Shown here in pieces: positions 1 through 45,142 of a DNA stretch of 45,142 nt (its first letter is position 1; every line of letters begins with the position of its first letter). The position numbers and the translations under genes were made by a program. Source of the stretch: an uncultured Pseudomonadota bacterium (GTDB taxonomy: Bacteria; Pseudomonadota; Alphaproteobacteria; Rs-D84). The notes beneath the pieces are model-generated. The model saw only the letters and a program-made list of their open reading frames with translations, ran no database searches and had not been told where the DNA came from. Location of the stretch: the NCBI GenBank assembly GCA_949296475.1, contig CASFOK010000006.1, positions 1 through 45,142 on the forward strand. The letters are read 5' to 3'.

Positions 1-87
1 ACGTTGCAAGTTACAGCATTTGCAGACACAATCGGTGTTATTAAAAAGCAGCACAACAGCAATATTTTTTTAATCATACTGCGATAA
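1..87 (+). CDS. 3' end of an unidentified gene (partial)
   Basis: An open frame enters from the left edge and stops with TAA at 85-87, giving 28 residues ending FLIILR. The codons look ordinary for this window and the frame converges on the cold-shock gene, which fits a real gene end. Too little is visible to name a function, and chance openness over 28 codons is possible. Confidence 0.35.
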   Translation, partial: TLQVTAFADTIGVIKKQHNSNIFLIILR

Positions 88-150
88 TCCCCCCATATGA
101 TATTTTTATAACCTTGATTTGATTCTAGAAAAAAATTCCCCACCCATGCA

Positions 151-181
151 ATAAAAAAATTCCCCACATATTAATGTGGGG
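151..181 (-). terminator. Rho-independent terminator of the cold-shock gene
   Basis: A 7-bp CCCCACA/TGTGGGG hairpin at 162-181 is followed on the minus strand by AATTTTTTTAT. It lies just after the stop of the minus-strand cold-shock gene. Confidence 0.75.
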
Positions 182-204
182 TTTATATATGTATTATTCA
201 TAAA

Positions 205-552
205 TTATTTTTTCCAAAATGCAAATCCAGAACGACGTTCAGTCTTTTCTTCACGTTGTTTTCTGTCTTCACGTGCACGACGACGCTCTGCCCGACGTTC
301 TTGAAAGCGACGTGCAGATTCTTCATCGCGTTGAATCAATTTTAATGTTGTAACAGACAGTTTACCGTCGGTTCTGACTTCTTCCTCAAATTCTACGATA
401 TCATTTTCATTTAAAAATCTGATACCTGCATCCTTTAAAGAACTGGAATGAACAAACACATCATCTGTATTCCCGTTTTCGTTCGGTGTGTCTGGCGTAA
501 TAAAACCAAAGCACTTTTTACCGTTATACCATTTTACTTTACCTTGACGCAT
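205..552 (-). CDS. Cold-shock-domain protein with basic C-terminal tail
   Basis: The predicted 115-residue protein starts MRQGKVKWYN. I chose the ATG at 552 because AAAGGA precedes it and the cold-shock domain begins immediately; a longer upstream frame has no support. Residues 1-72 are a CspA-like nucleic-acid-binding beta barrel with an RNP1-like segment (KKCFGFI, where the family usually has KGFGFI) and RNP2-like DVFVHSSSL. Residues 80-110 form a very charged Arg/Glu-rich helix (RRFQERRAERRRARED) not found in the classic 70-residue CspA. Known members bind single-stranded RNA or DNA and melt RNA structure; the tail probably adds RNA binding (inference). It is a single gene with its own terminator. 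Confidence 0.85.
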   Translation of the reverse strand: MRQGKVKWYNGKKCFGFITPDTPNENGNTDDVFVHSSSLKDAGIRFLNENDIVEFEEEVRTDGKLSVTTLKLIQRDEESARRFQERRAERRRAREDRKQREEKTERRSGFAFWKK

Positions 553-687
553 AATTGATTCCTTTCCTATGCTTGTTATGGACCCCATAAAACACGAGTT
601 CCTGTAATAATTGTTAACAATACTTACAATGAAAGCAAGCAAAAATGAAAATACAACAATAGTTTGATTTCCTATGCCGGTTTCCGC

Positions 688-2124
688 CTATTTAGCGGAT
701 TTTTTATAATAACGTTGTACCTCGGTCATGACAAAGTTAAACAACTTGCCCGCCATCGTGTCCGAAGGCGCCGACCAATCGCGTTGAACATACGGCATCG
801 CAGATATTAATATAAAACGAACCATAAACCTAAATATCTGACTTTCTTGGGCCTGCGTAAGTTTGGCCGGGGCGTTTTCTATATAAAAAACCTCGTTTGA
901 AATCGCAGTGTCCAGTTTTCCTATTATCCCGTCTAAAACCTTTTGCGGATAGTACAATTTACATGGCTTTGGAAATCCGTCAAATATCGTTACATCATTA
1001 CCTTGACTGTATAAAATATTCCAGCCAACACGATCAAATAAGTCCTCTAGGCAATGGCATATTAATAAATTGTATTCTGATACGCCCATGTTATGCGCGC
1101 GCGCGCCAAGACTAATATTTAACGAGGTCCCCGCCTTTTCAGACAGATTCTGCGCAACATCGTCGTTTTCATTCTGACGCACCTGCTCGTAATTGATATG
1201 TGTCTGACGCTCAAACTCAAAGAAAGTACGAACCTGGCAAATGATTTCCATGGGGACAACCCTGCCGTCTTTGCCGATGTCTATGATTAACTTTGCATCG
1301 CGATAATTACGCGGGTTCTCTACGTCAAAAAAATTATCGCGAACAGATAAAATCCTGTCGGGCATTGTATCACATACATGCTCTATGAAAGTGCGCGCCT
1401 GGGGTATCAAATCAAACAAGCATTTAACGCGCCATACGTCTTGTAACCGCATGCGCGGCTTTTTGATTTTATCCAACGCACGAACTAATTCTACGGCTAT
1501 CTTTTCATGACCGGAACCTATTATGGACAACACCGTCTCGGACGGAGTAGAAATATATTTTTCATTCAGTTTCTGACGAATCTTTACAGATATGTCACGC
1601 GCAGTCTTTTCGTCGTCATAACTTGATACAATGCGATAAACGGTATCAGTAACCTCGTCTACATATGCGCTGTAATATTTGCCGGTAATTTTATCAATGG
1701 CCCTGTTTACATTCTTCTGCGCGCCGACAATGACCGTAACAATAGAAGATACCGCCAAATCTATCTTGTGACCCGCACCACTGGTAAAAAACTGATTTCG
1801 CATAGGGTCGGCGTCTAAGCGATGATGCACAATATAAGGCGACAACGGGTTTATGTCGGATATCTTTATCTGTTCGTCTATTATGTCGTCCGTTGCATAA
1901 TCATATCGCATAACAGGCGCCTTTGGGGCACCAAAACATTTTCCAAGGAAATAAAACACCTCGCGGAACCAAGTAATGCTGTCCGAATACAATTCAGACA
2001 AATACTGGGCCGCTTCGTCGTTTATGCGACCGGATGCGCGCGCCGATTCTATTACAGCCAGATTACGCCGATCGTTATCGGCGGTCTTGTCAATCGCATA
2101 TGTATCAGAAAACTTGCTTATCAT
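688..2124 (-). CDS. RelA/SpoT-fold-like protein, divergent
   Basis: This 478-residue soluble protein has no signal peptide or membrane segment. Residues about 215-320 resemble the RelA/SpoT nucleotidyltransferase core: DVWRVKCLFDLIPQAR matches the strand before the synthetase loop, ENPRNYRDAKLIID matches the NPKPNGYxSxH region, and PMEIICQVRTFFEFE matches the EIQIRT motif, with E293, Q297 and R299 in register. The canonical G-Y-x-S-x-H residues are replaced by Y-R-D-A-K, and no HD hydrolase or TGS domain is visible. It could be a specialised (p)ppGpp synthetase, another nucleotidyltransferase, or an inactive relative. It starts 14 bp after the lysS stop and is probably co-transcribed with lysS. 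The first 200 residues are unrecognised. Confidence 0.5.
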   Translation of the reverse strand: MISKFSDTYAIDKTADNDRRNLAVIESARASGRINDEAAQYLSELYSDSITWFREVFYFLGKCFGAPKAPVMRYDYATDDIIDEQIKISDINPLSPYIVHHRLDADPMRNQFFTSGAGHKIDLAVSSIVTVIVGAQKNVNRAIDKITGKYYSAYVDEVTDTVYRIVSSYDDEKTARDISVKIRQKLNEKYISTPSETVLSIIGSGHEKIAVELVRALDKIKKPRMRLQDVWRVKCLFDLIPQARTFIEHVCDTMPDRILSVRDNFFDVENPRNYRDAKLIIDIGKDGRVVPMEIICQVRTFFEFERQTHINYEQVRQNENDDVAQNLSEKAGTSLNISLGARAHNMGVSEYNLLICHCLEDLFDRVGWNILYSQGNDVTIFDGFPKPCKLYYPQKVLDGIIGKLDTAISNEVFYIENAPAKLTQAQESQIFRFMVRFILISAMPYVQRDWSAPSDTMAGKLFNFVMTEVQRYYKKSAK

Positions 2125-2138
2125 GTCAGCACAACACC

Positions 2139-3617
2139 TTATTTCATAATCGGAAATAATACAATGTCACGCAAGGTTGGCTGATCAAAGATAATACTGG
2201 CCAATCTGTCCACACCCATGCCTACACCGGAAATCGGCGGGAAACCGTGTTCCATCGCACGAACAAAATCGTTGTCTGGATTAAAGGCCTCTTCGTCGCC
2301 GTCGGCAATGTTTTTTGCCTGCTCTTCAAACGCGGCCAACTGTTGTATCGGATTAACTAATTCAGAATAACCCTTGCACAATTCTGCACCGCAAACCAAG
2401 AATTGATACATTTCTATGCGACGAACGTCTTCGTCGTTGCGACGCGCCAACGGAACCATGTACGCCGGATAATTGTACAATACAGTCGGATTTACAATCT
2501 TGTCACGAATCTTGCGCTTGTAAACATAATCAACCAATGCCGGCAACGACTTTAAGTCTTCTAATTCTGACGCCGGGAACATGCCGGCAGATACCAGTTT
2601 GTCACGCAATTCATTAACGTCTTCAAAGTCCAAAATGTTGCAACCAAAAAATTCGTTCATTTTTGCGGTGTAATCTATCATCTCGTACTTTGAAAAGTCC
2701 AATTTCGTTCCCTGATATTCAATCTGTAACGTACCACGACATTTTTGCAATAGGTATTGTATCAAATCCCAAGTGAACTTTATGTTCTTGTTATAATCCC
2801 AATAAGACGCATACCATTCAACCATAGTAAATTCTTGCAAATGCATGGCATCCATGCCTTCGTTACGAAAGTCCTTGGCAACTTCGTATACGCGATCAAA
2901 TCCCGCCCCGATTGCTTCCTTTAAGAACAATTCCGGAGATATACGCAACTGAAAATCCGCATCCAGTGCGTTATGATGCGTGGTAAATGGACGCGCCGCC
3001 GCACCACTGGCAATGTTCTGCATGATTGGCGTCTCTATCTCTAAAAATCCGTGACTGTTCATAAAATCACGCCAATGTTGCATCATCTTGAAACGACCCA
3101 ACAAAGCCTGCCTTGATTCGGGATTTGATATTATATCTAAATAACGTTGACGATATCTCGTTTCCATATCGGTCAAACCGTGGAACTTTTCCGGCAACGG
3201 ACGCAAAGCCTTGGAAAGAATGTCATACTTTGAAACGCGAACTGTTAATTCACCCGCCGTCGTATGATACAACTCGCCGGTGATGCCGATAAAATCACCC
3301 AAATCAACGTTGGCCTTCATAAACTTATACTGTTCTTCGCCCAGTTCTTCACGCGACATAGAAAACTGAATCTCGCCCTCTATATCATAAATACGCCCAA
3401 ACATAAGTTTGCCCAACCAACGCAACGCGGTAACACGACCAGCCAGTTTGACTTGCGCGCCATCTGATAAATTTCGCGCGTCCGCAATCGTATGAGTGCG
3501 ATCAAATTTATCTTTCCAAACAACACCGTCACGGGCGCGAATATTTTCTGCTTTTTGCAAGCGGGCCTCTAATTCATTCGTAGATATTTTCGTAGCGTTG
3601 TTCGTGTTTTCTGACAT
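2139..3617 (-). CDS. lysS: Lysyl-tRNA synthetase, class II
   Basis: The protein is 492 residues and charges tRNA-Lys in the cytoplasm. I chose the ATG at 3617 (MSENTNN) because AAGGAACG precedes it; 28 further upstream codons are not family-like. The N-terminal OB-fold anticodon-binding domain (about 50-150, with VKLAGRVTALRWLGKLMFGRI) is followed by the class II catalytic core: motif 1 region near FLEIETPIM, motif 2 FRNEGMDAMHLQEFTMVEWY, and motif 3 GVGMGVDRLASIIF at the C terminus. Length is typical. It heads a two-gene unit with the RelA/SpoT-like gene. A hairpin with a T-run lies in its leader. Confidence 0.96.
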   Translation of the reverse strand: MSENTNNATKISTNELEARLQKAENIRARDGVVWKDKFDRTHTIADARNLSDGAQVKLAGRVTALRWLGKLMFGRIYDIEGEIQFSMSREELGEEQYKFMKANVDLGDFIGITGELYHTTAGELTVRVSKYDILSKALRPLPEKFHGLTDMETRYRQRYLDIISNPESRQALLGRFKMMQHWRDFMNSHGFLEIETPIMQNIASGAAARPFTTHHNALDADFQLRISPELFLKEAIGAGFDRVYEVAKDFRNEGMDAMHLQEFTMVEWYASYWDYNKNIKFTWDLIQYLLQKCRGTLQIEYQGTKLDFSKYEMIDYTAKMNEFFGCNILDFEDVNELRDKLVSAGMFPASELEDLKSLPALVDYVYKRKIRDKIVNPTVLYNYPAYMVPLARRNDEDVRRIEMYQFLVCGAELCKGYSELVNPIQQLAAFEEQAKNIADGDEEAFNPDNDFVRAMEHGFPPISGVGMGVDRLASIIFDQPTLRDIVLFPIMK

Positions 3618-3643
3618 GGTCGTTCCTTTTTGAACCGTTAAAG

Positions 3644-3675
3644 TTAAAAAAACGGACGCCCAAAAGTGCGTCCGT
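3644..3675 (-). terminator. Terminator-like hairpin between tRNA-Gly and lysS
   Basis: On the minus strand the 8-bp stem ACGGACGC/GCGTCCGT (3652-3659 with 3668-3675) is followed by seven T. It can end the tRNA-Gly transcript. It also lies downstream of a TATAAT at 3701-3706, so it would sit in the lysS leader if that element is a -10 box. Confidence 0.7.
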
Positions 3676-3700
3676 CGTTTATAGATGGTCGCACTACTCA

Positions 3701-3706
3701 ATTATA
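3701..3706 (-). promoter_or_regulatory. Possible -10 box for lysS
   Basis: The minus strand reads TATAAT here, about 85 bp before the lysS start. No strong -35 is seen (an ATGAAA lies 18 bp upstream). It may drive lysS through the hairpin at 3644-3675. Confidence 0.4.
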
Positions 3707-3757
3707 AGATTTTTTAAAATTGAATTTCATCGTGCACTGACCTTTTATTCTTAAACC

Positions 3758-3834
3758 TGGTGCGAGCAAAGGGGCTCGAACCCTCGACCTCAACCTTGGC
3801 AAGGTTGCGCTCTAGCCAACTGAGCTACGCTCGC
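3758..3834 (-). tRNA. tRNA-Gly (anticodon GCC)
   Basis: A full cloverleaf can be written on the minus strand: acceptor GCGAGCG pairing with TGCTCGC (one G-T), D-arm GCTCAGTTGGCTAGAGC, anticodon stem ACCTT/AAGGT with loop containing GCC, T-arm GGGTTCGAGCCCC, discriminator A and an encoded CCA at 3758-3760. The anticodon GCC reads glycine codons. Confidence 0.97.
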
Positions 3835-3847
3835 ATTGCGTGACACA

Positions 3848-3875
3848 TTTTTACATATCTTTTTTATAATTGCAA
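3848..3875 (-). promoter_or_regulatory. Promoter of tRNA-Gly
   Basis: On the minus strand TTGCAA (3870-3875), a 16-bp spacer and TAAAAA (3848-3853) lie 14 bp before the tRNA. The tRNA-Arg promoter has the same TTGCAA-16-TAAAAT layout. Confidence 0.55.
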
Positions 3876-3893
3876 GTATTTTTTATACGACAT

Positions 3894-3919
3894 AAAAAAA
3901 CCGCATATTCATGCGGTTT
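3894..3919 (-). terminator. Rho-independent terminator ending the era operon
   Basis: Stem AACCGCAT/ATGCGGTT with loop GAAT is followed by seven T on the minus strand, directly after the last gene of the minus operon. Confidence 0.85.
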
Positions 3920-3926
3920 TCCTTAC

Positions 3927-4916
3927 CTAGAACCACTTCCACGGTTGCAAGACTTTTAACAAACCGTATACGGTACGTCTGTCCGTAAATGTGTGGCCAC
4001 AGCGCGGACATACTATGAACGGCGCGATTATCGCTTTGACCTTTCTGAACGCCATAATCCACAACAAAACGCCCAACGCCCAAAACGCTATGACCAGACC
4101 CCATGCAACATAACCAAAGTACTTATTAACCGTATCCGTGATTATAGTTACAGTACTTAAACTGGACTTTTCCAAGTCATTATATATCTTGGTCGCAACG
4201 CCCCATGAAGACGGACGCCATGGATATACGTGCTTTATGCCATAGTTGGTTAATAACGTTGTACCCAGCCCACCACTATTTTTGTCCAGTTGCGATTTAA
4301 TTGCAGTATCAATCATGTCATCAATTTGTACCTGCAATACACTGGTTAAGTCCGTTTCTATCTTGTCAAGTTTCTGATTAACTAATTTGGCGGTTTCATC
4401 AACCTTGTCAATAGTATCGTTTGCCTTGTTAACGGTGTCATCAACCGCACCAATCGCTTTGTCTACACCGCTGGTATCAACGCCGAACATACCCGCCAGC
4501 CCCGATATCTTTTTCGCCTTATCGCTGGTTTCTTTGACGTCTTGTGTAGCGTCTTTTGCTTTGGCGGTTGTATCCGTGACTTTATCAACAGCATCTTCGG
4601 CCATACGAACTTTGTCTATGGCGAACGCAACGGGCTTTTCTAAATCAATAGAGTCTTTTATGCCGTCTAATAATTTTTCATATTGTTCAACTATATTGCG
4701 CTGCAAATCAAAAAACATTGATACAACAATTGACTTCTTGATGGGTTCAGAATACGTGTTCTTGACCCATAATGGTGCCCAAACTACAAACACAATCCAT
4801 ATCACAGAAATAACTGCGAATATCCGCTTGGTACGCGTTACAAAAGAAGTCTTTTTTTTGACGGTTTTTGCGCCGCCCATATCTATGACTTCTACTTCTT
4901 TCTGTTTTTTTGGCAT
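3927..4916 (-). CDS. Membrane protein with long coiled coil and C-terminal CxxC
   Basis: I do not recognise this 329-residue protein. The ATG at 4916 (MPKKQKEV) is preceded by AAAGGAGA. A basic N terminus leads into a transmembrane helix at about 29-52. Residues about 95-205 are a repetitive Lys/Asp/Ala/Thr-rich amphipathic stretch (AKAKDATQDVKETSDKAKK, VNKANDTIDKVDETAKLVNQ) that should form long helices or a coiled coil, LEA-like in composition. A second transmembrane helix lies at about 270-292 and the tail carries CPRCGHTF, half a zinc ribbon. Two helices would place the coiled coil in the periplasm and both termini in the cytoplasm. It is the last gene of the era-tgt operon, 60 bp after the previous one, and is followed by a terminator. 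Confidence 0.75.
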   Translation of the reverse strand: MPKKQKEVEVIDMGGAKTVKKKTSFVTRTKRIFAVISVIWIVFVVWAPLWVKNTYSEPIKKSIVVSMFFDLQRNIVEQYEKLLDGIKDSIDLEKPVAFAIDKVRMAEDAVDKVTDTTAKAKDATQDVKETSDKAKKISGLAGMFGVDTSGVDKAIGAVDDTVNKANDTIDKVDETAKLVNQKLDKIETDLTSVLQVQIDDMIDTAIKSQLDKNSGGLGTTLLTNYGIKHVYPWRPSSWGVATKIYNDLEKSSLSTVTIITDTVNKYFGYVAWGLVIAFWALGVLLWIMAFRKVKAIIAPFIVCPRCGHTFTDRRTVYGLLKVLQPWKWF

Positions 4917-4976
4917 ATTTTCTCCTTTCGTTATATAAGCAGTATAATAAAACCCGCATATTTTTTTCAATAACTT

Positions 4977-5324
4977 TTATCGGGTATTTTCTTTAAATCT
5001 TTTAATTTCGTCTTTGTACGCTTCCAGCATAATCTGCACACCCGGATTTTTATGCTGAAGTTCCATAATTGCCGTTAACGTCTTGTAATATATTTCTGCC
5101 TTGCTGTTTTTATCAAAAGTCGTTACAGAAATTGTCGTATTTAAATTCCATTGATTTGAAGAAGCCTTCATATTACCCAATGTATATATATAAATTAAAT
5201 TACCAACACTTTTCTTTGATACAGCTAAATATAATTTATCCGTAGAATTTAATGATATCGTTGATGCATCTTTATTCTGATTCAACCATTTAATTGCCAA
5301 GTTCGTTTTTAATTTTTCTAACAT
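4977..5324 (-). CDS. Hypothetical 115-residue protein
   Basis: An unrecognised small soluble protein, MLEKLKTNLAIKWL at the N terminus, no signal peptide. The middle is beta-strand-like (NTTISVTTFDKN) and the C terminus helical and charged. It starts 1 bp after the tgt stop, so it is translationally coupled and in the same operon. No catalytic motif is visible. Confidence 0.7.
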   Translation of the reverse strand: MLEKLKTNLAIKWLNQNKDASTISLNSTDKLYLAVSKKSVGNLIYIYTLGNMKASSNQWNLNTTISVTTFDKNSKAEIYYKTLTAIMELQHKNPGVQIMLEAYKDEIKRFKENTR

Positions 5325-5325
5325 A

Positions 5326-7757
<2,432 letters not shown>

Positions 7758-7759
7758 TT

Positions 7760-8791
7760 TTAATCCTCCTTCTTAAACAACAAGCAACAGTCCCCGTACG
7801 AAAAAAATCTATATTTTTCATCCACCGCATGTGCGTATGCTTTCTTCATTTCATCAAGTCCTGCAAATGCAGACACTAACATAAATAACGTAGATTTCGG
7901 CAAATGAAAGTTCGTCAGTAACATATCAACTGCACCAAACTTATACCCCGGCGTAATGAATATATTTGTACTGCGACAAATTGACATAACTCTTGTATTT
8001 CTTTCCTTTTCTGGCAATTTACAGTTATCTATTGCCGCACTTTCAAGCGTCCGCATAGACGTCGTACCAACCGCAATTACACGTTTCGCATTATTTATTA
8101 CATCCGCTTGTTGCGGCGTAATGCAACACCATTCGCTGTGCATTTTATGTTGTGATAAATCTTCTGTCTTGACCGGCATCCAAGTGCCTGCACCAACATG
8201 CAAAGTTATCTTTACAATCTTTGCGCCGCGGGCTTCTATTTCTTGCATTAACTCTGGCGTAAAGTGCAAACCCGCGGTTGGCGCAGCCATTGAACCAACG
8301 GGGTCTGCATATACCGTTTGATAACGGTCACGGTCTTCGGTTTCTGCCGCACGTTTCATATATGGCGGCAGCGGCATTTTGCCAACTTTATCTAGGACCG
8401 CAAAAACATTATCGCATAAGAATTCCAGTTTCAGCCCACTTTCATCATCTTTGTCCAGAACTTTAACTTGCGTACCATCGTCCAAAGTTAAAACCGCATC
8501 AACGTTTATCTTGTTAAACTTTTTGCACAGCCCCCACCAAACCTTATCACTTACGGCTGTATGTAAAGTTATCTCGTGTCCAGAGGCATTAAACCGCGCA
8601 GGTATTACCTTGGAATTATTAAAAACAACAACGTCGCCAGGCTGTAAATAATCCAGAAAATCACGGATATGTTTATCTGCAACGTCGTTCCCGTTCACAA
8701 CAAGCATACGTGAAGCATCACGGCGATGCAACGGGTGCGACGCTATTAGTTCTGTTGGTAATTCAAAATCAAAATCTGACGTGTGTAACAT
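7760..8791 (-). CDS. queA: S-adenosylmethionine:tRNA ribosyltransferase-isomerase
   Basis: This 343-residue enzyme transfers the ribosyl part of SAM to preQ1-tRNA, giving epoxyqueuosine. Family features: the N-terminal FDFELPTELIASHP, SRMLVVNG, FNNSKVIPARF, GSMAAPTAGLHFTPELM, TLHVGAGTWMPV and TNFHLPKSTLFMLVSAFAG. Length matches the family. It follows the small membrane-protein gene by 4 bp and precedes the M16 gene by 2 bp, and forms a queuosine pair with tgt in this operon. Confidence 0.97.
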   Translation of the reverse strand: MLHTSDFDFELPTELIASHPLHRRDASRMLVVNGNDVADKHIRDFLDYLQPGDVVVFNNSKVIPARFNASGHEITLHTAVSDKVWWGLCKKFNKINVDAVLTLDDGTQVKVLDKDDESGLKLEFLCDNVFAVLDKVGKMPLPPYMKRAAETEDRDRYQTVYADPVGSMAAPTAGLHFTPELMQEIEARGAKIVKITLHVGAGTWMPVKTEDLSQHKMHSEWCCITPQQADVINNAKRVIAVGTTSMRTLESAAIDNCKLPEKERNTRVMSICRSTNIFITPGYKFGAVDMLLTNFHLPKSTLFMLVSAFAGLDEMKKAYAHAVDEKYRFFSYGDCCLLFKKED

Positions 8792-8795
8792 TAAA

Positions 8796-9215
8796 TTATC
8801 TTGTCTTTTGTCTTAGCGCATTTATTGTACCTGACTTGGTACCGCGAGCAGAATCATTCGCAATCTCGTCCAATGTCTTGCCATTTATTCCGCGAATTCT
8901 GGACACAGTGCCAAAGAAATGATGATTCTTGTAAACCGCATCATTACCAGAAATATTCAAAGCCAGCGTATCGTTTACTTTTATGTTGTTATAATATTCC
9001 ATACCTTTGGCGAACCTTTCAAACTCTATGACCTTTTTTTCATTGTCTTTTTTATCCAAAGATTTGACGATTATTTTGTTACCAGACTTTTTTTCTACGA
9101 CACAATTATCAACCAAGATAAATTTATCGGATATATACATCAGTCCGCAACATAAACACAAGACAAAAATCGTATACAATGCCCTTGTTACCAATTCCTC
9201 TTCACAATGATTCAT
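8796..9215 (-). CDS. Small single-pass membrane protein, unknown
   Basis: A 139-residue unrecognised protein with a transmembrane segment at about 12-31 (ALYTIFVLCLCCGLMYI) and a mainly beta-strand, Lys/Asn-rich soluble remainder. Its ATG overlaps the era stop as ATGA, so it is translationally coupled to era. The 60-120 region (VKVNDTLALNISGNDAVY-like) suggests a small beta domain in the periplasm, but no family motif is visible. Confidence 0.75.
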   Translation of the reverse strand: MNHCEEELVTRALYTIFVLCLCCGLMYISDKFILVDNCVVEKKSGNKIIVKSLDKKDNEKKVIEFERFAKGMEYYNNIKVNDTLALNISGNDAVYKNHHFFGTVSRIRGINGKTLDEIANDSARGTKSGTINALRQKTR

Positions 9216-10108
9216 TTTTTAAACTCCAAACCTTGTTCCGCATAGTTTTCGGCTTTATTCTCCCAATCCGGCTCTACACGTACAAACAAATGCAAGCGTG
9301 CGTTTACGCCCCACTGTTCTTGTATATCATGTCGCGCGGCGGTACCTATTTTCTTTAACTGTGCGCCACCACGACCTATTACTATTTTTTTATGAGCCTC
9401 GTTCTGAACGGCGATTTTTTGATATATGTCCAATACGCCTTCGTCATCAACCTCTACCCGTTCCGTCAAAACGTTTATATGATAAGGTAATTCTTGATGA
9501 ACGTACTTATATATCTTTTCACGCGTTAGTTCTGATAAATACAGCGCATCAGGCACATCTGACGCATCCTTAGTATCAAACAAATAAGGCGACTCTGGCA
9601 TAACGGCAGCCAAAGAATCTAACATCTGTTGCACACCGTCGTTTTTTAACGCGGAAATCATAAATATTTCTTTAAAGTCCGCCATCTGTGATAATTCGGC
9701 CGCAATCGGTAATAAATCTTGCTTTCTTATGGCGTCTGCCTTGTTCAACGCAACAAATAAATTCTGATTGCCTTTTATTTTTTCTATCAGATTACGAACC
9801 GTATCAGTAACGCCCTTTTGCGCATCCAGCACCAACAAGACAGCATCTGCATCTGATACAGCGTCCATTGCCGCCCCAACCATCGCCCTGTCTAAGCGAC
9901 GCGACGGCTTAAATACCCCCGGCGTATCAACAAAAATTAATTGACGGGCACCCACCATCTTGACCGCACGCAATCGCGTACGCGTTGTTTGTACCTTGTG
10001 TGAAACGATAGATACCTTGCGCCCCATAATTTGGTTCATCAAAGTACTTTTACCTGCGTTGGTCGGACCAACGATTGCAATAAATCCTGAATATGTCTTG
10101 TCTGTCAT
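9212..10108 (-). CDS. era: GTPase Era
   Basis: A 298-residue ribosome-assembly GTPase that binds the 3' end of 16S rRNA. The ATG at 10108 (MTDKTYSG) is chosen because AAGG precedes it and G1 follows normally; the longer frame adds 31 unrelated residues. G1 is GPTNAGKST, G2 around TTRTRLRAV, G3 DTPG, G4 NKAD. The C-terminal KH domain has HKKIVIGRGGAQLKKIG. It is the first gene of a seven-gene minus operon that includes queA and tgt. Confidence 0.97.
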   Translation of the reverse strand: MTDKTYSGFIAIVGPTNAGKSTLMNQIMGRKVSIVSHKVQTTRTRLRAVKMVGARQLIFVDTPGVFKPSRRLDRAMVGAAMDAVSDADAVLLVLDAQKGVTDTVRNLIEKIKGNQNLFVALNKADAIRKQDLLPIAAELSQMADFKEIFMISALKNDGVQQMLDSLAAVMPESPYLFDTKDASDVPDALYLSELTREKIYKYVHQELPYHINVLTERVEVDDEGVLDIYQKIAVQNEAHKKIVIGRGGAQLKKIGTAARHDIQEQWGVNARLHLFVRVEPDWENKAENYAEQGLEFKK

Positions 10109-10215
10109 ACCGAGTACCTTAGCACACCTAAACAAAAAGTGAATAAAAATCTTGCAAGTGCCGAATATTTTGATATTTATTACCAAGAAATATTTAATCA
10201 AATGCGGAGCAAATC

Positions 10216-10926
10216 ATGCAATTAACAGGTCCAAAAATCTTAGAAATTATGAACAAACCAAATTATATGAACCCGGAATCAAAACCCGACATAATAATTA
10301 AACCATTTAACCGTAAATGCCTTGGCAGTAATAGTTATGACCTGCATCTGGCTGATACGCTTAAGGTCTATAAGCATACTTTACCCAAGGGTATGAAGCC
10401 TGCAATTCAATACAAAGGTAACCGCAGTAATCACAGCATGATGGACTGGTTTGAATCATACGTATATTATGTTGACTATATTTTATGTCATCAAAACTAT
10501 GACGCAATAAACCCACAATTTTTAATAGACCCATGCGAAGATGAATCTCATGAAACAATTGATATAAAAATTCCTAAAACAGGACTTATTTTATCGCCAA
10601 TGATTGGATATCTGGGATCAACCGTTGAATACACAGAAACAAGAAATTTGTTCCCTTATATAGACGGCAAATCATCTATTGGACGCAACTTTATATTAAA
10701 CCACCACACTGCTGGACGCGGTGACGACGGCTTTTGCGGGACATGGACGCTGGAAATTAAAACCCTGTACCCAACAGTCGTTTATCCGAACATGCGCATC
10801 GGTCAAATATATTACGAAACGTTTTTGGGCGCAAGAAAACCATACGACAAAAACAAGGCAAGCCATTATAACGGTCAAATTGGACCAACAGCGGCGGCCA
10901 AAATACAAATTGAAAAGATACGATAA
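10216..10926 (+). CDS. dcd: dCTP deaminase family protein, long form
   Basis: A 236-residue trimeric-dUTPase-fold enzyme expected to deaminate dCTP to dUTP. Recognisable motifs: GSNSYDLHLADTLKVY, DGKSSIGR (arginine of the active site), HHTAGRGDDGFCGTWTLEI (with the catalytic-type glutamate) and MRIGQIYYETF. Compared with the roughly 190-residue classic Dcd there is an extra segment of about 40 residues around 68-110, rich in aromatic residues. A bifunctional dCTP deaminase/dUTPase is possible. GGAG lies before the ATG; the gene is alone and ends at a shared terminator. Confidence 0.85.
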   Translation: MQLTGPKILEIMNKPNYMNPESKPDIIIKPFNRKCLGSNSYDLHLADTLKVYKHTLPKGMKPAIQYKGNRSNHSMMDWFESYVYYVDYILCHQNYDAINPQFLIDPCEDESHETIDIKIPKTGLILSPMIGYLGSTVEYTETRNLFPYIDGKSSIGRNFILNHHTAGRGDDGFCGTWTLEIKTLYPTVVYPNMRIGQIYYETFLGARKPYDKNKASHYNGQIGPTAAAKIQIEKIR

Positions 10927-10953
10927 AAAAACCGGTTTTACACCGGTTTTTTA
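10925..10953. terminator. Bidirectional terminator between dcd and bamD
   Basis: Stem AACCGGT/ACCGGTT (10930-10936 with 10942-10948) is flanked by A-runs and T-runs, so it works on both strands for two convergent genes. It overlaps the last codons of bamD. Confidence 0.85.
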
Positions 10954-11706
10954 TTTCTTTACTTCCCCAAATTCCGAAGATTTTTTAGACAATTTCTTCG
11001 TCCACTCGTTATCTGGGAAATTTAACTTTAACATTTCGGCATATCCCGTGGCCTGTTCTGTCAGACCAATGGCTGTATAACACTCGGTCAGCCTAAACAA
11101 CGCTTCGGGCGTCATAACAGTTTCTTGGGCACCAGAGACAACAGACTGCAACTTAGATATCGCACTGGGCCAATTTTCTTTCTGCATATCAGAACGCGCT
11201 GAATACATTATCTTGCCTGCTATATAGTTTTTCAAAATGACTATTTTATTTTCTGCGTTCTTGGCATATTTGGACCGTGGGAATCTTTCAACCAATTGTT
11301 CAAACTGTTGCAAAGCGTACGCAGACATACCTGGTTCACGACGAACGTCACTTACCTGACGATAATAGCACATTCCGCGCAAGTATAATATATAAGGAAC
11401 ATCTTTGTGCCCTGGATGAAAACGCATAAACCTGTCTGCCGTTAACAAAGCCCCTGCAAAATCGTCGTCCATATATTGCGAATACGCCGCCATAACCAAC
11501 GCATCTGCCGCCCATGGACTGGAAGGATATTGACTTTCAGCCTTCAAGAACTCGGCAGCGGCGGTTTCATAATCCTCGTCATTGAATTCCGCATATGCGG
11601 TTTCATATATTTCTTTTAACGGTTTATCTGGTTCTATATCTTTGTCACTGCCAGCGCAACCCGCTAAAACAGCAACGACACCAAATGCGATAAATAATTT
11701 TTTCAT
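10951..11706 (-). CDS. bamD: Outer membrane assembly lipoprotein BamD
   Basis: A 251-residue lipoprotein component of the BAM complex, acting on the inner face of the outer membrane. The lipobox LAGC is at residues 14-17 after MKKLFIAFGVVAV. The mature part is TPR-like helix pairs: EIYETAYAEFNDEDYETAAAEF, QYPSSPWAADALVMAAYSQY, FHPGHKDVPYILYLRGMCYY, RFPRSKYAKNAENKI, all typical of BamD/YfiO. AGGAA precedes the ATG. It is monocistronic here and fits the large number of beta-barrel proteins in the window. Confidence 0.92.
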   Translation of the reverse strand: MKKLFIAFGVVAVLAGCAGSDKDIEPDKPLKEIYETAYAEFNDEDYETAAAEFLKAESQYPSSPWAADALVMAAYSQYMDDDFAGALLTADRFMRFHPGHKDVPYILYLRGMCYYRQVSDVRREPGMSAYALQQFEQLVERFPRSKYAKNAENKIVILKNYIAGKIMYSARSDMQKENWPSAISKLQSVVSGAQETVMTPEALFRLTECYTAIGLTEQATGYAEMLKLNFPDNEWTKKLSKKSSEFGEVKK

Positions 11707-11722
11707 AGTTTTTATTCCTGCC

Positions 11723-11752
11723 TTGATTTTATGTCTTGAACATGAGTATAAT
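11723..11752 (+). promoter_or_regulatory. murJ promoter, probably leaderless transcript
   Basis: TTGATT (11723-11728), 18-bp spacer, TATAAT (11747-11752). The ATG at 11760 lies 7 bp after the -10, at the expected start of transcription, and no Shine-Dalgarno sequence intervenes. Confidence 0.65.
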
Positions 11753-11759
11753 CTAAACT

Positions 11760-13229
11760 ATGAAACTAGGCAAACATATTTTCGGGGTTGGTGCAATGAC
11801 CGGCATAAGTCGCGTATTCGGTTTTATCCGCGACATGCTGATTGCACGGGTATTAGGCGCAGGACGCCTGTCTGACATATTCTTGGCCGCGTTTAAGTTA
11901 CCTAACCTATTTCGTGACTTGCTGGGCGAAGGGGCACTGTCTGCCATATTCATTCCTATGTACACAGACTTAAAGAAAGACGACTATTTTGCCAAAAACG
12001 TTTTTTCCTGGTTAATGACGATACTCTTGGGAATAACCGTTGTGTTTGAAATCTTAATGCCAATAGTCGTATGGATTCTGGCCCCCGGATTTTCAGAAGA
12101 CCCAGGAAAGATGGAATTAACCGTACTTATTTCCAGAATAATGTTCTTTTACGTAATATTCGTTTGTGGCGCGGCATTCCTATCCGCAATACTAAACGCC
12201 TTTTCACGTTTCTTGTTGGCGGCTTTTATGCCTGTGCTGTTAAACATAATGTTAATTGGCGCACTTTTGTTGTCTGCCTTCTTCGCATCAGACACCATTT
12301 TGTACATTATGGCTTTCACAGTGGTATTGTCCGGCATTATACAATTTGCTGTCTTGTGGAATAGAATTAGAAAAAAACATTTCGGACTATATTTAATTAA
12401 ACCTACATGGACGCCCGGAATTAAAAGTTTATTCAAAAGACTGGGAATAAGCATCGTCGGCAACGGTTTTTATCAAATAACCATAATCATAGGAACCTTG
12501 GTCGCCAGTTTCCAAAGCGGCGCTGTTTCTTGGCTTTATTATTCGGACCGCATTGTACAACTACCTTTTGCAATGATTGGCTTGGCCGTCGGAACGGTTT
12601 TAATGTCTTCTATCTCTAATGCGCTGGCGGAAAAAAATATGCGCAGCGTATATATCCAGCAAAATTCTTCCATGCGTAAGTCTATGATGTTAATTATGCC
12701 TTGTCTTGTCGGGCTGTTCGTACTTGCCGAACCGATTATAAAATATTTGTTTGAATACGGTGCATGGACTCCTCAATCCACACATGCGGTGGCAGTGGCG
12801 ATAATGATTCAAGTGCTTGTATTGCCGGCAATGATGATAAGTCAGATTTATAGCAAAACCTTATATGCCAGCCAAGATGTCAGAACGCCCGTAAAAACCA
12901 GCATTATTTCACTGGGGGCGGCATCAGTTATATATTTAGTGCTGTTCCCTTTTGTCGGCTATCTGGCAATTCCTATTGGCGTTGTAATCAGCGGTTATTT
13001 AAAAAATTACTTGCTGGGGCGTGCATGCAGGCAGCGTGAATTATTTCACCTGAACAAAGGTACCTTGAAGTCTATCTTTGCCTTTTTACTGCTTTCTGTA
13101 CTAATGGGCGCACTGTTATGGCAAGTAAATATTTCTAGCATATGGGTCTTGTTCATTTCCATTGCGATGTTCGGCGTCATATATCTTCCGTTGGCTTACA
13201 TTATTGATAAAAAAATATCATCAAAATAA
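11760..13229 (+). CDS. murJ: Lipid II flippase MurJ
   Basis: A 489-residue polytopic inner-membrane protein of the MOP superfamily that flips lipid II to the periplasm for peptidoglycan synthesis. The N terminus has the family signature: GAMTGISRVFGFIRDMLIARVLGAG, then DIFLAAFKLPNLFRDLLGEGALSAIFIP. About 13-14 hydrophobic helices follow; YYSDRIVQLPFAMIGLAVGTVLMSSIS is also characteristic. Length is typical. It has its own promoter abutting the ATG and diverges from bamD. Confidence 0.96.
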   Translation: MKLGKHIFGVGAMTGISRVFGFIRDMLIARVLGAGRLSDIFLAAFKLPNLFRDLLGEGALSAIFIPMYTDLKKDDYFAKNVFSWLMTILLGITVVFEILMPIVVWILAPGFSEDPGKMELTVLISRIMFFYVIFVCGAAFLSAILNAFSRFLLAAFMPVLLNIMLIGALLLSAFFASDTILYIMAFTVVLSGIIQFAVLWNRIRKKHFGLYLIKPTWTPGIKSLFKRLGISIVGNGFYQITIIIGTLVASFQSGAVSWLYYSDRIVQLPFAMIGLAVGTVLMSSISNALAEKNMRSVYIQQNSSMRKSMMLIMPCLVGLFVLAEPIIKYLFEYGAWTPQSTHAVAVAIMIQVLVLPAMMISQIYSKTLYASQDVRTPVKTSIISLGAASVIYLVLFPFVGYLAIPIGVVISGYLKNYLLGRACRQRELFHLNKGTLKSIFAFLLLSVLMGALLWQVNISSIWVLFISIAMFGVIYLPLAYIIDKKISSK

Positions 13230-13231
13230 AG

Positions 13232-13260
13232 TTGAAAACAGACTTTTTATATGATATTAT
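13232..13260 (+). promoter_or_regulatory. Promoter of the RlpA-type gene
   Basis: TTGAAA (13232-13237), 17-bp spacer, TATTAT (13255-13260) with an extended TGA element. AAGGAG precedes the ATG at 13288. Confidence 0.7.
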
Positions 13261-13287
13261 TTAAAACAAGAATGTAAGGAGTCCCAA

Positions 13288-14202
13288 ATGAAAAAAATCG
13301 TTTCATTAGCAGTATTGACCGGTATCATTGCCGGTTGTAGCGACCTAAGTTCTACGGATACCAGCGCGGTAAACGGCTATGGTTCCGACGGCTTTGGCGA
13401 AGAAGTTCTTGTCACAACAGACAGCACAGGCACAAACGCGTCGTTAAACGATGCATATCTGCTGGCACCGGCACCGAAATACTATGTCGGCACCGCTTAT
13501 AAAGTAGAAGATGTTCAATACATCCCTGTTGAAGATTTAACATATAATCAAACCGGCGTTGCGGGAATAATACCATCTGAATTAAACGGCACAAAAACAA
13601 GCAACGGTGAAATATTTGATGTAAACCAAATGGTTGCAACAAGTAAAACCTTGCCACTGCCAACGATTGCACGCGTAACCAACCTTGATAACGGTCAGGC
13701 TGTTACAGTACGTGTAAACAACCGCGGTCCTTTTGTAAACACACGTATTATGGACCTGTCACCTGCAGCGGCACAAAAAATCGGCATGAACGGTCAGGCA
13801 AAAGTTCAAATCCAAGTATTAGCAAATGAATCTATGGCTGTTAAAAACGCAACGCTTGGCACAAGCGCACAACCACAACAAACTGTAACAGCACAACCTG
13901 TACAAACGGTTGAAACAACAACAGTTGTAACAACTACACAGACGCCTGTTGCAACAACTGGGGGCGATTACAGTGTACAAGTTGCCGCGTTCTATGCTCA
14001 AGATAGTGCAAATGCATTGGCAGCAAAAATGCGCGCTTATGGAAATGCGGTTGTCGTTGAAGAAGGCGACATGTACAAAGTTCGCATTATTGACTTGGAT
14101 GCAGCACAAGCACGTAGCGTAATTGATTCTTTACGCGCAAACGAAGGTATGGCACCAGGCTTGTTGCAAAACGGTCGTTGGATAAACGCCGACAGTATTT
14201 AA
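13288..14202 (+). CDS. rlpA: RlpA-like septal lytic transglycosylase lipoprotein with SPOR domain
   Basis: A 304-residue lipoprotein; lipobox region IIAGC ends at residue 17. The double-psi beta-barrel domain at about 90-170 has KTSNGEIFD and NRGPFVNTRIMDLS, which carry the Glu and Asp matching the catalytic pair of Pseudomonas RlpA. A Gln/Thr/Val-rich linker (200-225) leads to a SPOR domain (about 228-300; YSVQVAAFYAQDSANAL), which binds denuded septal glycan. One oddity: the segment before KTSNG replaces the usual ASWYG-type motif. It probably acts in cell separation. Terminator follows immediately. Confidence 0.88.
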   Translation: MKKIVSLAVLTGIIAGCSDLSSTDTSAVNGYGSDGFGEEVLVTTDSTGTNASLNDAYLLAPAPKYYVGTAYKVEDVQYIPVEDLTYNQTGVAGIIPSELNGTKTSNGEIFDVNQMVATSKTLPLPTIARVTNLDNGQAVTVRVNNRGPFVNTRIMDLSPAAAQKIGMNGQAKVQIQVLANESMAVKNATLGTSAQPQQTVTAQPVQTVETTTVVTTTQTPVATTGGDYSVQVAAFYAQDSANALAAKMRAYGNAVVVEEGDMYKVRIIDLDAAQARSVIDSLRANEGMAPGLLQNGRWINADSI

Positions 14203-14230
14203 AAAAACGCCCTGCGGGGCGTTTTTTTTA
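14202..14230 (+). terminator. Terminator of the RlpA-type gene
   Basis: Stem ACGCCC/GGGCGT with loop TGCG, extended by A/T pairs and followed by eight T. Confidence 0.9.
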
Positions 14231-14258
14231 CTCTTATTGCTTTTTTGTTTTTTGATTT

Positions 14259-14264
14259 TATAAT
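14259..14264 (+). promoter_or_regulatory. -10 box just before the Smr gene
   Basis: TATAAT ends 9 bp before the ATG at 14274 and no Shine-Dalgarno is present, suggesting a nearly leaderless mRNA. No clear -35 was found. Confidence 0.5.
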
Positions 14265-14273
14265 TCTTCTGTT

Positions 14274-14645
14274 ATGAAAAAACTATCCGACGCAGACATT
14301 AACGATATGGCAAACGCCGTCTTTAAACCTGATACAAATGTTGCCAAACAGGTAAGATCTGAATTACGCCTATCAACAAGACTTACACAAACAAAACCCG
14401 CACAATATACAGAACGCGCCGTTCTAGATTTACATCAATATACCCAAGAACAAGCATGGGACGCCATTAATAACCTAATCCACAGCGGTATACGTAATGC
14501 AACAATAATCACTGGGGCCAGCGGTATTTTAAAAATAAAGTTTCAACAATGGGTCAAAGACAGCATTATATCTGCGTATTTCATATCTGTAACCCCCATT
14601 AACAATGGCAGTTTTTGTGTAAGACTAAAAAAGCCCGCTGATTAA
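14274..14645 (+). CDS. Smr-domain protein
   Basis: A 123-residue protein with an Smr (MutS-related) domain from about residue 45. The LDLH motif (AVLDLHQYTQEQAWDAINNLI) and the turn IITGASGILK replace the usual GKG..G, so the second signature is weakened; the end SFCVRLKK is family-like. Smr domains often have nuclease or nucleic-acid-binding activity, but the substrate here cannot be told. Its TAA overlaps the opposing peptidase stop in a shared TTAA. Confidence 0.75.
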   Translation: MKKLSDADINDMANAVFKPDTNVAKQVRSELRLSTRLTQTKPAQYTERAVLDLHQYTQEQAWDAINNLIHSGIRNATIITGASGILKIKFQQWVKDSIISAYFISVTPINNGSFCVRLKKPAD

Positions 14646-15481
14646 TTCCGTCCCAGCCATTGCATAGGATCAATATATTTATCATTATACTTAATAGAAT
14701 AATGTAAATGTGGCCCCGTAGACCTACCCGTATTGCCGGTTTTTGCAATTTCACAACCCGCAAATACATTTTCACCCTGTTTAACCAATTGCTGACTTAA
14801 ATGACAATAAATAGTTTTATATCCACTTGGGTGACGAATTCTTATACCATTGCCACAAGAGGTGTCCGTCCACACACGCTCTACCACCCCATCCGCAGGC
14901 GTAAAAACAGATGTTCCGGCAGGCACCCCAAAATCTATACCATAATGCATGCCAGCAGGTTTTTTTCTATAACCATAGGGAGATGTGATACGAGGTTTGC
15001 CTTTTAAAGGCTCACCCACGGGTTCCTTTTGACCGGCTGGTATATCCGTTTTTACAGGGAAACATCTTGGCCTATAATTAACAACTACGTTAGGTTGCGT
15101 TGTTTCTGGCTGTTGCGTTGATGTTTCGGGCTGTTTAGTTTGAACGTCTTCGGTTTGTTTGACAAAGCCACCGTCTTCGCTGGTCTGATAACCTAAATCA
15201 TACATATGCTGGCTGGCATCTTTTGTATTTTGCTCTGACCGTTGTATATCCTCTGCCAGCGTAATCCCATAATATGCACATCCTGATATACAGCGTCCGC
15301 TGGCATCATACGTGGATTCTAGGACTTCCAAACCATCTGACAATAACTCAACACGTTGAACAAACGTTAAATCCGCCGCAGTCTTTGGAAAAGATTGCGC
15401 CTGCAACAAACTGGAGCCATCTGCATAGCGCGCATAACATACAGATATCAATGCTAATAATATACCGCTTGGATACTTCAT
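14642..15481 (-). CDS. Secreted M23 family peptidase (LytM-type)
   Basis: A 279-residue protein with signal peptide (MKYPSGILLALISVCYARYADG). Residues about 30-125 are unrecognised with a Gln/Thr/Pro-rich linker (TSTQQPETTQPN). The C-terminal M23 domain (about 160-275) has GMHYGIDFGVPAG (zinc His and Asp) and STGPHLHYSI (HxH), so all ligands are present. It probably cleaves or regulates cleavage of peptidoglycan cross-links in the periplasm. A TATAAT with extended TGC lies 10 bp before the ATG. Confidence 0.9.
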   Translation of the reverse strand: MKYPSGILLALISVCYARYADGSSLLQAQSFPKTAADLTFVQRVELLSDGLEVLESTYDASGRCISGCAYYGITLAEDIQRSEQNTKDASQHMYDLGYQTSEDGGFVKQTEDVQTKQPETSTQQPETTQPNVVVNYRPRCFPVKTDIPAGQKEPVGEPLKGKPRITSPYGYRKKPAGMHYGIDFGVPAGTSVFTPADGVVERVWTDTSCGNGIRIRHPSGYKTIYCHLSQQLVKQGENVFAGCEIAKTGNTGRSTGPHLHYSIKYNDKYIDPMQWLGRN

Positions 15482-15491
15482 AATAATTTAT

Positions 15492-15497
15492 ATTATA
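15492..15497 (-). promoter_or_regulatory. Extended -10 box of the M23 gene
   Basis: Minus strand reads TGCTATAAT, ending 10 bp before the ATG at 15481, without a Shine-Dalgarno sequence. The transcript would be almost leaderless. Confidence 0.55.
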
Positions 15498-15514
15498 GCA
15501 TATTTAATGCCAAA

Positions 15515-16663
15515 TTAAAAAATTATCTTCAGATTTAATTTTCCCGTATGCGCAATATATTCAGAACGCAAGTCCAAATTATATGATATACCAGCAGAAA
15601 ATGACGTTGCATATACGTTTATCCCCAGTCCTCCGTTAAATGCAGCCCGATGCGGAATTTCTATGGGAATGTCATAAACACTGTAATCAATTAACTGAAC
15701 CGATATATTATCCGTACCGTTGCTGATAAAATCATAACTGCCACCCATGTGCATGTCTGGACGAATAATAAAATCACTGCCCTTGAAATCAAAGCCGACT
15801 TTAACGCCTGCGAACCCAGTTAAAAAGTTATACCACCAATCGTCAAATTCTTGGGACGCATTATCAACATATTTATCTGAATATGTATATAAATATTTAA
15901 CGCCAACTTGCGGGATTAAAGAAATGCGCCCACGATACATTAAAAAGCCGGTATTTACCTGCCCTGCAACAAAATCCGTGTCATAAGCACTGTTATCGGG
16001 CATCCCAGCAATTGTCTTGTCCATATTCCAACTGGTATGACCGCCGTTTAATCCGACGTTAACAAAGAAACCACTGTCCGCGACATATTCTGTAAACATT
16101 GTAATGCTGTTACTGGTGGCATCTGCATAGACCTTTGTATCTTGCGTATCTGTCATGCTGCGCGTATAAGACACCCCCAGCTGCCAACCGTTTGATATAA
16201 AACCTTTGGCGCTGATATAAAAACCGGTATTTCGCGTATCAAAAGAACCGTTATTATCCGAGTCAAATTCTGCAAAAGACCCAAAAACCTGACCGTCAAT
16301 GCTTATCGTCTGATTTTGCACGTTGCAATTCATCAAATTCTTGACGCACTGATTTCTACGCGCCATTATTGGCGAGTCTATAACAGAAAACGCCTGTGAC
16401 ACATGGTGGTTGATTTCAAACAAACCTATTGCACTGGTATTAAAGGCCAAAATAGAAATCGCATCCGATAACGCCAACGTGTTCGTGGTCTGTACATCAC
16501 GAATATACGCGGCGATTTCACCACCAACGCCAAGGTTTGCCAGCAAATTCTGCCACGCAGACGCCGCCTCTACTAAATAATCCGCCGGATATAAATTCTG
16601 TGCTTTTACTGCGCTTGGACAAACGCATAAACCTGTACAAAATATATATAAAATATTTTTCAT
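15515..16663 (-). CDS. Outer-membrane beta-barrel protein (autotransporter-like barrel)
   Basis: A 382-residue exported protein, signal peptide MKNILYIFCTGLCVCPSAVKA. Residues 25-125 are a soluble, partly helical region with two closely spaced Cys (NQCVKNLMNCN). From about 125 on, alternating hydrophobic strands (GFYISAKGFISNGWQLGVSYT, FFVNVGLNGGHTSW, GRISLIPQVGVKYLYTYS, FAGVKVGFDFKG) and a C-terminal phenylalanine (LNLKIIF) indicate a roughly 10-12 strand barrel. Function is unknown. It ends 34 bp before the M23 gene start and is transcribed the same way, so the two could be co-transcribed. Confidence 0.75.
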   Translation of the reverse strand: MKNILYIFCTGLCVCPSAVKAQNLYPADYLVEAASAWQNLLANLGVGGEIAAYIRDVQTTNTLALSDAISILAFNTSAIGLFEINHHVSQAFSVIDSPIMARRNQCVKNLMNCNVQNQTISIDGQVFGSFAEFDSDNNGSFDTRNTGFYISAKGFISNGWQLGVSYTRSMTDTQDTKVYADATSNSITMFTEYVADSGFFVNVGLNGGHTSWNMDKTIAGMPDNSAYDTDFVAGQVNTGFLMYRGRISLIPQVGVKYLYTYSDKYVDNASQEFDDWWYNFLTGFAGVKVGFDFKGSDFIIRPDMHMGGSYDFISNGTDNISVQLIDYSVYDIPIEIPHRAAFNGGLGINVYATSFSAGISYNLDLRSEYIAHTGKLNLKIIF

Positions 16664-16728
16664 GACTTGCCTTGTTTTTTATTTATAATAGAAAGCAAAG
16701 CAACAATTTTTAACAGGAACCATTTACT

Positions 16729-17658
16729 ATGAAACAAGTCAAAACCGTATACGACCACATTCGCAGCAACAATATTAAAACGACTATTTTAGTCATCTTA
16801 TTTCCGCTGATATTCATCGCACTAATATTTTTATTTACTTGGATTGTTGTGCCCGCTGAACAAGCATTAGAGACAACGATTCAAGTAGCAATACCTACTT
16901 TCATCGCTTGTGCTGTATGGTTATTGATATCTTGGGCATTTGGGGATTCAATGATGTTAAATTCCGCACACGCACACGAAATACACGACGACGACCCAAA
17001 GAATCGCGAAATCTTTCGCGCCGTTGAAAACGTATCTATCGCAGCCGGTTTGCCCTGTCCGAAAGTTTATATCATAGACGACGATTCAATGAACGCCTTT
17101 GCAACGGGACGCAGTCCAAAAGACGCTTCTGTTGCGCTGACACGCGGTATAATAAAAAAATTGGACCGACTGGAACTGGAAGGCGTCATCGCACACGAAA
17201 TGGCGCATATAGGTAACCGAGACATCAGATTAGATATGTTACTTATAACCGGCGTCGGTGTAACTGTATTTGCGGCCGATATGATTTTACGTATGGCGCT
17301 ATACGGTAACAACGACCGCGACGATAATAAAAATAGCGCTGCCATTTTATTAATGGTATGGCTGGCGTTTATGGTATTTAATTGGATTGTCACCCCGATA
17401 CTACGCATGGCAATATCCAGAAATCGCGAATACGCCGCCGACGCAACTGGCGCACATATCACAAGAAACCCAAAAGCCTTGGCGTCTGCCCTGCGCAAAA
17501 TCACGACTGATTCACGCGTAGAATGCCTGGATAAAGTAAAATCTATGTCTGCGGTTTGTATTGCGTATCCCGGCGGCCCCCGCGAATTCATCAGTTCTCT
17601 GATGGCGACGCACCCACCAGTAGAAGAAAGAATTAAAAGATTGGAATCAATGGCTTAA
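16729..17658 (+). CDS. htpX: Membrane zinc metalloprotease HtpX
   Basis: A 309-residue M48 peptidase for membrane-protein quality control. Two N-terminal helices (20-40, 53-72), zinc motif HEMAH at 156-160, two more helices (about 175-195, 207-225) and the third ligand region SRNREYAADATGA (Glu). The C-terminal THPPVEERIKRLE is characteristic. AGGAA precedes the ATG. It functionally complements ftsH elsewhere in the window. Confidence 0.96.
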   Translation: MKQVKTVYDHIRSNNIKTTILVILFPLIFIALIFLFTWIVVPAEQALETTIQVAIPTFIACAVWLLISWAFGDSMMLNSAHAHEIHDDDPKNREIFRAVENVSIAAGLPCPKVYIIDDDSMNAFATGRSPKDASVALTRGIIKKLDRLELEGVIAHEMAHIGNRDIRLDMLLITGVGVTVFAADMILRMALYGNNDRDDNKNSAAILLMVWLAFMVFNWIVTPILRMAISRNREYAADATGAHITRNPKALASALRKITTDSRVECLDKVKSMSAVCIAYPGGPREFISSLMATHPPVEERIKRLESMA

Positions 17659-17673
17659 TAAGGGGTATATATC

Positions 17674-18264
17674 ATGGCAAACCTTCATTTTCATTATGGC
17701 GCTATGGGTTCATCAAAATCCGCGCGCCTGATAATAACTGCGTATAACTTTGTACGAAACAATACGCCAACCGAAGTTATAAAGCCGCAATTTGACTCCA
17801 GATTTTCATCAGACAAAATCGTTTCACGAATTGGCATAGAAACCCCCGCGTTATCTTTACAAAACCTGCATGGCTTTGTTCCAAAACCAGACACAAAAGT
17901 CGTATTGGTTGACGAAGTTCAGTTCTTTTCACCGGCTGACATAGATATTTTGGTAAACATTGCGGACGCCAAGAACATTATTGTTATGTGTTATGGTTTA
18001 ATGGTGGATAGTAACGAAACTTTATTTCCTGCGTCAAAGCGCTTGATAGAAGTTGGTGCAAAATTGCACTTTATGGAATCAAACTGTCAAATGCCTGGTT
18101 GTATGGAACTGGCGACGCATCACCTACGTTTTGACAAGAACGGCAATGTAGTTCGGGCGGGTGAACAATTTGAACTTGGCGACAGTAATTTCAAGTCAGT
18201 TTGTCGTCAGCATTTTAATATGATTTATCGCCAATCCGGAAAAGTTGAAAAAGGCAGCAGATAA
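17674..18264 (+). CDS. tdk: Thymidine kinase
   Basis: A 196-residue type II thymidine kinase, which phosphorylates thymidine in the salvage pathway. P-loop GAMGSSKSARL at 9-19, Walker B-like VVLVDEVQFF, and a zinc site made by CQMPGC plus CRQH near the C terminus. It follows htpX by 15 bp and is probably co-transcribed. Length is typical. Confidence 0.95.
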   Translation: MANLHFHYGAMGSSKSARLIITAYNFVRNNTPTEVIKPQFDSRFSSDKIVSRIGIETPALSLQNLHGFVPKPDTKVVLVDEVQFFSPADIDILVNIADAKNIIVMCYGLMVDSNETLFPASKRLIEVGAKLHFMESNCQMPGCMELATHHLRFDKNGNVVRAGEQFELGDSNFKSVCRQHFNMIYRQSGKVEKGSR

Positions 18265-18282
18265 AAAAAGCGATATTTTTAC

Positions 18283-18310
18283 TTGCAATCCGTATAAAAA
18301 CTTATAAAAT
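18283..18310 (+). promoter_or_regulatory. Promoter of tRNA-Arg
   Basis: TTGCAA (18283-18288), 16-bp spacer, TAAAAT (18305-18310), 11 bp before the tRNA. The layout matches that before tRNA-Gly. Confidence 0.6.
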
Positions 18311-18321
18311 ATAAGACCGTT

Positions 18322-18398
18322 GCGCCCATGGCTCAATTGGATAGAGCATTTGACTACGGATCAAAAGGTTGAGGGTTCGAATCCTTCTGGGCGCGCCA
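18322..18398 (+). tRNA. tRNA-Arg (anticodon ACG)
   Basis: Acceptor GCGCCCA/TGGGCGC, D-arm GGCTCAATTGGATAGAGC, anticodon stem TTTGA/TCAAA with loop CTACGGA (anticodon ACG, wobble A probably edited to inosine), T-arm GAGGGTTCGAATCCTTC, discriminator G and encoded CCA at 18396-18398. Its last 20 bases recur twice downstream. Confidence 0.97.
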
Positions 18399-18405
18399 GA
18401 AATTT

Positions 18406-18430
18406 AAACCGGCTGTATGCCGGTTTTAAT
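18406..18430 (+). terminator. Terminator of tRNA-Arg (repeat unit 1)
   Basis: Stem AAACCGGC/GCCGGTTT (18406-18413 with 18419-18426) followed by a T-rich stretch. Confidence 0.8.
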
Positions 18431-18571
18431 TTTGTTGCAAGCCCAAGGATTTGAACCCGACACAGAGGGTGCGACAATGAGTAGTTAAGCCAAGCTTTTG
18501 CGCAGGCGAAACGTTACGAATGCCCCGCAGGACACAGGCCGAGGGAATCCTTCTGGGCGCGCCAGAAATTC

Positions 18572-18596
18572 AAGCCGGCTGTATGCCGGCTTTAAT
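18572..18596 (+). terminator. Terminator hairpin of repeat unit 2
   Basis: The same stem as in unit 1 but with A-T changed to G-C on both arms (18574 G, 18590 C), a compensatory pair that preserves the hairpin. Confidence 0.75.
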
Positions 18597-18754
18597 TTTG
18601 TTGCAAGACCAAGGATTTGAACCCGACGCAGAGGGTGCGACAATGAGTAGTTAAGCCAAGCTCTTGCGCAGGCGAAACGTTACGAATGCCCCGCAGGACA
18701 CAGTCCGAGGGAATCCTTCTGGGCGCGCCAGAATAAATTTTATATTTCTTTATA

Positions 18755-18782
18755 AAAATTAAAACCGCCATAAAGGCGGTTG
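18755..18782 (-). terminator. Terminator of cysteine-rich cassette 1
   Basis: Stem AACCGCC/GGCGGTT with a 5-base loop, then TTTAATTTTT on the minus strand, immediately after the last gene of the cassette. Confidence 0.85.
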
Positions 18783-18784
18783 GT

Positions 18785-19084
18785 TTAACTTGCGTTTGTA
18801 CAAGGCGGCTCAAATTTATAAGTACCCGTTGAATCTGAACCACTCAACGCATACCATATACAAAAAGCCTTGTCAAAAAATGGGGAAGTAATTTCTTCTG
18901 TACACTGTAATATATCTGTTGTATCTAATAGCCCTATTGCTGTTGTGCCTGATGGACATGCGCCCGATGCCAACCGTATACCTGTAACAGAAGTTAATGT
19001 GTATGGATACGGACAAGTCAATGCCAACGCGCTGGAAAATGGAATTAATGTGACGAATGCAAATATTAATATTATTTTTTTCAT
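18785..19084 (-). CDS. Secreted cysteine-rich protein, gamma type (cassette 1)
   Basis: An unrecognised 99-residue protein with Sec signal peptide (MKKIILIFAFVTLIPFSSALA). The mature part has five cysteines in the contexts LTCPYP, GACPSG, LQCTEE, AFCIWY and PPCTN. The pattern G-x-CP-x-GTT, FCI-x-Y and DSTGTYxF matches the genes at 23023 and, more loosely, 21663. It is the last gene of a minus-strand alpha-beta-gamma cassette. Function unknown; location periplasm or outside is inferred from the signal peptide. Confidence 0.8.
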   Translation of the reverse strand: MKKIILIFAFVTLIPFSSALALTCPYPYTLTSVTGIRLASGACPSGTTAIGLLDTTDILQCTEEITSPFFDKAFCIWYALSGSDSTGTYKFEPPCTNAS

Positions 19085-19099
19085 TTTATTTATCCGTTA

Positions 19100-19507
19100 T
19101 TATCGTTGTAATGTTTTTAATATGTTGTTTTTAAAAGTGGAATTGTTGTAAAACAACTGGGCACAACGTTGCGCACACACAGATTCACACCAATCAAACT
19201 GCCCCCAAGATGTTGACGTCATCCGAACAAAATCGGATATTGCCGGATATATCATTTTACACCAACAATAATAAGATGAACTGGATACCGTTGGATTGGA
19301 TGCCACCCTTGTAGAAGAACTGGAACATACGCCAACACCACGAATTGTTATTCCACTGCATGTAATCGTCCAATCTGGTTGACCGGTCGCAACACTCGGC
19401 GAAGTACATGATGTTGAAGATGTCATTTCCAAACACATTGACACCGCCCAACTGGGTACAGACCATATAAATAAAAACAACATAAATATTAATTTTATTC
19501 CTTTCAT
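19100..19507 (-). CDS. Secreted cysteine-rich protein, beta type (cassette 1)
   Basis: A 135-residue unrecognised protein; the ATG at 19507 (MKGIKLIF) starts a clean signal peptide ending PSWA. The mature chain has nine cysteines: VSMC, TSC, WTITC, RGVGVC, YYCWCKM, then C-x3-C-x3-C (CESVCAQRC). It ends FKNNILKTLQR. The closest relative in the window is 22536-23009, which shares the DWT-x-TC, GVC, YCWCKM, SPAIS-like and terminal FxxxIL features. Second gene of the cassette, 22 bp after the alpha gene and 15 bp before gamma. Confidence 0.82.
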   Translation of the reverse strand: MKGIKLIFMLFLFIWSVPSWAVSMCLEMTSSTSCTSPSVATGQPDWTITCSGITIRGVGVCSSSSTRVASNPTVSSSSYYCWCKMIYPAISDFVRMTSTSWGQFDWCESVCAQRCAQLFYNNSTFKNNILKTLQR

Positions 19508-19529
19508 TTCTTTCACCTGTACGAATTGA

Positions 19530-19937
19530 TTAAAATACATAATATTCTGTAGCACACCTTCGTGGACATTGCGCGGCACAAGTCTTATTATCGCCATAAC
19601 TTTGTACATATTCCCAACCTGTTATTTCTGGTCTGATTGTCTTGCACCAACAATAAATCGTATTTGGGGAATCGCCTAATTTTACCTGACTTGCCGACGT
19701 AAAGCACATACCTATTCCTATAACGCTTATTGGCAAACCAATATAAGCACCGCTAGAATATTGCTGAATTGTTTTGTTCCATATATAATTACTACCAGAA
19801 TATGACTTTACTCTATATAAAGAAGTAGTTTTTTTATTAACGGGGTTTAAACACATTTTTATGGTTGTTGCGGAAAATGCTGGTGATAATGCCGCCATAC
19901 ATATAGTGCTGAACAAAAACAATTTTGTTACTTTCAT
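19530..19937 (-). CDS. Secreted cysteine-rich protein, alpha type (cassette 1)
   Basis: A 135-residue unrecognised protein; start ATG at 19937 (MKVTKLFLF), signal peptide ending PAFS. The mature chain has seven cysteines: IKMC, GIGMC, YCWC and C-x3-C-x3-C preceded by a lysine-threonine (TCAAQCPRRC). It lacks the extra two cysteines of the beta type and stops soon after the last one. It is closest to 22137-22517. First gene of the minus cassette; a G5 run lies 11 bp before the start codon and may act as a Shine-Dalgarno sequence. Confidence 0.8.
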   Translation of the reverse strand: MKVTKLFLFSTICMAALSPAFSATTIKMCLNPVNKKTTSLYRVKSYSGSNYIWNKTIQQYSSGAYIGLPISVIGIGMCFTSASQVKLGDSPNTIYCWCKTIRPEITGWEYVQSYGDNKTCAAQCPRRCATEYYVF

Positions 19938-19985
19938 TGAAGTACTGACCCCCACATATATTTAAGATCTTTATATCGTAACCTT

Positions 19986-20015
19986 ATGATAAAAAAAACA
20001 TACATTTAAAGTCAA
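19986..20015 (-). promoter_or_regulatory. Promoter of cassette 1
   Basis: On the minus strand TTGACT (20010-20015), 18-bp T-rich spacer and TATCAT (19986-19991). The same two hexamers and spacer length occur before cassette 3. Confidence 0.65.
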
Positions 20016-20065
20016 GACATAAAAACATTTTCCAAAACATAAAATTTTTTATATCATGCTTTAAC

Positions 20066-20374
20066 ATGAAGAATTTAACCGACCAAGATATTTTAGAACT
20101 GCCCGGAACGCCATTCCAACGCGATGTATGGTGCGCCTTGGTTAAAATACCGTACGGCGAAACCCGAACGTATCGGCAAGTTGCCGCTATGTCTGGGCAC
20201 CCCAACGCCGTACGCGCAGTCGCAAACGCAATTGCAAAAAATCCCCTGCCCCCGATTATACCTTGCCACAGGGTCATTCGCAGCGACGGCGGTATCGGCG
20301 GATATTCCGCGCCGGGCGGAATAAAGCAAAAAGCCCGCCTGTTACAGCAAGAAAAACAAAGCGCAAAAAAATAA
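20066..20374 (+). CDS. ogt: Methylated-DNA cysteine S-methyltransferase domain protein (Ogt/ATL type)
   Basis: A 102-residue protein consisting only of the C-terminal active-site domain. It has FQRDVWCALVKIPYGETRTY, the helix-turn-helix with NAVRAVANAIAKNP, and the active-site PCHRVI with the acceptor cysteine, then GGIGGYSAPGGIKQKARLL. It should repair O6-alkylguanine by accepting the alkyl group on that Cys. The N-terminal domain of Ada/Ogt proteins is missing, as in some stand-alone members. It lies between the divergent cassettes 1 and 2. TATCAT ends 8 bp before its ATG and no Shine-Dalgarno is seen. Confidence 0.9.
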   Translation: MKNLTDQDILELPGTPFQRDVWCALVKIPYGETRTYRQVAAMSGHPNAVRAVANAIAKNPLPPIIPCHRVIRSDGGIGGYSAPGGIKQKARLLQQEKQSAKK

Positions 20375-20398
20375 AAACGCACCAATTAATTTTTACCG

Positions 20399-20428
20399 TT
20401 GACAACGTTGTCGCAATTAAACTACAAT
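20399..20428 (+). promoter_or_regulatory. Promoter of cassette 2 with overlapping palindrome
   Basis: Consensus TTGACA (20399-20404), 18-bp spacer, TACAAT (20423-20428). A perfect 12-bp palindrome, GACAACGTTGTC (20401-20412), overlaps the -35 and could be an operator. A GGGGAGG ribosome site lies before the ATG at 20522. Confidence 0.7.
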
Positions 20429-20521
20429 AATCATAACAAAAACAACAAAAAGCGATTTGTTTTAATTATATGACTTAAGCAAATCCGCCTTTTTGTCTGA
20501 AAAGGGGAGGAAAAACATCAC

Positions 20522-21103
20522 ATGAAATCATTGACAACATTTGCGTTTACGATATTTGCATGCTTGATTTTGCAACCCGCCTTTTCAGAGACAATAAAAA
20601 TCTGCGTTCCTAATTATAGTCAGTGGACAACAGGTTGGCAAAATTATACTGGTATGGGTATTGATACAAGTTCTTACAAAAACCAATATAGTTGGAGTGC
20701 AGCTGCACAAAGAAAATACGTCGTAACAGGTTTAATTGAAACTATTAATGCCAAGGGCGTCGGATTTTGTTCAACAAAAAGCGGCAGTCCGGGTGGCACA
20801 TCAGCATCATTGCCTGGGTTCAGTGGTTTTGAAAATGCTTATTACTGTTGGTGCCAAATGACATCACCATTGGATTCCCAGTGGGTTTTCTTGAAAGATT
20901 ACAACGATGAATTTACCAGTTTATATACAGAGTTTAGCCAATCTGGCAACCCACAAGTGTGGGTAAATGCTGGTAAAGAAGTATCAGATCAATATCTAAC
21001 CAGTTCTACATTTTGTCAGAAATATTGCGCAAAAGAATGTGCGGATGATTTTATGAAGGGGGGGTCCGTAATACGCGCACCGTTGTTTAATTCTGTTCAG
21101 TAA
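20522..21103 (+). CDS. Secreted cysteine-rich protein, alpha type (cassette 2)
   Basis: At 193 residues the longest of the nine. Signal peptide MKSLTTFAFTIFACLILQPAFS. The mature chain has seven cysteines in the alpha pattern: IKIC, KGVGFC, YYCWCQM and C-x3-C-x3-C (CQKYCAKEC). It differs from the other alpha proteins by an insert of about 30 residues between CWC and the final cysteine group (SLYTEFSQSGNPQVWVNAGK region) and by a C-terminal extension ending APLFNSVQ. Unrecognised family. First gene of the cassette, with a strong promoter and ribosome site. Confidence 0.82.
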   Translation: MKSLTTFAFTIFACLILQPAFSETIKICVPNYSQWTTGWQNYTGMGIDTSSYKNQYSWSAAAQRKYVVTGLIETINAKGVGFCSTKSGSPGGTSASLPGFSGFENAYYCWCQMTSPLDSQWVFLKDYNDEFTSLYTEFSQSGNPQVWVNAGKEVSDQYLTSSTFCQKYCAKECADDFMKGGSVIRAPLFNSVQ

Positions 21104-21128
21104 ACAAAAAATAGTACAGGAATATAAA

Positions 21129-21641
21129 ATGAAAATACTACATTTATCAATTACAGTGTTTGCATCTATGCTTTTGATATATGAATCATACGCAACAACA
21201 TTTGCTTCATCATCAGAGGCGAAAATTTGTTTAACAGATTTCTTTGGAACAACGCAATCCCCCGCCAGTCATTGTACAAATTCCCCCAGTAGCGGACTAA
21301 CCGAAAACACTAATAATCAATGGTCTTTTAACTGTCAACTAAATGGTGATTCATTAGAACTTAAAGGTCTGGCGTTTTGTTCTTCTGATATACCTGCTGG
21401 GGGCACAGTAACAGATAATATAACAAGCGGTGACTTTAATGACGGTGTTTACGAAGCGTCTGGCTGTTGGTGTAAAATGACGTATCCGTTTGCATCGCAA
21501 TGGGTATTTTATGGGCGTATATATTCTGGCAGTGACAGATGTTTTAACAGATGCGCATCTGCTTGCATATCTGCTGTTGCTTGGAACGCGGACAATTATT
21601 CTTTTGCAATGCGCACATTGATGTTTAATAATCAAGAGTGA
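21129..21641 (+). CDS. Secreted cysteine-rich protein, beta type (cassette 2)
   Basis: A 170-residue unrecognised protein with a signal peptide ending about SYA. Nine mature cysteines follow the beta pattern: AKIC, SHC, WSFNC, KGLAFC, SGCWCKM and C-x3-C-x3-C (CFNRCASAC). The C terminus (FAMRTLMFNN) resembles the FxxxxL tails of the other beta proteins. Second gene, 25 bp after alpha. Confidence 0.82.
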   Translation: MKILHLSITVFASMLLIYESYATTFASSSEAKICLTDFFGTTQSPASHCTNSPSSGLTENTNNQWSFNCQLNGDSLELKGLAFCSSDIPAGGTVTDNITSGDFNDGVYEASGCWCKMTYPFASQWVFYGRIYSGSDRCFNRCASACISAVAWNADNYSFAMRTLMFNNQE

Positions 21642-21662
21642 TAAATAACATAGGATATAAAA

Positions 21663-22013
21663 ATGAAAAAATGTATCTGTTACACAATATTCATGTTCGT
21701 CGGTATCATGTCGGCAAACGCGGACCCGTTTATTCCGCCTGCATCGTGCCCCGCAGGAATGCGCCAGATTACAAGACCCTATATCCTTGCAGATACAAGT
21801 TGCGGTACCGGTCAAATGAATGTAAATATTTCTGTTACGTCTTGCTATAATTTTTATACTAATGCAAGCAATACAACCATTAATCCAGCCAGAACGCCAA
21901 CTGTATGCTTTATGTATATTCCCACGAATTTAGAATTCAAAGATGACAAGGGTTACTATATATTTAACAACGGTATTTGCACCGTTGATGGACCAGTACA
22001 ACAACAACCATAA
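21663..22013 (+). CDS. Secreted cysteine-rich protein, gamma type (cassette 2)
   Basis: A 116-residue unrecognised protein with signal peptide ending SANA; the signal itself contains two Cys (MKKCIC). The mature part has five cysteines (ASCPAG, TSCGTG, TSCYNF, TVCFMY, GICTVD), the same number as the other two gamma proteins. The DDKGYYIF segment matches their DSTGTYxF. It is the most divergent gamma copy. Last gene of the cassette; a terminator overlaps its end. Confidence 0.78.
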   Translation: MKKCICYTIFMFVGIMSANADPFIPPASCPAGMRQITRPYILADTSCGTGQMNVNISVTSCYNFYTNASNTTINPARTPTVCFMYIPTNLEFKDDKGYYIFNNGICTVDGPVQQQP

Positions 22014-22038
22014 AAAAGTGCGAATGTCGCACTTTTTT
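22012..22038 (+). terminator. Terminator of cassette 2
   Basis: Stem AAGTGCGA/TCGCACTT with loop ATG, flanked by A6 and T6; it can work on both strands. Confidence 0.9.
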
Positions 22039-22063
22039 ATTATGACAGTTAATATTTTTCGTC

Positions 22064-22093
22064 TTGACTTGAATTACTGTTTTTATTTATCAT
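22064..22093 (+). promoter_or_regulatory. Promoter of cassette 3
   Basis: TTGACT (22064-22069), 18-bp spacer ending in a T-rich stretch, TATCAT (22088-22093), the same architecture as before cassette 1. A G6 run lies 11 bp before the ATG at 22137, again as in cassette 1. Confidence 0.65.
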
Positions 22094-22136
22094 TTAACAT
22101 GAAATATAACCATTATATTGGGGGGCATTATATAAA

Positions 22137-22517
22137 ATGAAATTAAAAACATTTTCTTGTTTCTTGTTTTGTCTGATACTGAGCGCCCCCGCATTTGCAG
22201 AAATCACACGATGCATAAATCCGTTTTCCAATCGTGAAATGTATACTAAAAATACAGATTCGTTGACAGCGCCGAGACGATATATGTGGAGTCAAATTGT
22301 ACAGCACGGCTCATGGACAACCAATATACAAGGTATCAGCATTTGTTCTACATCAAGTACAACTGTAGAGGTTCCAATAAACGCAACACCAGCAAAATAT
22401 TGTTGGTGCAGAAAAATAACACCACGGGTAGGCAACTGGATATATTCAACAACTAGTTTTGACGACACAGCAAGTTGTTTCAGCGGTTGCGCTGGGACAT
22501 GCCGTGAATCTATGTAA
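22137..22517 (+). CDS. Secreted cysteine-rich protein, alpha type (cassette 3)
   Basis: A 126-residue unrecognised protein; signal peptide MKLKTFSCFLFCLILSAPAFA. Seven mature cysteines: ITRC, QGISIC, YCWCRK and C-x3-C-x3-C (CFSGCAGTC), ending only four residues after the last Cys. Like 19530-19937 it lacks the C-terminal tail of the beta type. First gene of the cassette. Confidence 0.8.
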   Translation: MKLKTFSCFLFCLILSAPAFAEITRCINPFSNREMYTKNTDSLTAPRRYMWSQIVQHGSWTTNIQGISICSTSSTTVEVPINATPAKYCWCRKITPRVGNWIYSTTSFDDTASCFSGCAGTCRESM

Positions 22518-22535
22518 AAATACAGGAATACAGTT

Positions 22536-23009
22536 ATGAAAATGTCAAAATTTATGTTCATACTATTTATGGTCGGCGCATATACTGACCCGGCGTCCGC
22601 GGTTTCTGTATGCGCAAGGGTGACAACCGACACAAACACCACATGCACCAGTCATACACCAACCGGTACAACTTCTACAACACCTGATTGGACTGTAACA
22701 TGTACAAATACAACCAATAACACAACAGATACAATAACTGTAACAGGTATTGGCGTATGCTCTAATCAAACAACCTTGTTTAATGACGCTATTTCGTATC
22801 CTGCTGTACAAAACCCCGATGAGACGCCTATAACGTCTTATTGTTGGTGTAAAATGTTGTCACCTGCCATATCAAAATTTGTACGTATCACGAATAATGC
22901 ATGGGACCAATATGACTACTGCTATCCACGTTGCGCCAAAGTGTGCGCAGAAACGTTTCAGAATGATACCGGATTTCGCGCAAGTATATTGAATAATTTA
23001 TCACTATAA
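22536..23009 (+). CDS. Secreted cysteine-rich protein, beta type (cassette 3)
   Basis: A 157-residue unrecognised protein; signal peptide MKMSKFMFILFMVGAYTDPASA. Nine mature cysteines: VSVC, NTTC, WTVTC, TGIGVC, YCWCKM and C-x3-C-x3-C (CYPRCAKVC). The linker between the second and fourth Cys is threonine-rich (TNTTNNTTDTITVTG) and longer than in cassette 1. It ends FRASILNNLSL. Second gene, 18 bp after alpha. Confidence 0.82.
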   Translation: MKMSKFMFILFMVGAYTDPASAVSVCARVTTDTNTTCTSHTPTGTTSTTPDWTVTCTNTTNNTTDTITVTGIGVCSNQTTLFNDAISYPAVQNPDETPITSYCWCKMLSPAISKFVRITNNAWDQYDYCYPRCAKVCAETFQNDTGFRASILNNLSL

Positions 23010-23022
23010 TAAAAGGCACAAT

Positions 23023-23340
23023 ATGAAGAAAATTTTTTTCTTGTTACTGATTTTACCAACCAGCGCCCTTGGGATTGGACCGCAAAGTTGTACCGAGGCA
23101 ACTGGCACACTCAATTTTGACCAAGTAACAGAGCCGGGGTTAATCATAACAAATGGCAGTTGCCCAACCGGAACAACAACAGTACTTGAAACAACGGACA
23201 ATATCAACTGCCCGTCTGCTGTAAGTTCTCTATTATTTACAAAAACATTTTGTATCTTGTACGAACCGGCAAATACGAATATCACAGATTCTACTGGGAC
23301 CTATGAATACGTAAATGAAGTGTGCCCGTTTGCTGAATAA
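23023..23340 (+). CDS. Secreted cysteine-rich protein, gamma type (cassette 3)
   Basis: A 105-residue unrecognised protein; signal peptide MKKIFFLLLILPTSALG. Five mature cysteines: QSC, GSCPTG, INCPSA, TFCILY, EVCPFA. It shares G-x-CP-x-GTT, a FC-I-x-Y element and DSTGTYEY with the cassette 1 gamma protein. Last gene, 13 bp after beta. Confidence 0.8.
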   Translation: MKKIFFLLLILPTSALGIGPQSCTEATGTLNFDQVTEPGLIITNGSCPTGTTTVLETTDNINCPSAVSSLLFTKTFCILYEPANTNITDSTGTYEYVNEVCPFAE

Positions 23341-23364
23341 ATCCATGTGCATTACAAAAAATTA

Positions 23365-23390
23365 AGAGGCGATGTAAACGCCTCTTTTGT
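23365..23390. terminator. Terminator between cassette 3 and the M23 gene
   Basis: Stem AGAGGCG/CGCCTCT with a 7-base loop, then TTTTGTTATT on plus; the minus strand also has a T-rich follow-on, so it serves two convergent genes. Confidence 0.8.
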
Positions 23391-23408
23391 TATTCCCACA
23401 AAACAGTG

Positions 23409-24665
23409 TTATATCTGTATGAACCAATCTGGATGTTGCGCTAACTTTTCCATACCTTCGTCCAGTACTTTCCTGTACTCTATGAATTTCTTTTTATCCG
23501 CAGAGCCCAAGTTACTGATTGCCGGCAACTTTACAGTCATTGGATTTACATGTTTACCGTCTTTGATTATTTCATAGTGCAAATGCGGACCCGTTGATAA
23601 ACCCGTTGAACCAACATATCCAATGGTCTGACCCTGCTTTACAGTACTGCCAACCACAACCCCCTTGGCAAATCTGGACATGTGCGCATACAACGTTTCA
23701 TAAGAACCGTTATGTCGGATTTTAACGTAATTCCCATGCCCGCGATTATAACTGCGCGCAACAACGCGACCCGCACCTGCCGCCGGAATCGGCGTACCCG
23801 TAGACGCCCTAAAATCTACGCCCTTGTGCGCACGCGTATAGCCCAACACCGGATGCTTGCGACTGTTAGAAAAACTGCTGGTAACGCGCGCGTTATTAAT
23901 CGGCGTACGTTTCAACGACTTAATGGCACCGTTACCGTTTTCGTCATAATAACCGGACTTGCCATCTGCCTTTTTAAAACGATACATTTTGACGTTACCA
24001 CGCAAAGCCTCAAACTCTACGGCTAAAACGCGACCGTTGTCTATCTTTTCGCCGCCAGAAAAGTTTTCTTCGTACAGTACAGAAAACTTCTGACCTGCAC
24101 GAACGTCACGTTCAAAATCCATTTCAAACGCCAATAAATCATAAACCTCGGCAAGAATGCCCGCAGGAATACCTGCGCGCGTACCCGCTAAATAAAAACT
24201 GTCGCCGTCTAAAATCTCGCCCGAACGGTATACCGCCCTTGTGTCACGTTCTATATCTATGGTCTTGCACTGCCATTCCCCCGAATCGTTACACGTCAAT
24301 TCAACTTGACGCCACGGCGAAGGAATAACAACTATCTTTGACACTGGCTCTTCGGCACCAGAACGAATGAACTCTATCTTATCGTTGTCGGCACGTAAAC
24401 TGGTTATCTCTGCGTCTTTCTTTAACACGCTTGCAATCTGCGATACGTCATTATGCGTAAACCCTTGGGCCAGCAATAAACCAGACAAAGTATCACCGGA
24501 TTCAACCAATACCAACGACTTCTCTTCCCCGTCAATGAACGATGCGCCCTTTGCAAAAAAACGAGAAACCACCAATGCAACCGCAATCAAGGTTAACAAT
24601 ATCGCCAACGCCATGACCGCGCGCACAACACTATTTGAAGTAATTATATCTTTTGCTTTTTTCAT
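23409..24665 (-). CDS. Membrane-anchored M23 family peptidase
   Basis: A 418-residue protein starting MKKAKDIITS at 24665. One N-terminal transmembrane helix (about 13-35) anchors it in the inner membrane. A LysM-like stretch follows (LVESGDTLSGLLLAQG, about 50-100), then an OapA/beta region, and the C-terminal M23 domain (about 285-390) with HKGVDFRAS and GPHLHYEI carrying all zinc ligands. This layout matches the MepM/YebA-type DD-endopeptidases that cut cross-links to allow glycan insertion. The start abuts a -10 box shared with the divergent prmC. Confidence 0.92.
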   Translation of the reverse strand: MKKAKDIITSNSVVRAVMALAILLTLIAVALVVSRFFAKGASFIDGEEKSLVLVESGDTLSGLLLAQGFTHNDVSQIASVLKKDAEITSLRADNDKIEFIRSGAEEPVSKIVVIPSPWRQVELTCNDSGEWQCKTIDIERDTRAVYRSGEILDGDSFYLAGTRAGIPAGILAEVYDLLAFEMDFERDVRAGQKFSVLYEENFSGGEKIDNGRVLAVEFEALRGNVKMYRFKKADGKSGYYDENGNGAIKSLKRTPINNARVTSSFSNSRKHPVLGYTRAHKGVDFRASTGTPIPAAGAGRVVARSYNRGHGNYVKIRHNGSYETLYAHMSRFAKGVVVGSTVKQGQTIGYVGSTGLSTGPHLHYEIIKDGKHVNPMTVKLPAISNLGSADKKKFIEYRKVLDEGMEKLAQHPDWFIQI

Positions 24666-24672
24666 AAGTCCG

Positions 24673-24680
24673 ATTATAAT
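24673..24680. promoter_or_regulatory. Shared palindromic -10 box between M23 gene and prmC
   Basis: The 8-bp palindrome ATTATAAT gives a TATAAT on each strand: 24675-24680 on plus, 6 bp before the prmC ATG, and 24673-24678 on minus, 7 bp before the M23 ATG. Only 21 bp separate the two start codons. Confidence 0.6.
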
Positions 24681-24686
24681 GATTTT

Positions 24687-25466
24687 ATGAAAATAAATCA
24701 AGCATTTGAAATCTTAAAGAAAGCCGGCGGTTTACGCGCCGCACGCATCATAACCGATAACGTACAAAACTTGCACTCGTTACGGGTATGGTATATGGCT
24801 TGGCAATTAAAAAGAAACGTGCCCGTCGCAAAAATCATCCACCAAAAGTGGTTCTATGGATTAAAATTTTATACAAATAGATATACATTGGACCCGCGCC
24901 CTGATACTGAAACACTGGTGGCGGCCGTCATCAACGATTGCCCAGATAATGCACCACGTACAATATTAGACCTAGGAACCGGTACAGGATGCATAATCGC
25001 AGCCCTGGTCAAAAATATTCATGGAACAACTGGTATCGGAATTGACTTTTCTTGGCGCGCCTTGTTGGTTGCAAGAAAAAACATGCGCAATTTGGGATTG
25101 GAACATAAAATACAAATTATCAAAGATGATTTCTCGGTCGGCACAAAAATCAATAACCGTTTTGACATCATCGTTTCTAACCCACCATATATCGCACGCG
25201 GCGATTCACGCGTTAATGCCGGGGCAATGCACGACCCAGCCAAGGCCTTATTCGCGACCAATAACGGTTTGGGCGCATATCAGGTAATTGCAAAAAACGC
25301 TGTTAAATGGATAAAACCAAACGGTAAAATTTACCTTGAAATCGGCGACGGTCAAAAAAACGACGTTAAAAATATTTTTGAAACGGAAAATTGGAAATTC
25401 CTGCGAACTGAAAAAGACCTGGCCGGTATAGAACGCGTGTTGATATTCACATATCCAACCGTATAA
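24687..25466 (+). CDS. prmC: Release factor glutamine methyltransferase
   Basis: A 259-residue SAM-dependent enzyme that methylates the GGQ glutamine of release factors. The N-terminal helical domain is followed by the Rossmann fold with ILDLGTGTGCIIAAL and the catalytic NPPY motif (IIVSNPPYIARGD). DPRPDTETLV before the fold is family-specific. No Shine-Dalgarno is present and a TATAAT ends 6 bp before the ATG. Length is slightly short for the family. Confidence 0.94.
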   Translation: MKINQAFEILKKAGGLRAARIITDNVQNLHSLRVWYMAWQLKRNVPVAKIIHQKWFYGLKFYTNRYTLDPRPDTETLVAAVINDCPDNAPRTILDLGTGTGCIIAALVKNIHGTTGIGIDFSWRALLVARKNMRNLGLEHKIQIIKDDFSVGTKINNRFDIIVSNPPYIARGDSRVNAGAMHDPAKALFATNNGLGAYQVIAKNAVKWIKPNGKIYLEIGDGQKNDVKNIFETENWKFLRTEKDLAGIERVLIFTYPTV

Positions 25467-25478
25467 ACCTTATTAAAC

Positions 25479-26207
25479 CTAGTCACAATCACATTTATTG
25501 TGACAATGACAAACATGACCAGACGTATTACTTTTACAGCCACCGCCGTTGGAACAACATTTGTGCGCGACGAAATAAGGATTTTGCTTCTTTAATATCT
25601 CTATGGTTGAGTCAACGTCATGACCATGCACAACATAGGTTTCGTCTGGTAACTTCATATCATATAACTTTGATATAGACTCACGTAAAACATTTGCGTC
25701 ACCACCAGGTAAATCATAACGACCAAAACTGTCCCGGAACAATGTATCGCCAGTCAACAGTACACCAAACGCCGGAAAATAAAACGATAAACCGCCCGCA
25801 GAATGCCCCGGCGTTTCTATGACATCCATCTGAACATTCGGCAATATGTTCCTGGAACCCGAACGCAAATCCTCGGGTTTCTTATAGTCCGCGTTAATAT
25901 GCGGAATTTCAAAAAAATCCAGCAGTGCGTTTCCCCACATAATTAAATTCCAATCGCCAGAATTTAAATACCACGGAACATTATATTTCTTTGCTAAATC
26001 CGGTGCAGCAGAAATATGGTCGCTGTGCCCGTGCGTTGAGTAAATAGCAATCAGTTTTACATTACGTTCAGACAAAACCTTGTCCCAATCTGACGCACGT
26101 CCCCATGCGTCAAATATAACCGCATCGCCGCCTTGACACACCAAAACAGAATTGGTGTTTTCTGGCGGCATATGCAGTACTTCAAAACTAAGGTCTTTAC
26201 TTGCCAT
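25479..26207 (-). CDS. Metallo-beta-lactamase-fold hydrolase with Cys-rich tail
   Basis: A 242-residue protein of the glyoxalase II-like MBL family. The metal motif HGHSDH is present (THGHSDHI), followed by ETPGHSAGGLSFYF (His), LLTGDTLFRDSFGRYDLPGG (bridging Asp) and VVHGHDVDST (His). The last 27 residues are unusual, HKCCSNGGGCKSNTSGHVCH and then C/H/D residues, with seven cysteines and three histidines, metallothionein-like. Substrate is unknown; hydroxyacylglutathione or a similar thioester is typical. It overlaps the ftsH end by 11 bp and is last in the tilS-ftsH operon. Confidence 0.88.
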   Translation of the reverse strand: MASKDLSFEVLHMPPENTNSVLVCQGGDAVIFDAWGRASDWDKVLSERNVKLIAIYSTHGHSDHISAAPDLAKKYNVPWYLNSGDWNLIMWGNALLDFFEIPHINADYKKPEDLRSGSRNILPNVQMDVIETPGHSAGGLSFYFPAFGVLLTGDTLFRDSFGRYDLPGGDANVLRESISKLYDMKLPDETYVVHGHDVDSTIEILKKQNPYFVAHKCCSNGGGCKSNTSGHVCHCHNKCDCD

Positions 26208-28134
26208 GTGCGTTACCAGATTTTTTGGTTGTTTTACCGGATGGCTTTTTTGCCTTTTCCGACCCTTTGGACGCCTTTTTGCCCAAGACGATTTCTTTAA
26301 TTTCTTCGCCGGTCAATGTTTCACGCGCCAGCAACTCTTCCGCCAGTTTTTTAACTGTTTCTTTATTTTTTGACAATAACTTAGTTGCATCGTTATGGGC
26401 AATGGTTAACCATTCTCGGACCTCGTTATCAACCAATTCTGCTGTTTTTTCCGATGCATTTTCTAATGCAGTACGACTGCCAAAGTTGTTAACTTGGTTT
26501 ATTGCAGCCAAACCTATTTTCTTTGAAAGACCAGCGGTCGTGATAGAATAACGAGTCAAACGCGTTGCCATCGCAATATCGCTTTCTGCACCCGTGGTTA
26601 TCTTGTCGGCCCCAAAGAAAACTTCTTCTGCGGCACGCCCCGCCAAAGCAATGGACAGGTTTGCCCGAACTTCGGCAATGGTCATAGACACCTTGTCGTC
26701 AATCGGCAAGTGTTGAACCATACCCAGCGCACGACCGCGCGGTATTATGGTCGCCTTGTGAATAGGGTCTGTAATATCAGCATACATTATGCTGACAAAA
26801 GCATGCCCTGCTTCGTGATACGCAGTCAATTTAATGTCTTCGGGGCGCATTTTACGAACCTTGCGCGGTCCCATAAGTATTTTATCGCGCGCTTCTTCTA
26901 CGTCTACTTGCGCGATTTCCTTGCGACCACCGCGAACTGCGTGTAAAGCCGCCTCGTTTAACAAATTCTCTAAATCTGCACCAGAAAAGCCGGTTGTACC
27001 ACGCGCAACATCTTGCAAGTCTACATCAGGTGCAATTTTGACCTTCTTTGCATACAAGTCCAAAATTTCACGACGACCAGACAAATCAGGCAAATCAATA
27101 TATACTTGACGGTCAAAACGACCCGGACGCAATAACGCAGGATCCAACATGTCCGGTCTGTTAGTCGCACCAATTACAATTATACCTGTATCGTTTGCGA
27201 AACCGTCCATTTCTATCAGTAATTGATTCAAAGTCTGCTCGCGATCTTGGTCGTTATATGAATGAGTACTGCGCCTTTGACCGATTGCATCAATTTCATC
27301 AATAAACAAAATACACGGGGCGTTACGTTTCGCCATATCAAATATTTCTTTTATCTTGGCAACCCCTAATCCTACGATTATACCAGAAAAATCACTGCCC
27401 GACGCCGCAAAGAACGGTACGTTCGCTTCGCCGGCAATTGCGCGCGCCAGCAACGTCTTACCAGTTCCAGGTTCACCAGATAGTAATATTCCCCTTGGAA
27501 TACGAGCCCCAACTTCTTTGAACTTTTCTTTATCTTTCAAGAAATCTACTATTTCCATTAATTCTTGTTTTTCTGAATCAATACCCGCAACGTCTTTGAA
27601 CGTTGTCTTTGGTTTACCTGTTGATATTTTCGTCGGATTCTGCTGCGCTAAACTGCGACTAAGACCGCCGGCACCAGCCTTGAACCCGCGGAATATCCAC
27701 CATATAAAAAACAACCCCATCAAAATAGGAACCCATGTACCTAAATAATCAACCCAGGTCTTTGAATTGTCTATTTTAATACTTGCACCGTTTTCAGCAA
27801 TTTTTGCCAATAAGTCAGGATCATATTTTATCGTCGCATTATATTTTGTCCCGTCACGCAAAGTACCCGTCGCATCTTCACCACGAATTTCCATCGTCTG
27901 AATATCCGGCGCACGACGCAAAACATCGGAAAACGACAATTCTATTGGTTTTGCCGGCGCAACGTTTTGACCGTTTTGCAAAGCCTGTGGATTTACACCG
28001 CCTATAACAAAAGCCCTGATTATCATGGCAATAAACAATATACCAAATATAGCCAAGAATGTGGACGAACCGTCCCATTTGTTACGTTTTAATTTATTTT
28101 TTATGTTCATCTTTTTGCTTTTTTTGTCTTCCAT
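26197..28134 (-). CDS. ftsH: ATP-dependent zinc metalloprotease FtsH
   Basis: A 645-residue inner-membrane AAA protease. I chose the ATG at 28134 (MEDKKSKKMN) because AGGA lies 6 bp upstream; it overlaps tilS by 41 bp. Two transmembrane helices (about 23-45 and 120-140) flank a periplasmic domain. The AAA domain has GEPGTGKT, LFIDEIDAIGQRR and the SRH region NRPDMLDPALLRPGRFDR; the peptidase motif is HEAGH. The tail is Lys-rich. The tilS-ftsH order is common in alphaproteobacteria. Confidence 0.97.
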   Translation of the reverse strand: MEDKKSKKMNIKNKLKRNKWDGSSTFLAIFGILFIAMIIRAFVIGGVNPQALQNGQNVAPAKPIELSFSDVLRRAPDIQTMEIRGEDATGTLRDGTKYNATIKYDPDLLAKIAENGASIKIDNSKTWVDYLGTWVPILMGLFFIWWIFRGFKAGAGGLSRSLAQQNPTKISTGKPKTTFKDVAGIDSEKQELMEIVDFLKDKEKFKEVGARIPRGILLSGEPGTGKTLLARAIAGEANVPFFAASGSDFSGIIVGLGVAKIKEIFDMAKRNAPCILFIDEIDAIGQRRSTHSYNDQDREQTLNQLLIEMDGFANDTGIIVIGATNRPDMLDPALLRPGRFDRQVYIDLPDLSGRREILDLYAKKVKIAPDVDLQDVARGTTGFSGADLENLLNEAALHAVRGGRKEIAQVDVEEARDKILMGPRKVRKMRPEDIKLTAYHEAGHAFVSIMYADITDPIHKATIIPRGRALGMVQHLPIDDKVSMTIAEVRANLSIALAGRAAEEVFFGADKITTGAESDIAMATRLTRYSITTAGLSKKIGLAAINQVNNFGSRTALENASEKTAELVDNEVREWLTIAHNDATKLLSKNKETVKKLAEELLARETLTGEEIKEIVLGKKASKGSEKAKKPSGKTTKKSGNAHGK

Positions 28135-29086
28135 GTCTTGTCCTAAAACTTGTTTTTGCACCTTCGGGCACAATCAAAATCCGCTGTCCCAGACGACGAA
28201 TCGTACAATGCCCCAAGGTAAATTTACAATCAGTCTTTAATTTATCTAGTGCGTTTGACAGCGAATTCAAGCGTGGCTGATACTCGTCCCCCCCAATGCG
28301 TTGAATTAATGTACCAAGAAACTTTAACCTAATATCGGGGGCTTGGTCAAATAGAAAAGAATCAGCAAACACTGCACGCTTTTCTGTAAGCACCTGCGCG
28401 ATATAATCTTCTACCTCTGCATCCAAAGTGTCACGAATTCGCCCCAAGTTCTCAATAGCCAATAAAATTCTGTCATCAGAAATGCCTAATTTTTCAGACA
28501 ATAAATGACGGTTCTGCCTGATACGAACGCGCGTATAATGCGGGTCTTCGTTCATTTCGTCCATAAAGTATTTTATTCCGTTATCGTCGCAATATCGCCG
28601 CAATTCTGAACGATGTACCCTTAATAAAGGCCTTACAATTTTAACGCCACCGCGCCAAGACACAGGACGCATGGCCGACAAACCGTATAAACCACTGCCA
28701 CGACCAAGGTTCATTAAAAAAGTCTCTATCTGGTCATCGGCATGATGCGCAACCAGTAACGCGTCTATGCCGTTTTCAGCGCAAAAATCCGTCATTAATT
28801 TATAACGTGCCGTTCTGGCGGCGGCTTCTAGCCCAGCAACCGGCTTTTCACCTATCCAATAAAATATCTGACACGCAACGCCTAATTGCTGACATAAATC
28901 TTGCACATATTGCGTTTCAATCGCGGCGTTGGCACGCAAACCATGATTAACATGTAAACAAATGATATCTTTACGAAGTTGCGCCAACCAACATAATAAA
29001 CATACCGAATCAATGCCGCCACTGACAGCGACCGCCAGTTTCTGATCTTGGTATTGCAACATAAAATCAACAAAGTTTTTATTCAT
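28094..29086 (-). CDS. tilS: tRNA(Ile)-lysidine synthase
   Basis: A 330-residue enzyme that converts C34 of tRNA-Ile(CAU) to lysidine. The N-type ATP pyrophosphatase P-loop AVSGGIDSVCLL is at about 18-29, HVNHGLR and HHADDQIETFLMNLGRGSGLYGLSAM follow, all typical. The C-terminal part is short compared with E. coli TilS (about 430), consistent with the smaller alphaproteobacterial form. First gene of the tilS-ftsH-MBL operon. A TAAAAT lies 9 bp before the ATG and no Shine-Dalgarno is visible. Confidence 0.93.
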   Translation of the reverse strand: MNKNFVDFMLQYQDQKLAVAVSGGIDSVCLLCWLAQLRKDIICLHVNHGLRANAAIETQYVQDLCQQLGVACQIFYWIGEKPVAGLEAAARTARYKLMTDFCAENGIDALLVAHHADDQIETFLMNLGRGSGLYGLSAMRPVSWRGGVKIVRPLLRVHRSELRRYCDDNGIKYFMDEMNEDPHYTRVRIRQNRHLLSEKLGISDDRILLAIENLGRIRDTLDAEVEDYIAQVLTEKRAVFADSFLFDQAPDIRLKFLGTLIQRIGGDEYQPRLNSLSNALDKLKTDCKFTLGHCTIRRLGQRILIVPEGAKTSFRTRHGRQKKQKDEHKK

Positions 29087-29101
29087 AATGACAATATTTT
29101 A

Positions 29102-29110
29102 TGCTATAAT
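29102..29110 (+). promoter_or_regulatory. Extended -10 promoter of the LOG gene
   Basis: TGCTATAAT (29102-29110) is an extended -10 element; AAAGGA precedes the ATG at 29137. No good -35 is present. Confidence 0.55.
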
Positions 29111-29136
29111 TCGCAAAAATAAAGGAAAAATAAAAA

Positions 29137-29688
29137 ATGTCACAAAAACTAAACACAATCGCTGTATATTGCGGTCATCAATACGGTACTAATCCAGAGT
29201 TTGCGCGCGACGCTAAAAAAGTCGGCGAATTGTTAGGGAAAAATAAACTAGATATGGTTTTCGGTGGCGGAGACGTCGGTCTGATGGGCACCGTCGCAAC
29301 GGCCGCGTTGGAAAACGGCACACACGTAGTCGGCGTTTCTACACATAATGTTATAGAAAAGCAAGAACCCGTACACACCGGCGTAGAAATTCAGGTGGTA
29401 ACAGGCGTGAACGAACGAAAACAAAAAATGTACGAACTTTCTGACGCTTTTATAATTTTACCCGGCGGAATCGGAACGTTAAACGAATTAACCGACATAA
29501 TGACAATGCAACAAATCGGCGAATCCAGAAAACCGTTGTTCTTTTTAAATACAGCAAAATTCTGGGAACCGTTTGGAACCTTGTTCGTACATATGCAACA
29601 ATGCGGTTTCATAGAAGACCTGAAAGACTATAACCTGCATGTTGCCGCCACCCCGGAAGAACTGATGGAATTAATAAAAAAATATTAA
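29137..29688 (+). CDS. LOG family protein (nucleotide 5'-monophosphate phosphoribohydrolase type)
   Basis: A 183-residue Rossmann-like protein. It has VFGGGDVGLMGTVATAAL and the family signature PGGIGTLNEL, with ESRKPLFFLNT between them and the end. Members cleave the N-glycosidic bond of cytokinin riboside monophosphate or of purine/pyrimidine monophosphates; in bacteria the true substrate is usually a nucleotide. Its TAA overlaps the stop of the convergent DUF167 gene in TTAA. Confidence 0.9.
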   Translation: MSQKLNTIAVYCGHQYGTNPEFARDAKKVGELLGKNKLDMVFGGGDVGLMGTVATAALENGTHVVGVSTHNVIEKQEPVHTGVEIQVVTGVNERKQKMYELSDAFIILPGGIGTLNELTDIMTMQQIGESRKPLFFLNTAKFWEPFGTLFVHMQQCGFIEDLKDYNLHVAATPEELMELIKKY

Positions 29689-29900
29689 ATTTCTATCACT
29701 TTATCGCGACAGGTTTGACCGCGAATTATTTTAATGCTGGTCTTGGGTACATCATAGTACTTGGCCAGCATTTTTACTACCGCCTCGTTCGCTTGCCCGT
29801 CCGCGGGGACCGACACTGTATGCACGCGTACAGTACCGTCAGCATCAACGGTAACCTTGTTCTGTCGCGCACGCGGAATAACACGAACTTTTATAATCAT
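29685..29900 (-). CDS. DUF167 / YggU family protein
   Basis: A 71-residue protein with the family fold: KVRVIPRARQNKV, VHTVSVPADGQANEAVVKMLA and SIKIIRGQTCRDKVIEI. Function of the family is not established. Its ATG overlaps the HIT gene stop (4 bp), so the two are coupled. Confidence 0.9.
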   Translation of the reverse strand: MIIKVRVIPRARQNKVTVDADGTVRVHTVSVPADGQANEAVVKMLAKYYDVPKTSIKIIRGQTCRDKVIEI

Positions 29901-30271
29901 TTATCTGCTAAAATATTACGAAGATCTGTTTTTTTATCGCCCGCAACCAAATGCATATGAAAGTGAAATACAGACTGCTTTACAAACGGAGCATTTGCCC
30001 CGGCATTGGCCAAAACGTTAAAGTTTTCACAAATCCCTAATTTATTTGCGGTTTCTTTAAAGCAAATCCAAAAGTCCCTTTGCTCTTCCGGTTTTGCGTG
30101 CTTCACAAAGTCCAACACGTTTTCATATTCGCCCTTTGGTATTACAAGAACATGCTTTTCAAACAGTGGGTTTATATCGTTAAAACTTAGCGCGTGTTCG
30201 TTTTCTACGATTTTACTGCATGGTATTTCGTTTCTTATAATTTTTGCAAAAACATTGTTTTTATCATACAT
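29897..30271 (-). CDS. HIT family protein (HinT-like)
   Basis: A 124-residue nucleotide hydrolase/transferase of the histidine-triad family. Start ATG at 30271 (MYDKNNVF) follows AAGGGA. FAKIIRNEIPCSKIVEN at the N terminus and the triad HFHMHLVAG near the C terminus are canonical, with NVLANAGANAP before it. It probably hydrolyses AMP-linked substrates. First gene of a two-gene unit with DUF167. Confidence 0.93.
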   Translation of the reverse strand: MYDKNNVFAKIIRNEIPCSKIVENEHALSFNDINPLFEKHVLVIPKGEYENVLDFVKHAKPEEQRDFWICFKETANKLGICENFNVLANAGANAPFVKQSVFHFHMHLVAGDKKTDLRNILADK

Positions 30272-30328
30272 ACTTTTTCCCTTTGGTAACAAATGGCAGA
30301 ATATTACAACGCGCAAATAAAATCAAGC

Positions 30329-30356
30329 CTTGAAATCATGTTTTAACGCACTATAT
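30329..30356 (+). promoter_or_regulatory. Heat-shock (sigma-32 type) promoter of groESL
   Basis: CTTGAA (30329-30334), 16-bp spacer, CTATAT (30351-30356) fits the alphaproteobacterial RpoH promoter pattern. No CIRCE inverted repeat is seen between it and groES. Confidence 0.7.
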
Positions 30357-30398
30357 CTATGCCCAGAAGCAGACAGAATAGAATCAAGGAGAATAAAT

Positions 30399-30686
30399 AT
30401 GTTCAAACCTTTACATAATTATGTACTGTTGGAAAGAATAGAAGAAGAAAGCAAAACAGCAGGCGGAATAATCATCCCAGATAACGCAAAAGAAAAACCA
30501 TCACGCGGGCGCGTAATCGCCGTTGGCGACGGGGCTTTTGACGGCGACGACCACATTCCTATGACAGTAAAAGTCGGTGACGTTGTATTATTCGCAAAAT
30601 GGGCATCCAGCGCAAACGAAGTAAAAATAGACGGTAAAGATTACGTACTTATCAAAGAAACAGACATATTGGGAATCTTGGAATAA
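30399..30686 (+). CDS. groES: Co-chaperonin GroES
   Basis: A 95-residue lid subunit of the GroEL chamber. The ATG at 30399 follows AAGGAG; the sequence [27 protein letters not shown] and the mobile-loop and dome features ([21 protein letters not shown]) are standard. It is 17 bp upstream of groEL in one operon with a heat-shock promoter. Confidence 0.98.
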
Positions 30687-30703
30687 ACAAAAAGGGTTAA
30701 AAT

Positions 30704-32320
30704 ATGGCAAAAGAAATCGTTTTTGACACAGATAAAATGGCAGCCGGCGTTGATAAACTGGCAAACGCAGTAAAAATAACAATGGGTCCAAAAGGACGCA
30801 CTGTTGTAATTGAAAAATCTTATGGCGCACCCGTCGCTACGAAAGACGGCGTAACCGTTGCAAAAGCAGTATCACTTAAAGACCCACAAGAAAATATCGG
30901 CGCTCGTATGGTGCAAGAAGTTGCAAAAAAAGCAGGTGATGATGCCGGTGACGGAACGACAACTGCAACCGTACTGGCACAAAAACTTATTCACGAAGGT
31001 CGCCGTGTAATTGCGGCCGGTATGAATCCTATGGACATCAAACGCGGAATTGATTTGGCAACAGCGGCGGTCGTCGCAGATATTGAAAAACACGCGCGTC
31101 CTGTAAAAGATAGCGCTGAAATCGCACAAGTCGCAACCATCTCTGCAAACAGCGATAATGACATAGGCGAAAAAATCGCTGACGCTATGGAAAAGGTTGG
31201 TAAAGAAGGCGTCATAACCGTTGAAGAAGCAAAAGGCTTGGAAACAGAAATTGACGTCGTAGAAGGCATGCAATTTGACCAAGGATTTATGTCACCATAC
31301 TTTGTCACGAACAGTGAAAAAATGCTGGCCGAACTTGACGGCGCACAGATTTTGGTTTCAGAAAAGAAAATAACGGGCTTGCAAGCATTGTTACCTATTT
31401 TGGAACCAATCGCACAATCCGGTCGCCCACTGTTGATTATCGCGGAAGACGTTGAATCCGAAGCCTTGGCAACATTAGTACTAAACAAATTGCGTGGTGG
31501 CTTAAAAGTTTGCGCGGTAAAGGCACCCGGCTTTGGCGACAGACGCAAAGAAATGCTGAAAGACATCGCCGCTGTCACGGGCGCAACCGTTGTATCAGAT
31601 GATATGGGTATGACATTTGAAAATATTACCGCCGACGTTTTAGGAACAGCAAAAAAAGTAGTCGTAAGCAAAGATTCTACTCTGTTGGCCCAAGGTGGCG
31701 GCGATAAAAAAGCGATTAACGCACGCGCAGACGAAATCCGTAAATTACTGTCCACAAGCACAAGCGATTATGATAAAGAAAAATTATCAGAACGCTTGGC
31801 AAAACTGGTCGGCGGCGTTGCCGTCATCAAAGTTGGCGGTATGACAGAAGTAGAAGTCAAAGAAAAGAAAGACCGCGTAGATGACGCATTAGCAGCAACG
31901 CGCGCAGCAGTCGCAGAAGGCATCGTTGCCGGCGGCGGTATTGCACTTGTTCGCGCCGTCAACGCACTTGAAAAACTGTCTGGCGCAAACCAAGACCAAA
32001 ACGTTGGTATAGATATCGTTCGCAGAACTTTGGTTGCACCGTGTGCACAAATTGCTGAAAACGCTGGTGTGTCCGGTGAAATCGTTGTCGGCAAGGTAAT
32101 GGAAGCAAAAGATTATAACTTTGGCTATAACGCACAAACCGGCGAATATGTAGACATGATGAAGGCCGGTATCATTGACCCTGCAAAAGTTGTAAAGACG
32201 GCAATCCAAGCCGCAGCAAGCACAGCAGGCGTCTTACTTACAACCGGTGCCGTTATGTCTGAAATTCCAGAAGAAAAACCCGCACAACAAATGCCGGGCG
32301 GTATGCCAGGAATGATGTAA
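30704..32320 (+). CDS. groEL: Chaperonin GroEL
   Basis: A 538-residue 60-kDa chaperonin subunit that folds proteins in a double ring. Highly conserved landmarks: [28 protein letters not shown] (ATP site), the apical domain with [10 protein letters not shown], the ATP-site [18 protein letters not shown], and the C-terminal Gly-Met tail (MPGGMPGMM). Length is standard. Co-transcribed with groES. Confidence 0.99.
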
Positions 32321-32326
32321 ACAACA

Positions 32327-32358
32327 TAAAAACACACCCCCTTATCGGGGGTGTTTTT
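32327..32358. terminator. Terminator of groESL, usable on both strands
   Basis: Stem ACACCCCC/GGGGGTGT with a 5-base loop, preceded by A-run and followed by T5. It lies between groEL and the convergent lipoprotein gene. Confidence 0.9.
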
Positions 32359-32364
32359 ATAATT

Positions 32365-33099
32365 TTAATATGTGAAATCTAATTTCAAATTACCAAAATC
32401 ATCGTGCGTCGCTTCGTTTACAAGAATCATATTTTTCCCGACCGTCCACTTATTTGTAAGTTCTGGTGGAACAATCTTATCCTTTGTACCTGCATAATGA
32501 ACCTGCGCAACATCAGGCAACGCTTCTAGGTTCATAGATTTGGATAATGAACTGTCACCGAAATACTCTGTCCAATCTGCATGATTTAAGACACCTGCAA
32601 CAGTTATCCATTTTTTCACATTTAACTCTGGGTACTGCTCTATCACCAAACCAGACACCATTGCACCGCCAGAATACCCAATTAAAATTATCGGGTTCTG
32701 ACCGGCAAGTTGTTTTATTGCCGACGCCATTGAATCTATTACTGCCCTATTAAAACGTCCATCCGTCCAATATGTCTGTTCGCATTGTGGCGACATTATA
32801 AACTGACAAGGACGCGCCATATAAACAACGTTAGGCGAAACATCCGAAAACGCCAAATCGCGCAGAAAGGTGCTTTTCGGACTGGGGTCAGCCGTCGGCA
32901 TTCCCCGCCCATTAAAAGCGTGTCCGTCACCTTCTATGTAAATATGCACAGGGCTGCTTGTATCATTCTTCTTCTGCCAAACAGCAATATCAAAACTATT
33001 CGTTGAAATAGGAGTGTATTCATAGTCCGTCGGAACATGAGGCGTGCCAGCGCAACCGCATACACATACAGATATCAAAAATATTTTATATGATTTCAC
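32365..33099 (-). CDS. Alpha/beta-hydrolase-like lipoprotein
   Basis: A 244-residue exported protein with a lipobox-like CVCGC (modified Cys about 16). It has the nucleophile elbow GYSGGAM, an EGDGHAF oxyanion-type segment, YMARPCQF and a late HDD (EATHDDFG) for the acid/His parts. It resembles secreted serine hydrolases of unknown substrate. The lipobox is not perfect, so periplasmic secretion without lipid is possible. It stands alone, convergent to groEL. Confidence 0.75.
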   Translation of the reverse strand: MKSYKIFLISVCVCGCAGTPHVPTDYEYTPISTNSFDIAVWQKKNDTSSPVHIYIEGDGHAFNGRGMPTADPSPKSTFLRDLAFSDVSPNVVYMARPCQFIMSPQCEQTYWTDGRFNRAVIDSMASAIKQLAGQNPIILIGYSGGAMVSGLVIEQYPELNVKKWITVAGVLNHADWTEYFGDSSLSKSMNLEALPDVAQVHYAGTKDKIVPPELTNKWTVGKNMILVNEATHDDFGNLKLDFTY

Positions 33100-33147
33100 T
33101 GTTACTTATATTATTCATTCGCACCATAACAGTCAAACCCAAAGTAT

Positions 33148-33200
33148 TTGACAAAACATCTTGACAAAATACTTGACAAACATTATTTTTAGGGTATAGT
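33148..33200 (+). promoter_or_regulatory. Promoter with three direct TTGACA repeats
   Basis: TTGACA occurs at 33148-33153, 33161-33166 and 33173-33178. The last is 16 bp before TATAGT (33195-33200) and serves as -35; the others lie 13 and 12 bp apart and could be activator or repressor sites. The gene at 33228 follows. Confidence 0.55.
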
Positions 33201-33227
33201 TAACATAACCATAAAAAAGGTAGGCAC

Positions 33228-33998
33228 ATGTTAAAAGCACTAAAAATGAAAATCGCGACAAATCGCATAAAAAACAAAAGCAAAAACACGCGCGCAAAAA
33301 GCACACGCGTTGCTGGTAAAAACAACCAAAGATTCTGGGCAAAAGTATTAAACGTAATATATGCCCCATTCCGTTTTATCGGACGCATATTTACAAAGTT
33401 ATGGTTATGGATTCGCAGTCTTGATGTAATCGGACTTGTTAATATGACTTTATTGTCCGCTATTATCGTGCTGTTTTCAATGCTTATTTTAGACATGACA
33501 ATATGTAATAAAAAGCCCGTTATAATAATAGCAAAAAATGATATTGAACAGTTTAATAAAACCGATATCAAAAACAACCAAGAAAAACAAATTACCCAAC
33601 AAGTCGCACAAACAACGTTACCAATTAAACGCGACGCCAATCGTAAATACACACAAAAAACCGTTACAACAACACACGTTGAAAAATGCGCCGTCACAGA
33701 ACGTCAAACTGCACGCGTAAAAAACACGCTATATGGCGATATCATTATTGACAGCCGTGGCGCTGCAGCGGTTTTAAAAGACGGTGACAGCATCAAAGGA
33801 AATTTATTTATACAAAACATGCGCAAATACACGTTGCCTTGTGGTATGTATATTGACGGTGATTTATTCTTGCGCGACGTAAACATGTTACAATTCTGTG
33901 GCGATTTTACTGTTACAGGTAACATTTATGTCAGCCCACGTTCTTCGTTCGGGCCGATCCCGCGTACTGCAAGACTGGGAGGACAAGTTATTTTATAA
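33228..33998 (+). CDS. Membrane-anchored protein with bactofilin-like beta domain
   Basis: A 256-residue protein I do not recognise as a family. The first 60 residues are very basic (KNKSKNTRAKSTRVAGKNN), then a transmembrane helix at about 68-90. After a polar linker (100-160), residues about 163-256 repeat short strands with glycine turns: LYGDIIIDS, DSIKGNLFIQN, MYIDGDLFLRD, FCGDFTVTGNIYVS, ending ARLGGQVIL. This resembles a right-handed beta-helix or bactofilin-type fold in the periplasm. A basic cytoplasmic N terminus suggests interaction with nucleic acid or phospholipid (inference). A ribosome site AAAGGTAG precedes the ATG. Confidence 0.7.
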   Translation: MLKALKMKIATNRIKNKSKNTRAKSTRVAGKNNQRFWAKVLNVIYAPFRFIGRIFTKLWLWIRSLDVIGLVNMTLLSAIIVLFSMLILDMTICNKKPVIIIAKNDIEQFNKTDIKNNQEKQITQQVAQTTLPIKRDANRKYTQKTVTTTHVEKCAVTERQTARVKNTLYGDIIIDSRGAAAVLKDGDSIKGNLFIQNMRKYTLPCGMYIDGDLFLRDVNMLQFCGDFTVTGNIYVSPRSSFGPIPRTARLGGQVIL

Positions 33999-34021
33999 AG
34001 CACAATTTTCGTGCTTGCCAC

Positions 34022-34050
34022 AAAAGACCGCAACCAGCGGTCTTTTTTTA
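34022..34050 (+). terminator. Terminator of the bactofilin-like gene
   Basis: Stem AAAGACCGC/GCGGTCTTT (34023-34031 with 34037-34045), then a T-run. Confidence 0.9.
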
Positions 34051-34070
34051 TAGATTTTCTGCTTAAAATA

Positions 34071-34079
34071 TGATATAAT
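34071..34079 (+). promoter_or_regulatory. Extended -10 promoter of the small membrane protein
   Basis: TGATATAAT (34071-34079) is an extended -10 element; a long GGAAGGA ribosome site precedes the ATG at 34110. Confidence 0.6.
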
Positions 34080-34109
34080 ACTGTCACAGTTCAAATGAAG
34101 GAAGGAAAT

Positions 34110-34385
34110 ATGAACATGTTTGAAAAAATTTTAAGTGTTTTTGGTAAAAACCTTGGTTATACGATTATATTAATCGTTGCCGTTATATTTTTTGCCTATT
34201 TTTCTGACGGATTAATTCCTGGAATATTAACAGCATTAAGCGCTTTGGTTGCCTATGTTTGCATCGTTATGCTTTACAAAGAATTTAAAAAAGCATTTGC
34301 ATCAAAACCGGTTGCACAACCACCAGCAACCGTTGCAAAAAAAGCACAAAAAAAAGTTACCAAAAAGAAAACAAATAAAAAATAA
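34110..34385 (+). CDS. Small membrane protein with Lys/Ala-rich tail
   Basis: A 91-residue protein, start ATG at 34110 (MNMFEKIL) after GGAAGGA. Two transmembrane helices at about 14-32 and 35-55. The last 30 residues (KPVAQPPATVAKKAQKKV and a KK-rich end) are histone-H1-like and cytoplasmic in the positive-inside orientation. Function unknown. It has its own promoter and a shared terminator. Confidence 0.75.
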   Translation: MNMFEKILSVFGKNLGYTIILIVAVIFFAYFSDGLIPGILTALSALVAYVCIVMLYKEFKKAFASKPVAQPPATVAKKAQKKVTKKKTNKK

Positions 34386-34407
34386 ATCTATACTATATTA
34401 ATCGTTT

Positions 34408-34437
34408 AAAAAATCCCGCGTTTGCGGGATTTTTTTA
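34408..34437. terminator. Bidirectional terminator for the small membrane gene and secG
   Basis: Stem AAATCCCGC/GCGGGATTT with loop GTTT, flanked by A- and T-runs, between two convergent genes. Confidence 0.9.
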
Positions 34438-34779
34438 TTTTGTCTCTGTACTTTCGTTTTGAACGGGTATCTCTGACACAACGTTATCAGACGCCATTTC
34501 TTGTTGTACCAGTTCTGTACGCAATTCGCTTTGATGCTGTGAATTATCAGATTTTGAAGCAACCAAAGCCAACGCCGCACACAACACAAAGAATATAGTT
34601 GCCAACCAAGCGGTTGCCTTGGTTAAAAAATTCCCTGCCGCAGCACCGGTCAAAGCACCGCCAAACATAGACGCAGCCGACGACCCGGACATACCACTGC
34701 CTTCTGATTTTTGTAACAAAATTAACCCTATCATAAAGATAGCAACGATTATTAATAAAACTAATAAAATAGAAAACAT
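34435..34779 (-). CDS. secG: Preprotein translocase subunit SecG
   Basis: A 114-residue inner-membrane subunit of SecYEG. Two transmembrane helices (about 2-22, 53-73) flank the conserved loop LLQKSEGSGMSGSSAASMFGG, then a variable tail. It is the last gene of a lepB-rnc-secG group on minus (43 bp after rnc), all in protein export or RNA processing. Confidence 0.93.
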   Translation of the reverse strand: MFSILLVLLIIVAIFMIGLILLQKSEGSGMSGSSAASMFGGALTGAAAGNFLTKATAWLATIFFVLCAALALVASKSDNSQHQSELRTELVQQEMASDNVVSEIPVQNESTETK

Positions 34780-34823
34780 TTTTTATCCTTTGAATTGATA
34801 CGGTGATTTTAATCGCCAAATAC

Positions 34824-35456
34824 TTAAATTGCAAGAATTTTCAATAACTCTTCGGCTGCAGCGATGCTTGCAATTTTTTTTGATGCGCCCTGACCCGTCG
34901 CCGAACGCCCCAAGGCAGTCACACGAACATGAAACACAGGACTGTGTGACGCGCCCGTTGTTTCCAAGAACTCATATTCCGGCAAAGCACCGTTATCACG
35001 CTTCTGCACCAGTTCTTGCAACATAGTCTTTGGGTCTTTGGGCGCGGTTACATCAGCCGCCGCCAAATCACGCCAAATTTCTGTTATAACCCTTTGCGCT
35101 TCGCCAAAACCACCATCTAAAAATATCGCGCCAAATACGGCCTCCATCGCGTCGGCCAACACATGCTGAACACGACCGGCCGTCATATGACCATGCCGAA
35201 CACGACCGGATAAACCTAATTGACCCGCAACCATGGCCAATGTATCCGTAGATACTAACATTGCATGACGACGCGCCAATTCCCCTTCGGTTTCATTCGG
35301 AAACATTTCGTATAACAACGCGGCAACGCTCAGCCCCAATACTCTATCGCCGACAAATTCCAATCTTTCATTATTATTGTCGGCATCAACGCCGCTTTGG
35401 GTCAAAGCCAATTCTAACAACTGTGGATTATTAAACTTATAATTTAACGTAGACAA
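34824..35456 (-). CDS. rnc: Ribonuclease III
   Basis: A 210-residue double-strand RNA endonuclease for rRNA and mRNA processing. Signature NERLEFVGDRVLGL with the metal-binding Glu/Asp, DAMEAVFGAIFLDGG (second Asp/Glu set), and a C-terminal dsRNA-binding domain (from about 145: DPKTMLQELVQ to AAEELLKIL). The usual LTHRSY segment is replaced by LTQSG, a small oddity. It starts 1 bp before the lepB stop region, in one operon. Confidence 0.95.
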   Translation of the reverse strand: MSTLNYKFNNPQLLELALTQSGVDADNNNERLEFVGDRVLGLSVAALLYEMFPNETEGELARRHAMLVSTDTLAMVAGQLGLSGRVRHGHMTAGRVQHVLADAMEAVFGAIFLDGGFGEAQRVITEIWRDLAAADVTAPKDPKTMLQELVQKRDNGALPEYEFLETTGASHSPVFHVRVTALGRSATGQGASKKIASIAAAEELLKILAI

Positions 35457-35457
35457 T

Positions 35458-36336
35458 TTATTTTATCCCCATACCAAATCTATCCCAACGCATCTTGTTT
35501 CCCCAACTCCATACAGCCAACATAGGCGCATAATAGTTGTGAGAATACCAGATAAACCAAACCTTGCCTAACACATTATCGCGCGGCACAAAACCAATGT
35601 CTGCCCGGCTGTCACCGCTGTTATCACGGTTATCGCCCATAAAGAAGTAATGATTTTCAGGTACGGTAAACGCAGCCGTATTATCAAAACGCGCGTCGTC
35701 TGCCATCTCTATTATACTATGTTGCACACCATTGGGCAGTGTTTCTGTATATTCCGTTGCATTAAATACCCCGCACGCCCAATCATACATTTCACATAAC
35801 TTATCATCCTTGTACTCAATAGTATAATTAAACTCTGCCGGTTTGTTATCTACCCATATCTTATTTCCCTTTATGACCATGTTGTCCTTGTAAAAACCAA
35901 CGCTTCGTTGCGACTTTGGTAACACAGCCACGATATAAGGTCTGGGATTATCACGAGGTACCTGTACGCCGTTTATATGCAAACGTCCGTTTATCATCTG
36001 TACAGTATCACCGGGCTTCCCGATAAGACGCTTTACATAATCCTGCGATTCATTTATCGGGTTTCTGAATACTATGACATCGCCAATTTCAGGTTCGGTC
36101 GCCCAAAAACGCCCGTCCCACAACTTCCAAGAACCAAAAGGAAAAGAATAACGCGAATAGCCATAAGACCATTTTTCTACAAAAATATGGTCACCAACGT
36201 GCAACGTAGGTATCATAGATTCAGAAGGAATATTAAACGGTTCAAGTAAAAAACTTCTGAACACAATCGCAATCAGCGCACCGTAAAATATCGTATTAAA
36301 CCAATCACGTGCAACATTCGTCTTTTTTGCTGGCAT
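35458..36336 (-). CDS. lepB: Signal peptidase I
   Basis: A 292-residue inner-membrane serine protease that removes Sec signal peptides. The N-terminal helix is at about 15-32. Box B PSESMIPTL holds the catalytic Ser, box D DYVKRLIGKPGDTV holds the Lys, and box E MGDNRDNSGDSR is intact. There is an extra loop of about 60 residues (150-210). It would process all nine cysteine-rich proteins in this window. Start of the lepB-rnc-secG group. Confidence 0.96.
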   Translation of the reverse strand: MPAKKTNVARDWFNTIFYGALIAIVFRSFLLEPFNIPSESMIPTLHVGDHIFVEKWSYGYSRYSFPFGSWKLWDGRFWATEPEIGDVIVFRNPINESQDYVKRLIGKPGDTVQMINGRLHINGVQVPRDNPRPYIVAVLPKSQRSVGFYKDNMVIKGNKIWVDNKPAEFNYTIEYKDDKLCEMYDWACGVFNATEYTETLPNGVQHSIIEMADDARFDNTAAFTVPENHYFFMGDNRDNSGDSRADIGFVPRDNVLGKVWFIWYSHNYYAPMLAVWSWGNKMRWDRFGMGIK

Positions 36337-36369
36337 ATTTTTCCCTTTTTATTCGCCTTATTTTATAAC

Positions 36370-36396
36370 TTGAATTGATTAAGCGCAAGTTATAAT
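36370..36396 (+). promoter_or_regulatory. comM promoter adjacent to the ATG
   Basis: TTGAAT (36370-36375), 15-bp spacer and TATAAT (36391-36396); ATG at 36405 lies 8 bp later and no Shine-Dalgarno is present. Confidence 0.5.
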
Positions 36397-36404
36397 ATAC
36401 AAAC

Positions 36405-37931
36405 ATGATTTCATTAAAGTCAATCATTTTTAATGGCATGGACGCAACACAAGTTGACGTCCAAGTACAACTGTCCGCAGGACTTGCAAAACCAGAATTT
36501 AATATCATAGGATTGGCCGACCGCGCAGTCAAAGAATCAGCAGAAAGAATTCGCAACGCACTGTCCGCGTTGAACTTATCTTTACCGCCAAAGCGACTGA
36601 CGGTAAATCTGTCGCCGGCAGACCTGGAAAAAAGCGGTTCTCATTTTGATTTACCCATACTATGCGGAATTTTATGTGCAATTGGCGTCTTGCCAGAATC
36701 AGAATTATCAAAATACGTCATACTGGGCGAAATAGGTTTAAACGGTGCAATCTTAAAAACTAATGGCGTTTTACCTGCAAGCGTATGGTCCAGCCAAAAC
36801 GGCGTCGGTATAATATGCCCCGGAATACAGGGTAGCGAGGCGCGTTGGGCAGGACACACCAATATACTTGCACCGTTTCACGTACTGGAACTGATAAATC
36901 ACTTCAAGGGCACACAGATTCTGCCGCTGCCCCAGTTAACCAACCAATCAACAGAACAAACGAATAACAACATTGACATGTCTGATATACACGGACAGCA
37001 ATCCGCTAAACGCGCGCTAGAAATTGCCGCGGCCGGTGGCCACGCGATGTTAATGGTTGGTCCACCGGGTTCTGGAAAAACGATGTTGGCGTCACGTTTG
37101 CCAACCATATTACCAGAAATGACCCCGACCGAGATACTAGAAACATCAATAATTTACTCTATCGCTAGTATGTTAAACGGTCAAGGTCTGATATCTGTCC
37201 GCCCGTTTCGTAGCGTACACCACACATCCAGCGCCGTATCCTTGGCGGGCGGTGGCGCAGACGCAAAACCAGGTGAAATATCTTTGGCGCACAACGGCGT
37301 TTTATTCCTTGACGAGTTACCTGAATTTAACCGTTCTACGTTGGAAATTTTACGGCAACCTATGGAGGCGGGAAAAATAATGATTTCACGCGCAAAACGT
37401 ACCGCTACTTATCCAGCCCGATTTCAATTAATTGCCGCGATGAACCCCTGTCCGTGCGGATATTTAGGTAACGCTGCTCTATCCTGTACAAAGGCCCCCC
37501 GTTGTGCCGAGGCCTATCAAAACAAAATTTCCGGTCCACTGCTTGATAGAATTGATTTGCATGTTGATGTTGATCCAGTTAACCCGTGGGAAATGAAAAC
37601 AAATAATACAGAACCTGCGGAAACCAGCGCAACAATTCGTGAACGCGTTGTAAACGCATATTTGCGCCAAATTCAACGTCAAGGCAAACAAAACGCACTA
37701 TTAGACGGTCCTGAACTGGAACGATTTGCCACGTTGTCCTACGAACTGACCGACTTTCTAAACAACGCTGCAGAAAAAATGGGCATGTCAGCGCGCGGAT
37801 ACAACAGGATAAAACGTATTGCAAGAACGATTGCAGATTTACGTGGTGCCGATAACATAGAAATGCAAGATTTAACCGAGGCACTATCCTATCGCCCGAT
37901 TAATCGTGGTAAGTATGGCACCAAAATATAA
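36405..37931 (+). CDS. comM: YifB/ComM family Mg-chelatase-like AAA ATPase
   Basis: A 508-residue helicase-like ATPase that promotes branch migration during natural transformation. The N-terminal domain has GLADRAVKESAERIRNAL and KRLTVNLSPADLEKSGSHFD. The ATPase domain has Walker A GPPGSGKT (about 220), sensor and DELPEF motifs, and the end shows SARGYNRIKRIARTIADL. Length is standard. Monocistronic with a promoter next to the ATG. Confidence 0.95.
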   Translation: MISLKSIIFNGMDATQVDVQVQLSAGLAKPEFNIIGLADRAVKESAERIRNALSALNLSLPPKRLTVNLSPADLEKSGSHFDLPILCGILCAIGVLPESELSKYVILGEIGLNGAILKTNGVLPASVWSSQNGVGIICPGIQGSEARWAGHTNILAPFHVLELINHFKGTQILPLPQLTNQSTEQTNNNIDMSDIHGQQSAKRALEIAAAGGHAMLMVGPPGSGKTMLASRLPTILPEMTPTEILETSIIYSIASMLNGQGLISVRPFRSVHHTSSAVSLAGGGADAKPGEISLAHNGVLFLDELPEFNRSTLEILRQPMEAGKIMISRAKRTATYPARFQLIAAMNPCPCGYLGNAALSCTKAPRCAEAYQNKISGPLLDRIDLHVDVDPVNPWEMKTNNTEPAETSATIRERVVNAYLRQIQRQGKQNALLDGPELERFATLSYELTDFLNNAAEKMGMSARGYNRIKRIARTIADLRGADNIEMQDLTEALSYRPINRGKYGTKI

Positions 37932-37949
37932 TTAACCTTGGATAAAAAA

Positions 37950-38927
37950 TCAAAATTCAAAGCGCAGGCCTAACATCAAATTCGTATAAATCATGTTTTC
38001 TGCGCTGAACCAATCGCGTTGACGCGTATCATCTTCATTAGACAGCGCCCACTTTATTTTCGGTATATAAGCGACCCTGGCACCCATATCCAAAAACAAA
38101 CCGTCAGAAATACCATAAGAAAAACCAACAGCGATTATACCTGCAACATTAAACGAATTTATTTCAGACCTATAAAACTGTAAAATTCCGTAATTATCTA
38201 ACTTGCCAAAATTCTGCAAGTCAACAGAGGTTGATAAATCGCCATACAAATCAGACAAGTTCAAAACCGTCTTGGAATCTGCATAACCCACACCAAAACC
38301 AATATATGGCAGTGCCTTGCGTAACGGCTTTTCCAAACCGTCAAAGAAATCATAAAATCCCATAACGCTGATTATATCTGTTGATATGGTAGATTGAACA
38401 CCGCCACTTTGTATGTGTAACACAACGCCCGATATGTCGCCACCGTTTAACGGCAAGTCACCCTCGTACAGTGGGGAAGCGTTATATTCGTTTTCTGTTA
38501 TATGATCCCACCCTAATTCAACGCGCCACTGCGGATGATAAGGCATCGTCCAACCCAAACTGGCACCGGCAGCAAAGGAAAAAGAAGAAAAATCTTTACT
38601 GGCAGGTAAATCCGCCAATTCGCCAATCCCGATATACTGATACCCACTGCAATCACCGCTGTCTGCACAAGCATTATAATATTCGGCAGATACAACTATA
38701 CCACTAGCCGGATCCATATAATATTCACTGGTCAAAGATCCGATATTATTTTTGATGGACGCATTCGCAATTGACGCACCACCACGAAAAGACATGGTAA
38801 AACGACTGCCGTCATCTTGGTACCAACCGTCCCCAACGTACGTACCAGGATATTGCCAATTCGCGTATGCACCACCACAAGTAAGGCACGACAGCAAAGA
38901 TAAAAAAATGCAACTCCTAATTCTCAT
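37950..38927 (-). CDS. Outer-membrane beta-barrel protein
   Basis: A 325-residue exported protein; signal peptide MRIRSCIFLSLLSCLTCGGAYA. Strand-like repeats (FTMSFRGGASIANASI, FSFAAGASLGWTMP, WRVELGWDHITE, YIGFGVGYADSK, GIIAVGFSYGI, LFLDMGARVAYIPKIKW) and a C-terminal aromatic (LGLRFEF) show a barrel of the opacity/OmpA-like type with 8-10 strands. Function unknown. Two Cys in the loop YYNACADSGDCSGY could form a disulfide. Confidence 0.8.
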   Translation of the reverse strand: MRIRSCIFLSLLSCLTCGGAYANWQYPGTYVGDGWYQDDGSRFTMSFRGGASIANASIKNNIGSLTSEYYMDPASGIVVSAEYYNACADSGDCSGYQYIGIGELADLPASKDFSSFSFAAGASLGWTMPYHPQWRVELGWDHITENEYNASPLYEGDLPLNGGDISGVVLHIQSGGVQSTISTDIISVMGFYDFFDGLEKPLRKALPYIGFGVGYADSKTVLNLSDLYGDLSTSVDLQNFGKLDNYGILQFYRSEINSFNVAGIIAVGFSYGISDGLFLDMGARVAYIPKIKWALSNEDDTRQRDWFSAENMIYTNLMLGLRFEF

Positions 38928-38993
38928 ATCAACTATTATATCACAAAAATGTTCGTTATAAAAACAGATTTTAACGGATTTTTTACATATGAA

Positions 38994-40760
38994 TTATTTT
39001 ATAATGTCATGAAAGATTTCTGCCGGTATGGTTCCGCCCGTTATTTTAGATGACATCGGCGAAAAATCGTCATTTCCCATCCAAACACCTATAACTAAAT
39101 CATTAAAGGCCCCTATGAACCATGCGTCCCTGTTATTATTACTGGTACCAGTCTTGCCGCCCAGCACGCCTGGAACCATCGCCCGATGACCTGTCCCCCC
39201 CGCTTGCACAACATCTTTTAACAAAACCGTCATATACTCAACCGTCTGAGGTAACAACACCTGTATCGGTTCCGACGGATTTCTTTCGTATAAAACATTG
39301 CCTTTTAAGTCTGTGATTTTAGTAATAGAATATGGGCGCACGGAATTGCCGTCGTTCCATATAACCGCATATATCGTCGTCAAATCCAGCAAAGACATTT
39401 CTGACGCCCCAAGTACAGTAGAATATTCGTGGCGTAACTTATTCCCCACGCCCAATCGTCCCGCCATATTTAACACGGTATCTATACCATAAGTTTCAGT
39501 TAATTTTAAAGGAACCGAATTAACGCTTTTTGCAAAAGCGGTCGCCAGCGTTATATCACCATAATACCGACCGTTATAATTTTTGGGGTTATAGTCGCCA
39601 ATCGCAAAAGGTGAATCATTTACATAAGACTCGGGCGATAAACCATTTTCCAACGCAACTAAATACACAACGGGTTTAAAAGAACTGCCTGGTTGCCGCA
39701 TCGCCAAAACCCTGTTAAATTGACTTTCTTGATAATCAGTTCCACCCACCATCGCACGTACAGCACCGTCGGTATTCATCGCGACAACTGCACCTTGGTA
39801 TTCACCGACTTTACCCGGCAAAATATCGGCAATATGTTCTTGGAAAGACGTGTCCAAGGTAGTGTATACAAGCATATCTGAATCAAACACGCCAATTCTA
39901 GACCGAACCTCGTCCATGACGAAATCCGTCCAATAGCGATACACGTTTGTATTCTGCGCAGGTATCGCAGGCGACAATTCTTTTGCCGCGATACGCGCCT
40001 GATTTAAAGATATAAAACCTTGGCGCACCATTTCTTGTAATATTATTCGCGCACGCGCAATGTTTTTATCAGGGTTACGCAAAGGACTGTACGTCGTTGG
40101 CGCCTTTAACATCGCAGCAATTTGTGCTGCCTGCGCAATACTAAGATTATTCGCAGACGTCTGGAACATGGTACGCGCGGCCGCATCAATGCCACGCATG
40201 CCACCAACCAAAGAAACCCTGTTCATGTACAAGTCTAAAATCTGATTTTTATCAAACCTATTTTCCAACCAATAAGATAATATTAATTCCTGAACTTTTC
40301 TTGATAGTTTTTTTTCGCGCGATAAAAATATGTTCTTGGCTGTCTGTTGCGTAATGGAAGAACCACCCGCAGCAATGCGCCCATGAATCAAATTAGAAAA
40401 TACCGCCCGCGTTATTCCCCTGGCGTCTATCGGTCCATGTTCAAAAAACCTTTTATCTTCAATCGCAACAATGGCTTGCCAAACATAAGGCGGCAAAGTT
40501 TCCACAGAAACAGGCGTTCCCATAATTCTGTTAGAAGCACGTAATTCATTACCGTCTTTATCCAAAAATATAACCGTCGCAGGACGCGTTTCGTGCAATA
40601 TCGCATCCAAAGAAGGCATTTGTAAAAATATAACCACAACATAAATAGAAACCGCAACGCATAATAACAAAAATAAGTCTATGCACCAAACAAACACACG
40701 CAACTTTAATGAAGGCGCTTTTTTTTCTTCTTGTTTTTGTTTGTCTGACTTAAACAACAC
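38994..40760 (-). CDS. Class A penicillin-binding protein (bifunctional)
   Basis: A 588-residue inner-membrane peptidoglycan synthase. I read a GTG start at 40760, with GGGG 12 bp before. The transmembrane helix is at about 23-45. The GT51 glycosyltransferase domain has EDKRFFEHGPID and GGSSITQQTAKN; the transpeptidase has SSFK (in PGSSFKPVV), SVN and KTGTS. It is shorter than PBP1A or 1B, lacking their accessory domains. It should polymerise lipid II supplied by MurJ. Monocistronic. Confidence 0.94.
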   Translation of the reverse strand: MLFKSDKQKQEEKKAPSLKLRVFVWCIDLFLLLCVAVSIYVVVIFLQMPSLDAILHETRPATVIFLDKDGNELRASNRIMGTPVSVETLPPYVWQAIVAIEDKRFFEHGPIDARGITRAVFSNLIHGRIAAGGSSITQQTAKNIFLSREKKLSRKVQELILSYWLENRFDKNQILDLYMNRVSLVGGMRGIDAAARTMFQTSANNLSIAQAAQIAAMLKAPTTYSPLRNPDKNIARARIILQEMVRQGFISLNQARIAAKELSPAIPAQNTNVYRYWTDFVMDEVRSRIGVFDSDMLVYTTLDTSFQEHIADILPGKVGEYQGAVVAMNTDGAVRAMVGGTDYQESQFNRVLAMRQPGSSFKPVVYLVALENGLSPESYVNDSPFAIGDYNPKNYNGRYYGDITLATAFAKSVNSVPLKLTETYGIDTVLNMAGRLGVGNKLRHEYSTVLGASEMSLLDLTTIYAVIWNDGNSVRPYSITKITDLKGNVLYERNPSEPIQVLLPQTVEYMTVLLKDVVQAGGTGHRAMVPGVLGGKTGTSNNNRDAWFIGAFNDLVIGVWMGNDDFSPMSSKITGGTIPAEIFHDIIK

Positions 40761-40804
40761 CTAATCACCCCACTTTTCGTATAATGAATTATATCACAAA
40801 CGAC

Positions 40805-40834
40805 TTGCGTTATTCTAGCATTTATCGTTATAAT
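40805..40834 (+). promoter_or_regulatory. Promoter of the small barrel gene
   Basis: TTGCGT (40805-40810), 18-bp spacer and TATAAT (40829-40834), with a GGGGGAAAG ribosome site before the ATG at 40862. Confidence 0.55.
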
Positions 40835-40861
40835 CTTAGCATATAAAACAGGGGGAAAGAT

Positions 40862-41503
40862 ATGAAAAAAATAATCTGTATGCTTGGTTGTCTTGTCGCT
40901 TTACCGGCAATGGCTGACGAATGGTACGAAGAATACAGATATGACCCGCACCCCCAATACGATACTTATATTGGTTTACGTATACATCAGAACAAGCACC
41001 TGGCGATGAAATATGACGTAAACGGCGGACTAAACACAACCGTCAAAGACGATTCTATGGGCATAGGACTAAATATAGGTAATCGTTTAACAAACCATGT
41101 AAAATTAGAATTTGAAACGTCTTATACCGGTGGCCAAGACACTAAGCACGAAACCGATTTTGAATTTGATATTTGGTCTAATATGTTGAACATGTATTTA
41201 TATCAAGAATTTGGTGGCGCAGTTGAACCGTATGCCGGACTGGGCGTTGGCATCGCAAGCAAATGGGGCGACGTAACGAATGCACATGCAACAATGTCTG
41301 ACACATCTACGGACTTGTCTTGGGCGGCAATGCTTGGCGTAAACTTTGCTTTAAACAGCAGGCTAGATTTAAACGTCGGCGTAAAATATCAAAACTATGG
41401 CGACATAAAGCATATTAGCAACGACAAAACATACGCAACGACAAAAATTGACGCGACAGAAATATATATCGGTGCCGCGTACAAGTTCGGACTAGGTTTG
41501 TAA
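40862..41503 (+). CDS. Small outer-membrane barrel protein (opacity-like)
   Basis: A 213-residue exported protein; signal peptide MKKIICMLGCLVALPAMA. About eight strands (YDTYIGLRIHQNKHL, SMGIGLNIGNRL, VKLEFETSYTGG, NMYLYQEFGGAVEPYAGLGVGIAS, AAMLGVNFALNSRLDLNVGVKYQNYG, EIYIGAAYKFGLGL) give an OmpA/opacity-type eight-strand barrel. Function unknown, presumably surface or porin-like. It has a promoter and a strong ribosome site. Confidence 0.82.
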   Translation: MKKIICMLGCLVALPAMADEWYEEYRYDPHPQYDTYIGLRIHQNKHLAMKYDVNGGLNTTVKDDSMGIGLNIGNRLTNHVKLEFETSYTGGQDTKHETDFEFDIWSNMLNMYLYQEFGGAVEPYAGLGVGIASKWGDVTNAHATMSDTSTDLSWAAMLGVNFALNSRLDLNVGVKYQNYGDIKHISNDKTYATTKIDATEIYIGAAYKFGLGL

Positions 41504-41518
41504 TTTATATTTAATTGG

Positions 41519-43555
<2,037 letters not shown>

Positions 43556-43568
43556 CGGAAATATCAAC

Positions 43569-43814
43569 TTAGGGCTTTTGCCTTTCTTGCGGAAAATATT
43601 TTGCGAACTCCACCCAGGTAGTATTTGTCGCCTTCATAATTTTAACAAGATTGCCGACCGACATCCAGTGTGGCTTACCGTATGCATTTTGACGCTTACT
43701 TTTATTCAAGGCCGTTATGTCCATGCCACTAATCTGCGCCATCCGAGAACAAGATATATTGTTAGCAGCCGCTAAATTATCTATCGCTTTCCAGAACATT
43801 TTATTCGTAAGCAT
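43569..43814 (-). CDS. Small HTH regulator (phage-repressor-like)
   Basis: An 81-residue protein; start ATG at 43814 (MLTNKMFW) after GGAGGAAA. The segment SCSRMAQISGMDITALNKSKRQ followed by WMSVGNLVKIMKATNTTWVEFAKYF resembles the N-terminal helix-turn-helix of alphaproteobacterial S24-type repressors. The C-terminal peptidase/dimerisation domain is absent, so it is either a short regulator or a truncated one. A perfect 7-bp inverted repeat lies 30-47 bp upstream of the ATG. Confidence 0.75.
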   Translation of the reverse strand: MLTNKMFWKAIDNLAAANNISCSRMAQISGMDITALNKSKRQNAYGKPHWMSVGNLVKIMKATNTTWVEFAKYFPQERQKP

Positions 43815-43843
43815 GTTTTCCTCCACGATTCTTATACAGCCCT

Positions 43844-43861
43844 TATATTCCCAAGAATATA
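43844..43861. promoter_or_regulatory. Inverted repeat upstream of the HTH gene (possible operator)
   Basis: TATATTC-4-GAATATA, a perfect 7-bp dyad upstream of the small regulator, suitable for a dimeric HTH protein; autoregulation is inferred. Confidence 0.45.
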
Positions 43862-43923
43862 TTCTAATTATGATTGTATTCACATATAAAATCAATCATT
43901 TTTTATAAGAAAAGAATCATATA

Positions 43924-43949
43924 AAAAAACCCACATTTCTGCGGGTTTT
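43924..43949 (-). terminator. Terminator of fabI
   Basis: Stem AAACCC/GGGTTT with one internal mismatch, followed by TTTTTTTAT on the minus strand. Confidence 0.8.
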
Positions 43950-43976
43950 ATGTTAAAAGTACACATTAACCGGTTC

Positions 43977-44786
43977 TTATTCGTCCAAAGCCTTTAATAA
44001 TATGTCCTTCATTTCGTTTGGCATCATACCGGTTGTGGAATAACCACAATCAACGTGATGTACTTCACCGGTTACGGCACTAGACAAATTACTAAACAAA
44101 TAAACAGCCGCGCCGGACACGTCTTCCAGCGTCATATTACGACGCAATGGCGTTGTTTCAGAATTCAAGCGCAACATAGCCTTAAAGCCGCCCACACCGG
44201 ACGAGGCCAATGTCATGATAGGACCAGCACTGATAGCGTTAACGCGTATTTTATCTTTACCAAGGTCAGAGGCCAGATAACGAACGCTGCTGTCTAACGC
44301 GGACTTTGCGACCCCCATAACGTTATAGTTAGGCACAGATTTTTCACCGCCATAATATGTCAAAGCAACGATACTGCCACCGTCTGTCATTAATTTAGAT
44401 GCACGACGAGTCAAATCTACCAAGGAATATACGGATATATCCATAGTATTTTTGAAATTGTCGCGCGTTGTGTCTGCGTAACGCCCAGTCAATTCGTTTT
44501 TGTCCGAGAAAGCGATAGCATGCAACATACCGTCCAGATGCCCCCACTCTTTTTCAATTGCGCCGAACAAAGCGTCCATTTGTTCATCGTTTTGAACGTT
44601 GCATTCTTGGACGAATTTAGCACCGATAGATTCGGCCAATGGGCGAACGCGTTTTTCAAGGTTTGGCATAGCATAAGGCATAGCGATTTCAGCGCCTTCT
44701 TCGTGTGCGCGCTTTGCGATGGCCCAAGCCATAGACCAATCGTTAGCGACGCCTGTAATAAGAATCTTTTTTCCTTTTAGTAACAT
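43977..44786 (-). CDS. fabI: Enoyl-ACP reductase (NADH)
   Basis: A 269-residue short-chain dehydrogenase that completes fatty-acid elongation. The N terminus MLLKGKKILITGVANDWSMAWAIA is the FabI-type nucleotide motif (GVANxxSxAWAIA). The catalytic pair is in YYGGEKSVPNYNVMGVAKSAL (Tyr, Lys with 6-residue spacing). NAISAGPIMTLASSG is characteristic. AAGGAAG precedes the ATG. It appears monocistronic. Confidence 0.97.
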   Translation of the reverse strand: MLLKGKKILITGVANDWSMAWAIAKRAHEEGAEIAMPYAMPNLEKRVRPLAESIGAKFVQECNVQNDEQMDALFGAIEKEWGHLDGMLHAIAFSDKNELTGRYADTTRDNFKNTMDISVYSLVDLTRRASKLMTDGGSIVALTYYGGEKSVPNYNVMGVAKSALDSSVRYLASDLGKDKIRVNAISAGPIMTLASSGVGGFKAMLRLNSETTPLRRNMTLEDVSGAAVYLFSNLSSAVTGEVHHVDCGYSTTGMMPNEMKDILLKALDE

Positions 44787-44867
44787 TTTGAACTTCCTTA
44801 TATTTAATTATTGGACGAATGAAATATAGCACTTTAAAGGAAGCGTATCAATAAATAAAAAAAACAC

Positions 44868-44894
44868 TTGAAAAGGTATAAAAAGTAGTATAAC
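44868..44894 (+). promoter_or_regulatory. Promoter of tRNA-Asn
   Basis: TTGAAA (44868-44873), 15-bp spacer with TATAAAAA, then TATAAC (44889-44894). The internal TATAAAAA resembles the spacer in the two other tRNA promoters. Confidence 0.45.
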
Positions 44895-44908
44895 ATAGGG
44901 CACGTTAT

Positions 44909-44984
44909 TCGGGCATAGTTCAGTCGGTAGAACAACGGACTGTTAATCCGTATGTCACTGGTTCGAGTCCAGTTGCCCGAGCCA
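44909..44984 (+). tRNA. tRNA-Asn (anticodon GTT)
   Basis: Acceptor TCGGGCA/TGCCCGA, D-arm AGTTCAGTCGGTAGAACA, anticodon stem ACGGA/TCCGT with loop CTGTTAA, T-arm ACTGGTTCGAGTCCAGT, discriminator G, encoded CCA at 44982-44984. The GTT anticodon is also a substrate of the Tgt/QueA pathway encoded in this window. Confidence 0.97.
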
Positions 44985-44992
44985 AGATAGAC

Positions 44993-45031
44993 AACCCTTT
45001 GTTTCAAGCATTTGAGCAAAGGGCTTTTTTA
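44993..45031 (+). terminator. Terminator of tRNA-Asn
   Basis: Outer stem CCCTTTG/CAAAGGG (44995-45001 with 45017-45023) then a T-rich run. Confidence 0.75.
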
Positions 45032-45064
45032 TTGTTATTACTACATTTTTTCCATCAACTAAAC

Positions 45065-45116
45065 AGTTCGAGGTCAACAGTTTTATTATTTGCCGTTTTT
45101 GAGAAAACCTCGAACT
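45065..45116. repeat. Perfect 10-bp inverted repeat near window end
   Basis: AGTTCGAGGT (45065-45074) and ACCTCGAACT (45107-45116) are perfect reverse complements separated by 32 bp, followed by TTTTTA. The arm resembles a tRNA T-loop (GTTCGAGG). It could be a terminator or a site; no gene is seen around it up to the window edge. Confidence 0.55.
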
Positions 45117-45142
45117 TTTTATTAAAAAATAGCAGGAATCTG

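Follow-up and report, generated by a model that had tools for sequence, protein, structure and literature searches.

Two tandem units behind a tRNA-Arg gene of an Rs-D84 alphaproteobacterium are probable members of a family of RtT-like tRNA-tail cassettes

The two units that follow the tRNA-Arg(ACG) gene on contig CASFOK010000006.1 of an uncultured alphaproteobacterium of the Rs-D84 lineage are best explained as RtT-like tRNA-tail cassettes, a kind of short non-coding module that occupies the 3' end of a tRNA transcription unit, and the probability of this reading is put at roughly 0.7. The whole stretch of DNA that was analysed, 45,142 nucleotides, is referred to below as the window. Sequence comparison establishes the anatomy of the units, their match to the host tRNA, covariation in their core, variation in their copy number, their spread to many tRNAs and a plan held in common with the RtT repeats of E. 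coli. The family is real, sizeable and structured, and it is of the RtT kind.

The host tRNA gene is intact, and its 3' end, a 23-nt sequence made up of the last 20 nt of the tRNA and the next three (GAATCCTTCTGGGCGCGCCAGAA), occurs three times without change at spacings of 166 and 166 bp, the only 23-mer seen more than twice in the whole window (Table 1). The two units are 96% identical and differ by seven substitutions with no indel (18405, 18408, 18424, 18442, 18462, 18497 and 18538 in first-unit coordinates), of which 18408 A>G and 18424 T>C are mutually compensatory in the stem of the terminator. Terminator-like hairpins follow the first and second copies of the tRNA end. The tRNA ends, their spacing, the seven substitutions and the terminator in each unit had been described in an earlier note on this DNA and are borne out here; the note contained neither the likeness to E. 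coli RtT nor the inverted strand of the tRNA acceptor and T-arm that each unit carries (GCCCAAGGATTTGAACCC in unit 1, one base off in unit 2). Promoter-like matches on the + strand are absent from the inside of the units, the sole one lying before the tRNA. The possibility that the unit is coding was rejected, as 166 is no multiple of 3 and the ATG of the core is not conserved.

Table 1. Positions in the window of the tRNA-Arg(ACG) gene, its two units and their parts.
Feature	Positions	Strand	Basis or remark
Promoter-like site of tRNA-Arg	18283-18310	+	9/12 consensus matches; consensus only
tRNA-Arg(ACG) gene, intact, host of the array	18322-18398	+	
Unit 1 (166 bp)	18379-18544	+	
Unit 2 (166 bp, 96% identical)	18545-18710	+	
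tRNA 3' end, copy 1, in and just past the tRNA gene	18379-18401	+	
tRNA 3' end, copy 2; 3' strand of closing stem P1 of unit 1	18545-18567	+	
tRNA 3' end, copy 3; 3' strand of closing stem P1 of unit 2	18711-18733	+	
Intrinsic terminator 1 (hairpin 18406-18426 and T tract)	18406-18436	+	
Intrinsic terminator 2 (hairpin 18572-18592); compensatory A-T to G-C pair relative to terminator 1	18572-18602	+	
Inverted acceptor/T-arm copy, unit 1; 5' strand of P1 and P2	18441-18458	+	sequence, family test, fold
Inverted acceptor/T-arm copy, unit 2	18607-18624	+	sequence
Type A core, unit 1, hairpins P3 and P4	18474-18546	+	covariance model R1, E=5.3e-20; core belongs to the model's own alignment
Type A core, unit 2	18640-18712	+	covariance model R1, E=9.2e-21; core belongs to the model's own alignment

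Read along the tRNA strand, a unit runs from the tRNA end (T-loop to CCA) through a terminator, the inverted acceptor/T-arm copy, the motif GGTTCGA and the core to the next tRNA end, with CCA-to-CCA lengths of 154 to 189; the terminator is present in most Enterousia units. In the 3' flanks that were read, each unit repeats the 3' end of its own tRNA, and for 91% of 56 first units the direct copy is scored higher by that tRNA than by all tRNAs of other isotypes. The inverted copy, though weaker than the direct one, is likewise host-specific, with a score of 9.09 against the own tRNA compared to 6.39 against others and, in a permutation test, an observed mean of 7.98 compared to 6.15 (sd 0.16) after permutation. 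Several core types (A to D) are visible in the genome of the window alone.

The predicted fold of the tRNA-sense strand is a four-way junction closed by a tRNA-derived stem, and in the window unit all four helices form in prediction, P1 between the inverted copy and the tRNA end, followed by P2, P3 and P4. The cleanest four-way junction is found in the units behind tRNA-Lys(TTT). Across 42 units, P1 contains 9.1 pairs with the unit's own inverted copy and 5.4 with a swapped one. An alignment of 44 distinct A cores, for which the structure was named by hand, has 92.8% of its cells paired, a share that is biased upward because the structure was drawn from the same sequences, and 12 of its 19 pairs change on both sides; such double changes do not arise from drawing the structure on those sequences alone. 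The covariation score is 0.413, compared to 0.133 for shuffled and at most 0.098 for slid alignments, the shuffles keeping base composition and not phylogeny. Stability of the window unit does not exceed that of dinucleotide shuffles (z 0.08). In helix P3 of 104 cores, G.T wobbles are more frequent than A.C mismatches, at 29 compared to 4 (15 compared to 4 among distinct stems), and therefore the tRNA-sense strand is the one that folds. On these sequence grounds the asymmetry could reflect either RNA or folded single-stranded DNA, RNA being the simpler choice.

Related units are widespread in the genus, and across the family of this gut bacterium they number in the hundreds, at the majority of tRNA kinds. 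The window units match four other places in their own genome, where by eye about 11 of 43 tRNAs carry units (Arg-ACG, Arg-TCT, Gln-TTG, Gln-CTG, Tyr, His, Gly-CCC, Val-TAC, Glu-CTC, Met and Leu-CAA, with those at Gly-CCC and Met running off the contig end). A first search found matches in 33 of 35 genomes of the genus, this one included, and in one of 24 others. When named genomes were scanned by pattern, the A core turned up in gut Alphaproteobacteria, Candidatus Enterousia among them, and the matches in unrelated bacteria look like chance; a phage origin was rejected, as three pattern matches on viral contigs have no tRNA in the vicinity and show no resemblance around the motif. Enterousia belongs to the order Rs-D84 and has reduced genomes of about 1 Mb or less (PMC12306168). 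With a covariance model of the core, matches were obtained in 107 of 142 genomes of the order. By kinship, as read from the result table, Enterousia accounts for 98 of these, out of 105 Enterousia genomes and at 1 to 21 copies each, the remainder of its family for eight, and the order outside that family for one. The A core is absent from the remaining seven Enterousia genomes, one of which is 100% complete. Six other genomes, searched more finely, yielded 96 cores, with as many as 22 in a single genome. Of these cores, 60 follow a tRNA on its own strand at a distance of no more than 700 nt, compared to 1.6 expected, and these stand behind 24 tRNA species; 46 are within 130 nt, and about a third of all cores are away from tRNAs. 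These counts rest on the loci searched. The literature search found no papers on Enterousia repeats, and RtT appeared there only in passing.

Copy number at tRNA-Arg(ACG) varies from 0 to 3 between species of the genus. At the orthologous locus, recognised by thymidine kinase upstream, no unit is present in L021, L029 and L032, one in L007 and two in the window; L024 holds a remnant and L023 another core type. In the sister species (L116) a single unit replaces the pair of the window, and 178 bp of it match unit 1 of the window at 99.4%, compared to about 86-90% for the downstream flank (90% over 6.4 kb). Arrays can also be mixed, since the L009 array alternates between type C and type A cassettes, each flanked by the same tRNA end. 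The earlier note had allowed that the repeats might be a slippage product, an account in which duplication at the tRNA end, by slippage or unequal crossing-over, leaves functionless copies. Identical tandem units, such as the three in L103, and the closeness of the window pair would agree with it, but it leaves unexplained the inverted copy, the covariation and a core common to 24 tRNAs, and it is already contradicted by related cores at unrelated tRNAs; we regard it as very improbable. The note's other suggestions, a minimal mobile cassette or a small RNA, both fit better than slippage and are partly supported overall, given related units at at least 24 tRNA species, the mixed array, the changing copy number and the strong covariation. 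Two copies fixed in all relatives with no homologue at another tRNA, which the note named as the outcome that would speak against its proposal, is not the picture obtained.

Several other arrangements were seen in these arrays. Behind tRNA-Leu(CAA) on contig C14 of the genome of the window (L072), the core alone is repeated in tandem within one cassette, and in L022 the core lies in inverted orientation inside the tRNA-Pro copy, with L128 and L149 looking alike. Foreign-looking sequence is joined to the last bases of tRNA-Arg before the unit in L116 (1-1637), in L009 and L014 (1-127), in L011 and in L025; such junctions are the kind expected after integration of a larger element at the tRNA. 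The first 127 bases are the same in L009 and L014, which come from two genomes, and lie at a contig end.

Elements that integrate at tRNAs regenerate the tRNA 3' end, and integron cassettes form arrays. The earlier note had pointed to att-site behaviour, and a fuller version of that idea is a non-autonomous element that spreads by site-specific recombination at tRNA 3' ends with a recombinase supplied in trans, acting either on an att-like site or on a folded single strand like integron attC. Each cassette is bounded by direct repeats of the tRNA end, the L009 array mixes cassettes, these tRNA ends seem to serve larger integrating elements as well (L025, L116), near-identical cores occur at several places in G028, and the T-loop motif GTTCG stands at the left junction of 49 of 60 tRNA-linked copies and of 15 of 36 others. 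Against this, many unit-bearing genomes (for instance G015, G022 and G028) contain only two PF00589 genes, whose size and number suggest XerC and XerD. A dedicated recombinase is thus missing from many genomes with units, and a tyrosine-integrase element or integron cassette was rejected on that ground; the att mechanism is similarly unsupported, the unit itself encoding nothing. Furthermore, an att site would need to be remade for each of the 24 tRNA species, and to our knowledge an inverted copy is part of no att site. A Y1 transposase was found in only one of 39 genomes, which likewise weighs against a trans-acting recombinase and led to the rejection of a RAYT/REP origin. Recombination in trans is thus considered an unlikely, if serious, alternative to the RtT-like cassette. 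Hammerhead ribozymes and integron attC sites, which the core motif had brought to mind, were dropped, as the required core is lacking by eye.

As a further route, tRNA read-through transcripts could be retroposed by a retron or an RT. Identity along the direct repeat stays at about 75-85% through the terminator and falls off beyond about 35-40 nt past the CCA, close to the terminator and so to the expected 3' end of a transcript, which favours such a route. RVT_1 was matched in 13 of 21 tested genomes, but seven of the 21, the genome of the window included, have units and no RVT_1 match; moreover, the RT genes that were read (two in detail) look like diversity-generating retroelements, and a core is near only three of 12 RT loci, the other nine having none. 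Retroposition is therefore judged improbable, and a retron was rejected because the unit is not placed next to a reverse transcriptase gene. Overall, no integrase, RAYT transposase or reverse transcriptase was found to track with the units. As a separate observation, positions 18785-23340 of the window encode clustered small proteins that are rich in cysteine, carry a CWCK motif and are probably secreted, and similar proteins adjoin RT genes resembling diversity-generating retroelements in G117 and G106.

The closest known system is RtT. For decades the repeats of E. coli tyrT have been familiar as a peculiarity of a single operon. There the tRNA-Tyr end recurs at +178, +356 and +534, and the repeats are separated by an inverted tRNA copy TGCGGGGAAGGATGAGAAGC, then AAGGTTCGA, hairpins and GAGTAATCC..CCA, the inverted copy scoring 10.5 compared to a shuffled mean of 6.0. 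Both systems thus have tandem units of about 160-180 bp behind a tRNA with the tRNA 3' end in each, and in both an inverted acceptor/T-arm copy is followed by GGTTCGA, a hairpin core and a closing stem of tRNA ends with a 3' CCA. In the Rfam consensus of RtT (RF00391) the closing stem, formed by an inverted and a direct copy of the tRNA end, is the same as in the Enterousia units, and the 3' end is CCACCA; the Enterousia units likewise lie behind a tRNA gene and each end in the 3' end of that tRNA with CCA. RF00391 was matched in 46 of 398 Pseudomonadota genomes, and of 30 loci read, 29 adjoin a tRNA for Tyr, Ser, Gln, Lys or Pro or lie up to 1 kb on its 3' side, with the unit plan seen in Enterousia; two of the matches begin before the tRNA end as placed by ARAGORN. 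The systems differ in that Enterousia cores have other sequences, occur in several types and at nearly all kinds of tRNA, reach 22 copies per genome and mostly come with a terminator per unit. At the gathering score (45 bits) RF00391 has no match in the window, the Enterousia loci, G000 or G063, with four matches in the E. coli control; an Rfam scan of the window, at gathering and up to E 10, gave only tRNAs above cut-off, and 11 further loci did not reach the RtT cut-off. Because this cut-off is missed, the units are named RtT-like and are not filed as RF00391. The units look like RtT and, by analogy, probably work like RtT; shared ancestry and convergence would each account for the likeness.

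The inverted T-arm was also compared between the two groups. Among 62 Enterousia units with a recognisable motif it reads GA in 30, TT in 17 (the window unit among them) and TC, the perfect complement, in one, and among 29 RtT matches it reads GA in 27 and TC in none. A tandem GA motif has been noted in RtT (PMC7657543), and the copy number of rtT varies between Salmonella genomes as a 175 bp VNTR (PMC2658671). The GA motif that occurs in both classes, the covariation of the core and the annotation of E. coli RtT as the ncRNA rttR would all suit a small RNA or a cis-regulatory RNA of tRNA operons that benefits the host, is kept by selection and spreads by ordinary duplication. However, complete absence of the A core from some Enterousia genomes, gain and loss of copies at orthologous loci and the terminator ahead of each unit speak against it, and we consider this explanation doubtful. 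A terminator before every unit together with the lack of an internal promoter-like site is odd for an RNA gene, and since some genomes lack the cassettes these appear dispensable, being either largely selfish or of conditional use.

Other dispersed repeats invite comparison with the RtT-like cassettes. REP/BIME and the Rickettsia palindromic elements are short, folded, non-coding and dispersed, as the units are, and they spread in trans or by an obscure mechanism; we know of no tie of theirs to tRNA ends and of no stem in them rebuilt from host sequence. REP elements differ further in their RAYT, the Y1 transposase that 38 of the 39 genomes here lack. Compared to tRNA-integrating elements and integron cassettes, the units have no gene and no tracking integrase, and their copy of the target is also inverted.

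Copies away from tRNAs give some indication of how the closing stem may arise. At G106 C9:38746 the core stands behind the apparent end of a protein gene, in the order CATTCCGTTTTAA, ACGGAATG, core, CATTCCGTTCTAA and terminator. In G028, near-identical cores occupy several intergenic places, and the same stretches contain core-less hairpins whose arms are different but complementary. For cores not linked to tRNAs, flank complementarity is 7.7 with the own flank compared to 6.4 with swapped ones, which suggests that the arms are made from local sequence. Template switching at hairpins is a known route to such arms (PMC8794818). In addition, three loci from three genomes (L094, L115, L124) have a type A core with GTTCGA at its left and no tRNA directly upstream, their flanks being partly alike. 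A second dispersed repeat, AATACGAGAATACACAATTAGAAAAATC..., occurs around 7504 on the reverse strand of L094, in L022 and at loci of G002 and G028; it forms an inverted pair in L094, often directly follows the GAGCGA of the core, and probably represents another palindromic element family of Enterousia.

The RtT-like cassette would, on present evidence, work as follows. The + strand would act as RNA after read-through of the tRNA terminator, and the RNA of the unit may fold as a four-way junction that has a CCA end and an acceptor helix like that of a tRNA, and may be processed together with the tRNA. Arrays would expand and contract by recombination between the repeated tRNA ends, and nothing beyond such recombination is needed for expansion. 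Where a core comes to lie behind a new gene, its closing stem would be rebuilt from local sequence, most likely by template switching at the hairpin during replication. A broader proposal is offered tentatively, namely that RtT and the Enterousia units are two branches of a class of gene-free folded cassettes across Proteobacteria that settles at the 3' ends of transcription units, preferably those of tRNAs and occasionally those of protein genes, where the sequence of the host gene supplies the closing stem.

The same plan at at least 24 tRNA species in one genus, and at Tyr, Ser, Gln, Lys and Pro tRNAs elsewhere in Proteobacteria, points to such a general class, and the function and spread of RtT become testable by comparison. 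The units are a natural case of host-matched stems around a conserved core and so bear on the origin of hairpins by template switching (PMC8794818). In Enterousia itself, the cassettes persist in genomes that shed most other DNA (PMC12306168).
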